From positions 1 through 64,000 of the forward strand of contig LUKI01000004.1 in assembly GCA_001593685.1 (NCBI GenBank): a stretch of DNA of 64,000 nucleotides, in the 5' to 3' direction. The notes under the pieces are model-generated. The model saw nothing but the letters and a program-made list of their open reading frames with translations. It was not told the DNA's origin and ran no database searches. Position numbers and translations under genes: made by a program. This document shows, one piece after another, positions 1-64,000 of the stretch. The DNA is from Gammaproteobacteria bacterium F7 (GTDB lineage: Bacteria; Pseudomonadota; Gammaproteobacteria; Pseudomonadales; IMCC2047). The first letter of the stretch is position 1; each line of letters begins with the position of its first letter.

Positions 1-2391
1 CCGGCTAAAGAAAAAGTAGCGGCCGATAACAGCCATATTTCTATGGCCGTTAACATGGACGCTTGTATTTCTTGTCAGCTGTGCTTACAGGGTTGTCGTG
101 ACGTTCAGGTCAACGAAGTAATTGGCTTGTCGCAGCGTGGCTCAAAGACTGAAATCGTGTTCGATTTCAATGACCCAATGGGCGAGTCTACTTGTGTCGC
201 TTGTGGTGAATGTGTTCAGGCCTGTCCTACGGGCGCGCTGATGCCGAAGAAAGCCGTTGATGAAGCCGGTGTTGGTATCTTTGAACCCGGTGAAGAAGTT
301 GACCGTAAAGTTGACAGTGTTTGTCCGTACTGTGGTGTTGGTTGTCAAATTACGCTGAATGTAAAAGATGACGACATTATTTTTGTTGAGGGCTCTGGTG
401 GTCCATCGAACAAAAACCGTCTGTGTGTGAAGGGGCGTTTTGGTTTTGATTACCCACGTCACCCGGATCGCCTGACCAAGCCGTTGATTCGTAAGGAAGG
501 TATTGCGAAAGACGATATCGAAGGGTTTGACCCCGCTAACCCATACACGCATTTCCGTGATGCAACGTGGGATGAGGCATTGGATTTTGCCGCTAAAGGT
601 CTGCGTGATCTGCGTGATGACGCGGCTAACGGTCCAAAATCGTTGGCTGGTTTTGGTTCAGCAAAAGGCTCCAACGAAGAAGCTTATATGTTCCAGAAGC
701 TGGTTCGAACAGGCTTCCGTTCTAACAACGTTGACCACTGTACCCGTCTGTGTCACGCCTCATCCGTAGCCGCGCTGCTGGAAGGTGTAGGTTCCGGTGC
801 GGTATCGGCTTCCTTTATGGAAGTTCAAAACGCTGAAGTGGCTATCCTGATTGGTTGTAACCCTGAGTCTAACCACCCGGTTGCAGCAACCTTCTTCAAG
901 CGTGCGGCGGTTCGTGGTACTAAACTGATCATCATGGATCCTCGTGGTCACAGCATGAAAGAGCACGCCTCGCACATGTTGCAGTTCAAGTATGGTGCTG
1001 ACGTCAGTCTGATCAACGCCATGATGAACGTGATCCTGGAAGAGGGCCTGTATAAGCAGGACTTCCTGGATGACATGACCATCGGTTTCGAACAGCTTAA
1101 AGAACACCTGAAAGACTATAAGCCAGAAGATATGGCGGAAATCTGCGGTATTGACGCTGAGACTATCCGTGAAGTTGCGCGTCTATACGCAACCGCTAAG
1201 TCGTCCATCATTTTCTGGGGTATGGGTGTTTCCCAGCACGTTCATGGTACTGATAACGTACGCGCCATGATCTCCATGTCGATGATGACAGGCCAGATTG
1301 GTCGTCCAGGTACGGGGCTGCACCCGCTGCGTGGTCAGAATAACGTACAGGGCGCTTCTGATGCTGGTTTGATTCCGATGATGTACCCGGATTATCAGCG
1401 TGTGACGGTTCCAGAGAACAAGGCTAAGTTCGAAAAACTGTGGAATACAGAGCTGGATCCTAACGCCGGTCTGACCGTTGTTGAAATCATGGATGCTGTT
1501 CATGATGACGTGATCAAAGGCATGTACATCCAGGGTGAAAACCCGGCGATGTCTGACCCTGATGTTAACCATGCGCGTGAAGCACTGGCAAAACTTGAAC
1601 ACCTGGTTGTTCAGGATCTGTTTGTAACAGAGACCGCCATGTATGCTGACGTGATTTTGCCAGCCTCTGCTTTCGTTGAGAAAGACTGTACGGTCAGTAA
1701 CACCAACCGTCAGGTTCAGCGTGGTCGTGCGGCACTACCAGTACCAGGCGATGCGCGTCAGGATTGGTGGTTGATTCAGGAAATTGCTAAACGTCTGGGA
1801 CTGGACTGGAATTACAGCAGCCAGGAAGATGTTTTCAATGAAATGAAACTGGCCATGCCATCATTGAATAACATTACCTGGGAGCGTGTGACAGAGGAAA
1901 ACTCAGTCACATACCCTTGTCATGCACCAGATCAACCGGGTCAGGATGTTGTGTTCACCGATGGTTTCCCAACAGAAACGGGTAAAGCAACGCTGGTACC
2001 TGCGGGTCTGATTTCGCCAGATGAGCAGCCGGATGATGAATACCCGATGATTCTGTCAACAGGTCGAGTTCTGGAGCATTGGCACACTGGTTCGATGACA
2101 CGTCGCTCAGAAACACTGGATGATCTGGAGCCTGCTGCGTTTGTTTCGCTAAGCCCGAATGATGCCGCTAAGCTGAGTATTGAAGCTGGTGACATGGTTC
2201 GTATTGCGACGCGTCGTGGTGCGGTAGAGTGTTACGCTCGTGTTCTTCCAGAGATTTCAGAGGGTTGCCTGTTCATGCCTTTCTGTTTCTCGGAAGGTGC
2301 AGCGAACGAGCTGACTAACGCGGCACTTGATCCTTTCGGTAAAATTCCGGAGTTTAAGTTCTGTGCAGCGAAGATTGAAAAAGTCGCTTAA
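1..2391 (+). CDS. fdsA: NAD-dependent formate dehydrogenase, alpha (catalytic) subunit, 5' end missing
   Basis: The frame is open from base 1, so the start lies outside the window. The subunit oxidises formate to CO2 at a molybdenum or tungsten bis-MGD centre and passes electrons through Fe-S clusters to a NAD-reducing partner. Numbering from the Met codon at 43, ferredoxin-type cysteine clusters lie at about 8-18 and 51-61, and the motif CPYCGVGC at 94-101 binds the 4Fe-4S cluster next to the active site. The catalytic Cys is residue 237 (TRLCHAS, codon at 751), so this is the Cys rather than the Sec form. In known FdsA proteins the catalytic Cys is near residue 386, so roughly 130 residues, including the 2Fe-2S domain, should lie upstream. 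The gene symbol is by family; FdhF and Fdh1A names are also used. Confidence 0.93.
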   Translation, partial: PAKEKVAADNSHISMAVNMDACISCQLCLQGCRDVQVNEVIGLSQRGSKTEIVFDFNDPMGESTCVACGECVQACPTGALMPKKAVDEAGVGIFEPGEEVDRKVDSVCPYCGVGCQITLNVKDDDIIFVEGSGGPSNKNRLCVKGRFGFDYPRHPDRLTKPLIRKEGIAKDDIEGFDPANPYTHFRDATWDEALDFAAKGLRDLRDDAANGPKSLAGFGSAKGSNEEAYMFQKLVRTGFRSNNVDHCTRLCHASSVAALLEGVGSGAVSASFMEVQNAEVAILIGCNPESNHPVAATFFKRAAVRGTKLIIMDPRGHSMKEHASHMLQFKYGADVSLINAMMNVILEEGLYKQDFLDDMTIGFEQLKEHLKDYKPEDMAEICGIDAETIREVARLYATAKSSIIFWGMGVSQHVHGTDNVRAMISMSMMTGQIGRPGTGLHPLRGQNNVQGASDAGLIPMMYPDYQRVTVPENKAKFEKLWNTELDPNAGLTVVEIMDAVHDDVIKGMYIQGENPAMSDPDVNHAREALAKLEHLVVQDLFVTETAMYADVILPASAFVEKDCTVSNTNRQVQRGRAALPVPGDARQDWWLIQEIAKRLGLDWNYSSQEDVFNEMKLAMPSLNNITWERVTEENSVTYPCHAPDQPGQDVVFTDGFPTETGKATLVPAGLISPDEQPDDEYPMILSTGRVLEHWHTGSMTRRSETLDDLEPAAFVSLSPNDAAKLSIEAGDMVRIATRRGAVECYARVLPEISEGCLFMPFCFSEGAANELTNAALDPFGKIPEFKFCAAKIEKVA

Positions 2392-2437
2392 TGTTGAAGG
2401 CTTTTATGGCCTGATCTAAAGCACGTTGCAATACTGA

Positions 2438-2467
2438 CAAACCCCGCTTTTGCGGGGTTTGTTTTTT
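2438..2467 (+). terminator. Intrinsic terminator after the formate dehydrogenase gene
   Basis: A perfect 10-bp stem (CAAACCCCGC at 2438-2447 with 2452-2461) has a TTTT loop and is followed by six T. It begins 46 bases after the stop codon. The rest of the gap to fdhD (2468-2632) shows only a weak inverted repeat around 2550-2575. fdhD is therefore probably expressed from its own promoter. Confidence 0.9.
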
Positions 2468-2632
2468 GTGGCATTGCTTGATTCTAATTCATTGATTAGA
2501 GTGCGTGATGCGTTACATTCGACTTACTAATGATGACTATCCGCCGAATTCGGAATAACAAACGAATCTGTTATCCGCACTATTTGAGGCGTTTAAACGA
2601 CCACTTTAGCTAAGAGATATTTATTTATTCTA

Positions 2633-3502
2633 ATGAAAGAATTTGAAGTTACACCCGATCCCGAAGATGCACGGCTCACTGAGTCGCTCAAAGGTTATGA
2701 TCATAATAACGAAGAGGTTGAGATCGACGTTATTATCGAACGCCCGCTGACGCTATACCTTAATAGCCGTGAGGTGGTGACGATGATGACGGTAGGAGAT
2801 CACCCTCATGAACTGGCGATCGGTTTTCTGCTAAACCAGAATATGCTCAAGCCCGATGACGAGGTAACGGACATTGAGTACGACGAAGACCTTGATGTGG
2901 TGGTCGTGCGTACCAAGGAAGAGTCCGATTACGAGCAGAAATTACAGAAAAAAATTCGCACCTCCGGTTGCGCGCAGGGCACGATTTTTGGCGATATTAT
3001 GGAAAGCTTCAAATCCGTAAAACTGACAACTAATACGGTTTTAAAAACCTCCTGGCTGTACACCCTGTTTAGTAAAATTAACCACCAGCCAAGTCTGTAT
3101 TTGAAGTCTGGCGCCATTCACGGTTGCGTGTTGTGTGAAGAGGATAAGCCGCTGGTCTACATGGAAGATGTGGGGCGTCATAACGCCGTTGATAAGGTGG
3201 CGGGGTATATGTACCTCAATAATATCAAGCCGGATAACAAAACCTTTTTTACCACCGGCCGTTTAACGTCGGAGATGGTGATTAAAACGGTGCAGATGGG
3301 CATTCCCATTCTGATGTCCCGCTCGGGCTATACCGCCTGGGGTGTGCAGCTCGCCCGTCAGGCCGGTTTGACGTTACTGGGGCGCGCTAAAGGCAAGCGT
3401 TTTACCGTGCTGTCTGGCCATGAGCGGCTGATTTATGACGCTGACCACTCCAAGGTCGCCGATGAACCTAAAAAAATGTCTCGTAAGGCTAATGATGACT
3501 GA
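2633..3502 (+). CDS. fdhD: Formate dehydrogenase accessory sulfurtransferase FdhD
   Basis: FdhD carries sulfur from a cysteine desulfurase to the bis-MGD cofactor of formate dehydrogenase. The 289-residue product has the family hallmark EDVGRHNAVDK at about 181-191, followed by the TTGRLTSEMV and SRSGYT segments of the cofactor-binding half. The mobile cysteine loop reads SGCAQGT, with Cys113 only; the E. coli protein has a CxxC pair there. The N-terminal 25 or so residues are acidic and poorly conserved. mobA overlaps its 3' end, so the two are translationally coupled. No clear ribosome-binding site precedes the ATG. Confidence 0.93.
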   Translation: MKEFEVTPDPEDARLTESLKGYDHNNEEVEIDVIIERPLTLYLNSREVVTMMTVGDHPHELAIGFLLNQNMLKPDDEVTDIEYDEDLDVVVVRTKEESDYEQKLQKKIRTSGCAQGTIFGDIMESFKSVKLTTNTVLKTSWLYTLFSKINHQPSLYLKSGAIHGCVLCEEDKPLVYMEDVGRHNAVDKVAGYMYLNNIKPDNKTFFTTGRLTSEMVIKTVQMGIPILMSRSGYTAWGVQLARQAGLTLLGRAKGKRFTVLSGHERLIYDADHSKVADEPKKMSRKANDD

Positions 3503-4124
3503 CTCTGTTTATCAACAAAAAGTGGCGGGCGTCATTCTCGCCGGTGGTCTGGCTCGCCGCATGGGCGGTGGTGATAAGAGCTTATTAACACTCGGTGGTG
3601 AGCCGCTGTTAAAACGTGTTATTGAGCGCGCACAACCACAGGTCGACAGGCTGGTGCTCAATGCTAACGGTGATCCGGCTCGTTTTGCGGATTATGGCTT
3701 ACCGGTGGCTGCCGATGTGGTTCCCGATTTTGCTGGCCCGCTGGCGGGTATTTTGACTGGCATGCAATGGGTTCATGAGCATGCGCCAGAGTGCGAATGG
3801 ATCGTGAGTTTTGCCTGTGATACACCGCTCTTTCCAACGGATCTTGTGGAACGCTTACTTCAGCAGGCTGAGCAGGAACAAGCACCGCTGGCCTGTGCAG
3901 TGAGTGGAGAGCGCAACCACCCGGTATTCGGGTTGTGGTCCATGACCTTGATGGATGACCTGCATCGCGCTGTTGTTGAAGAGGATATGCGCAAAATTCT
4001 ACGTTGGACTGACCGTTACCGCTGCAGTCAGGTGGCGTTTTCGGACCAGCCCTTTGATCCATTTTTCAATATCAATCGCCCCGATGACCTTGAGGCGGCT
4101 GAGCAGTTTCTAAACCATATTTAA
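3495..4124 (+). CDS. mobA: Molybdenum cofactor guanylyltransferase MobA
   Basis: MobA transfers GMP from GTP to molybdopterin, making the MGD form that formate dehydrogenase needs. The nucleotide-binding signature LAGGLARRMGGGDK lies near the N terminus. It is followed by the LVLNANGD and PDFAGPLAGIL segments and the metal-binding CDTPLFP, all typical of the family. The open frame extends upstream into fdhD, but tandem ATG codons at 3492 and 3495 begin the conserved part, so I take 3495 (209 residues, close to the usual length of about 195-210). It overlaps fdhD by 8 bases and ends 6 bases before tupB. Confidence 0.92.
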   Translation: MTDSVYQQKVAGVILAGGLARRMGGGDKSLLTLGGEPLLKRVIERAQPQVDRLVLNANGDPARFADYGLPVAADVVPDFAGPLAGILTGMQWVHEHAPECEWIVSFACDTPLFPTDLVERLLQQAEQEQAPLACAVSGERNHPVFGLWSMTLMDDLHRAVVEEDMRKILRWTDRYRCSQVAFSDQPFDPFFNINRPDDLEAAEQFLNHI

Positions 4125-4130
4125 TCCGCA

Positions 4131-4835
4131 ATGACCGATTCACAGACATTTTTAGCGGCTTTTTTACTTATTTTTCAATGGGGTGGTGACCTCTGGGAAA
4201 TCATAGGCCTGTCGCTGCGTGTGAGTTTTACGTCGGTGGCCATTTCAACATTGCTGGGCCTGCCTCTGGGCGCATTGCTAGCGGTTGAGCGTTTTCGTGG
4301 TCATCATGCGATTACCATTATAGTCAATACCATGATGAGTCTACCGCCTGTAGTGGTGGGGCTGTTTGTCTATATTTTGTTATCCCGATCAGGCCCCTTG
4401 GGTGTGTTTGGCCTGTTGTTTACGCCGACGGCCATGGTTATTGCCCAGACATTCCTGATTACGCCTATCGTTGTGGCGTTGAGTCGCCAGCACCTCCAGC
4501 AGGAATGGGACCGGGTGGGTGAGCAGTTATGTTCCTTTAATATCAGCCGCATTCAAGCGATGCCGACACTTTTCTGGGAAACCCGTGCGGCATTGGCGAC
4601 GGTGGTCCTGGCTGGTTTTGGTCGAGCCATCGCCGAAATCGGTGCGGTGATGATTGTCGGTGGTAATATTGATCACCTGACCCGCGTTATGACCACCGCG
4701 ATTGCGCTGGAAACCAGCAAAGGTAATCTGGAGTTGGCGATGGCGCTAGGTGTGGTATTGCTGATTCTCGCGCTGTTAGTGAATGCCGGTGTGCATTGGT
4801 TAACGCACTGGTCAGCCAGGCGAGGGGCGGGCTGA
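4131..4835 (+). CDS. tupB: Tungstate-type ABC transporter permease (TupB)
   Basis: This is the membrane subunit of an oxyanion importer, 234 residues with five or six hydrophobic segments. The cytoplasmic coupling region reads AEIGAVMIVGGNI, followed by RVMTTAIALETSKGN. To me this pattern matches TupB/WtpB-like tungstate permeases better than ModB. It starts 6 bases after mobA and its TGA overlaps the tupC ATG, so it sits inside the cofactor operon. No gene for the periplasmic binding protein TupA is visible in the window. Substrate assignment (tungstate over molybdate) rests on family resemblance alone. Confidence 0.8.
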   Translation: MTDSQTFLAAFLLIFQWGGDLWEIIGLSLRVSFTSVAISTLLGLPLGALLAVERFRGHHAITIIVNTMMSLPPVVVGLFVYILLSRSGPLGVFGLLFTPTAMVIAQTFLITPIVVALSRQHLQQEWDRVGEQLCSFNISRIQAMPTLFWETRAALATVVLAGFGRAIAEIGAVMIVGGNIDHLTRVMTTAIALETSKGNLELAMALGVVLLILALLVNAGVHWLTHWSARRGAG

Positions 4836-5569
4836 TGAGCTCCGCTTACCCAAAGTTTAAGCAGGTTAATTTTTCCATTAATGGCACGCCGCTATTGAAG
4901 GATCTTAATCTAAGTCTTGCAAGGGGATCGTTAACGGTTGTACTCGGTCCAAACGGCTCCGGTAAAAGCCTGTTTCTGAGGCTGTGCCATGGCTTGCTTA
5001 AACCCAGCGATGGCGAAGTATTATGGGGTGATAGTGCTCAGCGCCCCCCGCAAACCATGGTGTTTCAAAAGCCGGTTATGCTGCGTCGGTCGGCCATGGA
5101 TAACATCATGTATGCGCTGCGCAACTACCCGAAACCAAAACGCGTTGAGTGTGCCCGGCAGGCACTTAAATGGGCGGGACTAGAGGATATCGCCGGGCGT
5201 ATGGCCACGGTGTTGTCGGGTGGACAGCAACAGCGTCTGGCGATTGCCCGCGCCTGGGCTTTGCAGCCGGAAATTTTATTTTTGGATGAACCTACCGCCA
5301 GCCTTGATCCTGGTGCTTGCGACTATGTTGAAGAACATGTAAAAGCGATGCACGAATCGGGTATTCAAATTTTAATGAGTACCCATAATCTGGCGCAGGC
5401 GCGACGGTTGGCCCAGCAGATTATTTTTATTCAGGATGGACGTGTGATGGCACAGCAACCGGTGGAGGAATTCTTTACCCAACCGGCTTGCGTTGAAGCC
5501 TATGAGTTTATTCGACGCGAATTTGTGATTGATGAGAGTGCAGCACAGCGTCTGCATAAGGAGCCCTAA
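4835..5569 (+). CDS. tupC: Tungstate-type ABC transporter ATP-binding protein (TupC)
   Basis: ATPase subunit of the importer, 244 residues. It has Walker A GPNGSGKS at about 38-45, the signature LSGGQQQR, Walker B ILFLDEP and the switch His in MSTHN. There is no C-terminal molybdate-binding (MOP) domain of the kind seen in ModC, which fits the Tup type. I place the start at 4835, inside the tupB stop (TGATG). A longer in-frame start at 4796 would only add residues overlapping tupB. The gene ends directly before the GTG of mobB. Confidence 0.85.
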   Translation: MSSAYPKFKQVNFSINGTPLLKDLNLSLARGSLTVVLGPNGSGKSLFLRLCHGLLKPSDGEVLWGDSAQRPPQTMVFQKPVMLRRSAMDNIMYALRNYPKPKRVECARQALKWAGLEDIAGRMATVLSGGQQQRLAIARAWALQPEILFLDEPTASLDPGACDYVEEHVKAMHESGIQILMSTHNLAQARRLAQQIIFIQDGRVMAQQPVEEFFTQPACVEAYEFIRREFVIDESAAQRLHKEP

Positions 5570-6124
5570 GTGAGCACAAGTGAAAATGCGCATATCAACA
5601 AAGTTTTTGGCGTAACCGGCTGGAAGAACTCCGGAAAAACGACGCTGATGGTCAAGCTCGTAAACCACTTTGTCAGCAAGGGCTTGAAAGTCGGCACCAT
5701 CAAACGCGCCCACTGTGGCTTTGATATCGATCAGCCGGGCACCGATAGCTATCGACACCGCGAAGCCGGGGCCCAGGAAGTGATGATCGCCTCTGAAAAG
5801 CGTTGGGCAAAAATGCACGAATTACAGGACGAAGGCGAACAACCGTTATCCGAATTGCTGAAGGAATTTGGCGAGTTGGATCTGGTGCTTGTCGAGGGCT
5901 ATAAGGGCGATACACACCCCAAAATTCAGGCCGTTAGGCCCACGGTTAATGTGGAAGCCATGAATCACGACAAGGCCAATAACATTGTCGCTCTGGCGGT
6001 GGAAGATGCCGCTGCGGCTGGCATAAAAGCCGCGGACTTAAAGGTTGAAGGTCCGGTACTGGATTTGAATAACGTTGAAAGCATCGCCGCTTTTGTGAGC
6101 GACTATGTTGGAATGGACAACTAA
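5570..6124 (+). CDS. mobB: Molybdopterin-guanine dinucleotide biosynthesis adapter MobB
   Basis: MobB is a small P-loop GTPase that assists MobA and is not essential for MGD formation in E. coli. The 184-residue product carries GVTGWKNSGKTTL, a Walker A, near residues 14-26. It then has the RAHCGFDIDQPGTDS and LVLVEGYKGD segments of the MobB family. The start is a GTG at 5570, immediately after the tupC TAA and preceded by AAGGAG, a strong ribosome-binding site inside the tupC tail. Together with mobA it brackets tupBC, which ties metal uptake to cofactor maturation. Confidence 0.9.
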   Translation: MSTSENAHINKVFGVTGWKNSGKTTLMVKLVNHFVSKGLKVGTIKRAHCGFDIDQPGTDSYRHREAGAQEVMIASEKRWAKMHELQDEGEQPLSELLKEFGELDLVLVEGYKGDTHPKIQAVRPTVNVEAMNHDKANNIVALAVEDAAAAGIKAADLKVEGPVLDLNNVESIAAFVSDYVGMDN

Positions 6125-6126
6125 TC

Positions 6127-7380
6127 ATGACAACGATCAATTGCTGCTTTGCTCCCGCTAAAAACCTGCTGTCTGTGCCGGATGCACTGGCACAACTTCG
6201 TGCTGCGGGCCAAACCGTTGTTGAGAGCGAAGTGGTTGCCTTAGCGGATGCGCAGGGCCGAATACTCGCAGAACCGCTGATTTCTGGACGGGATATTCCC
6301 GGTTTTAATAATGCGGCGGTTGATGGCTACGCTATTCGCGCAGCCGATTTACATGACGGGCAAAGCACGGTGTTGCCCCTACACGGGCAATCAACGGCCG
6401 GGCATGCCAGTGCTGAAGCGCTGAAGCCTGGCACGACCATGCGTATTCTCACGGGTGCCAAAATGCCGGATGGGGCTGACACTGTGGTTATGCAGGAGGA
6501 TGTTGAGATTGCCGATGGTCAGGTGACCTTCCCGGCGGGTATTAAACCGGGAGGTAACTGGCGCCCTAAAGGCGAAGATGTCGCCAGCGGCCAACAGGTG
6601 CGAGAAACCGGACAGCGTTTGCGCGCCGTTGATATTGGTATTGCAGCCGCCATTGGCTATTCACAGCTGCGCGTTTATAAACCGCTGCGAGTCGCGGTTT
6701 TTTCCACCGGTGATGAAATTATTGAGCCCGGCCAACCCCTGGCCGAAGACAGTGTTTATGACATCAATCGTTATATGCTGCGTAGCTGGTTAGAGGCGAT
6801 GGGCTGTGCAGTGACTGACCTAGGTATTTTGCCGGATGAGTACGATGTCGTTAAAAGCGCATTGAGCAGCGCCGCTGAAAAACATGATGTGATCATGACC
6901 TCGGGCGGTGCTTCAATGGGTGATACCGACCATATTGCCGATGTGTTGAGCGCCGAAGGTGCTGTTAATTTTTGGCGTTTAGCGATGAAACCGGGCAAAC
7001 CTCTGGCACTGGGGCAGATCGGCCAGACGCGGTTTATTGGTCTACCGGGCAATCCTGTGGCTGTTGGCGTGTGTTTTCTACGTTTTGCCTATCCTTTGTT
7101 ATGCCATTTATCCGGACAGCCCTGGCGAGAGCCACTGAGCTACCCGTTGCCCGCAGCGTTTAAGATGAAGAAAAAGGCTGGGCGAACTGAGTTTGTGCGC
7201 GCGGTTTTTGAACAGACTGACAACGGTCTGCGTGTTAACCGTTATGCAAAGCAGGGTTCGGGGGTCTTAAGCTCACTGGTTCAGGCTGACGGTCTGATTG
7301 AGCTGGCCGAAGATTTAACACAGTTAGAAGAGGGTGATTTGGTTACCTTCTACCCCTTTGATCAATTTGGATTTATGTAA
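6127..7380 (+). CDS. moeA: Molybdopterin molybdenumtransferase MoeA, first copy
   Basis: MoeA inserts molybdate (or tungstate) into adenylylated molybdopterin. This 417-residue copy shows the complete family layout. It has GFNNAAVDGYA near 60, STGDEI near 195, TSGGASMGD near 258, MKPGKPLALG near 287 and GLPGNPVAVG near 306, with the C-terminal domain ending in DLVTFYPFD. It follows mobB with a 2-base gap, so it is cotranscribed with mob/tup. The metal-site Asp and Lys residues that I can align by eye are present. It differs clearly from the second copy at 8174, which points to old paralogues rather than a recent duplication. Confidence 0.92.
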   Translation: MTTINCCFAPAKNLLSVPDALAQLRAAGQTVVESEVVALADAQGRILAEPLISGRDIPGFNNAAVDGYAIRAADLHDGQSTVLPLHGQSTAGHASAEALKPGTTMRILTGAKMPDGADTVVMQEDVEIADGQVTFPAGIKPGGNWRPKGEDVASGQQVRETGQRLRAVDIGIAAAIGYSQLRVYKPLRVAVFSTGDEIIEPGQPLAEDSVYDINRYMLRSWLEAMGCAVTDLGILPDEYDVVKSALSSAAEKHDVIMTSGGASMGDTDHIADVLSAEGAVNFWRLAMKPGKPLALGQIGQTRFIGLPGNPVAVGVCFLRFAYPLLCHLSGQPWREPLSYPLPAAFKMKKKAGRTEFVRAVFEQTDNGLRVNRYAKQGSGVLSSLVQADGLIELAEDLTQLEEGDLVTFYPFDQFGFM

Positions 7381-7503
7381 AGGAAACTATCTGCGTGGCC
7401 GCTGCGACGTTAAAATCAGGCTCAAATTGCTCATTTATAACTTATAAACTGCGCATTCTCGCCCGATTTTTCCTAGCAGCGCCTGCCTCGAAAACGTTTC
7501 CTT
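7380..7503 (+). other. Possible structured leader between moeA and moaB
   Basis: The 144-base gap begins and ends with complementary octamers: AAGGAAAC at 7380-7387 and GTTTCCTT at 7496-7503. Inside lies the small dyad TTTATA/TATAAA around 7434-7448. Closed by such a terminal stem, the region could fold as a leader RNA for moaB. I could not match it to the molybdenum-cofactor riboswitch from memory, and an 8-bp match over this distance can occur by chance. Confidence 0.25.
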
Positions 7504-7524
7504 AGAACTAATTAGGTTTTAAAA

Positions 7525-8040
7525 ATGAGCAAAGAATTTATTCCTTTAAACATCGCGGTATTGACCGTTTCTGATACCCGTACGGGAAAAACCGATAAAT
7601 CTGGCGCGATTTTGGCTGAGCGCGCGGAGGCGGCGGGCCACATCAACGTCGATAAACAGATCGTCAAAGACGATGTTTACCAGATGCGCGCCGTGGTTTC
7701 TCAATGGATTGCTGATAGCAATGTCCACGTGGTGCTAATGACCGGGGGGACTGGCTTTTCACACCGAGACAGCACGCCAGAGGCCATGAAGCCATTATTC
7801 GATAAAGAAATTGAAGGCTTTGGCGAACTGTTCCGTCAGGTATCTGAAAAGCAGATCGGCACCTCGACCATTCAATCTCGCGCCGTTGCCGGTTTGGTCA
7901 ACAGCACGGCCATTTTCTGTCTGCCCGGCTCGACCAACGCCTGCCGTACTGCCTGGGACAGCATTATTGCCGAACAGCTGGATAGCCGTCATCGTCCCTG
8001 TAACTTCGCCGCTTATCTAGTGGGTGAACTGCCGCACTGA
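7525..8040 (+). CDS. moaB: Molybdenum cofactor biosynthesis protein MoaB
   Basis: MoaB/Mog-family proteins adenylylate molybdopterin before metal insertion by MoeA. The 171-residue product has the motif LMTGGTGFSHRD (molybdopterin binding, about 72-83). It also has EGFGELFRQVSEKQIGTST and the LPGSTNACRTAW segment near 138-149. These match E. coli MoaB more closely than Mog. It lies between two moeA genes, separated from each by 130-145 bases, so it may have its own leader. A sequence related to a ribosome-binding site is weak (TTAGGTTTTAAAA before the ATG). Confidence 0.92.
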   Translation: MSKEFIPLNIAVLTVSDTRTGKTDKSGAILAERAEAAGHINVDKQIVKDDVYQMRAVVSQWIADSNVHVVLMTGGTGFSHRDSTPEAMKPLFDKEIEGFGELFRQVSEKQIGTSTIQSRAVAGLVNSTAIFCLPGSTNACRTAWDSIIAEQLDSRHRPCNFAAYLVGELPH

Positions 8041-8173
8041 GCAGACGCCAAAAACAGCGTGCTATCTCGTTTGTGCCCTTTGGGTAACCAGCGGGATAGG
8101 CCTTAAATCTGTCAACATCCCACATGTTTATTGGGGATGACAGTCGAATTAACAAAACAACAAAGCCAATTCC

Positions 8174-9391
8174 ATGTCACTACTGCCCGTCGAAAATGCA
8201 CTACAAATCTTTAAGGACAACGTAACGCCCATTACTGAAACTGAGAAGGTTTCAATTCGTGATGCGCTGGGCCGCGTGTTGGCGGAGGATGTCTGTTCTG
8301 GCCTGAATGTGCCACCCGAGGACAACAGTGCGATGGATGGTTACGCGCTCTGCACAGATGATTTAGTTGCCGGGCAACGCACACGACTGAAAGTCAGCCA
8401 ACAGGTATTTGCAGGCCATGAAGGCGAAGCCTTTGAACCGGGTACCGCGGTGCGTATTTTTACCGGTGGTCATGTGCCGGTGGGCGCTAATGCGGTGGTT
8501 ATGCAGGAGGACTGCGAGGTTGACGGTGATACCGTGCTGCTGCCAGAGAGCGTTAAAGTGGGCAATAATATTCGCCGCCAGGGGCAGGATATTAAACAGG
8601 GCAGCACCGTGCTGGAAAAGGGTCAGAAATTGCACCCACAGCACCTGGGCCTGTTAGCCTCGGTTGGCATTGTTGACGTCTCGGTCTACCGACGCTTAAA
8701 AGTTGCCGCGCTGAGCACCGGCGATGAGCTAATGAACCCCGGTGAAGCGCTGGCCGAAGGGCAAATCTATAACTCCAACCGTTTTATTATGGCCGGCATG
8801 ATTGAGCGACTGGGCTTTGAATTTGTGGACGGCGGGATCGTGCGTGATGATCTGCAAGTCACCAAGGACAAACTTAGCGAAGCCGCGCAACAGGCCGATG
8901 TCGTCATCACCAGTGGTGGCGTGTCCGTGGGGGATGCCGACTATGTAAAACCGGCCGTTGATGAGCTGGGCCACCTGGATGTCTGGAGCATGGCCATGAA
9001 ACCGGGCAAACCTGTTGCCTTTGGTCATATCAATAACACGCCATTCTTTGGCCTGCCCGGTAACCCGGTGTCAGTTTTTGTCGGGTTTCTGGTATTGATC
9101 AAACCTTACCTGCAGGCCAGCCAAGGTATGGGGTGGATTGAACCGATCAGTTGGAAAATCCCCGCCGGTTTTGCCAAAAAACGTTCAGGTGTGCGTCAGG
9201 AATATATACGTGTACGTGTGGTACAGAACGAGCAGGGACAAGCTCAACTGGAAACCTTCTATACACAGGACTCCGGTGTGTTACGCTCCACCGTTTTCAG
9301 TGATGCGCTGGCCATTTTACCGCCCCATACTGAAGTTAAGCCGGGTGATATGCTCGATACACTGTTGTTAGATGAGCTGTTTAACCGTTAA
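8174..9391 (+). CDS. moeA: Molybdopterin molybdenumtransferase MoeA, second copy
   Basis: This second MoeA has 405 residues. It carries EDNSAMDGYA near 58, GHVPVGANAVVMQED near 99, STGDEL near 186, TSGGVSVGDADY near 246, MKPGKPVAFG near 276 and GLPGNPVSVF near 295. The SAMDGYA segment is closer to E. coli MoeA than the first copy. All the segments I associate with metal and AMP-molybdopterin handling are present, so both copies should be active. One plausible reason for two copies is separate handling of Mo and W, as proposed for MoeA pairs in some archaea. That is inference here. Confidence 0.92.
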   Translation: MSLLPVENALQIFKDNVTPITETEKVSIRDALGRVLAEDVCSGLNVPPEDNSAMDGYALCTDDLVAGQRTRLKVSQQVFAGHEGEAFEPGTAVRIFTGGHVPVGANAVVMQEDCEVDGDTVLLPESVKVGNNIRRQGQDIKQGSTVLEKGQKLHPQHLGLLASVGIVDVSVYRRLKVAALSTGDELMNPGEALAEGQIYNSNRFIMAGMIERLGFEFVDGGIVRDDLQVTKDKLSEAAQQADVVITSGGVSVGDADYVKPAVDELGHLDVWSMAMKPGKPVAFGHINNTPFFGLPGNPVSVFVGFLVLIKPYLQASQGMGWIEPISWKIPAGFAKKRSGVRQEYIRVRVVQNEQGQAQLETFYTQDSGVLRSTVFSDALAILPPHTEVKPGDMLDTLLLDELFNR

Positions 9392-9426
9392 CGGTTTTGG
9401 CCGACTCGCCCGGTAAATGCCGGGCG
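9383..9426 (+). terminator. Palindrome and hairpin at the end of the moeA operon
   Basis: A perfect 14-bp palindrome, AACCGTTAACGGTT (9383-9396), spans the moeA stop codon and is followed by TTT. A second hairpin follows, CGCCCGG at 9407-9413 with CCGGGCG at 9420-9426. Neither has a strong T-run, so termination is plausible but unproven. Confidence 0.4.
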
Positions 9427-9576
9427 TGCTGCCGCTCATTTCCCCGCCATTTTTACCACATAAATTCCCCCAACCCCTGTTATATCAAGTACAGGCAATA
9501 TATCTTATCGGCAATAATTTTCCCGTGGCTTTAAATAGGTTCGGGGCCGATAACAACAGTCAATTTAGGAGTTCCC

Positions 9577-9876
9577 ATGGATAAGCAAACTGAAATCGAA
9601 TTGGAAGCCGCTACCTTTCGTCGTTTCCTGAAGCATCTGGATGACCACAAAGAAGTGCAGAATATTGATCTGATGATTCTGGCGGACTTTTGTCGTAACT
9701 GCCTGAGCAAGTGGTATATGGCTGCTGCGAAGGAGAAGGGCATCGAGATTGATTATGATGCCGCGCGTGAGAAGGTGTATGGCATGACTTACGATGAGTG
9801 GAAGGAGAAGCATCAGTTGCCAGCGACGCCGGAGCAAATGGCGGCGTTTGAAGAGCGTCAGAAAAGTAAAGGGTAA
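9577..9876 (+). CDS. DUF1244 family protein
   Basis: A 99-residue cytosolic protein of the DUF1244 family, recognised by the N-terminal ELEAATFRRFLKHL, the cysteine motif ADFCRNCLSKWY near 37-48, and YGMTYDEWKEKHQ near 69-81. The function is unknown; the conserved CxxC-type pair suggests metal or redox chemistry, but this is a guess. A good ribosome-binding site (TTTAGGAG) precedes the ATG. It marks the last ordinary gene before the accessory patch that follows. Confidence 0.88.
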   Translation: MDKQTEIELEAATFRRFLKHLDDHKEVQNIDLMILADFCRNCLSKWYMAAAKEKGIEIDYDAAREKVYGMTYDEWKEKHQLPATPEQMAAFEERQKSKG

Positions 9877-9946
9877 TTTATACGTCACAGGGATTGATGT
9901 TGGGGAGGAGTTTTACTCTGCTCCCAAACCTCAAGAGTGCAAAGAT

Positions 9947-10639
9947 ATGACAGATTTAGAAGGTACGGTATCGGGAAGTGCAACGGTGCAAGCAACCCTA
10001 CGAACTCGCACAGGATTAGCTTTGCACCATTTGTTAGCTGCGGGGAGATGTGCAGCACAAGTCTCGGTGCTGGAAAACCAGAATGTTGGTAAGTCGCTAG
10101 GGCCTTTCTGGGATGATATTTTTCAGAATTCGCTTTGTGTTGTTACTTTGTCAGTAGCAGCCTTGGAATGCTATGCCAATGAATTATGGTTTGAGCAAGC
10201 CCCAGTGCGCCCCGATGTAAACGAAACTGCGGCAGAGCAACTTTCAGTGCTAGTCGACAGAGAAAGCGTTCTTAAAAAGTACTCACTTGCTTTGGCTCTT
10301 CGTACTGGAAGAAAGATGGAGTTTGGATGTGAGCCTGTCCAAAATGCAGATACATTAATAAAATTGCGCAATGGTGTAGTTCATTTTCGTCCTGAGTGGT
10401 TCGACGCACAGGTTGAACATGACAGGTTGTCAAAGCGACTTGATGGTAAGGTCGCTTCTTCTCAGTTTTTACCTAATGAGCCAATTTTTCCAAGAGCGTG
10501 GGCAACTGGTGACTTCGCAAGTTGGGCTATTCGCTCAACGGTAAATTTCCTCGACTACTTTTACACTGAGTCTGGTCTCCCGAGCCCCGTTGATAAATTT
10601 AAACCGAGGCTTGAAGAGCTCTCTAATGTTGTTCTCTAA
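9947..10639 (+). CDS. Hypothetical protein with a HEPN-like Rx4H motif
   Basis: About 230 residues if the ATG at 9947 is used; the frame is open further upstream into the DUF1244 gene, so the start is uncertain and lacks a clear ribosome-binding site. The protein is helical by composition. It has SVAALECYANELW about 65 residues in and KLRNGVVHFRPEW near 137, containing R-N-G-V-V-H. An Arg, a polar residue, three more, then His is the signature of HEPN domains, many of which are RNases in toxin-antitoxin or defence systems. The spacing of the two helices fits that fold. No partner antitoxin is adjacent. The repeat patch begins 18 bases after its stop. The HEPN assignment is by motif only. Confidence 0.6.
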   Translation: MTDLEGTVSGSATVQATLRTRTGLALHHLLAAGRCAAQVSVLENQNVGKSLGPFWDDIFQNSLCVVTLSVAALECYANELWFEQAPVRPDVNETAAEQLSVLVDRESVLKKYSLALALRTGRKMEFGCEPVQNADTLIKLRNGVVHFRPEWFDAQVEHDRLSKRLDGKVASSQFLPNEPIFPRAWATGDFASWAIRSTVNFLDYFYTESGLPSPVDKFKPRLEELSNVVL

Positions 10640-10656
10640 CGGTAAAGGCGGACGCA

Positions 10657-10913
10657 TTTATTTCACTCTTCGAATTTTTAAATACTTCATTTCGCCCTTT
10701 CGGCGAGTTAAGGCTTTTTTGGTCGCCCAAAAGCCTTAACAATCCAAAGCCGCCCCTGCAGCTTGATCGCTTCGCGATTGCCCTGCGCGTTCCACTTTCA
10801 AATGGGGGCTGCGGAACTCGCCTAACGGCTCAGACAGTCCTCGCCCTTTTTCCATTTGAAAGTTGCAATGCTCGACTGCGCAGAAGGGGATTGGGGTGCC
10901 GGGCATGGCTTTG
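10657..10913 (-). repeat. Folded repeat element, copy A1
   Basis: First of four related elements; its 5'-to-3' order runs on the minus strand. Plus-strand stems: P5 10693-10696 with 10702-10705, P4 10707-10718 with 10729-10740 (12 bp), P3 10766-10770 with 10774-10778, P1 10795-10805 with 10852-10862 (11 bp) enclosing P2 10820-10822 with 10827-10829. On the element strand the loops of P3 and P5 are GAA and GAAAG. The head contains GCGCAG then GAGCATTGCA. Its stems differ in sequence from the B copies but sit in the same order. It contains no plausible gene. Confidence 0.8.
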
Positions 10914-10937
10914 GACAATTAATGATTGGGTGGAGCG

Positions 10938-11059
10938 TACTCCGGTAAAAATGTCGTCATGCCGGATTTAATCCGGCATCCAGTTCTTTAAACGCTATGG
11001 ATTATTCGCTTCGCTTGTCCTGGCCTCCACTTAATTATACCCGGAATGGCGTGGGGTCG
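10938..11059. mobile_element. Palindrome-bearing insertion (MITE/REP-like) between A1 and B1
   Basis: Comparison of the A1-B1 spacer with the A2-B2 spacer shows about 122 extra bases here, between GGAGCG and TTGTATATTTCTG. The insert carries a near-perfect palindrome, TGCCGGATT / AATCCGGCA at 10960-10978 with a single central base, of the kind found in short dispersed repeats of many proteobacteria. No coding capacity is seen. It implies that the A-B pair is older than this insertion. Confidence 0.55.
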
Positions 11060-11064
11060 TTGTA

Positions 11065-11299
11065 TATTTCTGTTGGCATTAGGCTGGCACACCATCTTCC
11101 CCTTTAAGCGCAGCTGAGCATTGCAGGATTCAGGCGGAAATAAGCGAAGCTTGTTTGAGGCTGAAAGCCGAGTTGCTGAGCGCCGCCTGAAACCGAAACG
11201 CGCAGGGTACCCGGAACGGGCAAGTGCCAGGGGCCGACAGGGATTGATAAGGGAGGCTCGGCGGCCTCCCTTGTCTCGCCAGTCAGGCGAAATGAGATG
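11065..11299 (+). repeat. Folded repeat element, copy B1
   Basis: This copy runs on the plus strand, head-to-head with A1. Stems: P1 11129-11137 with 11183-11191 (9 bp) enclosing P2 11159-11162 with 11166-11169, P3 11210-11213 with 11217-11220, P4 11246-11257 with 11264-11275 (12 bp, one G-T), P5 11277-11280 with 11286-11289, and the tail GAAATGAGATG. It is nearly identical to B2, but P2 and P3 differ between the two while still pairing. The short open frames inside it are by-products of the repeat. Confidence 0.8.
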
Positions 11300-11320
11300 C
11301 AGGGTAATTGGCTAATAATC

Positions 11321-11344
11321 GGGGACAGAGTAACCCCCCCAAAA
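11321..11344 (+). other. REP-like remnant next to copy B1
   Basis: The stretch begins GGGGACAGAGTAAC and continues into a run of C and A. From memory this resembles the ends of REP sequences mobilised by RAYT (IS200-like) transposases, which often read GGGG-t/a-CAGAGTAA. No transposase gene is present and no second end is seen, so this may be a remnant or chance. Confidence 0.3.
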
Positions 11345-11402
11345 AATATCACACGTTTGGATCTGGTTTTTAGTTCCTTATCCAGGCTTCAAGTTAGTAA
11401 GC

Positions 11403-11636
11403 TTAACAGCCGCAACTCATACCAAATTTTATCTTCATATCCATCAAATGCTGAGTAGGAACAAACTCGACATCACCGGCAATAATTTGCTTAATTTTAT
11501 TAACCGTCACCCCTAAATGTTCCGCTGCTTCTTCATTGCTATATCCAAATTTATCAATTAAATCAGCAACATCTTGCGCATGCTTTTTACGGATCATAAC
11601 TATAGCTGCATCTATTTCTGCTTGTGTCTTTGTCAT
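11403..11636 (-). CDS. Small helix-turn-helix protein
   Basis: A 77-residue protein whose start at 11636 (MTKTQAEID) has a good ribosome-binding site, GGGAG, 8 bases upstream. A longer reading begins at a TTG and is less likely. The middle segment DLIDKFGYSNEEAAEHLGVTVNKIKQII looks like a helix-turn-helix of the resolvase/XRE kind (residues about 25-50). The C terminus ends in CGC. It is AT-rich compared with the core genes and lies alone between repeat copies B1 and A2, on the strand opposite the HEPN-like gene. I do not recognise a named family. Confidence 0.6.
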   Translation of the reverse strand: MTKTQAEIDAAIVMIRKKHAQDVADLIDKFGYSNEEAAEHLGVTVNKIKQIIAGDVEFVPTQHLMDMKIKFGMSCGC

Positions 11637-11704
11637 GAAGTGACTCCCATCAAAGCTAGTCAAATTTTAATATCTTTTTATTTTAAAATTAAAAATGGGA
11701 CTTA

Positions 11705-12005
11705 TTTATTTTACTCTTCGATTTTTTTAAATATTCCATTTCGCCTTTTCTAAGCGAGTTAAGGCTTTTGAGTGCTCAAAAGCCTTAACAATCCAAAGCC
11801 GCCTGCCCCAGGGCACCTTCTCTTGCTTCGCAATTCACCTTGCCTACAGCTTGCTCGCTTTGCGACTGCCCTGTGCGTTTTTCTTTCAAATGGGAGCTGC
11901 GGAACTCGGCTTCGCCTCAGACAGTCCTCGCCCTTTCTCCATTTAAAAGATCAATGCTCGGCTGCGCATGAGGGGAGATTATTTGGTGCTGGGCATGGTT
12001 TTGTG
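11705..12005 (-). repeat. Folded repeat element, copy A2
   Basis: Minus-strand copy. Plus-strand stems: P5 11741-11744 with 11754-11757, P4 11758-11772 with 11775-11789 (15 bp, perfect), P3 11855-11858 with 11862-11865, P1 11883-11893 with 11939-11949 (one mismatch) enclosing P2 11908-11910 with 11914-11916. It is longer than A1 because of roughly 40 extra bases between P4 and P3, which include another small hairpin (TTGC / GCAA). The head has CGCAGCCGAGCATTG. P2 is GGC/GCC here and GCC/GGC in A1. Confidence 0.8.
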
Positions 12006-12031
12006 GAACTTAAGTTTGTGTGAGCGTTGAT

Positions 12032-12270
12032 TATTTCTGTTGGCATCAGGTTGGCACACCATCTTCCCCTTTAAGCGCAGCTGAGCATTGCAGGATTCAG
12101 GCGGAAATAAGCGAAGAGTGTCTGAGGCCGCAGGCCGAGTTGCTGAGCGCCGCCTGAAACCGAAACGCGCAGGGAATCCGGCAAAGCCGGACAAGTGCGA
12201 GGGGCCGACAGGGATTGATAAGGGAGGCTCGGCGGCCTCCCTTATCTCGCCACAAAGGCGAAATGAGATG
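12032..12270 (+). repeat. Folded repeat element, copy B2
   Basis: Plus-strand copy, head-to-head with A2 at short distance. Stems: P1 12096-12104 with 12150-12158, P2 12126-12129 with 12133-12136 (GGCC with GGCC), P3 12177-12182 with 12186-12191 (6 bp, loop AAA), P4 12217-12228 with 12235-12246 (12 bp, perfect), P5 12248-12251 with 12257-12260, and the tail GAAATGAGATG. It ends about 105 bases before the transglycosylase gene. Confidence 0.8.
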
Positions 12271-12375
12271 TTGGATAAAGGCGTCGCTTTTAATTCTGGC
12301 GATTTATTTCTGGCGCGATTTTTGCCTTGTTGTTTGGTATGCACATGATTAAGCGCTAAAACAAGAGCAATCATT

Positions 12376-13128
12376 ATGAGTATTGATCCGTTAAATGCTT
12401 TCGTAGCCACCCAAGCGAACATTTCCAAGCAACCTCCAACCGCCGAACTTAGGCCGCATCAGCAATCATTTGAAAGGTTGCTTGGTAGCGCTATAGCTGG
12501 CGATTTATCAGCGCAGGCAGCGTTTCGAGAGGAAAGCGGGCTGGCCCGGCTGGTAAATTTGCAGTTACTGCAGGGGTTGTTTGATCCGAATGAGGGGGCC
12601 TCGGTAGATTCACTTTCAGTATTGCTGGGAATGTCCGCCCGCGGATTCGAAACGCCATCCGCGGTTAGTCAAAAACTTGACTTGTATACCTCGGTGTCTC
12701 CAGAGCATCAGTCCCGCCTGTCAACTTCGACGAAAAACAGTCGCCAGCAGATCGAGAAACTGATCGATGGTGTTGCTGAGGAGGTCGGCTTGGCACCAGA
12801 GCTGATTCGTTCAGTGGTCAGCACTGAAAGTAACTTTAGCCCTGATGCAGTCTCCTCAGTCGGTGCTCAGGGGCTGATGCAACTGATGCCGGAAACTGCC
12901 AGAGAGCTTGAAGTTACCGACAGTTTTGATCCTCAGCAGAACCTGCTCGGCGGAAGCCGCTACCTGAAACAGTTACTCAATAAATATGAAGGCGATCTCG
13001 ATCATGCATTGGCCGCTTATAATTGGGGGCAAGGGAATGTTGACCGCAAAGGGTTGGGACAGATGCCGCAAGAAACCCGTGACTATTTGGTTAAGGTGAA
13101 ACAGGGACTGACGAAACAAGTTGTTTAA
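12376..13128 (+). CDS. Lytic transglycosylase (SLT) domain protein
   Basis: A 250-residue protein with a C-terminal SLT (goose-lysozyme-like) domain from about residue 130. It shows the catalytic Glu in STESNFSP, then GAQGLMQLMPETA, and AAYNWGQGNVD near the end. Such enzymes cleave peptidoglycan to 1,6-anhydromuropeptides. The first 120 residues have no recognised domain and there is no signal peptide or lipobox. Export must therefore use another route (phage- or flagellum-type muramidase), or the true start is different. The start ATG has a weak AAGAG upstream. The gene borders the repeat patch and has no flagellar or phage neighbours. Confidence 0.8.
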   Translation: MSIDPLNAFVATQANISKQPPTAELRPHQQSFERLLGSAIAGDLSAQAAFREESGLARLVNLQLLQGLFDPNEGASVDSLSVLLGMSARGFETPSAVSQKLDLYTSVSPEHQSRLSTSTKNSRQQIEKLIDGVAEEVGLAPELIRSVVSTESNFSPDAVSSVGAQGLMQLMPETARELEVTDSFDPQQNLLGGSRYLKQLLNKYEGDLDHALAAYNWGQGNVDRKGLGQMPQETRDYLVKVKQGLTKQVV

Positions 13129-13433
13129 GATTGACCATCGAATAAATAGGTATGAAGGGTGATGAGTGACTCAAGGTATCGGCGCAGCCGACAGTGGACC
13201 AGAGAGGCCATTTTGGGATTCGCTTTCTTTAGGCGTAAAGAACATGAACTCGTCCAGAAGGGCGAAAACCACAGTGAGTTAATTTAGCCCCAGCCAATCA
13301 GGTGAAATGAGATGCTGGGGAAATGACTTGGGTTGAGGACGCAGAGTGCTTATCTTGATACTGTGCCTTAGCCACAAAGAAGATGACTATAGCGTTCGTG
13401 GCCTGGAACAAACTCATTTTACACATGCATAAA
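13129..13433. other. Non-coding gap with a degenerate tail of the repeat family
   Basis: There is no plausible gene here. At 13284-13322 the sequence (CCCCAGCC, AATCAGG, TGAAATGAGATG, CTGGGG) resembles the P5-plus-tail end of the B copies (CGCC, loop, GGCG, AAATGAGATG). No convincing head or P1-P4 stems precede it, so it may be a decayed fifth copy. Confidence 0.35.
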
Positions 13434-13456
13434 AAACCCCGCACATGGCGGGGTTT
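13431..13456 (-). terminator. Intrinsic terminator of the PEP-CTERM-like gene
   Basis: The stem AAACCCCGC (13434-13442) pairs with 13448-13456 and has the loop ACATG. Reading on the minus strand, the stem is followed by a T-run (A-run 13431-13436 on the plus strand), so it serves the gene ending at 13477. Confidence 0.85.
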
Positions 13457-13476
13457 ACAGGGCTAACTCTTAAGCC

Positions 13477-14181
13477 TTATACCGCTGATCTCTTGCGGGC
13501 GACGAATAGACCCACTAAGCCAAGACCAAGAAGCGCTAAAGGCGCTGGAGAAGACACTTCAGCACCTGGCGCTTGAGGGGCACTTGCTAAACCGCCAAAA
13601 CGAGCGGTTTGGCTTTCAGTGTAGAAGCCTACGTTACCAGACATAAAAGTGGTATCAGTGAAAGACTGGCTTACACCACCCAGGCTAAATGAAATGTCAT
13701 TGCCTGAACGGCCAACGATGAAGTTGTAATCAACGTTATCGGCCCAGAAAATTTCTTGCTGGAATAAAATCGTTGAAACACCCGCTAACTCTCTTACTAG
13801 GAACATGCCGCTTGCGCCGCTAGCGGAGTCATTAAAGCCGCCTTGCTCCCAACCCAAACGGTAGTGGTTAGACGGATCTTGCCAGCCAAATACTAAGCCC
13901 AAGATATCGTTATCGTTAAAGCCGACCGTTGTAGGCGTCATTGAACCCGAGAAGTTAAAGTCGCCAGTAAAAGAGAAATCGCTGACGATAGTGCCGTAGG
14001 AGTTGTTGTTTTGTACGGCTTGGTTGCCGCCCGCGCTGGTTAAGCCGGAAGGACCTGAATTAGCAGCGGGTGAGCGATCAGTAGTCCACAGAGATGTGTC
14101 GACAACAACCGCTTGAGCGGATGCTGCAGCAACCAGAGTGGCTGCGCCGATCATGTATTTAATAGCTTTCAATGCTTTCAT
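13477..14181 (-). CDS. PEP-CTERM-like sorted exported protein
   Basis: A 234-residue secreted protein. The N terminus (MKALKAIKYMIGAATLVAAASAQA) is a classical signal peptide with cleavage after AQA. The mature part is Gly/Ser/Asn-rich with a beta-sandwich look. The segments FGWQDPSNHYRLGW and VDYNFIVGRSGNDI recall concanavalin/thrombospondin-C-like domains. The C terminus has SSPAPLALLGLGL, a hydrophobic helix and ARKRSAV, the architecture of exosortase substrates, with PAP in place of the usual PEP. No exosortase gene is in the window. It has a strong ribosome-binding site (AGGGG) and a sigma-54-type promoter at 14244-14258. Its surface role is unknown; such proteins are linked to exopolysaccharide and flocs. 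Confidence 0.8.
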   Translation of the reverse strand: MKALKAIKYMIGAATLVAAASAQAVVVDTSLWTTDRSPAANSGPSGLTSAGGNQAVQNNNSYGTIVSDFSFTGDFNFSGSMTPTTVGFNDNDILGLVFGWQDPSNHYRLGWEQGGFNDSASGASGMFLVRELAGVSTILFQQEIFWADNVDYNFIVGRSGNDISFSLGGVSQSFTDTTFMSGNVGFYTESQTARFGGLASAPQAPGAEVSSPAPLALLGLGLVGLFVARKRSAV

Positions 14182-14243
14182 AATTTAATACCCCTAAGAG
14201 TTTTGGAATAACAATGATGAGTTATATATTTTTCTCGTATAAA

Positions 14244-14258
14244 GCAGAAAGTGTGCCA
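14244..14258 (-). promoter_or_regulatory. Sigma-54 (-24/-12) promoter of the first PEP-CTERM-like gene
   Basis: On the minus strand the sequence is TGGCACACTTTCTGC. The consensus is TGGCAC, five bases, then TTGC, and the GG and GC doublets are separated by the required 10 bases. Transcription would start near 14232, giving a leader of about 50 bases before the ATG at 14181. Confidence 0.8.
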
Positions 14259-14321
14259 ACCTTTTAAAAGGTAATTAAAACAGGTGGTTATATTGTTTTT
14301 TTCTGGGTGATAAGTCGCAGG

Positions 14322-14337
14322 TGTAAAATTTTTTGAC
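14322..14337 (-). promoter_or_regulatory. Upstream activator motif of the first PEP-CTERM-like gene
   Basis: On the minus strand it reads GTCAAAAAATTTTACA. The same motif, with 14 of 16 bases identical, lies upstream of the second PEP-CTERM-like gene. The distance from its near edge to the -24 element is 65 bp in both. It is a likely binding site for a sigma-54 enhancer-binding protein such as PrsR. Confidence 0.65.
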
Positions 14338-14580
14338 GACTATGAATGCTGTTTTAAAGATTTTATTTTGCCCTGACCAGTAGCTGAGCCGGATACTTTA
14401 ACGGTTTAAACTGAGCCTTACTTTTTGCCTGTTACGGATGAAAGAAAGCGGTTTTTGAGTTAAAGCAAAGGATGAATACAAATATGGGCGTGTACTTAAC
14501 TTTCTGGTTAAATGCCGTTGCTTTGATATGAGCCATTAAACCCTTTCCGTTAACTGTAAGTTATCTGTCGCTTTAAATTA

Positions 14581-15408
14581 ATGACCCTATTCCCTCAATT
14601 AAGCATTTGGCTTGTGTTGGCACTGGCTGTGTTATTGGTGCTAACCAAACAAAAGTATTGGCCGGTGCCGCTGTTGGTTGCGTTAGTGGCGGCGATTGCC
14701 TTGGATCTGCTGGACTGGCTGGCCTTCGGTGCGATTGGCAGTGGCTTATTGCTGGCCTGCTTCGCTAACAAGGCGTCTGGCTGGCGGGCAGGGTGCTTGC
14801 ATTTACTTTTGGTGATTTGGGCGTTAGCACTGGCCGCGCATTGGTTGCCGGGCTTTGAACGTTTCGCTGTTATTGAGCAGGTTAAAACAGGGCCAACCAG
14901 CAGCCCCTTTAGCCTGTTTTTGAAGCTCGATAAACCGATGCTTATATTCGCATTCATCCTGCTGATGCCGGCGATGCTGTTTAAGCGGACTCACGCGGAG
15001 CGAAAACGTTTAATTTGTCTGGCCGTTGCTGGTTTGTTGGCGTTGCCTTTTGTCGGTGTCGCTCTGGGCTTGTTAAGGGTTGAAGTCAGTGTGCCGGACT
15101 GGCTGATGATCTTTGCCCTTAATAACCTACTGTTTACCTGTGTGGCGGAAGAGGTGTTGTTTCGTGGCTATTTGCAGGGTTTGCTGATGCGCTATGGCAA
15201 TGTGTTGGCGGTGGTCGTGAGTAGTCTGCTATTCGGTGCCGCTCACTTTGCCGGTGGCGGCGCTTTTGTGCTGCTGGCAAGTTTGGCAGGGGCCTGTTAT
15301 GGGTTAATTTACCTGGCGACGGGACGTTTGTATTTTGCTGTTCTGGCGCACTTTTTATTCAATCTGTATCACCTGATCTTTTTTACTTATCCATTAGCGA
15401 TCCATTAA
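14581..15408 (+). CDS. CPBP family intramembrane metalloprotease
   Basis: A 275-residue integral membrane protein with about eight hydrophobic segments. The Abi/CPBP signature is complete: VAEEVLFRGYL (EExxxR, about residue 190), FGAAHFAGG (the second motif His) and LAHFLFNLYH (the third motif). These conserved Glu, Arg and His residues form the active site of CAAX-type proteases. Bacterial members act in membrane protein processing, bacteriocin immunity or unknown roles. No bacteriocin gene is near. The ATG has no obvious ribosome-binding site. Confidence 0.85.
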   Translation: MTLFPQLSIWLVLALAVLLVLTKQKYWPVPLLVALVAAIALDLLDWLAFGAIGSGLLLACFANKASGWRAGCLHLLLVIWALALAAHWLPGFERFAVIEQVKTGPTSSPFSLFLKLDKPMLIFAFILLMPAMLFKRTHAERKRLICLAVAGLLALPFVGVALGLLRVEVSVPDWLMIFALNNLLFTCVAEEVLFRGYLQGLLMRYGNVLAVVVSSLLFGAAHFAGGGAFVLLASLAGACYGLIYLATGRLYFAVLAHFLFNLYHLIFFTYPLAIH

Positions 15409-15580
15409 TTACCCTTAGCGCGCGATTAACTGTCCGCTGGGTAGCCAAGCTTAGGGATGTGGTAGGTTATCTTCTTTGACGTGATTTATGTCTTTTACAT
15501 GCTAGATGAACTGGGTGTATTTTAAAGGCAATGCCTGTTCCGGTTGATGTTGTTTCGGAAGATTGAGTAGGGAGTATTTG

Positions 15581-16399
15581 ATGTCTGAACTGTTTGGCTT
15601 TGATGCCTTTTCACCGAAGGAAATTGCCGAGCGCGTTTCGACGCTTGGGGTTGCTAAGGCACGTCTGCCGCTGCTTTCCATGCTGATGCTGAGTTTATTA
15701 GCGGGTGCTTTTATTGGCTTGGGCAGCGTCTTTTTTGTAATTGTTAAATCCGATGCGAGCCTAAGCTTTGCCATAAGTCAGCTGTTGGGTGGTTTGGTTT
15801 TTTCGCTGGGTTTGATTCTGGTGGTGGTCGCGGGCGCAGAGCTGTTTACGGGGAATAACCTGCTGGCGATGGCCTGGGCGGATAAAAAAATCACCACTGG
15901 CGAGCTACTGAAAAATTGGGTCGTGGTGTGTCTTGGTAACTTTGTGGGGGCTGCTGGTTTAGCAGTGCTGCTGTTTTTATCGGGGCATACGGGAATGAAC
16001 GGCGGCGCCATTGCCGAGCAATATCTGAGCATTGCCAGTACCAAGTGTGAGTTGACCTATAGCGAGGCATTTTTCCGGGGCATGTTGTGCAATATTTTGG
16101 TGTGTATGGCCATTTGGATGGCACTGGCTGGTCGCAGTGTGACGGATAAGGCAGTGGCAATTATCTTCCCGATATCAGCGTTTGTTGCGGCGGGCTTTGA
16201 GCACAGTATCGCCAATATGTTTTTTATTCCCCTGGCGATGCTGATTAAGACGTTTAGTGATGCAGGATTGGCAGCTGAGGCGGTTTCCTGGAGTGGGTTT
16301 TTCAGTAATTTGGTGCCGGTGATTCTGGGTAATTTAGTCGGTGGTAGTGTGCTGGTGGGGTTTGTTTATCACGTTATTTATCGGCGTAAAGTGACGTAA
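15581..16399 (+). CDS. focA: Formate/nitrite transporter (FocA family)
   Basis: A 272-residue pentameric channel-type transporter of the FNT family with six membrane segments. Recognisable parts are GSVFFVI near 50, AGAELFTGNNL near 87 (the omega-loop region), KNWVVVCLGNFVGA near 107, GMLCNILVCMA near 165 and GFEHSIANMFF near 202, with its conserved His. I start it at 15581, where GGGAG lies 6 bases upstream; a reading from 15563 adds six residues without support. With a formate dehydrogenase operon 13 kb upstream, formate is the likely substrate, though nitrite cannot be excluded. It is a single-gene unit followed by an inverted repeat. Confidence 0.88.
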   Translation: MSELFGFDAFSPKEIAERVSTLGVAKARLPLLSMLMLSLLAGAFIGLGSVFFVIVKSDASLSFAISQLLGGLVFSLGLILVVVAGAELFTGNNLLAMAWADKKITTGELLKNWVVVCLGNFVGAAGLAVLLFLSGHTGMNGGAIAEQYLSIASTKCELTYSEAFFRGMLCNILVCMAIWMALAGRSVTDKAVAIIFPISAFVAAGFEHSIANMFFIPLAMLIKTFSDAGLAAEAVSWSGFFSNLVPVILGNLVGGSVLVGFVYHVIYRRKVT

Positions 16400-16416
16400 A
16401 CAGGGCGGGGCGACGT

Positions 16417-16448
16417 CAGGATCAGAGCAAGGCTTTACTCTGATCCTG
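16417..16448. terminator. Inverted repeat between convergent genes
   Basis: An 11-bp perfect stem (16417-16427 with 16438-16448, CAGGATCAGAG) has a 10-base loop between the converging focA and lipoprotein genes. No T-run follows on either strand, so it may act as an mRNA end stabiliser rather than an intrinsic terminator. Confidence 0.45.
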
Positions 16449-16481
16449 TTGGTGAGGACGATTTAAATCGAACTGACTTGC

Positions 16482-17039
16482 TTACTGCGGATTGTTCAAC
16501 TGATCTCGCACCAAGGGTTCCAGGCTACCCAATCCCCAGCGTTTTCCTTCGACAATTGCTTGATCGCTATTAACGCCGTTCACTGCACCTTCATGAAGGG
16601 CTTTCAGGGCGCCCACTCGGTTGCTGCTGGCACAGTGCAGAAAAGTGGCTTCACCATCGATCGATTTAATCAGCTCGGCGAGTTTGGTGGCGTTTTCCAG
16701 GTTAACGTCCGCTGCGCCTGCAACGGGAATGCTGTGGTACTGCATGCCCAGTGACTCAACGAATTCGGCTTCATTCCAGTCCTGTGTTTTTGACTGTTCC
16801 TGAAGCGGGCGCAGGTTAATAACGTGTTTTACGCCGGCCTTGGATAATGCAGTCAGTGCTTCCTGGCTTGGTTGGCCACCGGTGTAGATGGACGGCTCCG
16901 GGTTGGCTTGGTTTTTAATTGATACCTGATCTAATACGGTTGCGTTAGTGCTGTCTGGAGCGTTTTCTGCTGAGCAGGCCGCGACAATGAGTAGCGTAGA
17001 TGAGAGGATAATCGTTTTTAAATTTTTTAGTGCAGACAC
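16482..17039 (-). CDS. Lipoprotein with a protein-tyrosine-phosphatase-like (DUF442) domain
   Basis: A 185-residue protein. The N terminus has a lipoprotein signal with the lipobox IVAAC (Cys22), so it should be anchored in a membrane facing the periplasm. The domain that follows has YTGGQPSQEALTALSKAGV and VINLRPLQEQ, then the P-loop HCASSNRVGAL, which fits the Cx5R signature of cysteine-based phosphatases of the DUF442 group (Cys and Arg present). The substrate is unknown. It is transcribed divergently from the haem protein at 17148; the 108-base spacer should hold both promoters. Confidence 0.82.
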   Translation of the reverse strand: MSALKNLKTIILSSTLLIVAACSAENAPDSTNATVLDQVSIKNQANPEPSIYTGGQPSQEALTALSKAGVKHVINLRPLQEQSKTQDWNEAEFVESLGMQYHSIPVAGAADVNLENATKLAELIKSIDGEATFLHCASSNRVGALKALHEGAVNGVNSDQAIVEGKRWGLGSLEPLVRDQLNNPQ

Positions 17040-17147
17040 AGTTTATTTCCTTATAGTTTAGAGTTTGCAGAATAATCGTAATGACAAGGTAAATGGGCTT
17101 TGGAAGCTCTGTATATATTAAACAATTTGTTAGGAAAGGTGATTGCA

Positions 17148-17720
17148 GTGAAGCACAAAAAAGTTTCTTTTTTATTAGCACCGATATTGGTTGGTTTATC
17201 CTTGCAAGCCTCCGCTGGAGGCATGGAAAATACCTCAGCATTAGATGCCGAGGCCGTTCAAATTGTTAAATCCTTTGCCGGGACGCTAAAGCCAAAACTC
17301 AAAGGCGCGATTGCAGAGGGCGGCTTGGTTAACGCGATTAATGTTTGCTCTGTTGAAGCACCTAAAATTGCCCAGACACTCAGTGCCGAAACGGGTTGGG
17401 AGGTTAAGCGCGTGAGCTTAAAGGCGCGCAATCAAAGCAGTGCCACGCCAGATGCTTTTGAGCGGATAGTGCTGGAGCAGTTTAATGAGCGGCAGGCAAA
17501 CGGTGAGGCCGCGGCGAGCATGATGTTTTCTGAGGTGGTTGGTGATGAATACCGGTTTATGAAAGCACAGGGTGTTCAAGGGCTGTGTTTAAACTGCCAT
17601 GGTGACTCACTACAACCTGAAGTTAAAAAGGCGTTGGCTGAGCGGTATCCCGATGATACAGCGACGGGGTATTCGCTGGGTGATATCCGAGGGGCCTTCA
17701 GCTTAGTTAAAGCGCTATAA
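17148..17720 (+). CDS. DUF3365 family periplasmic c-type haem protein
   Basis: About 190 residues, starting at a GTG (17148) with AGGAAAGG upstream; the longer reading from a TTG at 17100 lacks a signal-like start. The first 24 residues form a signal peptide ending LQASA. The mature part has INVCSVEAPKIAQ and RNQSSATPDAFE, typical of DUF3365 (Tll0287-like) domains. It ends with CLNCHGD, a CxxCH haem c site near residue 146. Such domains act as single-haem redox sensors or electron carriers. It stands alone, with its own terminator downstream. Confidence 0.85.
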   Translation: MKHKKVSFLLAPILVGLSLQASAGGMENTSALDAEAVQIVKSFAGTLKPKLKGAIAEGGLVNAINVCSVEAPKIAQTLSAETGWEVKRVSLKARNQSSATPDAFERIVLEQFNERQANGEAAASMMFSEVVGDEYRFMKAQGVQGLCLNCHGDSLQPEVKKALAERYPDDTATGYSLGDIRGAFSLVKAL

Positions 17721-17772
17721 AGTCGGTTCGGATATGGGGGTTTTTAATAAGAATTTGCATGTAAATAGAGAG

Positions 17773-17806
17773 AGCTTAGTTAAGTTTTAAAAAAACTAAG
17801 CTTTTT
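17773..17806 (+). terminator. Intrinsic terminator after the DUF3365 gene
   Basis: A 9-bp stem, AGCTTAGTT (17773-17781) with AACTAAGCT (17794-17802), is followed by TTTT. It lies about 50 bases after the stop codon. Confidence 0.8.
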
Positions 17807-17934
17807 CCTCACCTTTTTTTAAGGCTTGACTAGAATGTCTACCGTGATTGCGTGCTTGGTTGTTATGTCGCCTGTACGCTGCTAAATGGACTTCGAATAA
17901 ATTTTAAGTTAAGTCATCTTCGAAAAGGTTAATT

Positions 17935-18444
17935 TTGAAAGTACCCGTATCAAAGAATAAAGGTTTTACGCTTATTGAGCTGGTGGTTGTTATTGTTATA
18001 TTGGGCATACTTGCCGCCACGGCACTACCTCGATTTATCAACTTATCAGAGGATGCTCATCGCAGTCTGGTTGCAGCAACTGGTGGAGCGTTTAAAACTG
18101 GTGTAGATCAAGTCCATTTGTTATGGATTGCTAGAGGTTCGCAAGGTGCTGTGTTGAACTTTGTGCCGTTGTCAGGAACCAGAGCTGGGGGCGACTTGAG
18201 TGTGAATACTAATGGATGGCCTGCCGACACCCGCGGAACAAGCCTGACTTTAAATAGCACTGCAGATTGTGTTGATGTATGGAATGCTGTTATGACCGAT
18301 AACTCTGTGACGGTTGCGGCTTCCGGCGATGCTGACTTTCTTGCAGTGCATGCTGGTGGCTCTTGTACCTATACATACCAGCCTGTTAATACGTTTTCTA
18401 TCACCTATAACTCTAATACGGGTGTTGTTGGCGTTAACAATTAG
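17935..18444 (+). CDS. MSHA-type type IV pilin-like protein
   Basis: A 169-residue prepilin. The short basic leader ends in NKG, followed by [16 protein letters not shown], the cleavage and methylation site and hydrophobic helix of type IV pilins and pseudopilins (Glu at +5). The [15 protein letters not shown] segment resembles MshA of Vibrio/Shewanella. Two C-terminal Cys (TADCVDV and GGSCTY) could form the disulfide loop. The start is a TTG with AAAAGG upstream. No other pilus assembly gene is nearby, so the machinery must be encoded elsewhere. The parvulin gene begins 17 bases downstream. Confidence 0.88.
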
Positions 18445-18461
18445 TTTTGTGGTGGTTATCA

Positions 18462-18740
18462 ATGCCTAAAGCCTGCGCCCGTCATATTTTAGTTAAAACC
18501 AAAGAAGAAGCTGAAGCTATTAAGAAAAAGCTGGCGGGTGGGGCTGATTTTGCGACCTTGGCGAAAAAACATTCGCTATGTAACTCGGCAAAGCGGGGCG
18601 GTGATCTGGGGGAATTTGGGCCCGGTAAGATGGTCAAAGCCGTTGATAATGTCGTGTTTAAGAAGCCGGTTCTGAAGGTGCATGGGCCGATTAAGACAAA
18701 ATTTGGTTACCATCTGATAGAAACGATCTATCGCACTTAA
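18462..18740 (+). CDS. ppiC: Parvulin-type peptidyl-prolyl isomerase (PpiC)
   Basis: A 92-residue single-domain parvulin, the same size as E. coli PpiC (93). It has ARHILVKTKEEAE at the start, LAKKHSLCNSAKRGGDLGEFGPG in the middle (active-site Cys and the GGDLG loop) and KTKFGYHLIE at the end (the conserved His). It catalyses cis-trans isomerisation of prolyl bonds in the cytosol. It lies 17 bases after the pilin gene and is probably cotranscribed with it. A small hairpin around 18766-18781 follows without a T-run. Confidence 0.9.
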   Translation: MPKACARHILVKTKEEAEAIKKKLAGGADFATLAKKHSLCNSAKRGGDLGEFGPGKMVKAVDNVVFKKPVLKVHGPIKTKFGYHLIETIYRT

Positions 18741-18872
18741 CTTTTTAAGTTCCTCCTGTTGCTTGACCACTTGCTAGTGGTTCAGGCGCCTTGTTTCAGT
18801 TCACTTTTTCAGTTGTTCTTTAGACGCTATCAGTAGAAAGGCTGTGTGCGGAAAAGTAAACATATTTAAAAT

Positions 18873-18993
18873 ATCAAAAATGATCTAATAACTGTTAATT
18901 TGGATAAAAAATATCACAAATGATCTTTTTTTATTTAAGTAATCATTTACGATATTTTTTTGCTATTATTGTCATTAATAAATCATATTTGAT
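18873..18993. promoter_or_regulatory. Four-site operator array in front of hipBA
   Basis: Four ATCA-N4-TGAT sites lie at 18873-18884, 18913-18924, 18942-18953 (one mismatch) and 18982-18993. The spacings between site starts are 40, 29 and 40 bp. Sites 1 and 2 also share flanks (ATATCA..AAATGATCT). The array lies just upstream of the hipB ATG at 19022, where an autoregulating HipB dimer would bind. The spacing pattern is symmetric, which suits cooperative binding or looping. Confidence 0.65.
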
Positions 18994-19021
18994 TGTTTTT
19001 ATTTTTGGCAAAGGTTCGAGG

Positions 19022-19348
19022 ATGAAAATAAGCGCAACAACTCCGAAAAATGCAGTGATCACTGAATTGGGCAAACGGCTGGCTCGCGTCCGCAAGCAGC
19101 GGGGCTTTACTCAGGAGGAACTCTCGAAAGTGGCTGGGCTGGGGGTGGCGACGCTGCGTCGAATTGAAGAGGGTAAGGATGCACAACTCGGGTCCTGGAT
19201 TAAGCTGCTGAAAGCGTTGGATATGACGACGTCTATTGATCAATTAGTGCCGGAAACTTTTCGTTCGCCGATGGCTGAGGTCAAGGCAAGCAGTCGACGC
19301 CGAATGAAAAAGCCAGCGGGTGGCGTTATTTGGGGTGATGAACAGTGA
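19022..19348 (+). CDS. hipB: HipB-like antitoxin, XRE-family regulator
   Basis: A 108-residue DNA-binding antitoxin. The XRE helix-turn-helix covers about residues 15-70: LGKRLARVRKQRGFTQEELSK, then GVATLRRIEEGKD. The C-terminal tail is basic and ends GGVIWGDEQ, a common ending of HipB proteins. I use the ATG at 19022, preceded by GAGG; a longer reading from 18920 would put coding sequence over the operator. The stop overlaps the GTG of hipA by 4 bases (GTGA), which is typical for toxin-antitoxin pairs. It should repress its own operon with HipA as corepressor. Confidence 0.9.
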   Translation: MKISATTPKNAVITELGKRLARVRKQRGFTQEELSKVAGLGVATLRRIEEGKDAQLGSWIKLLKALDMTTSIDQLVPETFRSPMAEVKASSRRRMKKPAGGVIWGDEQ

Positions 19349-20640
19349 CGACCGCAACGGTTAAGCTTTGGGGAACGCCGGTTGGTTATGTCGCCATGGC
19401 AGCGGGAGAGCGTTTCGGGCGCTTTGAGTATGACCCGGCCTTTGCTGAGATGGGGATCGAGTTAGCGCCATTGATGATGCCTGCTAAGGCAGGGCAAATC
19501 TACCAGTTTCCCGATTTGCATCCACGATCTTTTCACGGCTTGCCAGGACTCTTAGCGGATAGTTTGCCTGATAAATATGGTAATCGGCTGATTGATATCT
19601 GGTTAGCGAAAACGGGGCGTAGCCCAGATGATTTTAATGCGGTTGACCGGCTGTGTTATACCGGCAAACGCGGCATGGGGGCGTTGGAGTTTGAGCCTTC
19701 AGCAATAGTCGAAGATGGTGTTGACAGGCAGCTTCAAATTGATGAGCTGGTAACATTGGCGGCGATGGCTTTTGCTGATAAGTCGGCGCTAGATACACGA
19801 TTAGCGGCGAATAGCGATGAACAAGGATTGTTGGACATTTTGAATGTGGGTACCTCAGCAGGTGGGGCGCGTGCCAAGGCGGTGATTGCCTATCAACCGG
19901 AAACGGGACAGGTGCGCTCAGGGCAAATTGATCTGCCATCGGGCTTTCAACACTGGCTGATTAAGTTCGATGGCGTCGCCTTTAGTGGCGACTGGGGGGT
20001 TGCCGACCCGGCAGGCTATGGCAAGTTAGAGTACAGCTATTACCGGATGGCGCAGCATTGCGGCATTGATATGATGGAATGCCGGCTGCTGGAGGAAAAC
20101 GGGCGTAGTCACTTTATGACGCGCCGTTTTGATCGCGGTAACGCAGGAGAAAAATACTTTGTGCAAACGCTGGCCGCGCTGGGCCATTATGATTATTGGG
20201 ACAGTGGTCATCACGCTTATGAGCAATTGCTGATGGTTATGCAGCAGCTGGGTATGGGGGTTGATCAGCTGGAGCAACAGGTGCGCCGAATTGTCTTTAA
20301 TTTGGTGGGATGCAATCAGGATGATCACGTTAAAAATTTCAGTTTTATGATGAATAGGCAGGGACATTGGAGGCTTAGCCCTGCCTATGACTTGTGCCAT
20401 GCCGAAGGCAGTGATTTTACCCGTAATCACCAGCTAAGCCTGAACGGCAAAATTAATCATTTTGAGTTGGCGGATTTGAAGTATTTGGCTGAGTATGCGG
20501 GCCTGCCAAGGGGGCGTGAAAAGGTTATTTTAGAGCAGACGCTGGATGCCTTTAATGATTGGCCCAAACTGGCGAATGAGTTAGCGATTCCGGCCAGGCT
20601 TCAGTATCACGTCAAACGTACGCTGCGGTTGCACTGGTAG
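19345..20640 (+). CDS. hipA: HipA-like serine/threonine kinase toxin
   Basis: A 431-residue kinase toxin with an N-terminal HipA-N1 part (GYVAMAAGERFGRFEYD) and the couple-domain segment LPGLLADSLPDKYGNRLID. It has the Ser-containing nucleotide loop GTSAGGARAKA near 172, the catalytic loop CNQDDHVKNFSF near 328 and SPAYDL near 350, the metal-binding Asp. In E. coli HipA phosphorylates GltX, glutamyl-tRNA synthetase. This window also carries gltX, 12 kb away. All key catalytic residues appear intact, so the toxin should be active. The start is a GTG overlapping hipB. Confidence 0.92.
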   Translation: MTTATVKLWGTPVGYVAMAAGERFGRFEYDPAFAEMGIELAPLMMPAKAGQIYQFPDLHPRSFHGLPGLLADSLPDKYGNRLIDIWLAKTGRSPDDFNAVDRLCYTGKRGMGALEFEPSAIVEDGVDRQLQIDELVTLAAMAFADKSALDTRLAANSDEQGLLDILNVGTSAGGARAKAVIAYQPETGQVRSGQIDLPSGFQHWLIKFDGVAFSGDWGVADPAGYGKLEYSYYRMAQHCGIDMMECRLLEENGRSHFMTRRFDRGNAGEKYFVQTLAALGHYDYWDSGHHAYEQLLMVMQQLGMGVDQLEQQVRRIVFNLVGCNQDDHVKNFSFMMNRQGHWRLSPAYDLCHAEGSDFTRNHQLSLNGKINHFELADLKYLAEYAGLPRGREKVILEQTLDAFNDWPKLANELAIPARLQYHVKRTLRLHW

Positions 20641-20743
20641 CTTTCGAGCAAAGTTGGTGGAAAATTGATTGGCGTGGAAATCATCTCGTATTCCTGGACA
20701 TCTTTTTGCAGATACGTGCAGTTCACCTTTGTTCTTGGCGCAT

Positions 20744-20769
20744 AAAAAAACCCCGCTGAGCGGGGTTTT
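20744..20769. terminator. Bidirectional terminator between hipA and the second PEP-CTERM-like gene
   Basis: The stem AAAACCCCGC (20747-20756) pairs with 20760-20769 around a TGA loop. The A-run 20744-20750 gives a T-run on the minus strand, and TTTT ends the stem on the plus strand. It separates two convergent genes. Confidence 0.85.
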
Positions 20770-20788
20770 GAGAGAGTTGATAAGCGTT

Positions 20789-21607
20789 TTAATTTTTGAA
20801 TTTTCTGAATACCAACAGAGCAAGCCCTAAACCGATTAAAGGTATTGTGTTCGGAATGGGGGTTGGGCAAGGAGGCTGTCCAGGCAGACCACATTGTGGG
20901 GGAGGAGGGGGAGCGCCAGTATCAGCAAGCAAAAGGTTTTCAAACATCCTTGCATTGCCACCCTGATTCAATCGGCCACTATCGAAGACGTTTTGGTCTG
21001 TGATCAGAAAGATGCTGCCAGCGCCAATGTTTTCGTATCCCATCATCACACTTGTTAGGTTATGCCCTAGCATCAATACTTCAGGCGCACCTAAGATCGG
21101 CGCAAATGCAGCATAATTATACGAATCTACGCCTTCTGTTAAGGCATGGGTCAGGATTTCACCATTAGAACGCAGAGCCGTTTGAGAACCTGAGTCTTGT
21201 ATATTCCCGTTCTGAATGGACATTGCGCTGCCAAGGGCTGCCAGAGCAAGATTTATTCTAATATTTTCGCTGGCGCCGAAACTAGAACCATGCTCACCCA
21301 TAAAAGCAATACGGCCACCGGTGGTTAAATATGAGCTCATTGCTAATATTTCATCAGCTGTGTAATTATTACCTGGCTGAATCGCCCACAATAGTTCGAC
21401 GCCTGCCAGTGCGGGTGCTGTAATAACGTTACCACCAAGAGTGGAAGTATGGCCAGCTAGGCCGTTATAGAAGTTATTGACGTTGTTGGGTACACCACTG
21501 CCACCGGCACCATCGCCACCAATAACCAGAATTTCACTAGCTTGGACGCTGATAGCTGATAAGCAAAATACCCCTATGGTTAGTAGTCTCATGACTATCT
21601 GTTTCAT
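20789..21607 (-). CDS. Exported protein with a PEP-CTERM-like C-terminal sorting signal
   Basis: A 272-residue protein. A signal peptide covers about the first 23 residues (ends SVQA). The body has EILVIGGDGAGGSGVPNNVNNFYNGLAGHT and GGRIAFMGEHGSSFG, which read like a glutamine-amidotransferase-type Rossmann fold, and no catalytic set I recognise. Pro-rich linker residues (GAPPPPPQCG) follow. The C terminus is PNTIPLIGLGLALLVF then RKFKN, a short hydrophobic helix plus basic tail like exosortase substrates but without a clear PEP. The shared sigma-54 promoter and activator motif with the gene at 13477 support the same regulon. Confidence 0.7.
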   Translation of the reverse strand: MKQIVMRLLTIGVFCLSAISVQASEILVIGGDGAGGSGVPNNVNNFYNGLAGHTSTLGGNVITAPALAGVELLWAIQPGNNYTADEILAMSSYLTTGGRIAFMGEHGSSFGASENIRINLALAALGSAMSIQNGNIQDSGSQTALRSNGEILTHALTEGVDSYNYAAFAPILGAPEVLMLGHNLTSVMMGYENIGAGSIFLITDQNVFDSGRLNQGGNARMFENLLLADTGAPPPPPQCGLPGQPPCPTPIPNTIPLIGLGLALLVFRKFKN

Positions 21608-21647
21608 AATGAGCCCCTTTTTTTAAGTAATAACATTGCCCAGTAAC

Positions 21648-21662
21648 GCAATATGTATGCCT
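21648..21662 (-). promoter_or_regulatory. Sigma-54 (-24/-12) promoter of the second PEP-CTERM-like gene
   Basis: On the minus strand it reads AGGCATACATATTGC. GG and GC are separated by 10 bases and the -12 TTGC is perfect. The predicted start is near 21636, about 29 bases before the ATG, which has a GGGG ribosome-binding site. Confidence 0.72.
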
Positions 21663-21725
21663 ATGTTTTTTTCTTTATTTTTATCAATAGGTTATAAATT
21701 TTTTAAGCGTAGGTTTTTCAGTGTC

Positions 21726-21741
21726 TGTATAATTTTCTGAC
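21726..21741 (-). promoter_or_regulatory. Upstream activator motif of the second PEP-CTERM-like gene
   Basis: On the minus strand it reads GTCAGAAAATTATACA, 14 of 16 bases identical to the motif at 14322-14337 and again 65 bp from the -24 element. It is flanked by an AGTGTC/GACACT dyad (about 21719-21744), so a dimeric activator could bind. Confidence 0.65.
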
Positions 21742-21790
21742 ACTTTTTTGGGCGGGGCTGTTTAATGTTTTGTGGGACTGATCTCAAAAC

Positions 21791-22558
21791 TCAAGCTGAG
21801 TAAATAACCTTTAAAATCAATGATAAGCCTGTTAAGAAAGTAATCACTTCAAAGGCCCGTTTAATCAGTTGGTTGCCTTTTATTCTGCCCCAATGGGCAC
21901 CCAGATAACCGCCAACAAAGGAGGCGGCTATTAAGACGGGGAGCCAGGACCACTTGACCTCGGTTTGCAGGGCTAAGGTTAGCGCGCCGCTACCATTCCA
22001 GAATAGCCCTACCAGTACCAGGGTGTAAGCAACGGCCTGTTTGTAATCCAAGCCAAACCAGCGCACTAGCCAAATCGTCACGAAAAGCCCGGTGCCAGAG
22101 GTGAGCGAGCCATTGAGTATGCCTATGAACAATAGGCCAGCTCCGCCTAGTAGCATGCCGGTGAGGTCACGATGCTTGTCATGGTGCGTTTGGCCAAGCT
22201 CCGGTTTAAAGAAGGAGTAGAGAGCGAGGCCAATGGTTAAAACTCCCAGCGCGATATTGGCGGGTCGCTCAGGCACGTTCAAAATCCAGGAGGCGCCGAT
22301 GATAACGCCGGGTAAGCCGGTGGCGAGGATAAACAGCGAAAACCAAATGCTGAGCTTGCTGTTTTGCCAATGATTCAGGCTAGCGCCAACACCCAGAAAG
22401 ACGCTGGCAATTTTGTGGGTTGCCAGCGCCACCGGAAAGGGTAATCCCAGAAATAACAGTGCCGGCAATTGCAGAAGACCAGCGCCACCTCCGGCCAGAG
22501 AAGACAGTGTATTGGCTAAGAGTGAAATGACGGCGAGGAGAAGTTGTTCAAAAATCAT
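21791..22558 (-). CDS. TSUP family (TauE/SafE) membrane transporter
   Basis: A 255-residue membrane protein with about seven or eight hydrophobic segments. The family pattern is visible in SSLAGGGAGLLQLPALLFLG near 19-38, ALATHKIASVFLGVGA near 44, and the repeat-like GILNGSLTSGTGLFVTIWLV near 147. TSUP proteins export or import organosulfur or sulfite-type anions, but substrates vary and cannot be told from sequence. It is a single gene on the minus strand, followed downstream by the PEP-CTERM-like gene's upstream region. Confidence 0.85.
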   Translation of the reverse strand: MIFEQLLLAVISLLANTLSSLAGGGAGLLQLPALLFLGLPFPVALATHKIASVFLGVGASLNHWQNSKLSIWFSLFILATGLPGVIIGASWILNVPERPANIALGVLTIGLALYSFFKPELGQTHHDKHRDLTGMLLGGAGLLFIGILNGSLTSGTGLFVTIWLVRWFGLDYKQAVAYTLVLVGLFWNGSGALTLALQTEVKWSWLPVLIAASFVGGYLGAHWGRIKGNQLIKRAFEVITFLTGLSLILKVIYSA

Positions 22559-22657
22559 GGGCGCAGTTTAATGAACTGCACAGGGCTTTTCACCAATTGG
22601 TTACAGAGAATCCCAACATAGAGCCAGTGGGGCGTGATTGGCTTGCCGGTCTGTCTG

Positions 22658-23455
22658 TTAGCTGGTTGGGCACTCGAGAAGCCCTTTGGTCGCAGCGGTT
22701 TCACGCGTGATCTGGTGTCCTTTAGCCCATTTAATTAGTGTTAATTCGCCCTGTTCTGTTTCCACAATAGTTGAGCAGGATTCCAGCCAGTCGCCATCAT
22801 TTCCGTAAAGAATGCCGTCAATTTCAACCAGTTTACTTTGGTGAATGTGCCCACAGAAAATACCGTCAACCTGTTTGGATTTGGCATAGGCCACCGCCTG
22901 TTGCTCAAAACGGTCGATAAAGGATTGGGCTTTTTTGCTTTTTAGTTTTAACGCTCCGGAGAGTGACCAGTATTTTTTACCAAGTCGCTTACGTAGCCCG
23001 TTGAGCCAGCGGTTTAGCGTGACAATGGTGCCGTAGGCGATGTCGCCGATGCGATAAAGCAAGCGTGCGCACTCCACCTTTTCATCTAGCTGGTCACCAT
23101 GGATTAATAAAATCCGTTGCCCATTTTTTAAGGTGTGGATATGTTCCTTTTGAATGCCTATATGGCCGAACTGCAAACCGTCGAAGTCTTTGAAAAACGG
23201 ATCATGGTTACCGGGAATATAAATGACGTCGGTGCCATTTTTGGCTTTGTCGAAGATGATTTTCATCACCTGTTGGTGTGCTTTTGGCCAGTGGGCCCGC
23301 TTGCTCATTTTCCATAGATCAATGATATCGCCGAGTAGAAACAGGTAGTCCGACGTGCTGTTACGCAGGAAGTCCTCAAGCTGCTCTGCCTGAGTATTTT
23401 TATCGCCGAGATGGGTGTCAGAAATCCAGATGGTGCGGTAGTGTGTCTGACTCAT
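22658..23455 (-). CDS. UDP-2,3-diacylglucosamine diphosphatase-like calcineurin phosphoesterase
   Basis: A 265-residue metallophosphoesterase. Metal-binding motifs are ISDTHLGD near 10-17, LLGDIIDLW near 41, YIPGNHDPF near 81, LIHGDQLDE near 118 and FCGHIHQS near 200. This set and length fit the LpxH2-type enzymes of Pseudomonas relatives, which remove UMP from UDP-diacyl-GlcN in lipid A synthesis; related hydrolases with unknown substrates look alike. I start it at 23455 (MSQTHYRT), since the 15 extra upstream residues in the frame are not family-like. It is divergent from ridA. Confidence 0.82.
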   Translation of the reverse strand: MSQTHYRTIWISDTHLGDKNTQAEQLEDFLRNSTSDYLFLLGDIIDLWKMSKRAHWPKAHQQVMKIIFDKAKNGTDVIYIPGNHDPFFKDFDGLQFGHIGIQKEHIHTLKNGQRILLIHGDQLDEKVECARLLYRIGDIAYGTIVTLNRWLNGLRKRLGKKYWSLSGALKLKSKKAQSFIDRFEQQAVAYAKSKQVDGIFCGHIHQSKLVEIDGILYGNDGDWLESCSTIVETEQGELTLIKWAKGHQITRETAATKGLLECPTS

Positions 23456-23666
23456 AGTGATCGCTTTTCCTCTTCTTTTACCAGGAAGGCTAACGGTCAA
23501 TTGTGATAAAGCGCTTACAGCTTCGTGAAGGTTTGGTGACAGCTTTGGTCGCTCAATGATCGGTTTATGAGGATGCTATTTGGCACTTTATTTTTCTTTG
23601 TTGGTCTGCCGGCAGGTACAATGCAGCAATTTTTAATCTTTCATCTTTTCAATTAGAGGTTTTTGC

Positions 23667-24014
23667 ATGACGATTATTCGTAAATCCACCAATGAAAAAG
23701 TAAGCCGTGTTGTTATTCATAACGAGACGGTTTATCTGTGTGGTCAAGTTGCCTATGACGTAACCGGTGACATTGTAGAACAAACCAAATCGGTGTTGGC
23801 GCGGATTGATGAGCACCTGGCTGAAGCGGGTACGGATAATTCCAAGCTGCTGTCAGCGTTAATTCATATTAAAGATAATAAAGATGTCGGCACGTTTAAT
23901 GAACTATGGAATGCCTGGCTACCCGAAGGTTGTGCGCCAGCCCGTAGCTGTGTGCAGTCAACGATGGCCCGTGATGCCATTCTGGTTGAAGTGACGGTGA
24001 TTGCAGCGCTTTAA
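23667..24014 (+). CDS. RidA family protein (YjgF/YER057c/UK114)
   Basis: A 115-residue trimeric cytosolic protein. Members with the catalytic Arg deaminate reactive enamines/imines from PLP enzymes. Visible are NETVYLCGQVAYD near 18-30, IVEQTKSVLARIDEHLAEAG, LLSALIHIKD, and near the C terminus CAPARSCVQSTMARD, where Arg sits in the usual ligand-binding position, followed by VEVTVIAA. This short form belongs to one of the later RidA subgroups, so RidA activity is likely but not certain. AGAGG precedes the ATG. Confidence 0.88.
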   Translation: MTIIRKSTNEKVSRVVIHNETVYLCGQVAYDVTGDIVEQTKSVLARIDEHLAEAGTDNSKLLSALIHIKDNKDVGTFNELWNAWLPEGCAPARSCVQSTMARDAILVEVTVIAAL

Positions 24015-24125
24015 CTTAAAAGGCGGTTTTCATGGGCGCTTCTTTTGGCTTGCTCTGCAGCTACGGTCTAACGGCATAGCTGATGAGGGCGGCCATTGCC
24101 GATATAACTTGATGTAGGAAATGTA

Positions 24126-24560
24126 ATGAGAATTTGTGGTGTTGAACTGACAGCAAATGATGCTGTGATTAGCTTGATGGAACTGGAGCAGGGACATTTT
24201 ACGCTACCCGATTGCCGGGTACGTAAACTGTCGTTACCGAAAGATCATTCACGGGAAGACCTTCAGCAGTTTCAGTTTGCCTTTGCAAAATTGATGGACG
24301 ATTACAAAATTGACAAGGTCGCCATTAAAGAACGCTTAACGAAAGGGAAATTTGCAGGGGGAGCGGTTAGTTTCAAGCTGGAAGCGACCATTCAGCTAAT
24401 TGCTGATATTGACGTGGTTACATTGACGTCTTCACAAATGAAGACGGCGTTATCCGAAAACCCGTTACCGATTGATTTTTCGGCTACCGGTTTAAAGGTT
24501 TTCCAGCAAGGCGCCTTTAATGCCGCTTATGTCGCGCATATGCTGAATTACGATAAATAA
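24126..24560 (+). CDS. DUF3010 family protein
   Basis: A 144-residue cytosolic protein of the DUF3010 family, seen by MRICGVELTANDAVISLMEL at the start and IDKVAIKERLTKGKFAGGAVSFKLEA in the middle. The fold is predicted to be RNase-H-like by analogy (initial beta strand with acidic residues); the function is unknown. A good AGGA site precedes the ATG. It is followed 16 bases later by the YbaK gene and may be cotranscribed with it. Confidence 0.85.
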   Translation: MRICGVELTANDAVISLMELEQGHFTLPDCRVRKLSLPKDHSREDLQQFQFAFAKLMDDYKIDKVAIKERLTKGKFAGGAVSFKLEATIQLIADIDVVTLTSSQMKTALSENPLPIDFSATGLKVFQQGAFNAAYVAHMLNYDK

Positions 24561-24576
24561 AGCACAGTTTTTTGCC

Positions 24577-25044
24577 ATGACACCCGCAATCAAACTGGCC
24601 AAGCAGCGTAATATTACTCACAGGGTACATGATTATGTGCATGATCCCGCGAGTGAATCCTATGGGCTGGAAGCCGCTGAGAAACTGGGCGTGTCCGAAG
24701 CCCGAGTCTTTAAAACCCTAGTTGTGTCGCTTGATAACAAAGAACTTGCCGTTGCAATTATTCCCGTTTCGTCAACCTTAAGTATGAAGCTGATTGCAAA
24801 AGCGGCCGGGGCTAAAAAGGCGGTTATGGGGGCACCTGCGGAGGTTGAGCGATCAACTGGCTATGTACTGGGTGGCGTTAGCCCCTTAGGGCAAAAGAAA
24901 CGTCTGAAGACGGTGCTGGATTTATCAGCAAAAGCATTTGCAACCATTTATGTTAGTGCGGGTAAGCGGGGGTTGGAAATCGAGCTGGCTCCAAGTGATC
25001 TGCTGTTGCTGGTTAATGGCCAGTTAGCGGATATAAAGCTCTAG
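24577..25044 (+). CDS. ybaK: Cys-tRNA(Pro)/Cys-tRNA(Cys) deacylase YbaK
   Basis: A 155-residue trans-editing factor that removes mischarged Cys from tRNA-Pro. The family pattern is clear: MTPAIKLAKQRNITHRVHDY at the start, FKTLVVSLDNKELAVAIIPV in the middle with its essential Lys (FKTL, about 48), AAKKAVMGAPAEVERSTGYVLGGVSPLGQK-type continuation, and IYVSAGKRGLEIELAPSDL at the end. It acts in the cytosol. The upstream region lacks a clear ribosome-binding site, in line with coupling to the DUF3010 gene. Confidence 0.92.
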   Translation: MTPAIKLAKQRNITHRVHDYVHDPASESYGLEAAEKLGVSEARVFKTLVVSLDNKELAVAIIPVSSTLSMKLIAKAAGAKKAVMGAPAEVERSTGYVLGGVSPLGQKKRLKTVLDLSAKAFATIYVSAGKRGLEIELAPSDLLLLVNGQLADIKL

Positions 25045-25113
25045 ACGCGCCTGGTTTGTTAGCGCCGACAATTGAGTGGTTGGGTATTTTGATTGACGGT
25101 TTTTTATTATTTT

Positions 25114-25491
25114 ATGAGCCTGGAAATAAACACGATGCAAGCCTGCCAGTTTGGATTTAACCCCGTTTATGACGAAGAGGCGCCGACGTTAGAGCAGCTT
25201 AAAATGTTGACTGGCGATGCCATTATTGAGTTTGGCGCGCCCTGGTGCGGGCACTGCCAAGCCGCGGAGCCGATCGTGCGGGCGGTGTTTTCAAAATACC
25301 CACAGTTGCCGTATATCAAGGTTTATGATGGCAAAGGTAAGCGCTTGGGCAGAGCTTTTCATGTCAAACTTTGGCCGAGTTTTATTTTGCTGCGTGACGG
25401 TGAGGAGGTTGCGCGTTTGGTCCGGCCGGTAACGCCTGATGAGGTGTATCAGTTGCTGGCACAACTTGATGCCAAAACTAAATCGGAGTGA
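25114..25491 (+). CDS. Thioredoxin-fold protein
   Basis: A protein of about 125 residues with the active site APWCGHCQAAEP near 44-55 of this reading, followed by FHVKLWPSFILLRDGEEVARLV, the cis-Pro segment of thioredoxins. There is no signal peptide, so it is cytosolic. Starts at 25114 and 25135 are both possible; neither has a strong ribosome-binding site, and 25093 also lies in frame. WCGHC is a protein disulfide-isomerase-like redox dipeptide. The next gene starts 7 bases after its stop. Confidence 0.87.
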   Translation: MSLEINTMQACQFGFNPVYDEEAPTLEQLKMLTGDAIIEFGAPWCGHCQAAEPIVRAVFSKYPQLPYIKVYDGKGKRLGRAFHVKLWPSFILLRDGEEVARLVRPVTPDEVYQLLAQLDAKTKSE

Positions 25492-25498
25492 TTAAATC

Positions 25499-25807
25499 GT
25501 GAAGCTTTTTCTGCCAATTATCGCTCTGCTGGCTCTGTTGCTTTGTGTTTATGCGCTTATTGAGGGGGTCGAGGTTGTTACGGTCAAAAACGAGGTCGGT
25601 ACGCAGACCGATGGCCCTTTAAAGCAAGCCATTGATAAAAGAACGACGCTGTTTTGTAAAATAGAGTCTTTTTGGGCGAAGTACGATATTTGGGGCGATA
25701 CCGATACGGTTTATAGGCCTGCTGCTGAAGCAAAAGCTGATGTGGCGCCAACACCGGAACAGCAGACTGACTGTGATCAAAGGGGTGGTGAGCCTCCCAG
25801 GGAGTAA
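25499..25807 (+). CDS. Small membrane-anchored protein of unknown function
   Basis: A 102-residue protein starting at a GTG. Residues 4-22 form one hydrophobic segment (LPIIALLALLLCVYALIEG), so it is anchored with its tail outside. Two Cys (about 53 and 92) could pair in the periplasm. The tail is acidic and Pro-rich. It lies between the thioredoxin-like gene and the next gene with gaps of 7 and 5 bases, so the three form an operon. I do not recognise a family. Confidence 0.65.
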   Translation: MKLFLPIIALLALLLCVYALIEGVEVVTVKNEVGTQTDGPLKQAIDKRTTLFCKIESFWAKYDIWGDTDTVYRPAAEAKADVAPTPEQQTDCDQRGGEPPRE

Positions 25808-25812
25808 TACAC

Positions 25813-26154
25813 ATGCGCAAGACTGATAAAAAGCGGGATAACCAGCTGCGGCAGGTTTTGACTGAAGTATGTGACGCTGCTTTGGAGGACATTGAGGGCT
25901 TTCAATGGCTCACACATCGTGTTGATTATGAGCGTTTTCCTGAAAGCTTGAAGGTGATTTGTGTCTTCGATAGCGATGGTAGTCTGGCTACTTTTTTATC
26001 CGGTAGCCAAAGCGACAGGCTGGCTGTATTTATGCAAAAGAAACTGGCTGGTGCGGGGATGGATATTAAGCATATGTCTGCTCATATCAGTTACGATTCA
26101 GAGGAACAATGTGAGCGGGAGCACCAAGGCCAATGGGCAAGGCGCCTAAAATAA
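25813..26154 (+). CDS. Conserved small protein, often labelled Fis-family regulator
   Basis: A 113-residue cytosolic protein with a good GGGAG site. It contains RKTDKKRDNQLRQVLTEVCD and FQWLTHRVDYERFPESLKVI near the N terminus. Homologues I recall from Pseudomonas-type genomes are labelled 'Fis family transcriptional regulator', but I see no Fis-type helix-turn-helix at the C terminus, so that label is doubtful. It is the last gene of a small operon with the thioredoxin-like gene. Confidence 0.65.
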   Translation: MRKTDKKRDNQLRQVLTEVCDAALEDIEGFQWLTHRVDYERFPESLKVICVFDSDGSLATFLSGSQSDRLAVFMQKKLAGAGMDIKHMSAHISYDSEEQCEREHQGQWARRLK

Positions 26155-26239
26155 GCTCTAGGGACTGGTTGTAAATTAAGTAAAAAAATAAGCCTGCGGG
26201 GCACAACCCTGTGCCACCACAGACTTTAAAAGGGTAACG

Positions 26240-28168
26240 CTAGGAACCAATAATGCCACCGTCTTTACGGGTGATGACCAGTGTCGAATCACGTGGCACG
26301 GTAACGCCATCGGGGCGGGCAGGGAAGTTAGTCACACTGGGATCCCCATTACCCGGATGCTGAAGGTTTATAAACATCGTCCGACGATCCGGTGTCATGG
26401 TGATGCCGGTTACTTCATCGCCTGTCACTCCAGTCAGTAGGCGGCTGAGTTCACCGGTTAAGGTATCGGCAACCAAAAGCTGGTTGTTGAGGCCGTCTTT
26501 TTGACCACCATCGGTTTGGATAAACAGGCGGCCGTCGGGGTCTGCAAAAAGGCCGTCAGGTGAACTGTAGCTGCTTTCTGTGCCATGCGTTTCTTTGGCA
26601 ACAAGGAAAATCTCCCAGTTAAAGTGCTCACCTGTGTGTTTGTTGTTATCACGCCAGCGGATAATATGGCCGTCCAGATTAGGCGTCATTGGGTTTGCCG
26701 CATTGGCGACGGTACGGCGGCTGTTGTTGGTCAAGGTACAGTAAACAGAGCCATCGGGAGCCACTGTTGTCCATTCCGGACGATCCATTGGCGTTGCGCC
26801 GAGTTTGTCAGCGGCAAGGCGGGCGTAAGTGAGGATTTCTGCCTGGTCGGTAAAGTGCTCAGCCAGTACTGGGTTGTCAATGGTCAGTGGCAACCAGTCG
26901 CCGCTACCGTCATCGTTAAATCGCGCCACATACAGGGTGCCGTGATCCAGAGGACTTTTACCGGCTTTGCGCATTTTCCGCCAGTTGTCTTCCGATACAA
27001 ATTTGTAGATGTAGTCAAAGCGCTGATCGTCGCCCATGTAACCGACAACGCGGCCGCCGCGACCAACAGTCATGGCAATGCCTTCGTGTTTAAAGCGACC
27101 TAATGCCGTGCGTTTTACTGGCGTTTGAGTGGCGTCCATCGGATCGATTTCAACAATCCAGCCAAAACGGTTCTCTTCATTTTTATAGGCGGGGTCTGAC
27201 AGGTCGAAACGGCGATCAAACTTGTGCCAACCGTAGCCAAAACCGTTGTCGGCAAAGCCGTAACGCTGCTGTTGCTCAGTTGCAAGCCAGCTGCCTCGCA
27301 GGTTGGTCGCGCCAAAGTAGCCATTAAAGTTTTCTTCGCAGGTCAAGTAAGTGCCCCACGGCGTGTAACCGTTAGAACAGTTGTTGACGGTGCCTAGCGG
27401 CTGATTGCCAGCGGGTGTTTTCAGTAAATCATGACCTGCAACCGGACCCGAAAAGGTGACGGGGGTGTTGACGTGAATACGGCGTGCGAAATGGCTTTTA
27501 ACCTGTTGCCAGTGGCCACGCCTGCTTTTAATTTCAACAACTGATACACCGTGTGCGTGTTGGGAGGTGCGTACATCCTCCAGGCTTTCTGGATCGTTTT
27601 TACCTAGCACATGGCCATTGCTACCAAATTCGTGGTTAATACACAGTAAACCACGCTGGTTTCCCCAGTTGTTTTTGGGACCCCAGTTGTGGTGGTCAAT
27701 GTTGCTGTGCCAGCTTTTATCATCGTTCCATGGGTAGTGATCCCAGCCGCAGCGGCGTTTTTTTTCATCAAAGATCGGGAAGAAATGCATGCCGTCGTGA
27801 CCAATACCGATCTGGCGTGCCTGATCTTCAGCGTTGGGTGGGTATTGATACGCAGGGCCGTTAGGCTCAAGAGGCTCTCCCCAGGGAATCAATACTTGCC
27901 ACTGGTATTCTGGTGATATTGTTGGCCAGGCGCCGTTACCCGCAGCGACAGGCACCGGGCTGAAGTTAATGAGCGCGTCATAGCCTTCACTTCCGTAGCC
28001 GCCACGTGCAGCCAGGGCGCTGGGCATGTTGCCGGCAAAAAAAGCTGTTGTGGCAAGTGTTAAACCGCCCTTGATTATGCCTCGACGTTGCAGGTTAACT
28101 GATAGTACGTCCTCAAATGAACGGTTATCAGAGGGGTTGGTGACTTCGTTATCTACTCCGTTTCCCAT
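26240..28168 (-). CDS. phoX: PhoX-type alkaline phosphatase, Tat-exported
   Basis: About 642 residues. The N terminus has NLQRRGIIKGGLTLATTAFF, a twin-arginine signal near residues 20-40. The body shows the DUF839/PhoX pattern: NCSNGYTPWGTYLTCEENFNGY, GWIVEIDPMDATQTP, YMGDDQRFDYIYKFV and PDGLFADPDGRLFIQTDGGQ, with acidic metal ligands. PhoX uses Ca and Fe to hydrolyse phosphate esters in the periplasm, and is common in marine bacteria. I start it at 28168 (MGNGVDN), which has GGAG 8 bases upstream; the 28192 start is less likely. A weak Pho box lies upstream. Confidence 0.9.
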   Translation of the reverse strand: MGNGVDNEVTNPSDNRSFEDVLSVNLQRRGIIKGGLTLATTAFFAGNMPSALAARGGYGSEGYDALINFSPVPVAAGNGAWPTISPEYQWQVLIPWGEPLEPNGPAYQYPPNAEDQARQIGIGHDGMHFFPIFDEKKRRCGWDHYPWNDDKSWHSNIDHHNWGPKNNWGNQRGLLCINHEFGSNGHVLGKNDPESLEDVRTSQHAHGVSVVEIKSRRGHWQQVKSHFARRIHVNTPVTFSGPVAGHDLLKTPAGNQPLGTVNNCSNGYTPWGTYLTCEENFNGYFGATNLRGSWLATEQQQRYGFADNGFGYGWHKFDRRFDLSDPAYKNEENRFGWIVEIDPMDATQTPVKRTALGRFKHEGIAMTVGRGGRVVGYMGDDQRFDYIYKFVSEDNWRKMRKAGKSPLDHGTLYVARFNDDGSGDWLPLTIDNPVLAEHFTDQAEILTYARLAADKLGATPMDRPEWTTVAPDGSVYCTLTNNSRRTVANAANPMTPNLDGHIIRWRDNNKHTGEHFNWEIFLVAKETHGTESSYSSPDGLFADPDGRLFIQTDGGQKDGLNNQLLVADTLTGELSRLLTGVTGDEVTGITMTPDRRTMFINLQHPGNGDPSVTNFPARPDGVTVPRDSTLVITRKDGGIIGS

Positions 28169-28519
28169 GGTTTTTCTCCGTTGGTGGGTCATTATGGCGA
28201 TAGATGCTACGGTGGCAATGTTGCAGACTGGTTAAGAATATATTGTGATTCTGTGATGTTTTTATGACGTGGCTTCTGGTACACATGAAGTGGTTTTTGA
28301 AAATTCGGTACTAATCTGTATGCCCGTTAAGCTCAGCTATTTTAATGCTCGATAGGGTGATTGGCCGGGTGTGGGTACATACACTGTGTTTAACGGTCAC
28401 GCTGCCGAGCGGTTGTAGTACTTTCAGATTTCTTTAATTGGCGTTGTTAACTGCGTTTTCTTGAGGCTGGAACAGACGCTTTTTTAATCCGTTATTGTTG
28501 TTAGCAAATAGGGATATAA
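28169..28519. other. Divergent regulatory gap between phoX and an MFS gene
   Basis: About 350 bases without a gene. Apart from the possible Pho box at 28251-28270, I see only AT-rich stretches before the MFS start (AGGGAT before the ATG at 28520). No hairpins or repeats stand out. Confidence 0.5.
28251..28270 (-). promoter_or_regulatory. Possible degenerate Pho box of phoX
   Basis: On the minus strand, GTCATAAAAACATCAC has two TCA-containing units 11 bases apart, as in PhoB direct repeats (consensus CTGTCAT, four bases, CTGTCAC). The match is partial, so this is a weak call, but the gene identity makes PhoB control likely. Confidence 0.3.
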
Positions 28520-29713
28520 ATGACTAACTCCGGCTTTTTTAACGTTTGGCTATTGGCCGTCTGCAATGCATTGGCGTTTTCTGCGACGCCATTAATTATG
28601 CTGGTCGGCAGCCTTATTGGCACTGAATTAGCGCCGTCAACTGATTGGGCTACGTTGCCGATCGCAACCATGGTTGTTGGCACCGCTATGGGTATTTTGC
28701 CAGCCACCAACGTCATGAAATATCTAGGGCGAAAAATGGGGTTGCTGCTTTTTATTGGTTTGGGGGTTATCTCCTGTGCGCTAGCGAGCTATGCACTGAC
28801 TGTTAGTCACTTTTTTCTATTCTGCTTTAGCTCATTATTGTTGGGTGTTACCAATGCGGCTCTCCAGCAAATTCGCTTTGTAGCGATAGAAAGTGTGGCG
28901 CTGAATAAAAGTGCGACAGCGGCCTCAGTGATCATGTGTGGAGGCATTGCGTCAGCGGTTCTTGGACCAGAACTGGCGGTCATTGGACGCTTTTTTACCA
29001 AGGTCGAGTATCAGGGATCATTCTGGCTAGTGGCGGGCACATTTATTTTGGCCGGTGCGTTATTACTGTTTCTACGGTCACCCAAACCTGTTGTTGGAAC
29101 GAGCAAAACAAGCAAGGCGAGGGCGCTTGGCGACATTCTAGAAAATCCTGCGTTTTTGCTAGCGGTAGGCAGTGCAACGGTCGGCTTTCTGGTGATGACC
29201 TTTGTGATGACCGGTACACCAATTAGTATGCATCATCATATGGGACATAGCCTGGAGGATACCAAGTGGGTTATTCAGGCCCATATTGCGGCGATGTTTT
29301 TGCCATCGCTCGTGACACCTTGGTTATTCAGATGGCTAGGGATTCAGGGGGTTATGTTGGCGGGCCTTTGTTGTTATGGGCTGACTATTGTTGTGGGCCT
29401 TTTAGACAACTCGGTGATGGGATATTGGTATCAGTTAGTCGCGCTGGGGGTGGGTTGGAATTTCCTCTTTGTGTCTGGAACCGCGCTATTACCCCGCACC
29501 TATTTGCCGGGTGATCAGTATAAAGCGCAGGGTGTTAATGATTTGACGGTTTTTTCATTTCAAGCGATCGCGTCACTCACTGCTGGTTTTGCGGTGAGCA
29601 TGGTTAGCTGGCAAACGTTGCTTCTGGTGTGTCTGATACCCATAGTGTTGTTAGTGCTGTTATTAGTGAAAATTCGCTGGGCAGTGAAGCCAGCCTGTAG
29701 GCCGTTGGTATAA
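28520..29713 (+). CDS. MFS transporter
   Basis: A 397-residue protein with about twelve hydrophobic segments in two halves. The loop between helices 2 and 3 reads KYLGRKMG, a match to the MFS motif A (GxxxDRxGRR-like). The central loop is about residues 180-215. FSSLLLGVTNAALQQIRFVAIES near 96-118 is a helix-4-type segment. The substrate cannot be inferred. The gene is alone on the plus strand, with AGGGAT upstream. The next gene is convergent and its end lies only 29 bases away. Confidence 0.85.
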   Translation: MTNSGFFNVWLLAVCNALAFSATPLIMLVGSLIGTELAPSTDWATLPIATMVVGTAMGILPATNVMKYLGRKMGLLLFIGLGVISCALASYALTVSHFFLFCFSSLLLGVTNAALQQIRFVAIESVALNKSATAASVIMCGGIASAVLGPELAVIGRFFTKVEYQGSFWLVAGTFILAGALLLFLRSPKPVVGTSKTSKARALGDILENPAFLLAVGSATVGFLVMTFVMTGTPISMHHHMGHSLEDTKWVIQAHIAAMFLPSLVTPWLFRWLGIQGVMLAGLCCYGLTIVVGLLDNSVMGYWYQLVALGVGWNFLFVSGTALLPRTYLPGDQYKAQGVNDLTVFSFQAIASLTAGFAVSMVSWQTLLLVCLIPIVLLVLLLVKIRWAVKPACRPLV

Positions 29714-29741
29714 AACGTCGGATATGAACGAAAGGCCGGTA

Positions 29742-31538
29742 TTATAGCGCCACTGAGCGAGCCCCAAGTGTTTGATTCTCGATGGGTTCTGGTGGGGTTG
29801 ATGGCCCGCCTCGACGGCTAAGGAAAACGTGAGAGCGATTGGCTGATTTTGCCTGTTTCTTGGCATCACTGGCCAGTTCCGCAACGTCATGATGCGATTG
29901 GCAGCGGTTAACATCTGGAAATACGACTCCGATCGCGAGTCCCAGTAATGGGTATAGTTGAGGTTCGCCGGTGCGAGATACGGCAATCATGCCACCTTTT
30001 TCGATGTCGTTTGGGGTATAAAAGGCGGTAATTTCCCGGTCAAAATATTTCACTATATTGCCGCAAGCCTGTTGCCAGTTATCCTCTGTAAAAATGGCGA
30101 CGAAGTCATCGCCACCAATATGACCGATGAAGGTGTCCTCTGTGCAGAATCTCTGCATCAGTGTGGAGACTAACTGAATAACCTGATCGCCTTTGGAATA
30201 GCCATAAATATCGTTGTAGGGTTTAAAGTTGTTTAAATCAAAATAGGCAATGTGAAACGGTTTCTTCTGTTTTAGTAGTCGATCAATTTCTAAATAAATA
30301 GGCACGTTGCCAGGTAACAGTGTGAGCGGATTCGCGTAGCTGGCGTGTTGTAACTGCTGTTGTGTTAATTGACGCAACAGATCACGAATCGAGCCGATTC
30401 CCACATAACCTGACTTATCGGTAATGATGAAATGCAGCATCAACTTTTCATCGTGTTCAGATGTGACCATTTTGGCGACATCATCGAGTCGCGTGCTGGC
30501 TTCGACAATGACGGGGGAGTCATGCATTGTTTCAATAACGGGTTTTTTTTCGTTCAGTGCGGCTCCGTATGGTTTTGAAAACAGCTCCAGAATATGTTCG
30601 CGAATAATCATGCCAATCGGTTTATTGTCCTTTAACACCGGAATGGAATGGATTAACGGGTGTTGATGTAAAAACTTTACAACGGACCCGGTCTTTTCAT
30701 GGTAGTCCAGTGTTTTGACTTGCTGTAAAAGGGCGCTCGCTGTTTTATCCATATGGAACGCAAAGCGTTGCGACAAGGGCTGCTGCGTTAAGATAAAAGG
30801 CAGTTGCTCAGAGGGGAGAGGATTAGGGCGGGCAAATAAAAAACCTTGCATCATGGTGACGCCGAGCTCTACCAGCTCTTTAAATTCTTCCTCTGTTTCT
30901 ATGCCTTCGGCAATGACTTTGGCGTTGATGTTGGTGCCAAGGCTAATAATACTGCGAACAAATTCACGTTTAATGGGGTCGTGATTTAATTCGTTAATAA
31001 AATAGCGGTCGATTTTTACGTAGTCAGGTTTCACTTCTGACCATAACTTTAAGCCGGCATATCCGGTGCCCAGGTCATCTACCGCGATTTGCAGACCGAG
31101 ATCACGGTAGTGCTTCAGCGCAGTCACCAGCAAATCGGCTTTATCGATCGGGTATTTTTCACTTAATTCAATAACTACACGTTCAGGCGCGAGACCCGCC
31201 GTTTTGAGATAGGACAGAGTTTTGCCATCGGGATGGTCGTCGTTCAAAAAGATCATCGGGCTGATATTTAGAAATAAGCGCCCGGGCAGGCCTAGGTCAA
31301 CAAAACGTTCGATGGAGTGTTGTCGGCAAACCAGTTCAAGCTCGGATAAAAGATTGTACTCAATCGCTGCATTAAATAACTGCAGGGGCGAATGTAACGG
31401 GCTATCAGAGGGGCCCCTGATTAATGCTTCGTAGCCGTGTAACGTACGGCTTTTGGTGCAATAGATCGCCTGAAAAAAGGTGGTTAAGTTGCCCTGTTCT
31501 ATGGTCTCTATCAGAAGTTTTTTTATATCATTGGCCAT
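29742..31538 (-). CDS. EAL-CBS-GGDEF domain protein (cyclic-di-GMP metabolism)
   Basis: A 598-residue cytosolic regulator. The N-terminal EAL domain keeps the catalytic residues: YEALIRGP near 37, FLNISPMIF near 90, VIELSEKYP near 121, VDDLGTGYAGL near 151, VKIDR, VIAEGIETEEEF near 212 and MQGFLFARP near 233. A pair of CBS domains follows (about 275-390). The C-terminal GGDEF domain starts near 420; its signature is GGDDF, with YFDLNNFKPYNDIYGY before it, so it may bind GTP or act as a cyclase. It should be a phosphodiesterase regulated by nucleotides. Start at 31538 because GAG lies 8 bases upstream. Confidence 0.9.
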   Translation of the reverse strand: MANDIKKLLIETIEQGNLTTFFQAIYCTKSRTLHGYEALIRGPSDSPLHSPLQLFNAAIEYNLLSELELVCRQHSIERFVDLGLPGRLFLNISPMIFLNDDHPDGKTLSYLKTAGLAPERVVIELSEKYPIDKADLLVTALKHYRDLGLQIAVDDLGTGYAGLKLWSEVKPDYVKIDRYFINELNHDPIKREFVRSIISLGTNINAKVIAEGIETEEEFKELVELGVTMMQGFLFARPNPLPSEQLPFILTQQPLSQRFAFHMDKTASALLQQVKTLDYHEKTGSVVKFLHQHPLIHSIPVLKDNKPIGMIIREHILELFSKPYGAALNEKKPVIETMHDSPVIVEASTRLDDVAKMVTSEHDEKLMLHFIITDKSGYVGIGSIRDLLRQLTQQQLQHASYANPLTLLPGNVPIYLEIDRLLKQKKPFHIAYFDLNNFKPYNDIYGYSKGDQVIQLVSTLMQRFCTEDTFIGHIGGDDFVAIFTEDNWQQACGNIVKYFDREITAFYTPNDIEKGGMIAVSRTGEPQLYPLLGLAIGVVFPDVNRCQSHHDVAELASDAKKQAKSANRSHVFLSRRGGPSTPPEPIENQTLGARSVAL

Positions 31539-31671
31539 CAGCATTCTCGTAACGACTGGAAAAATATCAATCTAGTCAGCTTAGGTTACAAATAGGTTAC
31601 AGCCCGTGTTAGCAGCCACTTAAAACCAAAAAGGAATCGATAGCGGCGTATTTGTCTGATGCCAGGATAGG

Positions 31672-31677
31672 TATAAT
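31672..31677 (+). promoter_or_regulatory. -10 box before the VF530-type gene (TATAATGCGC)
   Basis: A perfect TATAAT is followed by GCGC. No good -35 at 17 bp is seen. The ATG of the next gene lies 45 bases downstream. Confidence 0.5.
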
Positions 31678-31722
31678 GCGCAGAATGATGACAAGATTTT
31701 TATTACCGAACTGGATTGGCGA

Positions 31723-32271
31723 ATGAGCGACGAAATTAACTACAAAAATAACCCTTTGAATGGTATTGGCTTAAAGGCTCTGGTGACTCAAATTGTTGAC
31801 CATTACGGGTTTGAAATTCTTTTTGCTTATTTGAATATCAATTGCTTTAAAACCAACCCAAGTATTGATTCGAGTGTTAAGTTTCTTAAAAAAACGCAAT
31901 GGGCACGCGAGAAGGTCGAGGCTTTCTATTTGTATGAGTTTAAAAGCCTGCCTCAGCCGCCAGCAAGCCAGCGGACCCAACCGCCGAGAGATCGTATCAT
32001 CCCCGATGATCAAAAACCGGCTGAACCGGCAAAGCTAAGCTTGGAAGAGGGAGAGCGTTTACGGCTGGAGCGTGAACAGAAAGCGGCAGAATGGGAGCGT
32101 AAAGGGGGTCACCGTGCCGGCTCAAGTAAACGTTTTAATGAGCAACGGCGTAAAGAGCGCAGTTCAGGAGCTGGTCGTTCTCGTAAGACAAAAGGAGATA
32201 CCAATCTTTCTTCTGGTTCGTCGCAGGGCGGTACTGACCCTTGGGGGAACTGGAAAAGCAAGTCGAGTTGA
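31723..32271 (+). CDS. VF530-type (DUF2132) DNA-binding protein with a basic tail
   Basis: A 182-residue protein. The first 75 residues match the VF530/DUF2132 domain: [20 protein letters not shown], then [34 protein letters not shown]. Proteins of this domain are usually about 75 residues. The remaining 100 residues are an extra low-complexity tail: Pro-rich, then Arg/Lys/Glu-rich (residues about 105-160), then Ser/Gly-rich. The tail could bind nucleic acid. The domain is thought to bind DNA; the function is unknown. Confidence 0.8.
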
Positions 32272-32346
32272 AAATAGTGAACAAAGGTTGGCTTTTTCAG
32301 AGGCAACCCGGCTATACCGGCACTTCTTACCCGACTCATAATCACC

Positions 32347-32352
32347 TATAAT
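32347..32352 (+). promoter_or_regulatory. -10 box of the gltX promoter (TATAATGCGC)
   Basis: A perfect TATAAT with the GC-rich discriminator GCGCGC lies 115 bases before the gltX ATG. The -35 region (near 32324) is weak. A GC-rich discriminator is the mark of stringently controlled translation genes. Confidence 0.55.
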
Positions 32353-32466
32353 GCGCGCCTTAAATTTGTGTTAACAGCCCCCAGGGCTTTGTTCAACAAT
32401 ATAAAAACTTGTCACCACTCAGCGGTGCGTTAGCACCCTCCACTGACTTAATAGAAGTATAAAACC

Positions 32467-33948
32467 ATGACCGTACGCACCCGTGTAGCTCCTTCCCCCA
32501 CTGGCGATCCACATGTTGGTACCGCTTACATCGCGCTGTTCAATATGGCTTTTGCGCGTAATTTAGGGGGCCAATTTATTCTGCGCATCGAAGATACTGA
32601 TCAGGCTCGCAGCACGCCTGAGTCTGAACAAGCTATTTTGGACTCACTGAAGTGGTTGGGGCTTAATTGGGATGAAGGTCCCGATGTCGGCGGTGAGTTT
32701 GGCCCCTATCGACAAAGTGAACGTACTGAAATTTACCGTCAGCATTCACAACAACTGATTGATGATGGACATGCCTTTCATTGTTTCTGTACCAGCGAGC
32801 GTTTAGACGCGTTACGCGCCGAGCAAATGGCAAATAAACAAACGCCCGGGTATGATGGCCACTGCGCTCATTTGAGCAAAGAAGAAGTACAGCAGCGTAT
32901 TGATGCCGGTGAGACCCATGTTGTGCGGATGAAAATCCCCTCTGAAGGTAGCTGTACGGTTAAGGATTTCCTGCGTGATGATATCGAAATCGATTGGCAG
33001 CAGGTGGATATGCAGGTGTTGATGAAAGCCGATGGCATGCCAACCTACCATTTGGCGAACGTCGTTGATGATCACCTGATGGGGATTACTCATGTGATTC
33101 GTGGTGAGGAGTGGATTAACTCGGCCCCGAAGCATATTTTGCTGTATCAATACTTTGGTTGGGATATGCCCGTGCTGTGCCATATGCCGTTACTGCGTAA
33201 TCCCGATAAGAGCAAACTCAGTAAGCGTAAAAACCCCACGAGTATTAATTATTACAAGCGTATGGGCTACCTGCCGGAAGCGGTCGTTAATTATCTGGGG
33301 CGGATGGGCTGGTCTATGCCCAATGAAGCGGAGAAATTTACGCTGCAGGAAATGATCGACAACTTTGATCTGTCACGTGTTTCTCTGGGCGGTCCTATTT
33401 TTGATGTTGAAAAGCTGGGATGGCTAAATGGTGGCTGGTTACGCGAAGATCTGTCGGTGGATGAGTTTGCTGAACGGGTTAAGCAGTGGGCCTTTAACCC
33501 TGACTATTTCATGCAAATTGCGCCGTTAATTAAAGAGCGCATTGAAATTTTCAGTGATATTGCGCCGCTGGCAAGCTTCTTCTGTGCGGGCATGCTGGAT
33601 ATTTCTGAGCAGCATTTTGAGCATAAAACGCTTGAGCAGGAAGATTGTAAACGCATTCTCCAATTTACTTTGTGGCGACTGGAAACCGAGCAAGACTTCA
33701 GTCGTGATAACCTTGAAGCCATTATTAAGCACATGAGCGGCATCATGGGGCTGAAGATTCGCGATTACCTGTTCCCGCTGTTTATTGCTATCGCGGGCAC
33801 CAATGTATCAACGTCGGTGTTTGACTCCATGACCGTGCTGGGGCCGGATCTGTCCCGTGCTCGTTTGCGTCATGCAGTGAATGTACTAGGTGGTCTGTCC
33901 AAGAAACAAACCAAGAAATGGGAAAAGGATTATCGCGCGTTTGTTTAA
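32467..33948 (+). CDS. gltX: Glutamyl-tRNA synthetase
   Basis: Glutamyl-tRNA synthetase, 493 residues, class I with the HIGH motif as [14 protein letters not shown] near 9-22 and the KMSKS motif as KLSKRKNPT near 248. The zinc-region Cys residues CFCTSERL and CAHL are near 109-140. It charges tRNA-Glu, whose gene is at 36262 in this window. It is also the known target of E. coli HipA, which phosphorylates the Ser in KLSKR; here a Ser is present at that position. The length is normal and no defect is seen. Confidence 0.95.
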
Positions 33949-33983
33949 CTGCGCGCACTTAGACAAGTACTTTTCGCATAATG

Positions 33984-34029
33984 AGGTCGCTGAATGCTGG
34001 CATTGTTCTAGTCTACAGCGACCTTTTTT
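33984..34029 (+). terminator. Intrinsic terminator of gltX
   Basis: A 9-bp stem, AGGTCGCTG (33984-33992) with CAGCGACCT (34016-34024), has a 23-base loop and is followed by a T-run to 34029. It lies 35 bases after the gltX stop. Confidence 0.8.
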
Positions 34030-34441
34030 ATCGATTGGCTGATCATTAAACAGCACTCGATGTGGAAGCATTCTTGGGAACGGTGTTTTGTTAAGGTTGC
34101 CCACAAGGATGCCATCACAGGTTAAAAAACTAGATATAGAATAATTTTACTAGTCAACGCTAAGCTATTGAGCTTAAAGACTTCCTTTAAAGCTGTTTGT
34201 TGTTGTCATAAAACAGCAGCAAAAAAGTCATTGCAGAGTCATTTCTCTGGGTTAGTATGAAAGCTAAGTAAGCATTTTGAAAATTCCACCGATGCTATAA
34301 CTTAGGGAGTTGATGATTGCCGGCCATGCGTTTTTTTGAGCTGAAGATAACTCAAGTACTGACTACTACACTCCGTTTCTCTACCGCACCCAGCGGTACG
34401 ATTTCTTACCCCACATATTTTTTCATTCGGACGGTTGGCCT
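34030..34441. other. Non-coding region before the phoH region
   Basis: A gap of roughly 410 bases. I see no gene or repeat. AT-rich stretches around 34130-34260 could hold a promoter, but no clear pair of boxes. Confidence 0.4.
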
Positions 34442-34714
34442 ATGAGGCGTCGACTTGCTGTTAAATCAGCGGTGATGCACTTGGTGCCCCGTATGCTCAG
34501 TATTTTCCGGCGCCTGGGTTTCTTTGTTTATATTTTTATTTGGGGGCTAACTTGCTTTGGTTTCCGTTTATTTCGCCTGCTGGCTGGAAAAATTATTTTT
34601 GCCATGACAGCTATTTTTGCTGCTCACACACTGACACGACAACAATCCAAGGAGGATCCTTCAAGTAACTCTAACGATCAAATAGTTGTTATATCCAAAC
34701 TAAATGGGGAATGA
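34442..34714 (+). CDS. Possible small membrane protein
   Basis: A 90-residue open frame beginning with a basic stretch (MRRRLAVKSAVMHLVPRML), a hydrophobic segment at about 24-60, and a polar end. No ribosome-binding site is clear and I do not know homologues. The stop overlaps the first ATG of the phoH frame region. It may be real and coupled to phoH, or an incidental open frame in its leader. Confidence 0.35.
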   Translation: MRRRLAVKSAVMHLVPRMLSIFRRLGFFVYIFIWGLTCFGFRLFRLLAGKIIFAMTAIFAAHTLTRQQSKEDPSSNSNDQIVVISKLNGE

Positions 34715-34718
34715 TTTG

Positions 34719-36080
34719 ATGTGTAAAATTTATGTGCTTGATACCAATGTCCTGTTAAATGATCCTGCCGCTATTTATGCGTTTAATGAGCACAAGGTGA
34801 TTATTCCGATGACAGTATTGGAGGAATTGGACGATATCAAGGAACGCCGTGATAAGGATGTAAGCCGTGAAGCCCGCATTGCGATTGGCGCCATCGACAG
34901 AATGCTGGAACATGCCACCACTAAGCAGATTCAGGAAGGTGTCGAGATTGCTGGTTCGGGTGGCTCGCTGGCCATTTTCCCTGATCAAAAGCTCGAATAC
35001 GAGAAGGCCGCTAACTTTCTAACTAAAGAACTGAAAGATAATAAGATTATTAATGTGGCGCTATCGCTGCAGTATCACAACCCGGACCATTATGTTTGCC
35101 TGGTAACCAAGGATATTAATATGCGCCTCAAAGCCAAAGGCTCTGGGTTGCGCCATGTTGAAGATTACCGACGTGAAAAAATCCTTGATGATATCGATAT
35201 GTTGACTGAAGGGCATGATCATATAAAAGGATTGTTTTGGGATAGCATCACTAACGTTGAAACGGTAAGGGACGAGGGCAGAACCGTTCACCACCTGGAT
35301 CGAAGCCAGTTCCCAGAGTATTACCCAAACATGTTTGTGCATGATGATGAAGATTTTGTCGGTCAAGTTGAGAGGGTTGATGATGACACCATCGGTCTTC
35401 GAGATCTTAATCGTGATCGCTTGATGCACCAGGAAATATGGGGGTTGAAGCCACGTAATATTGAGCAGGCGATGGCTTGTCATCTGCTGCGTTCTGCGGA
35501 TATTGATCTTTCTATTATTACCGGACCAGCGGGTTCGGGTAAAACGCTAATCGCGCTGGCGGCGGGCTTGCAGGCGATTATCGAAGATAAGCAATATAAC
35601 AAATTGATTGTGGCGCGCTCAACGCCGCCGATTGCCGAAGAAATTGGTTTTTTACCGGGTACCGAAGAGGAAAAAATGGCCCCTTGGTTAGCAGCCTTTG
35701 ATGATAACCTGGAAATTTTACATAGTGGCGATGAGTCGCCAGTGGGTAGCATGAGCTATGTAAAGGAAAAGGCCAACATCCAGTTTAAAACCCTCAGCTT
35801 TATGCGAGGACGGTCGATTAATAATGCCTATGTGATTATTGATGAAAGCCAGAATTTAACACAGTTCCAGCTTAAGTCGATCATTACGCGGGTTGGTAAA
35901 AACTCAAAAATCGTCGTGTTGGGTAATCTTGCGCAAATTGATAATAAATACATTACACCGCTGACTTCTGGTCTGACCTATATTGTTGAACGTTTTAAGT
36001 CTTTTGAGCATGCTGGCATTATGCATATCAGCAGTATTGAGCGGAGTCGACTAGCGGCATTTGCCGAAGAAAACCTGTAA
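34719..36080 (+). CDS. PhoH family protein with N-terminal PIN domain
   Basis: A 453-residue protein. The N-terminal PIN nuclease domain shows VLDTNVLLND near 6-15, EELDDIKERRDKD near 34 and TKDINMRLKAKG near 137, with the conserved acidic residues. The C-terminal PhoH ATPase (from about 245) has Walker A GPAGSGKT near 271 and Walker B as VIIDESQN near 376. PIN-PhoH proteins (PhoH2-type, YlaK-like) are predicted to be RNA-unwinding nucleases. I start at 34719, with GGGGA 8 bases upstream, not at 34704. Confidence 0.88.
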   Translation: MCKIYVLDTNVLLNDPAAIYAFNEHKVIIPMTVLEELDDIKERRDKDVSREARIAIGAIDRMLEHATTKQIQEGVEIAGSGGSLAIFPDQKLEYEKAANFLTKELKDNKIINVALSLQYHNPDHYVCLVTKDINMRLKAKGSGLRHVEDYRREKILDDIDMLTEGHDHIKGLFWDSITNVETVRDEGRTVHHLDRSQFPEYYPNMFVHDDEDFVGQVERVDDDTIGLRDLNRDRLMHQEIWGLKPRNIEQAMACHLLRSADIDLSIITGPAGSGKTLIALAAGLQAIIEDKQYNKLIVARSTPPIAEEIGFLPGTEEEKMAPWLAAFDDNLEILHSGDESPVGSMSYVKEKANIQFKTLSFMRGRSINNAYVIIDESQNLTQFQLKSIITRVGKNSKIVVLGNLAQIDNKYITPLTSGLTYIVERFKSFEHAGIMHISSIERSRLAAFAEENL

Positions 36081-36125
36081 TTTTAGAGGTATGTTTTATC
36101 CGTGTGTTTTTACTGAATCGAGTGC

Positions 36126-36154
36126 TTGACAGCAACCCGGTCAGTGCTTAATAT
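36126..36154 (+). promoter_or_regulatory. Promoter of the tRNA operon
   Basis: TTGACA at 36126-36131, a 17-base spacer, and TAATAT at 36149-36154, followed by GCGCACC. It is a near-consensus promoter with a GC-rich discriminator, positioned 13 bases before tRNA-Ala. Confidence 0.85.
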
Positions 36155-36167
36155 GCGCACCTCTTTC

Positions 36168-36243
36168 GGGGCTATAGCTCAGCTGGGAGAGCGCAACACT
36201 GGCAGTGTTGAGGTCAGCGGTTCGATCCCGCTTAGCTCCACCA
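36168..36243 (+). tRNA. tRNA-Ala (anticodon GGC)
   Basis: A 76-base tRNA with a 7-bp acceptor stem (GGGGCTA with TAGCTCC, one G-T), TAGCTCAGCTGGGAGAGC as the D-arm, anticodon loop CTGGCAG giving GGC, TTCGATCCC as the T-loop region, and an encoded CCA end. It is cotranscribed with tRNA-Glu 18 bases downstream. Confidence 0.97.
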
Positions 36244-36261
36244 AAAGTTTAAGAAGGTTTT

Positions 36262-36337
36262 GTCCCCTTCGTCTAGAGGCCTAGGACACCGCCCTTTCAC
36301 GGCGGTAACAGGGGTTCGAACCCCCTAGGGGACGCCA
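36262..36337 (+). tRNA. tRNA-Glu (anticodon TTC)
   Basis: A 76-base tRNA. Acceptor stem GTCCCCT with AGGGGAC, D-arm CGTCTAGAGGCCTAGGAC, anticodon loop CTTTCAC giving TTC, T-loop GTTCGAACC, and CCA encoded. GltX in this window charges it. A strong terminator follows. Confidence 0.97.
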
Positions 36338-36343
36338 TACAAA

Positions 36344-36375
36344 AAGCCCGCTCAGCAATGAGCGGGCTTTTTTTT
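36344..36375 (+). terminator. Intrinsic terminator of the tRNA operon
   Basis: The stem AAGCCCGCTCA (36344-36354) pairs with 36359-36369 around a GCAA loop and is followed by six T. Confidence 0.93.
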
Positions 36376-36697
36376 GTCTGATATAAAGCGGCCAATCAAC
36401 TGGGGAGGTCAATTGGCCGAACGAGGAGATTTAAGGTAGATCTTGTTATCTTCGTTAACGGTAACTCAATAACTGTTTCTCATTAACGACTAGTCATATT
36501 TTAAATAGCATTAACTACGCCAGTTTTTATTTTTTATTTTAATTCATACGGTTAGCGTTTTTTTAAAACGCCACTCCTCTCGATGCTGTAAAAAATGTGG
36601 ACGATTTATCACCATGAAGGCATATTTTTGACATAAGTTGTTTATTGATAACAAAACTCAGTTCAAGCTAGATAATTTAAATACCAGGTATTTGGAT
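36376..36697. other. Gap before pdxB with a hairpin
   Basis: A gap of about 320 bases. At 36389-36396 and 36412-36419 lies an 8-bp inverted repeat (CGGCCAAT / ATTGGCCG). The region further on is AT-rich and contains no gene I can support; it should hold the pdxB promoter. Confidence 0.45.
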
Positions 36698-37837
36698 GTG
36701 AAAATTGTTGCCGATGAAAATATTCCTTTAATTAATGAAGTGTTTGCTGGCTTAGGTGACGTGCGAACCTATGCTGGCCGTTCGATTACTGCTGATCAGG
36801 TGAAGGATGCCGATGTGTTGTTGGTGCGCTCGGTGACAAGAGTTGATAAAAGTCTGTTGGCAGGCTCTCAAGTTAAGTTTGTTGGCACCTGTACCATTGG
36901 TACCGATCATATTGATTTAACTTATTTAAAAGACCATAACATTGCATTCAGTGCGGCACCTGGATGCAATGCAAATGCTGTTGTTGATTATGTGCTGAGT
37001 GTTTTGGTTGTGCTGGCAAGGCAGCAATGTTTTGATTTAGCTTCACGTTGTGTTGGCATTGTCGGTGTCGGTAATGTGGGGAGTCGCCTTAAAGCTCGTT
37101 TGGAAGCCATCGGTATGCGCTGTGTATGCGCTGATCCTCTGCACGACGATCAGAATATCCCCGGGCTTGTTCATCTCGATGAGCTGATTGAGCAGGCCGA
37201 TATCATTAGCTTGCATACCCCATTAACAAAAACGGGTAGCCATCCGACCTATCATCTATTCAGTCGCGATAATTTGCTGAAATTAAAAGCAGGCAGTATT
37301 TTGATCAACTCTTCGCGGGGTTCTGTTGTGGATAATGCGGCTCTTATGAAGGTGTTAGAGGAGCGGTCTGATATTACTGCAGTGCTGGATGTTTGGGAGG
37401 GCGAGCCGGAGGTTAGTTTGCCGTTATTATCGAAGGTGACCTTGGCAACCCCGCATATTGCTGGCTATAGCCTGGATGGGAAAATCCATGGTACGCGGAT
37501 GGTTTACAAAGCGTTATGTCGGACTTTTCAGCTTGTTGAAAGTGTTGATGTGTGTACTTTGGCGCCGATGGTGGATAAGCTGGATGGGACCGTTTTAGAC
37601 GGTCAAAATGCGATGCTGGCTGCTTTTGATCTAGTATTGAAGTGCTATGATGTGCGCCGTGATGACAGAGCATTTAGGCAAGTAATGGTGGCTGAAAATA
37701 ACGATTTAGCAGGTTCTTTTGATGAGTTGAGGAAAAACTACTCGGAGCGGCGTGAATTGGGAGTAACGGGGATTCTTTTAAACGGTTCGCAAAAAAAACT
37801 AAAGTCGCTATTAAGCGACTTTGGTTTTAAGTGTTAA
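36698..37837 (+). CDS. pdxB: Erythronate-4-phosphate dehydrogenase
   Basis: PdxB oxidises 4-phosphoerythronate in pyridoxal phosphate synthesis. It is a D-2-hydroxyacid dehydrogenase-family enzyme, here 379 residues from the GTG at 36698 (VKIVADENIPL), the normal length. NAD is bound by GIVGVGNVGSRL near 121-132. The catalytic Arg, Glu and His lie in NSSRGSVVDN near 211, DVWEGEPEV near 236 and ATPHIAGYS near 254. The C terminus has the PdxB dimerisation segment (DELRKNYSERRELG). An ATG further upstream (36638 frame) is not supported. Its last codons overlap a terminator-like hairpin. Confidence 0.93.
   Translation: MKIVADENIPLINEVFAGLGDVRTYAGRSITADQVKDADVLLVRSVTRVDKSLLAGSQVKFVGTCTIGTDHIDLTYLKDHNIAFSAAPGCNANAVVDYVLSVLVVLARQQCFDLASRCVGIVGVGNVGSRLKARLEAIGMRCVCADPLHDDQNIPGLVHLDELIEQADIISLHTPLTKTGSHPTYHLFSRDNLLKLKAGSILINSSRGSVVDNAALMKVLEERSDITAVLDVWEGEPEVSLPLLSKVTLATPHIAGYSLDGKIHGTRMVYKALCRTFQLVESVDVCTLAPMVDKLDGTVLDGQNAMLAAFDLVLKCYDVRRDDRAFRQVMVAENNDLAGSFDELRKNYSERRELGVTGILLNGSQKKLKSLLSDFGFKC
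37790..37822 (-). terminator. Terminator-like hairpin inside the 3' end of pdxB
   Basis: AAAGTCGC (37801-37808) pairs with GCGACTTT (37815-37822). On the minus strand it is followed by TTTAGTTTTTTTT-like sequence, so it would terminate the small minus-strand gene at 37879. At the same time it encodes the pdxB residues KSLLSDF. Confidence 0.55.
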
Positions 37838-37878
37838 TTGATAGGCTTATTTCCCAATTTCTTTGTGCGAAATAAGAC

Positions 37879-38043
37879 CTACTGTTTTTGTCGTTTTTCT
37901 TCCAGTTCTTCGCAGGCCTGTTTGACCATTTCCTCTGTAATGGGTACTTCTCGTCCCTCATTGTCAATAATTGCTGCGCCGTGAAAATCAACTGTAGAAT
38001 CGTTTTGCATGTTTTGCTCGCTGTTGCCTTTTTGTGTCGTCAT
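37879..38043 (-). CDS. PA1571-family small protein
   Basis: A 54-residue acidic protein of unknown function related to Pseudomonas PA1571. The matching part is FHGAAIIDNEGREVPITEEMVKQACEELE, residues about 21-49. The start is the ATG at 38043, with GGAG 8 bases upstream; a longer reading (79 residues) has no family support. It is convergent with pdxB and shares the hairpin described at 37790-37822. Confidence 0.75.
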   Translation of the reverse strand: MTTQKGNSEQNMQNDSTVDFHGAAIIDNEGREVPITEEMVKQACEELEEKRQKQ

Positions 38044-38182
38044 TGTTCTGCTCCAGAACGCTATACCTATAAAGTTAATCCCAGAAACCATGCAATGCAA
38101 ATTAAGAATTTGTGACAAAACCTGATTTTTAAATTTAAAAATTATTTTTAACTTATTGATTTTTTTGTTTTTAAGGAAAATT

Positions 38183-39088
38183 TTGAAGCTAGATTTTAGT
38201 TTTTTACCCGCACTAAAAATATCCAGTAATGAGCCGCAAAGACTGTTTCATGGTCGTGGCGGATTACAGGTTGGTTATGAGTTTTTGAACCTGGATTGGC
38301 TCTGTCCGGTGCTATTAGTGACGCTCTATAAAGAACAGCCGGCAACTTGGGAAAAGGCGCTTATCGAGGCATTAATAGCTGCCGCTCCAAGCGATATGGA
38401 GTCAGTGGTGTTACAACGACGTTATCAAAAGCCAGCGGTCTTTGAAACGGTTTATGGCCCTGAGGTAACGCGTTTTGGTATTTGTGAGCAGGGACTTTAT
38501 TATCAGCTGGATTTTAAAGCGGGCATGCACTCAGGGCTGTTTCTGGATATGGCCAAGGCTCGGCAGTGGGTGCAAGGCCATGCGGAAAAAAAGCGCGTAC
38601 TGAACTTATTTTCTTATACCTGTGCTTTTTCAGTTGCAGCCTTGGCCGGGGGCGCTGATTCAGTGGTGAATATTGACTTAAGCCGTGTTTCGCTGAGTCG
38701 AGGACGTGATAGTCACCGTTTAAATGAGCATGATTTAAGCCGAGTGACATTTCTGGGGCACGATATTTTTAAATCCTGGGGTAAATTGAAACGTATGTCG
38801 CCCTTTGATTTGGTCATCATTGACCCGCCATCCTATCAAAAGGGCAGTTTTGTCTTAGCAAAGGATTATGTTCGCGTGGTGAAGCAGCTAACCGGTTTGT
38901 TGGCAAAGCATGCGGATGTGTTAGCCTGTTTGAATGACCCAGATCAGCCACCAGAATATCTGCTCGAGTTATTTGCAGAGAACTGCCCGAACCTGCGTTT
39001 TCAGCAGCGTTTGCCAAACCCGGCTGCTTTTGTTGATCAGGATGAGCAGAAGTCATTAAAGGTTATGCATTTTAAGTGTATTAATTGA
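38183..39088 (+). CDS. RlmI-like class I SAM-dependent methyltransferase
   Basis: A 301-residue methyltransferase starting at a TTG (38183), with AAGGA 6 bases upstream. The SAM-binding region has VLNLFSYTCAFSVAALAGGA near 141-160, an acidic residue near 165 (NIDLSR), and motif IV VIIDPPSYQKGSF near 217. This matches the catalytic half of RlmI-type rRNA m5C methyltransferases but lacks the N-terminal PUA domain (RlmI is about 396 residues). The exact substrate is therefore unknown. It stands alone; a PA1571-type gene runs divergently upstream. Confidence 0.82.
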   Translation: MKLDFSFLPALKISSNEPQRLFHGRGGLQVGYEFLNLDWLCPVLLVTLYKEQPATWEKALIEALIAAAPSDMESVVLQRRYQKPAVFETVYGPEVTRFGICEQGLYYQLDFKAGMHSGLFLDMAKARQWVQGHAEKKRVLNLFSYTCAFSVAALAGGADSVVNIDLSRVSLSRGRDSHRLNEHDLSRVTFLGHDIFKSWGKLKRMSPFDLVIIDPPSYQKGSFVLAKDYVRVVKQLTGLLAKHADVLACLNDPDQPPEYLLELFAENCPNLRFQQRLPNPAAFVDQDEQKSLKVMHFKCIN

Positions 39089-39156
39089 ATGATATTCATT
39101 GAGAAATTGGTTTGTTGACCTGATATAGTCTGAACCCTGTTTTTGTGGAGTAACCT

Positions 39157-39684
39157 ATGAAAAAAATGATTAAAACCGATGCTGAGTGGCAGCAGCTGCT
39201 TGATCATAAGCAGTTTATGGTGACGCGTAGAAAAATGACTGAGCCACCTTACAGTAACGAGTTTGCGTTGTCTGAAAAGGCGGGACTTTATAGCTGTGTT
39301 TGCTGTAACGAGCCGTTATTTGATTCCAGTTGTAAAATTGAGATTAAAACCGGCTGGCCGAGTTTTTTTATCCCTGCCAGTCCGAACGCTGTGCGTGAAG
39401 AAGCTGATGAAAATCACCCTGAGCAAGGTATTGCGGTTATTTGTAACTGCTGCGATGCGCATCTTGGACACCTGTTTGAAGATGGTCCGGCACCAAGCGG
39501 TTTGCGCTATAGCATTAATTCTTTGGCGCTAAGTTTTGAAGAGCGAGAAGAAAATGCTGTACAGCAGTCACAGGCTGCGCAAGCGGTTGATGCAGCTCAA
39601 GTTGGCGAAGTAAAGGGCTGGCAACCCGCTGAGTCAGCAGAGAAAGAGGGCGGCTGTGGTGGCGGTTCCTGTGGTTGTAACTAA
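39157..39684 (+). CDS. MsrB-fold protein with Ser at the catalytic Cys position
   Basis: A 175-residue protein of the methionine-R-sulfoxide reductase (MsrB) fold. The zinc-binding CxxC pairs are CVCCNEPL and CNCCDAHLGH, and GWPSFF and HLFEDGPAPSGLRY are standard. In normal MsrB, RYC carries the nucleophile that reduces methionine R-sulfoxide; here it is RYSINSLALSF, so the codon AGC replaces Cys. The tail is extended and Cys-rich, ending GGCGGGSCGCN. Either the catalysis has been lost or another Cys takes over. The length excess is due to the tail. Confidence 0.85.
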   Translation: MKKMIKTDAEWQQLLDHKQFMVTRRKMTEPPYSNEFALSEKAGLYSCVCCNEPLFDSSCKIEIKTGWPSFFIPASPNAVREEADENHPEQGIAVICNCCDAHLGHLFEDGPAPSGLRYSINSLALSFEEREENAVQQSQAAQAVDAAQVGEVKGWQPAESAEKEGGCGGGSCGCN

Positions 39685-39732
39685 CCCTAACGTCATTTAT
39701 TAGTTTGTATTTTTATTCCGTCTGGAGAGTTT

Positions 39733-42681
39733 ATGTTGAGCCGTAGCGAGTCTTCTACCACTAACGCGCACGATTCTTTTCGCTGGTTGCGTAGCCAGTT
39801 TATTGAATCCCTGAACCTGGAGGTGCAGGAATTTGAGCATCGTGAAACCGGAGCTATGCATTATCACTTGGCCAGTGATAGCCCTGAAAATGTGTTTTTA
39901 GTGGCGTTACGTACGGTACCAACGGATTCCTGTGGCGTCGCTCATATCCTTGAGCATACGGCTCTGTGTGGCAGTGAAAAATACCCGGTACGTGATCCCT
40001 TTTTTATGATGTTACGGCGTTCGTTAAATACGTTTATGAATGCTTTTACCAGCTCAGACTGGACGGCTTACCCCTTTGCCAGCCAGAACAAAAAGGATTT
40101 CAGTAATCTTTTAGATGTCTATTTAGACGCTGTCTTTTTCTCTCGCCTTGATCCGCTTGATTTTGCGCAGGAGGGACACCGTGTTGAGTTTGCTGAACCT
40201 GAAAATCCAGATTCGGAGCTAGTTTTTAAGGGGGTCGTTTTTAATGAGATGAAAGGGGCCATGAGCTCTACAATCTCGACGCTTTGGCAGACAGTGACCA
40301 AATACCTGTACCCAGAAACCACTTATCATTTCAATAGTGGTGGTGAGCCTGAAGATATCCCCAACCTGACTTACGAGCAGTTACTGGCGTTTTATCGCAC
40401 CCATTATCACCCTTCAAATGCAATTTTTATGACCTTTGGTGATATGCCTGCCAATGAACTGCAGAAGCGTTTCCATGAGCAGGCGCTACAGCGTTTTGAG
40501 CGCCTGGATGTAACAATCGATGTGCCCGATGAGAAGCGCTACCACGCACCTGTTGCGGTTCAGGAGTATTATTCGGCTGAAAAAAATGATGACCATAAAG
40601 TACATCACGTGCTGGCTTGGTTGTTGGGGGAAAGTTCGGATTTACATGCCCAGTTGGAAGCACACTTGTTGTCTAATGTGCTGCTCAGTGATAGCTCTTC
40701 TCCTTTGCGGTTAGCGCTGGAAACTTCTGATTTAGGGAGTTCGCCATCGCCCCTTTGCGGGCTTGAGGACTCGAATCGTGAAATGTGCTTTATGTGTGGC
40801 CTGGAGGGTAGTACCGCTGCAAATGCTGAGGCATTCGAACAGCTGGTGCTTGGCACTTTACAGCAGGTGGCGGAGCAGGGCATTGAGCTGGCGCGGGTCG
40901 AGGCCGTATTGCATCAGCTGGAGTTAACTCAGCGTGAAGTACGTGGTGACGGAATGCCTTATGGTTTGGGGTTGATACTGTCCGGTTTGTCGGCCGCAGT
41001 TCATCGTGGTGACGCCATTGCGACGATGAACCTTGATCCGGTATTGGAACAACTGCGGGAGTCGATTCAGGATCCTGATTATATTAAAGGTCTGACACGG
41101 CAACTGTTGAATAATATGCACCGAGTGCGGTTAAGTTTATTGCCCGATGCCGAGCTAGATCAGCGCAAAACAGCTGCTGAAGCGCAGCGTTTGGCAAAGA
41201 TGAAGGCTGGCTTGAATGCGAGCGAAAAGCAGCAAATTATTGATTTAACCAAGGCGCTCGCCGAACGGCAGGAACAGGTTGATGACGTTGATATTTTGCC
41301 TAAGGTCGGTATTGAAGACGTGCCTTTGGAAATGGCTATTGCATCGGGCGAGATTGTTGAGCTGAAAGCTATGCCCTGTCATTATTTTGTTCAGGGCACT
41401 AACGGTTTGGCTTACCAACAGGTGGTGATTGATTTGCCTGATTTGGAACCAGAGCTGTTAGATATTCTTCCTTATTACACCAGTTGTCTGACTGAGCTAG
41501 GTATTGGTGATCGCGATTATCTGGATGTCCAGGCCTGGCAATCGCAGGTTGCTGGCAGTATTCATGCGTCGACCAGTGTGCGTGGTGCGGTTGATAATGA
41601 GCAGCAGGTTAAAGGCTATCTTTCTCTGTCTGCAAAATCGCTGTCTAGAAACTTTGGTGCGCTTTGTGAGCTGGTTTATGAAACCCTGCATAATGTCCGT
41701 TTTGACGAGGTTGACCGTATTCGTGATTTGATCGCTCAGCGACGCGCTGCAGCCGAACAAAGTGTGACCGGAAATGGCCACGGATTAGCCATGCAGGCTG
41801 CCTGTGGCGGTATGAGCCCTGCCGCAGCGATGACACATCGCCTGACGGGGCTGCAAGGTATTAGTAATCTCAAAAAACTGGATGATAGCCTGAAAGGTGA
41901 GGACGCTAATCAAGCGATCACGACTCTGCTTGATAAGATGAAAAAGCTCCATAGACTTATTATGGCGGCACCTTCGCAAGTGCTGTTAATTGGAGAGGCG
42001 GAGCATAAAGTGCAGTATGTACAGGCTTTTTCTGCTCAGTGGGAGGATGAACCTGTAGAAGGCTCCAAGGGTAGTGTGTTTAGCTTGCCTGAAATCAGAA
42101 CGCAGGTGAAGCAGCTGTGGATTACTAATACACAGGTCAATTTCTGTGCGAAGGCGTACCCAACCGTGCCGGTTGAGCATGCTGACTCAGCCACGTTAAC
42201 GGTACTGGGCGAGTTTTTGAAAAATGGTTATCTGCACCGTGTTATTCGTGAGCAGGGTGGTGCTTACGGTGGCGGCGCCAGTCACGATTCCAGCTGTGCG
42301 GCATTTCGATTCTATTCGTACCGTGATCCGCGCTGTCAGGACACGCTGGACGATTTTGATGCGTCGTTACGCTGGTTGCTGGAAACTGAGCATAGCGAGC
42401 AAGCCCTTGAGGAAGCGATTCTTGGAGTGGTGAGTAGTATTGATAAGCCAGCCTCGCCCGCGGGAGAGGCAAAACAGGCCTTCCATAATAATCTGTTTGG
42501 TCGCACCCCTGAGCAGCGTGCAGGTTTCCGTCGGCGAGTACTGGCAGTAAAGCTTGAGGACTTTGGGCCTGTTGTTGAGCGCTACTTGCAACCTGAGAAG
42601 GCGAGTGTGGCGGTTATTAGTAGCGCTGAGAAAAGTCAGTTATTGGCTGACCTGGGGGATTACCAGCAACTAACTTTATGA
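39733..42681 (+). CDS. M16C (PreP/insulinase-like) zinc metalloprotease
   Basis: A 982-residue protease. The inverted zinc motif HxxEH appears as HILEHTALCGSEKYPVRDPF near residue 73, with the third metal ligand in VFNEMKGAMSS near 171. Further parts include GLEGSTAANAEAFEQ near 357 and the C-terminal half NGYLHRVIREQGGAYGGGASHDS near 835. The length (about 970-980) and the CGS-E-Y-P-V-R-D-P-F signature are those of presequence protease PreP and its bacterial homologues, which degrade short peptides in a closed chamber. No signal peptide is present. Confidence 0.9.
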   Translation: MLSRSESSTTNAHDSFRWLRSQFIESLNLEVQEFEHRETGAMHYHLASDSPENVFLVALRTVPTDSCGVAHILEHTALCGSEKYPVRDPFFMMLRRSLNTFMNAFTSSDWTAYPFASQNKKDFSNLLDVYLDAVFFSRLDPLDFAQEGHRVEFAEPENPDSELVFKGVVFNEMKGAMSSTISTLWQTVTKYLYPETTYHFNSGGEPEDIPNLTYEQLLAFYRTHYHPSNAIFMTFGDMPANELQKRFHEQALQRFERLDVTIDVPDEKRYHAPVAVQEYYSAEKNDDHKVHHVLAWLLGESSDLHAQLEAHLLSNVLLSDSSSPLRLALETSDLGSSPSPLCGLEDSNREMCFMCGLEGSTAANAEAFEQLVLGTLQQVAEQGIELARVEAVLHQLELTQREVRGDGMPYGLGLILSGLSAAVHRGDAIATMNLDPVLEQLRESIQDPDYIKGLTRQLLNNMHRVRLSLLPDAELDQRKTAAEAQRLAKMKAGLNASEKQQIIDLTKALAERQEQVDDVDILPKVGIEDVPLEMAIASGEIVELKAMPCHYFVQGTNGLAYQQVVIDLPDLEPELLDILPYYTSCLTELGIGDRDYLDVQAWQSQVAGSIHASTSVRGAVDNEQQVKGYLSLSAKSLSRNFGALCELVYETLHNVRFDEVDRIRDLIAQRRAAAEQSVTGNGHGLAMQAACGGMSPAAAMTHRLTGLQGISNLKKLDDSLKGEDANQAITTLLDKMKKLHRLIMAAPSQVLLIGEAEHKVQYVQAFSAQWEDEPVEGSKGSVFSLPEIRTQVKQLWITNTQVNFCAKAYPTVPVEHADSATLTVLGEFLKNGYLHRVIREQGGAYGGGASHDSSCAAFRFYSYRDPRCQDTLDDFDASLRWLLETEHSEQALEEAILGVVSSIDKPASPAGEAKQAFHNNLFGRTPEQRAGFRRRVLAVKLEDFGPVVERYLQPEKASVAVISSAEKSQLLADLGDYQQLTL

Positions 42682-42713
42682 CTGTGTAAAACTGTTTAAT
42701 AACGTTATTAAAT

Positions 42714-42742
42714 AAAAAGGCCTGCTTTTGCAGGCCTTTTTT
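42714..42742. terminator. Bidirectional terminator after the M16C protease gene
   Basis: AAAAAGGCCTGC (42714-42725) pairs with 42730-42741 around TTTT, with T-runs on both strands. It separates two convergent genes. Confidence 0.88.
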
Positions 42743-42763
42743 GTTGGCTGAAGGTTTTATCGG

Positions 42764-42988
42764 TTACAGTCTGAATTGCCATTTCTGGGTGCTTTTGCGC
42801 CGGTCCTCGCCACTGCGACGATCTTTTTCATTGGGGCCAAAACGAATCATTTCCCGGCGGTCAGCAGTCTGTCTGCGTGTGTTTATACGCTTTTCTATTC
42901 CAATGTGACCAGCGTTCAAAATCGAGTCTCTTGTTACTGAATAACTGGCAGCCTCGATAGGCTCCAGTTCCAGCTCTGATTTTTTCAT
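42764..42988 (-). CDS. Small Arg-rich protein of unknown function
   Basis: A 74-residue protein with an acidic first third and a basic second part: TRRQTADRREMIRFGPNEKDRRSGEDRR (RR-type segments at about 37-64). Such a pattern of paired arginines resembles the N-terminal RxxxR motif of PilZ domains, but the domain itself is absent. Good ribosome-binding sequence (AGAAGG) lies near the start. I do not know its role. The 3' end borders the terminator. Confidence 0.6.
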   Translation of the reverse strand: MKKSELELEPIEAASYSVTRDSILNAGHIGIEKRINTRRQTADRREMIRFGPNEKDRRSGEDRRKSTQKWQFRL

Positions 42989-43620
42989 TAGCTGCCTTCT
43001 TTTAGTTGGTGGTGTAGCGGTATTTAGAGTGAGTATATCGCTCGGGTATTAAAGAGAAAGAGGGCTCTATTTGAATTTCAAGATGGCGTTACATTGTCGC
43101 AATATGGATGTGCCTTAGGTTGGGGATGGTTTACATTTTGTTTTTATTTATTGATTTAAATTCAATGATTTAGTTGTTTTTATTTAAGTGTTTTAAAGGT
43201 TTTGCGATGTGTCTATGCAAGTAAATGGTCAAAATTTTTATATGTAACAAAATGTACGCATTTGAGCTGGAGAATATGCTGTTAACTGCGCGACAAACGA
43301 GGCTCTGAAAGTGGTTTTAAAGAAGACAGCTTATAACTGGCTGAAAGGCCCGCGAGCAACCGTTATAGCTGACCGTTTGAACGCTTCAGGATTAGATATG
43401 AAAGAGGTGATTAAGGGGGTATTGTCAGGGTGGATTTGGCTGATTATTTTTTTTATAAAAATAAAGTTGTGGTGGGTTTATTGGTGCTTTATTTTGCTGT
43501 TTTTTATATCTGGGTGCAATTTTTATTTAGGTGTGTATAATGCGCCCAAACCAAACAAAGACAGATTTAATTTATCGGGTTTTTGAGCGAGTTTTATAAA
43601 ATTAATTAACGGGAGATTTT
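42989..43620. other. Long non-coding region before the glutamine synthetase gene
   Basis: A 632-base region. An open frame of 91 codons at 43311-43586 (a hydrophobic segment in the middle) is unlikely to be a gene because a TATAATGCGC -10 box (43536-43541) lies within it and no homologue or ribosome-binding site is apparent. AT-rich 43130-43250 could hold regulatory sites. I see no sigma-54 site with correct spacing. Confidence 0.45.
43536..43541 (+). promoter_or_regulatory. -10 box of the glutamine synthetase gene (TATAATGCGC)
   Basis: A perfect TATAAT with the discriminator GCGC lies 80 bases before the ATG at 43621. No clear -35 at 17 bp; the region upstream is T-rich. Confidence 0.5.
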
Positions 43621-44964
43621 ATGTCTTATGACAAGGCCGATTTTGAACAGGCAAAGCAGTTTCTAGAAACAAACAATGTTGAATATCTGATGGCACAGTT
43701 CGTGGATATCCACGGTGTAGCTAAAACCAAAATGGTGCCAGCGGAGAATTTGAAAACAATTGTAGAAACTGGTGCCGGGTTTGCCGGCTTTGCTACAAAT
43801 GGCCTGGGTCAGGAGCCACACGACCCTGATTTTATGGCGCGAGGGGATCTTAGTAGTCTTGCACTGCTACCTTGGCAGCCTGGCTTTGCACGTATAGTTT
43901 GTGTTGGACATGTGCATGGCAAACCCTATGAGTACGAATCACGCGCGGTTTTATTGAAGCAGATCAACCGCCTTAAGGAGCGTGGTTGGACCTTTAACAC
44001 AGGTCTTGAGCCTGAGTTTTTCCTTTTTGATCGCGATGAGAATGGGAAAATTGTGCCAGCCGATGCCAGTGATCGCCTTACCAAGCCCTGTTACGATTAC
44101 AAGGGGTTGTCACGTCAGCTGCACTTCCTCAAAGAGCTTACCTCGTCGCTGAAAGTTGCCGGTCTTGATGTTTATCAGGTGGATCACGAAGATGGTAATG
44201 GTGAGTTTGAGATTAATTACACCTACAGTGATGCGCTCAAGTCAGCTGACACCATGGTGCTGGTGCGTATGGCTGTTGCCGAAATTGCCAATGCACACGG
44301 TATGATTGGTTCATTTATGCCTAAGCCTTTTGCTGGTAAGCCGGGTTCAGGTATGCACTACCACTGTTCGATGTCGGACGGTGAGCGTAACCTGTTTCAG
44401 GATGATAGCGACCCTGAAGGAATGGGGCTTTCCAAGCTTGCCAAGCAGTTTATTGCAGGTGTGATTGAGCATGCTGATGCACTTTGTGCTCTGTCAGCGC
44501 CAACAATTAACTCTTACAAGCGATTAACGGTTGGCAGTTCCGCATCCGGTGCGACTTATGCACCAGCCTACGCCTCCTGGGGCGATAACAATCGTTCTTC
44601 GATGCTGCGCATACCCTATGGGCGTATTGAGTATCGTTTGCCGGATGGCGGTTGTAATCCGTATCTGGTGACTGCAGGCTTAATCGCGGCGGGTCTTGAT
44701 GGTATTGATCGTGATCTTGATCCTGGTGAGCCGCAAAACGTAAACCATTACAGTCAAACGCTGGATGAGGTTAGAGAATCCGGGGTTTCAATTTTACCTC
44801 AGAACCTTAGTCTGGCTGTTGATGCGCTGGAAGCTGATACGCTACTGCGTGAGCAAATGGGGCCGGTAATTGACGAGTTTGTTGAAATCAAGCGTGCTGA
44901 GTGGGTTGAGTATATGCAGCAGGTTTCCGAGTGGGAGCTGGAGCGTTACGTCGAATTCTTCTAA
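43621..44964 (+). CDS. Type III glutamine synthetase / gamma-glutamylmethylamide synthetase (GlnT/GmaS family)
   Basis: A 447-residue ATP-dependent ligase of the glutamine synthetase superfamily. The N-terminal beta-grasp part is [18 protein letters not shown] near 26-43. The catalytic part has [10 protein letters not shown] near 125, [14 protein letters not shown] near 183, SGMHYHCSM near 242 and [10 protein letters not shown] near 337. The length and DIHGV/AGFAGF pattern fit the GlnT/GSIII subgroup, which also includes GmaS of methylamine users. Whether ammonia or methylamine is the second substrate cannot be decided from sequence. GGGAG precedes the ATG. A terminator follows. Confidence 0.88.
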
Positions 44965-44984
44965 GCGTTATCTGATGAAACAAC

Positions 44985-45014
44985 AAAAAAGGCCGGCAAT
45001 TGCTGGCCTTTTTT
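44985..45014 (+). terminator. Intrinsic terminator after the glutamine synthetase gene
   Basis: GGCCGGCA (44991-44998) pairs with TGCTGGCC (45001-45008) with one G-T, flanked by A-run and T-run (to 45014). Almost the same hairpin occurs at 45447-45474. Confidence 0.88.
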
Positions 45015-45047
45015 GTTGTTTGTTATGCTTAAGTGCGCTGGCGGCTT

Positions 45048-45332
45048 TTACTTAAAGCGCTCGGTAGCTGAGTCTATCGCTTCTTTCAGGTCTTTCCAGG
45101 CGATATCGACACCAATTCTTAGGTCTTCCCAGGCGTCGCCGCTTTTCTGCTGGAGTTCGCTGAGCTTTTGTTTCGCTTCCAGCTGTTTGGTTTTTAACGT
45201 TCCCAGTTGTTTTTCAATTTCTGATTGTGCCTCTGAGCCGACCTGTTCCGCTTTCTTTTTCAGTCTGTCTATTTCCTCTTTCATTTCGTCCAGTTGATCT
45301 TTGGCTTTGCGTTCAAAATCGCTTTTACCCAT
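45048..45332 (-). CDS. Small coiled-coil protein
   Basis: A 94-residue protein that is one long charged helix: FERKAKDQLDEMKEEIDRLKKKAEQ, then a heptad-like run to residue 70, and a C-terminal segment WEDLRIGVDIAWKDLKEAIDSA. A strong ribosome-binding site (GGAGG) precedes the ATG at 45332. The reading from 45461 is not supported. Proteins like this are described as stress-related coiled-coil proteins (sll1863-type); the function is unknown. Confidence 0.7.
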   Translation of the reverse strand: MGKSDFERKAKDQLDEMKEEIDRLKKKAEQVGSEAQSEIEKQLGTLKTKQLEAKQKLSELQQKSGDAWEDLRIGVDIAWKDLKEAIDSATERFK

Positions 45333-45446
45333 GTCTATCCTCCAGGCGTAACAGGTGAAATGTGACGGTAAATCGTTAACTTGGACAATGGTTGTTTTGG
45401 GAAAGTTGCATGCGATATGTTGAGGCTTGTTGTTTCTCTTGGGCAT

Positions 45447-45474
45447 AAAAAAGGCCAGCAATTGCTGGCCTTTT
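45447..45474 (-). terminator. Intrinsic terminator of gltA
   Basis: AAGGCCAGCA (45451-45460) pairs with TGCTGGCCTT (45463-45472). Read on the minus strand it is followed by TTTTTT (A-run at 45447-45452), so it ends gltA, whose stop is at 45498. Confidence 0.85.
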
Positions 45475-45497
45475 CGTTGTTTAAAGCGGGTTGCGCT

Positions 45498-46772
45498 TTA
45501 TGGCAGGTCGCGTTCTGCAGAGCCAGTGTAAAGCTGGCGTGGGCGACCAATACGGTGAGGTTCGCTAACCATTTCGTTCCAGTGGCTGATCCAGCCAATG
45601 GTGCGGGATACCGCAAAGATAACCGTGAACATGCTGGTTGGGATGCCCAGGGCGCGTAGTACGATACCAGAGTAGAAGTCTACGTTAGGGTAGAGTTTCT
45701 TCTCAATGAAGTACTCGTCTTCCAGAGCGGCTTTTTCCAGTTTGCGAGCAACTTTGAACAGTGGATCGTCGCTACGGCCTAGCTGTGCAAGTACTTCGTC
45801 ACAGGTTTTCTGCATAACGGTGGCGCGAGGGTCGCGGTTTTTGTAAACGCGGTGACCGAAGCCCATCAGGCGGAATGGGTCGTTTTTGTCTTTAGCGCGA
45901 GCCACGAACTCGTCAACACGAGACTCGTCGCCAATTTCTTCAAGCATGTTCAGGCAGGCTTCGTTAGCGCCGCCATGAGCAGGGCCCCATAGAGCAGTGA
46001 TGCCAGCAGCAATACAGGCGTATGGGTTGGCACCAGAGGAGCCGGCCAGACGTACTGTAGATGTAGAGGCGTTTTGCTCGTGGTCAGCGTGGAGCATGAA
46101 AATGCGATCCATTGCTTTAGCAAAAACCGGATTTACTTCGTAGTCGCTGCAAGGTGTGCTGAACATCATGTTCAGGAAGTTGCTGGCGTAGTCTAGGTCG
46201 TTATTTGGGAATACAAAAGGCTGACCTTTTGAGTACTTGTAGCACATGGCTGCCAGCGTTGGGATTTTAGCAACCAGGCGAGCAGCAGTTGTTGCGCGGT
46301 CTTCTGGGCAGGTCAGATCAGTGTTTTCGTGGTAGAAAGACGCCATCGCACCAACAACGCCGCACATAATAGCCATTGGGTGAGCATCGCGGCGGAAACC
46401 GTTGAAGAAGTGGCTAACTTGCTCGTGTACCATAGTGTGGCGCTGGATAGTTTCAACGTACTCGGCTTTTTCTTCGGCGGTTGGTAGTTTGCCGTAGAAC
46501 AGCAGGTAGCATAGCTCCAGGTAGTCGGATTTGTCTGCTAGCTGTTCAATTGGGTAGCCGCGGTGTAAGAGAACACCTTTGCCGCCATCAATGTAGGTGA
46601 TGCCTGATTCGCACGCAGCGGTGGAAACAAAGCCAGGATCGTAGGTGAAATAGCCGTTAGCGCTCAGTGGGCTTACGTCGATAACATCCGGGCCAATTGT
46701 GCCGGAGGAAATTTTCAGTTCAATTTTTTCATCCAGGCCGTCAATGCTCAGATACGCTTTCTTATCAGTCAT
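45498..46772 (-). CDS. gltA: Citrate synthase
   Basis: Citrate synthase of the hexameric bacterial type (424 residues). It condenses oxaloacetate with acetyl-CoA. Visible are GLTYI-like [22 protein letters not shown] near 43-64, [12 protein letters not shown] near 126 (catalytic and NADH-site region), [21 protein letters not shown] near 229 (catalytic His), [15 protein letters not shown] near 305 (catalytic His) and [17 protein letters not shown] near 361 (catalytic Asp). It is divergent from sdhC with a 413-base shared regulatory region. It belongs functionally with the sdh-suc genes. Confidence 0.96.
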
Positions 46773-47185
46773 GGGCGTTACTCTCTTTAAAAATCAAAAC
46801 TTTAGTGATGCGTTGGTTAGCTAAAGCTGAGCCGGATCTGAGTGATGTGGCTGGCTGCTTTTTGCGCTGTTTGGTTCGCTTCTCTAACGCGGAGGTCGAC
46901 CACTATATAAGGCAAAAAAATTTTGTCAAATTTAGTGGGGGTATTAGTGCCCGAATCCTGAGCTATGTCAGCTAATTATCAGTTTAATTCAAAGGTGCGG
47001 GGTAGTATGATAGGCCGCTTGCGGGAGGTGATCCTTCTATAAGCATGATGAATATTCTTTATAGAAAGAATCAATTCGAGTTTATAGAGGGGGGTAAGTT
47101 ATAGTCTCCCCGCCGTGGCTGCTGGATAAGAAATATAAAATTCGTCAGGCAGCTAGCTTCCGTTAATTTACGTAGGGTAATTAAG
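46773..47185. other. Shared regulatory region between gltA and sdhC
   Basis: A 413-base gap without a gene between divergent TCA genes, so it should hold both promoters. I see an inverted repeat ATTCTTT / AAAGAAT at 47054-47071, and AT-rich segments at 46900-46935. No clear binding site for a known regulator is recognised. Confidence 0.5.
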
Positions 47186-47560
47186 GTGAACAATAAAAGA
47201 CCGGTCAATTTGGATCTTTTTACGATTAAACAACCGCTCCCTGCAATCGCTTCTATTCTGCACCGTGTTTCAGGCATTATCGTTTTTGTAGGTATTGCGC
47301 TGTTGATGTATGTGCTGGATAAAACGCTTGCGTCAGAAGAGGGATTTGCTGCGGTTCAGGAATGTTTGGATGGTACCTTTGTCAAGCTGCTCCTTTGGGG
47401 TACTTTAGCAGCCTTGGCTTATCACTTGGTGGCTGGCTGTAAGCACCTGCTGATGGACATGGGAATCGGTGAGACGCTTCAGGGTGCTCGCACTGGTGCC
47501 ACCTTGGTGCTGATTGTATCTGCAGTACTTATTATTTTGTTGGGGGTTCTCGTATGGTAA
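47186..47560 (+). CDS. sdhC: Succinate dehydrogenase, cytochrome b556 subunit
   Basis: SdhC, a 124-residue membrane anchor with three hydrophobic segments. The start is a GTG at 47186 (VNNKRPVNLDLF), with GGG upstream. It has LHRVSGIIVFVGIAL near 28-42, which includes the conserved Ser/Arg/His environment, and YHLVAGCKHLLMD near 81-93, with the haem-ligating His. It anchors SdhAB and forms the quinone site with SdhD. It overlaps sdhD by 7 bases. Confidence 0.94.
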   Translation: MNNKRPVNLDLFTIKQPLPAIASILHRVSGIIVFVGIALLMYVLDKTLASEEGFAAVQECLDGTFVKLLLWGTLAALAYHLVAGCKHLLMDMGIGETLQGARTGATLVLIVSAVLIILLGVLVW

Positions 47561-47925
47561 CTCAAGTCACCAGCTTTGGCCGTAGCGGCCTGTCTGACTG
47601 GGTTGTTCAACGTGTTAGCGCCGTTATTCTTGGCGCTTATACCGTTTTCCTGGCAGCCTGGGTTATTTGCTCACCGGATATGAGTTACGCAGATTGGACT
47701 GAGCTTTTCTCTTGCACAGCCATGCGTATTTTCAGTCTGTTAGCGCTGTTATCTATGATTGCTCATGCCTGGATTGGTATCTGGACAATCGCTACTGATT
47801 ACCTGACACCGATGTCTTTTGGCAAGGCTGCGACAAAAGTTCGTTTCCTGTTTCTGTGTGTGTGTGCGGTCGTGCTGTTTGTTTACCTGATCTGGGGTAT
47901 TGATATTTTGTGGAGTGTTAAATAA
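47554..47925 (+). CDS. sdhD: Succinate dehydrogenase, membrane anchor subunit
   Basis: SdhD, 123 residues with three hydrophobic segments. [23 protein letters not shown] near 10-32 carries conserved Arg and Ser. [13 protein letters not shown] near 70-82 contains the His/Asp-Tyr quinone-site region. With SdhC it binds haem b and ubiquinone. It overlaps sdhC at its start and sdhA (stop-start overlap) at its end, so the four genes are translated as one unit. Confidence 0.94.
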
Positions 47926-49697
47926 TGGCGAATATCAGAACACTGAATTACGATGCCGTGATCATCGGTGGTGGTGGTGCTGGTATGCGCGCCGCTCTAC
48001 AGTTGGCCCAGTCGGGTTATAAAACAGCTGTAATCACAAAAGTTTTTCCAACTCGTTCTCACACGGTTTCGGCGCAGGGTGGTATTACCTGTGCGATCGC
48101 GAGTAACGATCCGAATGATGATTGGCGCTGGCACATGTATGACACCGTAAAGGGTGCCGATTACATTGGTGACCAAGACGCGATCGAGTACATGTGTAGT
48201 GTTGGCCCTGAAGCAGTATTCGAACTGGAGCACATGGGGCTGCCATTCTCCCGTACTGAAGAAGGCCGTATTTACCAGCGTCCTTTCGGTGGACAGTCTA
48301 AAGACTACGGTAAAGGTGGTCAGGCGGCTCGTACCTGTGCTGCTGCTGACCGTACTGGTCACGCACTGTTACACGCTCTGTATCAGGGTAACCTGAAAAA
48401 TGAAGCGGTATTTTTGAACGAGTGGTTCGCTACGGACCTGGTTAAGAACCAGGACGGTGCGGTGGTTGGTGTTAACGCCATCTGCATGGAAACCGGCGAA
48501 ACTGTTTACGTGAAAGCGAAAGCAACTGTATTCGCTACGGGTGGTGCAGGTCGTATGTTCGCCTCTACAACAAACGCCCACATCAATACGGGTGACGGTG
48601 TTGGTATGGCGCTGCGTGCGGGTATCGGCGTGCAGGACATCGAAATGTGGCAGTTCCACCCAACCGGTATTCACGGTGCAGGTGTACTGGTTACTGAAGG
48701 TTGTCGTGGAGAAGGTGGATACCTGATCAACAAAGATGGCGAACGCTTCATGGAGCGTTATGCGCCTAACGCGAAAGACCTAGCTGGACGTGACGTTGTG
48801 GCTCGTTCCATGGTTAAAGAAATTCTGGAAGGTCGTGGTTGTGGGCCTAATGGCGACCACGTACACCTGAAACTGGATCACCTCGGTGAAGAAGTGCTGG
48901 AAAGCCGTCTGCCGGGTATTTGTGAATTGTCACGTACCTTCGCACATGTTGACCCTGTGACTGCGCCAGTGCCGGTTGTTCCGACCTGTCACTACATGAT
49001 GGGCGGTATCGCCACAAATATTAATGGTCAGGCGATTACTCAGGACGCTAACGGTAACGACCAAGTCATCCCTGGTTTGTTTGCCTGTGGTGAAGTTGCC
49101 TGTGTATCTGTACATGGTGCAAACCGACTGGGTGGTAACTCTCTGCTTGATTTGGTGGTATTCGGTCGTGCGTCGGGTCTGTTCATTGAGAAGCAGCTGC
49201 GTGAAGGTGTTGATTACCGTGATGCAACAGAGTCTGATCATGAGGCATCCATGGCGCGTCTGAACAAGCTAAATACTTCTACTGGTGGCGAAAGCGCTGC
49301 TCAACTGCGTACTGAGCTGCAAAGCATCATGCAGAACCACTTCGGCGTATTCCGTCGCGGTGACTTTATGCAGGAAGGTATCAAGAAGCTGGCTGATCTG
49401 CGTGGCCGTATGGAAAACATTGAGCTGGTTGATAAATCTGGTGCCTACAATACTAACCGTATTGAAGCGCTGGAATTACAGAACCTGTTTGAAGTGGCTG
49501 AAGCAACGGCGATTACTGCGGAAGAGCGTAAAGAAAGCCGTGGTGCTCACGCACGTGACGACTATGAGTCTCGTGATGATGAGAACTGGTTGTGCCACTC
49601 CTTCTATACGCCGGGTGAAAAACGAGTATCTAAGCGTGACGTTAACTTCTCGCCTAAGACCGTTGACACCTTTGAGCCTAAAGAACGTACTTACTAA
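47925..49697 (+). CDS. sdhA: Succinate dehydrogenase flavoprotein subunit
   Basis: SdhA, 590 residues, oxidises succinate to fumarate. The FAD-binding site is [15 protein letters not shown] near 15-30, and the covalent FAD His lies in [10 protein letters not shown] near 43. Catalytic residues are in [21 protein letters not shown] near 243-263, RDVVARSM near 288, and [12 protein letters not shown] near 348. The C terminus includes the typical TYTP-like end around [20 protein letters not shown] (RDVNFSP here). The length is the usual one. It is followed after 14 bases by sdhB. Confidence 0.97.
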
Positions 49698-49711
49698 TCG
49701 GAAGACACATC

Positions 49712-50416
49712 ATGCTTACAGTTAGTCTTTATCGCTATAATCCTGAAACCGACAAAGCGCCGTACATGCAGGACGTTCAGCTTGACACCGGTGGCAAGGA
49801 CCTGATGGTGCTGGATGTGCTGGAATTACTGAAGGCACAGGATCCATCAATTGCCTATCGTCGTTCCTGCCGTGAAGGCGTATGTGGTTCCGATGGTATG
49901 AACATGAACGGTAAAAATGGCCTGGCCTGTATTACCGCACTGTCGGAAACTGTTAAAAACAACAAACTGGTTCTGCGTCCGCTGCCTGGTTTGCCTGTGG
50001 TTCGTGACCTTGTGGTTGATATGTCTATCTTCTACAAGCAGTATGAGAAGGTTAAGCCTTTCCTCATTAACAACAACCCGGCGCCTGCTATTGAGCGTCT
50101 GCAATCACCGGAAGATCGTGAAAAGCTGGATGGCCTGTACGAGTGTATTCTTTGTGCCTGTTGTTCAACATCGTGTCCTTCTTTCTGGTGGAATCCAGAT
50201 CGCTTCATCGGCCCAGCAGGACTGTTGCAAGCTTACCGCTTCCTGGCGGATAGCCGTGATACAGCCACTGCTGATCGTCTGGCCAATCTTGATGATCCGT
50301 TCAGCGTATTCCGCTGCCGTGGTATCATGAACTGCGTAAGTGTTTGTCCTAAGGGGTTGAACCCGACGCGTGCCATTGGTCATATTCGCGAGATGCTGAT
50401 CAGACGTGCTACCTAA
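49712..50416 (+). CDS. sdhB: Succinate dehydrogenase iron-sulfur subunit
   Basis: SdhB, 234 residues, relays electrons from FAD to quinone. The 2Fe-2S cluster is held by SCREGVCGSDGMNMNG near 53-68 and by a Cys near 74. The 4Fe-4S site is CILCACCSTSCPSF near 147-160. The 3Fe-4S/third-cluster ligands are CRGIMNCVSVCPKGLNP near 204-220. It ends the sdh operon; an intrinsic terminator follows at 50440. Confidence 0.96.
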   Translation: MLTVSLYRYNPETDKAPYMQDVQLDTGGKDLMVLDVLELLKAQDPSIAYRRSCREGVCGSDGMNMNGKNGLACITALSETVKNNKLVLRPLPGLPVVRDLVVDMSIFYKQYEKVKPFLINNNPAPAIERLQSPEDREKLDGLYECILCACCSTSCPSFWWNPDRFIGPAGLLQAYRFLADSRDTATADRLANLDDPFSVFRCRGIMNCVSVCPKGLNPTRAIGHIREMLIRRAT

Positions 50417-50439
50417 TTGGTAACGCAATAAGCAAGTGT

Positions 50440-50479
50440 AAAGCGGCTAGGTTGAGTCATCGATCTAGCCGCTTTTTTT
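50440..50479 (+). terminator. Intrinsic terminator between sdhB and sucA
   Basis: AAAGCGGCTAG (50440-50450) pairs with CTAGCCGCTTT (50465-50475) around a 14-base loop, followed by a T-run (to 50479). It lies 24 bases after the sdhB stop and makes sucA a separate or attenuated unit. Confidence 0.85.
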
Positions 50480-50674
50480 ATGCCTGAAATCATTGGCGGC
50501 ACTTATTAGTCTCTGGGACTAAAGGATAATACCGGTAATTGCCCGACTTCGTTAAATTGTAGGTGTTATAAGGCCGACGAGGTTGTTAAGCTTCAAGATA
50601 ACAGTCTATATTGTTTAAACAGCAGCAAGCTTTAACCGTCTCGACAACCCCTATCATACGAAACAGGATTAGCA

Positions 50675-53524
50675 GTGCAGCAAAGTAAGATGGAGCAGCA
50701 AAGTAAGATGGAGCAGATGTGGCAAACCGCTCATTTGCAGGGCAGTAACCTTACCTATGTAGAGCAGATTTACGAAGCCTATCTTCGTGATCCAGAAACC
50801 ATCTCCGCCGAGTGGCGAGATTATTTTGATAGTTTACCGAAAGTTAATGGCGAGCCAGCGATTGAGATTGCTTATTCCGATATCGAAACGCAGTTTAAGA
50901 CTATTGCGCAGCAGAGAAGTGGTAGTTATCAAATCGTTGATGCGGTTGATGTAGCGCACGAAAAGAAACAAATGTGCGTGCAGCGCATGATTGTCAGTTA
51001 CCGTACTCGTGGTCATCAGCATGCACAACTTGATCCGCTAAATTTACTTGAACGTGAAACCGTTCCCGATCTGGCGTTGGCCTATCACGGTTTAGAAGAG
51101 GCTGATTTAGGCACGGTATTTAGGTTAGGTACACTGCTATTAGGTCCAGCTAAAGCGCCGCTGAATGACATACTGAGTGGGCTGCAAAAAACCTACTGCA
51201 GCTCGATTGGTTTCGAATTTATGCATATTGTGGATTCGAAGGTAAAAGTGTGGTTTCAGCAACGTGTGGAGCCGGTACAGGCCCACCCCGATTATAGTCA
51301 TGAGGTCAAACGCCAGATCCTTCAGTCACTCACCAGTGCTGAGGGCTTAGAAAAGTACCTCGGCTCGCGTTATCCCGGCACCAAGCGTTTTGGATTGGAG
51401 GGTGGTGAAAGCCTGATCCCGATGATTGAAGAGCTGATTAACCGTGGCGCGGCCTATGGTGCCCAGGAAATGGTGATCGGCATGGCCCACCGTGGCCGTC
51501 TCAATGTGCTGGTGAATATACTTGGTAAAAAACCTTCTGAATTATTCGATGAGTTTGAAGGTAAAAATTCGATTGATTATGGATCTGGTGATGTGAAATA
51601 CCATCAGGGCTTTTCATCAAACTGGATTACTCCGCACGGAGATGTGCACCTGGCGTTATCTTTCAATCCGTCACACCTGGAAATCGTTTCGCCGGTGGTT
51701 GAAGGCTCTGTACGAGCGCGCCAGGATCGCCGTGTTGATGAAGAGAAACACCGTGTCGTGCCCATTATTATCCATGGCGATTCGGCGTTTGCCGGCCAGG
51801 GTGTGGTGATGGAAACGTTCCAGATGTCACAGACGCGGGGCTTCCATACAGGCGGCACCATCCACATCATTATTAATAATCAGGTTGGATTTACCACCAG
51901 TGATCCTCGTGATACGCGCTCGACGGAATACTGTACTGATGTAGCGAAGATGATTGAAGCGCCGATTCTGCATGTTAATGGTGATGATCCGGAGGCCGTA
52001 CTTTTTGTGACGCAGCTGGCGATGGACTACCGCAATGAATTCAAGCGTGACGTGGTCATTGATTTAGTGAGCTACCGCCGTCGTGGGCATAATGAGGCCG
52101 ATGAGCCTTCCGCGACTCAACCCATGATGTATCAGCGCATTAAAAAACTGGAGACTACTCGCGAGCTGTATGCGGCTAAGTTAATTGCTGAGGGAGTTGT
52201 TACGGAGCAAACCAGCCAGAGCATGATCAATGATTACCGTGCAGCCTTGGACGAGGGTGGACATAAGCATTTCCGCTGGCAGCGAGAACCTGATTTTTCG
52301 ATGTTTGTGGATTGGACGCCTTACCTGAATAATAAGTGGCGTAACACCTTTGATACGCGGATTGGTATTGATCGGCTGAAGGCCTTGGGGCGTGCTATTA
52401 CTACGGTGCCAGAAGGGTTTAGTCTGCAACGCCAGGTAAACAAAATCTATACTGATCGTCAGCAAATGATTGAAGGTGAGATTCCCGTCGACTGGGGTTG
52501 CGCCGAAGCGCTGGCTTATGCCTCGTTGCTTAATGCTGGCTACTCGGTGCGGCTTACTGGACAGGATGTTGGGCGAGGAACCTTTTCTCACCGCCATGCT
52601 GCCCTGTACTCGCAGACTGACGGTGAGCGTTATATCCCGTTGCAGCATATTAATGAAAACCAGCCCGACTTTGATCTTTATGATTCCCTGCTGTCAGAAA
52701 TGGCTGTGCTGGGATTTGAGTATGGCTACTCCAGCACCAATCCCAGGGCGATGGTGATTTGGGAGGCGCAATTTGGCGATTTTGCCAATAATGCGCAGGT
52801 GGTAATTGATCAGTTTATAACCAGTGGCGAGCATAAATGGAGTCGTCTGTCGGGGCTCACATTATTACTGCCCCATGGTTATGAAGGGCAGGGGCCTGAG
52901 CACTCTTCAGCACGCCTCGAGCGCTTTATGCAGCTGTGCGCGGAGCAAAATATTCAGGTGTGTATTCCGACCACACCGAAACAGGTTTTCCATATGTTGC
53001 GGCGGCAAATGATTCGTCCGTTACGAAAACCGTTAATTGTGATGACAGCTAAAAGCCTGTTGCGACACAAGCATGTTATTTCGCCTATCGAAGAGTTGGC
53101 TGAGGGTACTTTCAATCCCGTATTGGACGAAGTGGACGAGCTGGAAAGCAGCGCTGTGCGCCGGATCATAATGTGTAGCGGTAAGATCTATTATGACTTG
53201 CTCAATGCGCGTCGCGAAGATGAGCGTGATGACTTAGCTATTATTCGTCTAGAGCAGTTATATCCTTTTCCCGAAGAGGAGCTATTTTCGGTACTTTCCC
53301 AGTATACCCAAATCAGGGAGCTGACCTGGGTACAGGAAGAGCCACTGAACCAGGGGGTTTGGTATAGCAGCCAACATCACATGCGCCGTACTATTGCCCG
53401 TCATAAAAATTACATTACTTTGAGCCAAGTATCCCGCGAAGCATCGGCTGCGCCTGCTGCGGGATATATGGGGCTGCACCAGGAGCAGCAGGCTAAGGTA
53501 ATTCATGATGCGATTAATTTATAG
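50675..53524 (+). CDS. sucA: 2-oxoglutarate dehydrogenase E1 component
   Basis: E1 of the 2-oxoglutarate dehydrogenase complex, 949 residues, thiamine diphosphate-dependent. It has an N-terminal E2-binding segment (SNLTYVEQIYEAYLRDP near 24), the ThDP/Mg motifs HGDSAFAGQGVVMETFQM near 368 and IHIIINNQVGFTTS near 396, and the E1 C-terminal domain (HGYEGQGPEHSSARLERF near 733). The start is a GTG at 50675 preceded by AGGATTA. The first residues show a repeated QQSKME unit, from an 18-bp tandem duplication at 50677-50712. Confidence 0.95.
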   Translation: MQQSKMEQQSKMEQMWQTAHLQGSNLTYVEQIYEAYLRDPETISAEWRDYFDSLPKVNGEPAIEIAYSDIETQFKTIAQQRSGSYQIVDAVDVAHEKKQMCVQRMIVSYRTRGHQHAQLDPLNLLERETVPDLALAYHGLEEADLGTVFRLGTLLLGPAKAPLNDILSGLQKTYCSSIGFEFMHIVDSKVKVWFQQRVEPVQAHPDYSHEVKRQILQSLTSAEGLEKYLGSRYPGTKRFGLEGGESLIPMIEELINRGAAYGAQEMVIGMAHRGRLNVLVNILGKKPSELFDEFEGKNSIDYGSGDVKYHQGFSSNWITPHGDVHLALSFNPSHLEIVSPVVEGSVRARQDRRVDEEKHRVVPIIIHGDSAFAGQGVVMETFQMSQTRGFHTGGTIHIIINNQVGFTTSDPRDTRSTEYCTDVAKMIEAPILHVNGDDPEAVLFVTQLAMDYRNEFKRDVVIDLVSYRRRGHNEADEPSATQPMMYQRIKKLETTRELYAAKLIAEGVVTEQTSQSMINDYRAALDEGGHKHFRWQREPDFSMFVDWTPYLNNKWRNTFDTRIGIDRLKALGRAITTVPEGFSLQRQVNKIYTDRQQMIEGEIPVDWGCAEALAYASLLNAGYSVRLTGQDVGRGTFSHRHAALYSQTDGERYIPLQHINENQPDFDLYDSLLSEMAVLGFEYGYSSTNPRAMVIWEAQFGDFANNAQVVIDQFITSGEHKWSRLSGLTLLLPHGYEGQGPEHSSARLERFMQLCAEQNIQVCIPTTPKQVFHMLRRQMIRPLRKPLIVMTAKSLLRHKHVISPIEELAEGTFNPVLDEVDELESSAVRRIIMCSGKIYYDLLNARREDERDDLAIIRLEQLYPFPEEELFSVLSQYTQIRELTWVQEEPLNQGVWYSSQHHMRRTIARHKNYITLSQVSREASAAPAAGYMGLHQEQQAKVIHDAINL
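50677..50712 (+). repeat. 18-bp tandem duplication at the sucA start
   Basis: GCAGCAAAGTAAGATGGA occurs twice in direct succession (50677-50694 and 50695-50712), giving QQSKME twice. It lies at the very start of the reading frame. An ATG inside each copy is out of frame with the protein, but the frame itself is maintained. Confidence 0.9.
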
Positions 53525-53533
53525 GGATAAATC

Positions 53534-56235
<2,702 letters not shown>

Positions 56236-56251
56236 CCGGCTTGTGGCATAT

Positions 56252-56302
56252 CGAACAGCGTAACAAAGCTCTGCGTTTGGGGCAGACTTGCACCGCTGTT
56301 CG
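56252..56302 (+). other. Nested inverted repeat between lpdA and sucC
   Basis: A 9-bp perfect outer stem, CGAACAGCG (56252-56260) with CGCTGTTCG (56294-56302), encloses an inner stem of 8 bp with a bulged C (AAG-C-TCTGC, about 56266-56274, with GCAGACTT at 56282-56289). No T-run follows, so it is likely an mRNA processing or stability site, as the E. coli suc operon has REP/RIP-type structures between genes. Confidence 0.55.
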
Positions 56303-56355
56303 GGATGGCATGCTTATTTGAACCATTCGTAGAATGGCCATCAGGAGATTCCTAC

Positions 56356-57528
56356 ATGAACTTACATGAGTACCAGAGCAAGCAGCTGCTGGGCGAATAC
56401 GGTTTGCCCGTTTCACACGGCATTGCTGTGGATACGGTAAAAAAAGCAGTGGCTGCTGCCGGTGAAATTGGTGGTGAAAAGTGGGTCGTAAAAGCTCAGG
56501 TACATGCCGGCGGACGAGGTAAAGCTGGCGGTGTTAAAGTCGTTGATAATAAGGATGATGTAGCCAGTTTTGCACGTGACTGGTTGGGGCAACGCATGGT
56601 GACCTATCAAACCGATGCAAAAGGGCAGCCGGTTAACCGAATACTGGTCGAGCCCTGTACTGAAATTGCGAAAGAATACTATTTGGGAGTAGTGATTGAT
56701 CGAGCTACACGCCGAATTGTTTTTATGGCCTCCACTGAGGGGGGCGTGGAAATCGAAAAGGTTGCCGCCGAGACACCAGAGAAAATTTTAAAGGCCATTA
56801 TTGATCCGCTAACAGGCGCACAACCTTACCAGGCGAGAAAAATGGCCTTTAAATTAGGCTTTGAAGGCAAACAGGTTCAGCAGTTTACGCAAATTTTTCT
56901 GGGCCTTGCCAAAGTATTTGAAGACTGTGACTTGTCATTGCTGGAAATAAATCCGCTGGTAGTAACGCCGAAAGGAAAGCTGCAGTGTCTGGATGCCAAA
57001 ATTAATGTTGATGATAACGCGCTTTATCGTCAGGCAAAATTGAAAGAGTGGCATGATCCCACTCAGGAAGATGAACGCGAAGCGCATGCCCAAAAGTGGG
57101 ACCTTAATTATGTCGCGCTGGATGGCAATATTGGCTGTATGGTGAATGGTGCCGGATTGGCAATGGGAACCATGGACATGATTAAGCTGCATGGCGGCGA
57201 GCCGGCTAATTTTCTTGATGTTGGTGGTGGTGCGACTAAGGAGCGTGTGTCGGAAGCGCTGAAAATTATTCTTTCTGATGAAAATGTAAAAGTGGTGCTG
57301 GTCAATATTTTTGGCGGTATCGTGCGCTGTGACTTGATTGCCAACGGGGTGATTGAGGCTGTTGAAGAGGTGGGTGTGACTGTACCGGTAGTGGTCAGGC
57401 TTGAGGGAACAAACGCGGAGCAGGGACGAGATATTCTGCAGCAACGCGCGGGAATGAATTTGGTAGCGGCGGGTAGTTTATCCGAGTCTGCCCAGAAAGC
57501 GGTAGATGCAGCGGAGGCCGTTCAATGA
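56356..57528 (+). CDS. sucC: Succinyl-CoA synthetase beta subunit
   Basis: Beta subunit, ADP-forming type, 390 residues from the ATG at 56356 ([17 protein letters not shown]), the standard start with GGAG 8 bases upstream. The ATP-grasp domain has [19 protein letters not shown] near 41-59 and [13 protein letters not shown] [13 protein letters not shown] near 195. The CoA-ligase part has [13 protein letters not shown] near 291 and [10 protein letters not shown] near 315. It works with SucD to make GTP/ATP from succinyl-CoA. It overlaps sucD by 4 bases (ATGA). Confidence 0.96.
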
Positions 57529-58400
57529 GCATATTAATTGATAAAAATACTAAAGTGATTTGCCAGGGATTAACCGGTGCTCAGGGCTCTTTTCACACCG
57601 AACAGGCATTAGCGTGTGGCACTCAAGTGGTTGCTGGTGTTGTGCCGGGCAAAGGCGGGCAAACGCATCTTGGCTTGCCGGTTTTTAATAGTGTTAAAGA
57701 AGCCAAAGAAGTGACTGGGGCGACGGCGTCGGTGCTTTATGTGCCAGCTGCTTTTTGTAAAGACTCTATTCTTGAAGCCGCGAATGCCGGCATTGAACTG
57801 ATTGTTTGTATTACTGAAGGCATTCCAACATTGGATATGCTGTATGTGAAGGAAAAGTGTGATCAGCTCGGTGTGCGTCTGGTGGGGCCAAACTGCCCCG
57901 GTGTGATTACACCCGGGGAATGTAAAATTGGCATTATGCCTGCGTCGATTCACCTGCCAGGTAAAGTGGGCGTGGTGTCGCGCTCCGGTACGTTAACCTA
58001 TGAAGCAGTTAAGCAAACCACCGATTATGGTTTCGGCCAGTCAACTTGCGTCGGTATTGGTGGAGATCCTATTCCTGGATCGCATTTTATTGATATTCTT
58101 GCGTTGTTTGAAGCTGACCCAAAAACTGAAGCGATTGTGATGATTGGTGAAATTGGTGGCACGGCAGAGGAAGAGGCGGCCGCCTATATTCGTGACCATG
58201 TTAGCAAGCCAGTTGTGTCCTATATTGCGGGTGTTGCCGCGCCGGCAGGCAAGCGTATGGGGCATGCTGGAGCCATTATTGCCGGTGGTAAGGGCACTGC
58301 TGACGAGAAGTTTGCAGCGCTGGAAGCGGCCGGTGTGAAAACGGTTAGAAGCCTTGCTTGCATCGGTGAAGCGCTGGCAGAGATTACTGGTTGGTCATAG
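57525..58400 (+). CDS. sucD: Succinyl-CoA synthetase alpha subunit
   Basis: Alpha subunit, 291 residues. CoA binding is [15 protein letters not shown] near 14-28. The acid-thiol segment is [16 protein letters not shown] near 121. The phosphorylated active-site His is in [18 protein letters not shown] near 242-259. [14 protein letters not shown] near 207 is also typical. The gene ends the suc operon and is followed by a strong terminator. Confidence 0.97.
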
Positions 58401-58414
58401 GCTGTTAAGTTAAG

Positions 58415-58446
58415 CAAAAAAGGGTGTCTGCGGACGCCCTTTTTTT
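58415..58446 (+). terminator. Intrinsic terminator of the suc operon
   Basis: AAGGGTGTC (58420-58428) pairs with GACGCCCTT (58433-58441), one G-T, with loop TGCG, preceded by an A-run and followed by T to 58446. Confidence 0.9.
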
Positions 58447-58504
58447 GTGGGTGTAATTTTTATGATTTAGTGGTCATAGTAAACGTATAACAAGGTTTGT
58501 GTTT

Positions 58505-58888
58505 ATGTTTACTGTTATCTCTGCGTTTGGACTACTGATTGCCGCAATTGGTTTATGGGGGTTTATTCTGCCGAAACCCTTTATGCGAGCCATGCAAACC
58601 TTTGTGCTTTCTTCAAAAGGACTCTACATCATTTTCGGTTTTCGGTTATTGCTGGGTTCTCTGTTACTGATCGCCGCGCCCATGAGTCATTATTCAACAT
58701 TATTTTATGTGGTCGGTGTGCTAGCACTGTTTGGTGCCATGGTGACCTTGATGCTGGGACCAGATAATATTGAGCGTTATATGCAGTGGTGGCTTTTGCG
58801 TCCGGCAATTTGTTTGCGTGTCATGATGTTAATTGCCTGGCTGTTAGGCGTTGTACTTATTTATGTGTCATTGTTAAGCATTAATTGA
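58505..58888 (+). CDS. Small four-helix membrane protein
   Basis: A 127-residue protein with about four hydrophobic segments (approximately 1-22, 38-58, 64-82, 100-122). It begins with FTVISAFGLLIAAIGLWGF and contains PDNIERYMQWW in a loop near 84-94. It is of unknown function and I do not recognise a named family with confidence. AAGG lies 9 bases upstream of the ATG at 58505, which I prefer over the GTG at 58499. Confidence 0.7.
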   Translation: MFTVISAFGLLIAAIGLWGFILPKPFMRAMQTFVLSSKGLYIIFGFRLLLGSLLLIAAPMSHYSTLFYVVGVLALFGAMVTLMLGPDNIERYMQWWLLRPAICLRVMMLIAWLLGVVLIYVSLLSIN

Positions 58889-59002
58889 TCCAGGCCTACG
58901 GCTATTTCGTTTTAGATACTGCTAGAGCTTGATTCAGCGGCCCAACTACAACATGATGGCTTTATATTGATCCATAAACGCGATAAGGAATAGCGCTACT
59001 TA

Positions 59003-59944
59003 ATGATGATGCTAAAGAACGTTGGCTTTTTTCTGTTAGCAACACTTCTGGTTCTTAATTTTCCAACAGCCACGGCCTACGAAAGGACTGAGGATGTGCA
59101 AGGAGCGTCTGATTCTGAGCTATTTGAACGCTACCCCCGCACTAAAATTGACGAATTCAGTGTCGTTGAGGCAAACGATTATCTGTTGGCGCTTGATTCA
59201 CCGAAGACCGTGAATGGTGTCATGGATATTGAGTATTCCGAACGCTTGGCGGGGCAATTAACACGTATTACCTACCGTGCGCCGGACGGCGAAGATTCAA
59301 AAAAAATATTTGGTCATTTCCGTAGCCAGCTGACTTCTTTATCACATGAGCTTTTATTTGAATGCCATGGTCGTGAGTGTGGCAGCAGTAATCAGTGGGC
59401 AAACCGTATTTTTGGTATTGCAAAACTCTACGGCCCCCAGCGTTACCAGCATTATTTGGCGGCTCAAATCAATACCGATAACGGGCCTGTTTTTATGGTG
59501 CTTTACAGTATTAAGCGAGGTAATAAGCGGGTATACACGCAGCTTGATTTGTTAACGCCGGATAGCAACAGTGCGAAGTCTCTTGATGTGAACCCCCGAA
59601 CTATTATTAATGAACTCAAATACACGGGGGTCTATGATCTTCGTAACCTTAGCTTTGATGATAATGATGAAGTGACGGTGGTCGCTGAACAGCGATTAAA
59701 ACCGGTTGCCAATGCGCTAAGTAAAAATACCCGTTTAGAGTGCTACGTGGTTGGACACTTGACAGATGAGCAGCCGCTAACCGATTTAAAAAAGCGCTCT
59801 TTGGCGCGGGCTGAGTCAGTCATTAAGGCTTTGGTTAAGCTGGGTGTTAATGCCGATCAGCTGAATGCACAGGGCGTTGGTCCATTGGCGCCCATTCGCC
59901 GTGGTACGGAAAACTTAAATAGAATCAGTCTTGTACTTCAGTAG
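59003..59944 (+). CDS. DUF4892 domain protein with OmpA-like C-terminal domain
   Basis: A 313-residue exported protein. The first 25 residues are a signal peptide (ends ATA, before YERTED). The body (about 50-190) is the DUF4892 domain, seen in LTRITYRAPDGEDSKKIFGHF and GSSNQWANRIFGIAKLYGPQRYQHYLAA. The C-terminal third is OmpA-like with RLKPVANALSKNTRLECYVVGHL and LKKRSLARAESVIKALVKLGV, which would bind peptidoglycan or interact in the periplasm. The function is unknown. It is followed by a bidirectional terminator shared with folE. Confidence 0.85.
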   Translation: MMMLKNVGFFLLATLLVLNFPTATAYERTEDVQGASDSELFERYPRTKIDEFSVVEANDYLLALDSPKTVNGVMDIEYSERLAGQLTRITYRAPDGEDSKKIFGHFRSQLTSLSHELLFECHGRECGSSNQWANRIFGIAKLYGPQRYQHYLAAQINTDNGPVFMVLYSIKRGNKRVYTQLDLLTPDSNSAKSLDVNPRTIINELKYTGVYDLRNLSFDDNDEVTVVAEQRLKPVANALSKNTRLECYVVGHLTDEQPLTDLKKRSLARAESVIKALVKLGVNADQLNAQGVGPLAPIRRGTENLNRISLVLQ

Positions 59945-59957
59945 TTAAACGCGCACA

Positions 59958-59994
59958 AAAAAGCCCCGCTGGTTTTGCCAGCGGGGCTTTTTAT
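59958..59994. terminator. Bidirectional terminator between the DUF4892 gene and folE
   Basis: AAAAGCCCCGCTGG pairs with CCAGCGGGGCTTTT around TTTTG (59959-59991), with A-run and T-run on either side. It serves both convergent genes. Confidence 0.9.
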
Positions 59995-60010
59995 TGGCTT
60001 TGGTTTTCTA

Positions 60011-60553
60011 TCAATCTTTAATCAGTGATAGAAACTCGCTGCGTGTTGCGTGGTTTTCACGGAAGATACCCAGCATAGAAGACGTCTTCATGGAAGAGTT
60101 TTGCTTCTCTACACCGCGCATCATCATGCACATGTGCTTGGCTTCAACGATAACACCCACACCGCGTGCGTCGGTCACATCCATAATTGACTGAGCGATT
60201 TCCTGTGTCAGTTTTTCCTGAATTTGCAGGCGGCGGGCAAACATGTCAACAACACGAGCAACCTTGGAGAGGCCTAGTACACGGCCATTTGGAATATAGG
60301 CAACGTGACATTTTCCAATGAATGGCAACAGGTGGTGTTCGCATAAGGAATACAGCTCAATATCCTTAACAATGACCATTTCGTCACACTCTGATTCGAA
60401 CAGTGCGTTGTTAACGATCTCTTCCAGGGACTGTTCGTAACCACGATTGATAAACGCAAAAGCCTTGGCGGCACGTTTAGGAGTGTCTACTAGACCTTCA
60501 CGATTCAGGTCTTCGCCAATTGCTTCAATAATCTTTGCGAAATGTTGTTCCAT
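60011..60553 (-). CDS. folE: GTP cyclohydrolase I
   Basis: FolE, 180 residues, converts GTP to 7,8-dihydroneopterin triphosphate at the start of folate synthesis. The zinc and catalytic motif is [29 protein letters not shown] (CEHH near 71-74, His in KCHVAY near 82). [23 protein letters not shown] near 130-152 holds the second zinc Cys. The short N terminus and length match the unifunctional FolE2-independent class I enzyme. It is divergent from prmB with a 164-base spacer. Confidence 0.95.
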
Positions 60554-60717
60554 TTGCCTTCCAAACTAGTTCAAAAAAATTGGGTGCTAACCCTACGCCA
60601 AGGGGCCCTTGAGGTAAAGTTTTTTTGCGCTGAAGCGCCTTATTTAGCGCAATAGGAGGGATATTTTCGCTTATATTGGATAGAATTGCTCGTCTTAAAA
60701 CAAACGTTGGTATTTTC

Positions 60718-61650
60718 ATGAGTCAAGAGATTGAAGGGCAAGCATCGATAATCGGTACGCTGGAAACCGTTCGCGATTACATTCGCTGGGCAGCTTCCAG
60801 TTTTAACTGCGAGCAGGTTTACTTCGGTCACGGCTCAGATAATGCCTGGGATGAAGCTGTTTTTCTGGTACTAGGTGCGCTGCACTTACCTTGGGATACG
60901 GATCCTGCTGTGTTGGATTCCAGGCTGATTCCTGCTGAACGTGAACGCGTGTGCGCGTTGATAGAACGTCGTTGTAAAGAACGTATACCGATGGCTTACT
61001 TAATTAATGAAGCTTGGTTTGCCGGTATGCCAATCTATGTCGATGAGCGGGTGCTGGTGCCTCGTTCTCCCATTGCGGAACTCATTGAAAATGGTTTTAC
61101 GCCTTGGTTATGCGGTGATGAGGTGAGCCAGATTTTGGATATGTGTACCGGTAGTGGCTGTATCGGTATCGCCTGTGCAATGGCATTTCCCGATGCTGAA
61201 GTTGATTTAGTGGATATCTCCGGCGATGCCTTGGATGTGGCAAATATCAATATCAAACGTCACCACCTTGAAGGGCGTGTGAAAGCAATTGCCTCGGATC
61301 TGTTCGCCGGTGTTTCCAAAGATAAAGAGTACGATTTGATCGTCACTAATCCGCCCTATGTCGACCTGAATGATTTGTCGAGCATGCCGGGTGAATATCA
61401 TCATGAGCCGCCATTAGGCTTGGGTTCTGGTGACGACGGGTTGGACTGCATCCGCCAGATTTTACGTGATGCGCCAGATTACCTGTCAGAATACGGTGTA
61501 TTGGTCGGTGAAGTGGGTAATAGCTGTGAAGCGCTGAGCGAAGCTTTCCCGGAGGTTCCTTTTTTATGGTTGGAGCTGGAGCGGGGCGGACATGGTGTGT
61601 TTGTGCTGACAGCCGGACAGCTTTTGCAGCACAGAGAGCATTTTAAATAA
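60718..61650 (+). CDS. prmB: Ribosomal protein L3 glutamine methyltransferase PrmB
   Basis: PrmB, 310 residues from the ATG at 60718, methylates a glutamine of ribosomal protein L3. The HemK-type SAM motif is LDMCTGSGCIGIACAMAFP near 142-160, and motif IV is VTNPPYVDLNDLSSMPGEYHHEPPLGLGSG-type (NPPY near 209-212). VPRSPIAELIENGF near 117 is a PrmB-like region that distinguishes it from PrmC. The open frame extends upstream to 60676, but the ATG at 60718 gives the usual length. The ribosome-binding site is weak. Confidence 0.93.
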   Translation: MSQEIEGQASIIGTLETVRDYIRWAASSFNCEQVYFGHGSDNAWDEAVFLVLGALHLPWDTDPAVLDSRLIPAERERVCALIERRCKERIPMAYLINEAWFAGMPIYVDERVLVPRSPIAELIENGFTPWLCGDEVSQILDMCTGSGCIGIACAMAFPDAEVDLVDISGDALDVANINIKRHHLEGRVKAIASDLFAGVSKDKEYDLIVTNPPYVDLNDLSSMPGEYHHEPPLGLGSGDDGLDCIRQILRDAPDYLSEYGVLVGEVGNSCEALSEAFPEVPFLWLELERGGHGVFVLTAGQLLQHREHFK

Positions 61651-61720
61651 GGCGATTCCTGCTCTCGCAGGAGTGACCAAGATACTATTTTTATAACTGC
61701 AGTTTATATTTTGGAAAATT

Positions 61721-62818
61721 ATGTCAGGTAACAGTATTGGAAAACTTTTCACCGTCACCACCTTTGGTGAAAGCCATGGGCCTGCGTTGGGCTGTATTAT
61801 TGATGGTTGCCCTCCCGGGTTAGCGATTACCGAGGAAGACCTGCAGCGCGATCTGGATCGACGCAAACCGGGCACGTCACGTTTTACGACACAACGCCGA
61901 GAAGCCGATCAAGTGAAAATTCTCTCCGGTGTGTTTGAGGGTGAAACCACCGGCACGTCTATTGGTTTGCTGATTGAAAATACCGATCAGCGCTCCAAGG
62001 ATTATTCCAATATCAAAGACACCTTCCGTCCAGCTCACGCTGACTATGCCTATACTCACAAATATGGTAATCGCGACTATCGGGGCGGTGGTCGCTCCTC
62101 AGCGCGTGAAACGGCCATGCGTGTTGCCGCGGGTGCGATTGCCAAGAAGTATCTGGAAAAGATGGGCATTACGGTTAAGGGTTACCTGTCCCAGCTTGGC
62201 CCAATTAAGGTTGAACAGGTGGACTGGAACATTATTGAGGAAAATCCGTTTTTCTGTCCTGATGCTAATAAAATCAAGGAGATGGAAAAATACATGGATG
62301 CGTTACGTAGAGAGGGTGACTCCATTGGTGCAAAAATCACCGTGGTTGCTAAGGGGTTACCACCAGGACTCGGTGAGCCGATCTTTGATCGCCTGGATGC
62401 TGAAATTGCCCACTCACTGATGAGCATCAACGCGGTGAAAGGCGTAGAAGTTGGTGCTGGTTTTGACAGCATTGAGCAGAAGGGCAGTGAACATCGCGAT
62501 GAAATGACGCCGGCAGGCTTCCTGTCTAATAACGCTGGTGGCGTGTTGGGTGGTGTTTCCACGGGGCAGGATATCGTTGCCAATATTGCATTGAAGCCAA
62601 CCTCGAGTATCACTATTCCCGGTAAAAGTATTGACCGTTTTGGAGAGCCGATGGATGTTATCACCAAGGGGCGTCATGATCCCTGTGTTGGTATTCGTGC
62701 TACGCCGATTGCTGAGGCCATGTTGGCGATTACCCTGCTGGACCATCTGCTGCGTCATCGTGGACAATGCGCAGATGTGGATACTCCTACGCCGGTCATC
62801 CCTGCGTCCGTTAAATAA
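61721..62818 (+). CDS. aroC: Chorismate synthase
   Basis: AroC, 365 residues, forms chorismate from EPSP using reduced FMN. Signature regions are [16 protein letters not shown] near 10-25, [22 protein letters not shown] near 122-143 and [16 protein letters not shown] near 288-303. The C terminus has [17 protein letters not shown] near 320-336. It is 70 bases after prmB, a common arrangement in Gammaproteobacteria, and is followed by an MFS gene. Confidence 0.97.
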
Positions 62819-62962
62819 TTTTATCGGGTGAGAAGTTGGTGAGGCACTGTCATAACGTAACGGCTAAATTCAGGGCAAGACAGAACAGGCAAGAGGGAGT
62901 TTGCTTTAGTAAATGAGCCTTTTGCCTCTGTTATTAACGCAGCACCGGCGAGCACAGTAGTT

Positions 62963-64000
62963 ATGTCGACGTCTCAGCATGTCGTTCCCTACTGGCGATT
63001 ATCCCGTTTTTATTTCTTTTTTTACGCGGTATTGGGTGCCGTGGTGCCGTATTGGAGCCTGTTTTTAAAGGAAGCGGGCTTCAACGCGCAGGAAATTGGC
63101 TGGCTGACTGCCCTGTTGGCGGCTACCCGAATTATTTCACCTAATATCTGGGGCTGGGTGGCTGATAGAACCCAGCAGCGCGTCAGAGTTATTCAGGTCG
63201 GCGCATTTCTGGGATTTGCCTTTTGTCTCGGTCTTTTTGTTGCCCGCGATTTCTTCTGGATGGCGTTGGTCAGCCTTAGTTTTAGTTTCTTCTGGAATGC
63301 TATTCTCGCCCAGTTTGAGGTATTAACTCTCGAACACCTACACGATAAACGTAGCACCTATAGCCACGTCAGGTTGTGGGGCTCCATTGGTTTTATTGTC
63401 ACGGTTATGGGGCTCGGCTTGGTGTTCGATTACATTAAGGTTGTCCACCTGCCGGTTTTTATGGTGATTTTCCTGGGACTTGTTTGGTTCACTACATTAG
63501 GGGTGACCGAGCGCCGCTTTGACCACAAACCGACCGCCAAAAGTGGTTTGGCTACTATCCTCAAGCATCCAGCCGTGATGGCATTTTTTGTCGTGTATTT
63601 TCTGCTGCAAATTGCCCATGGTCCTTATTACACCTTCTTTAGTATTTATCTTGAAGGATTTGATTACAGTCGCACGGTGATTGGTCAGCTGTGGGCCTTG
63701 GGTGTTGTTGCTGAAGTGGCGCTGTTGCTTTATATGCATCGTGTGATTGGCCGTTTTACACTGCGGCATATTATGTTGCTTAGCCTGTTGCTAACGACGC
63801 TGCGTTGGTTGTTGATCGCTTTTTTTGCGGAGCATGCCTGGGTGTTAGCTTTCGCGCAATGCTTACATGCTTTTAGCTTTGGCGCACTGCATGCCGCTGG
63901 TATTGAGGTGGTCCAGCGCTTCTTCAGCGGTGGTCATGAAGGGCAGGGGCAGGCACTCTATATAGCGGTTGGTTTTGGTGCTGGTAATGCGGTTGGGGCA
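62963..64000 (+). CDS. MFS transporter (MFS_1-like, HcaT/NupG-type), 3' end missing
   Basis: The frame from the ATG at 62963 stays open for 346 codons to the edge of the window, so the C terminus is missing. Translation gives MSTSQHVVPYWRLSRFYFFF, GAVVPYWSLFLKEAGF and GWLTALLAATRIISPNIWGWVADR near 45-70. This tail of helix 2 and the loop (WGWVADRTQQRVRV) match the MFS_1-like group with HcaT-type 3-phenylpropionate transporters and NupG-like symporters. About ten hydrophobic segments are visible. The aroC-prmB context does not fix the substrate; these genes are common next to aroC in marine Gammaproteobacteria as far as I recall. Confidence 0.85.
   Translation, partial: MSTSQHVVPYWRLSRFYFFFYAVLGAVVPYWSLFLKEAGFNAQEIGWLTALLAATRIISPNIWGWVADRTQQRVRVIQVGAFLGFAFCLGLFVARDFFWMALVSLSFSFFWNAILAQFEVLTLEHLHDKRSTYSHVRLWGSIGFIVTVMGLGLVFDYIKVVHLPVFMVIFLGLVWFTTLGVTERRFDHKPTAKSGLATILKHPAVMAFFVVYFLLQIAHGPYYTFFSIYLEGFDYSRTVIGQLWALGVVAEVALLLYMHRVIGRFTLRHIMLLSLLLTTLRWLLIAFFAEHAWVLAFAQCLHAFSFGALHAAGIEVVQRFFSGGHEGQGQALYIAVGFGAGNAVGA

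Follow-up and report, generated by a model that had tools for sequence, protein, structure and literature searches.

What is a stretch of bacterial DNA for that folds by one plan four times over, twice on each strand? The question arises in a window of 64,000 nucleotides (the whole stretch of DNA analysed here, from contig LUKI01000004.1 of Gammaproteobacteria bacterium F7), where a sequence-only reading had pointed to four copies of a folded element, A1 and A2 on the minus strand and B1 and B2 on the plus strand, set in two head-to-head pairs. All four copies are present, as the pairs A1/B1 and A2/B2 of arms of about 200 nt. The location first given, 10657..12270, is right and its limits are slightly too narrow, the pairs spanning 10650-12278; the letters reported for stems P1, P3, P4 and P5 match the sequence. 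With a probability of roughly 0.6, we read the pair as a non-coding repeat of two unlike, outward-facing arms, predicted to fold on one strand, and likely a mobile element without a transposase, the folded arms being recognised by an enzyme encoded elsewhere. Beyond what had been proposed from the letters, the pair is the unit and usually joins arms of two different types, its family is found across phyla, and it sometimes encloses cargo.

Layout and folds of the four arms

Each arm follows the same plan: a head (CCCCTT..GCGCAG..GAGCATTG), a stem P1 closing on a core hairpin with what we take to be a k-turn-like look, then hairpins P3, P4 and P5, and the end GGCGAAAT. The window copies, which are cargo-free, are laid out as follows.

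10650-10889, minus strand: arm A1, with its head at 10889, its tail GGCGAAATG at 10688 and an A-type outer end to 10650; core-model match 10790-10862, 66.3 bits
10707-10740, minus strand: hairpin P4 of A1, GTTAAGGCTTTT type
10890-11098, no strand: spacer of pair 1, 209 nt, with a short palindrome ATGCCGGATTTAATCCGGCAT at 10959-10979
11099-11307, plus strand: arm B1; core-model match 11126-11199, 31.2 bits
11246-11275, plus strand: hairpin P4 of B1, GATAAGGGAGGC type, also in the consensus fold of the alignment
11698-11975, minus strand: arm A2; core-model match 11878-11949, 64.2 bits
11758-11789, minus strand: hairpin P4 of A2
11805-11843, minus strand: extra hairpin insert of about 39 nt in A2, from the alignment, also in the own-genome copies C25m, C25p and C2b
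11976-12065, no strand: spacer of pair 2, 90 nt
12066-12278, plus strand: arm B2; core-model match 12093-12166, 42.8 bits; fold z -5.54
12217-12246, plus strand: hairpin P4 of B2
12247-12261, plus strand: hairpin P5 of B2 (TCGCC/GGCGA), in the B2 fold and in the consensus fold of the alignment

B1 and B2 are 90-91% identical, and A1 and A2 share six ungapped blocks at 72-100% identity. The predicted fold of B2 has an energy of -93.5 kcal/mol, shuffles averaging -71.3 (z -5.54, with 0 of 200 shuffles as good), and that of A2 has a z of -2.49 (3 of 200 shuffles as good). The complement of B2 is also well folded (z -3.65), so that the folding strand is not given by energy alone. The core model recovered B1 at an E-value of 6.5e-6 in 0.5 Mb, from a training set in which B1 was absent but its close relative B2 was included. 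Between the two pairs lies an 86-aa helix-turn-helix ORF, 11403-11663 (-), with no obvious partner gene and an HTH_37 match just below the cut-off (26.9 bits against 27), and farther along the window are two tandem tRNA genes, 36168-36240 and 36262-36334 (+).

Selection on the fold and its strand

The claim that the arms are under selection for folding is supported: covariation lies far above shuffled and slid controls, and the mismatches of P1 are biased by strand. Alignment A3 comprises 56 cores, taken from 161 distinct arms through a diversity filter giving 60; five of these were dropped, most with a broken 3' side, and one window arm was added, a choice that favours pairing. Tested against a structure written down before the test, 92.1% of its 555 cells pair, compared with an average of 74.3% in shuffles and 35-54% in slid structures. 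Cells with two-sided change number 78 against 26.6 in shuffles, and the covariation score is 0.352 against 0.092, values reached by 0 of 500 shuffles in either case. Two of the five measures are only mildly above shuffles, namely pairs with two-sided change (7 against 5.3; 10 of 500 shuffles) and further pair types (17 against 13.9; 25 of 500). Letter conservation in the core is partly imposed by the search pattern: columns 17/69, 18/68 and 37/52 are free of it, and 35/54 and 36/53 are partly set by the pattern or its neighbours. A separate consensus fold from ten own-genome copies has 34 pairs, nine of them with two-sided changes, most in P3 and P4.

The strand is told by mismatches in the P1 stem, counted by a method blind to mismatch type. 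On the sense strand of 165 arms, G.T outnumbers A.C by 73 to 14; control stems built from unrelated arms give 27:47. Relatedness in the covariation and strand tests was handled by similarity clustering alone, and with one representative per cluster the ratio is 46:9 at a similarity cut of 0.8 (p 4e-7), 25:8 at 0.7 (p 0.005) and 12:5 at 0.6 (29 representatives, p 0.14), the bias being not significant at this harshest clustering. Since G.T on one strand is A.C on the other, the sense strand is the one kept foldable. In P1, therefore, one strand is kept foldable, as RNA or as single-stranded DNA; mismatches in P4 have no strand preference (19:18).

The sense-strand bias and the conserved unpaired letters suit RNA equally with single-stranded DNA, and the arms may instead be structured RNAs, each divergent unit being the source of two folded transcripts that point outward (as a protein-binding sRNA or 3'-end element) and spreading its copies as repeats only, which we consider unlikely. 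A point in its favour comes from the genome G207, where the partner arm of a pair resembles TwoAYGGAY RNA (RF01731) in both copies (L170 1794-1916 (+) and L184 1170-1291 (-); 41.3 and 39.7 bits, below the cut-off of 43); if right, this would put that Rfam motif in a two-armed repeat. The likeness is limited to these partner arms, neither the window arms nor the other loci scanned having a TwoAYGGAY match. Against RNA, the window copies match no Rfam family at the curated cut-off, nor in any meaningful way when E values up to 5 are allowed, in keeping with the sequence-only reading, which knew of no named family, and the window region has no excess of promoter-like signals (3 against 1.7 expected) or terminator-like signals (1 against 2.6 expected). 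Rfam searches of L029, L040, L046, L061, L094 and L111 gave no meaningful match up to E 1, and of L129 only ncS16 at E 0.63; HEARO/omega RNA and other named RNAs were set aside, with no Rfam match in the window copies or scanned loci. What remains is a strongly conserved fold in several bacterial phyla whose window copies stand outside Rfam families. The fold evidence is common to both readings, and a mobile element is favoured over RNA because of the pair geometry, the moved copies and the cargo.

The pair as a unit and its spread

The genome from which the window comes, known as a draft (2.58 Mb, 214 contigs, completeness 86%), holds at least 12 arms, ten found by DNA searches and two C-type arms by motif scan. 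A covariance-model search of this genome had been proposed with the original description, and the core model lists 11 of the 12. Ten of the 12 stand in five head-to-head pairs of unlike arms, A/B three times and C/A twice. In all, 54 rows of arms paired within 3 kb, four of which repeat a locus, give 50 distinct pairs, whose flank classes (crude ones) are unlike in 41 and alike in nine. The arms are inverted and have tail hairpins in common, and the two ends differ in sequence and type. In G096 one pair of about 590 bp is present twice: its blocks match at 93.7% and 94.8% identity, the spacer differs, and the flanks are unrelated. Such a two-armed duplicate amounts to dispersal as one unit. 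The two copies in G207 are 87% identical over 761 nt. Pair gaps outside Azospira are 97-372 nt, with the Sulfuricella and Niveibacterium pairs treated separately, one Niveibacterium pair enclosing 2 kb in which lie a DnaJ-domain gene and a further ORF. Exceptions to the arrangement are Silvimonas, where all 22 model hits are unpaired at distances up to 3 kb; Azoarcus Aa7, in which one pair has its arms arranged the opposite way; and one Eggerthellaceae locus with two arms as a direct repeat.

A scan of species genomes with the core pattern found at least 117 stretches, carried by Rhodocyclales and other betaproteobacteria, gammaproteobacteria, Eggerthellaceae and other Coriobacteriia, Elusimicrobia, Patescibacteria and, by single records, other groups. 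Because many core carriers are MAGs, lone outlier taxa may be contamination. Two forms can be read: in Thauera, Azoarcus and Coriobacteriia the core sits in a plain long hairpin, and in Dechloromonas, Azonexus, Sulfuricella, Amphritea and Zhongshania it belongs to a compound arm as in the window. The distribution is patchy: when the class was sampled evenly, a core match turned up in 17 of 274 genomes, one of which is the window's own, and ten chosen genomes hold from 2 to 28 matches each. Plasmid and phage records searched with B2 gave no match, and none of eight pattern matches in viral contigs has the full core at two or fewer changes per half. A related hairpin, TTGTCTGAGCCGAAGGCGAGTTT, set in a long stem with P4/P5-like hairpins after it, is present in two viral contigs (L145 1723-1744 (+) and L149 364-385 (-)). 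A 26-nt DNA match in G037 was rejected as a chance hit inside a stretch that reads as a coding gene. No description of the element was found in the open-licence literature on its motif, its genera, MITEs, REPIN/RAYT or integrons, and it is best read as undescribed and widespread.

Among known systems, large REP/BIME-like palindromes offer one comparison. Palindromes of this kind are intergenic, form head-to-head dimers and occur in tens of copies, as arms do, and such dimers are common in GTAG REP families (PMC3733652). If the arms were palindromes of this sort, with roles at 3' ends or in the nucleoid and spread by a RAYT-type transposase now lost, an intergenic setting would suit them, and 32 pairs classified with a crude ORF caller comprise 15 between tandem genes, 8 convergent, 1 divergent and 8 undetermined. 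REPs measure 20-40 bp in the same source, however, whereas arms are about 200 nt with several hairpins and no constant RAYT gene: Y1_Tnp, hence RAYT, is missing in the window's own genome (86% complete) and in 8 of 16 arm genomes, the other 8 having a match. We regard this explanation as quite improbable. OrfB_IS605 was not found in the own genome either, and an IS200/IS605 or RAYT parent was rejected for want of a constant enzyme in the Y1_Tnp and OrfB_IS605 searches. The 3.7-kb head-to-head gap at L111 in Elusimicrobia, considered as a place for a transposase, holds ordinary genes as read.

MITEs offer a second comparison, the favoured reading being that of a MITE-like element. The element is short, lacks a transposase gene and has several dispersed copies (the 12 own-genome arms; the G096 duplicate). 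MITEs, too, are short, free of an enzyme gene, intergenic and dispersed, with transcripts predicted to fold, and can flank integrons; in Acinetobacter they flank class 1 integrons as identical copies (PMC10969869). Compared with those flanking MITEs, the two arms here differ from each other, have multi-hairpin covarying folds and span phyla, and the Azospira units described below hold an attI-like stretch and genes, without intI.

The mobile reading rests on these observations: arms set head to head as one unit, their unlike types, stems that covary, the strand bias of the core stem, the G096 duplicate and the Azospira cargo, often with an attI-like stretch. The arms would be the ends on which an enzyme acts; recognition may be of the folded strand, once replication or cruciform extrusion has made it single; and movement would be in trans, by an enzyme encoded elsewhere. 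Against this stand the failure of the Y1_Tnp and OrfB_IS605 searches to point to an enzyme, the lack of a target duplication or clean empty site at the sites compared, the even P4 ratio, the fading of the P1 bias at the harshest clustering, the nine alike pairs among 50, the unpaired Silvimonas hits and the lack of cargo in the window copies. If the reading holds, the element lacks a transposase of its own, ends in two unlike folded arms and depends on an enzyme encoded elsewhere.

Azospira cargo and a proposed integron link

In A. oryzae (G062) 10 of 11 model hits, and in Azospira I13 (G342) all 8, lie in head-to-head pairs 1.0-2.8 kb apart. A tenth Azospira pair, its second arm missed by the model and found by BLAST, encloses about 5 kb, in which eight ORFs reach 80 aa or more. 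All ten pairs consist of one X and one Y arm around 1-5 kb of differing genes, the main ORFs running from Y to X, an enclosure that the RNA alternative does not predict. The cargo includes an ion-channel protein, a DUF4062 protein, an abhydrolase, a weak DUF4238 match and a DUF4145 protein, and several proteins are unmatched. The DUF4145 protein (L228 1263-1838 (+)) matches the phage-defence model PD-T7-4 at 3.5e-69, the one match among nine Azospira cargo proteins given to PADLOC. The idea that the arms are ends enclosing their own transposase was rejected, the ORFs inside Azospira pairs being other genes by translations and Pfam.

Two sites can be compared between species, named after neighbouring genes whose translations read as amidase-like and MurB-like in one case and as thioredoxin-reductase-like in the other. 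At the amidase-like/MurB-like site, G342 and G062 agree at 93% and 95.5% identity in the two flanks and at 93% in the Y arm and 91% in the X arm; their arms are oriented alike, and the longest match between the cargoes is 17 nt. G062 has extra genes outside its arms there, and in a third species, G346, the site lacks arms and holds an unrelated gene, so the arms may be ancestral or may have been inserted twice. Beside the thioredoxin-reductase-like gene, arms oriented alike are common to G062 and G346, around unrelated cargo, and G342 has other genes. Across the three genomes no target duplication or clean empty site was seen, the sister species having, at the sites compared, arms around different cargo, different genes, or flanks that lie apart.

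In the Azospira elements compared, likeness ends at the arms on the cargo side, and the flanks of several other elements lie at separate places in sister species, which makes recombination between elements likely too. Both observations would fit homologous recombination between repeats as the sole agent, spreading arms and swapping cargo with no present transposition. That account leaves covariation and strand bias unexplained, as it does two-armed duplicates in unrelated flanks, and we hold it to be a distinctly remote one.

The Y side of the Azospira pairs may link the element to integrons. In 6 of 10 pairs it carries a stretch ending in CTACTACTAGTTAG, the attI core, and in the five compared this stretch aligns over 70-77 nt with the intI-adjacent sequence of both species at 85-92% identity; it is on that account read as an attI copy, and is likely derived from the chromosomal integron's attI site, with a function that would be that of attI. 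The pair with the PD-T7-4 match has no such stretch. Strict attC sites occur in 2 of 10 pairs, against a control of 2 attC-like hits per 136,000 nt; sites in other pairs are read as decayed attC. These assignments use the established attI and attC consensus sequences. Like the arms, attC is a folded recombination site, with the consensus RYYYAAC/GTTRRRY; the arms do not share that frame and are not attC. What the Azospira pairs have in common with integrons, CALINs and attC as treated in PMC8618304 is the attI-like stretch and, in the two pairs, strict attC. No intI lies within the pairs, the single over-cut-off intI of G062 and that of G342 being elsewhere.

In Azospira, then, the element may scatter extra docking sites, into which the integrase of the resident integron would place gene cassettes. 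Whether this makes a new class, with unlike ends recognised as folded single strands and spare integron docks that the integrase fills each differently, one integron serving many loci, is a tentative and rather doubtful proposal. If true, it would link MITE-like dispersal to integrons through likely spare attI sites with different genes, and could explain cassettes far from any integrase.

Beyond Azospira, a general association of arms with intI is weak. In the class sample, intI occurs in 11 of 17 arm genomes and in 97 of 257 others (two-sided p 0.039, ignoring relatedness), and it exceeds the cut-off in 13 of 21 chosen genomes. No arms were found beside intI at 15 loci covering 56 kb in all. 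The window's own genome encodes an integron integrase (L269 7661-8626 (-), C3:47666-48610; 427.8 bits, cut-off 265), with no arm at the locus and no strict attC in the surrounding 16.5 kb. The only arm pair seen beside an integron outside Azospira is that of Sulfuricella T08 (L272 16849-18142), which lies about 300 bp past the last attC-like site of the chromosomal integron.
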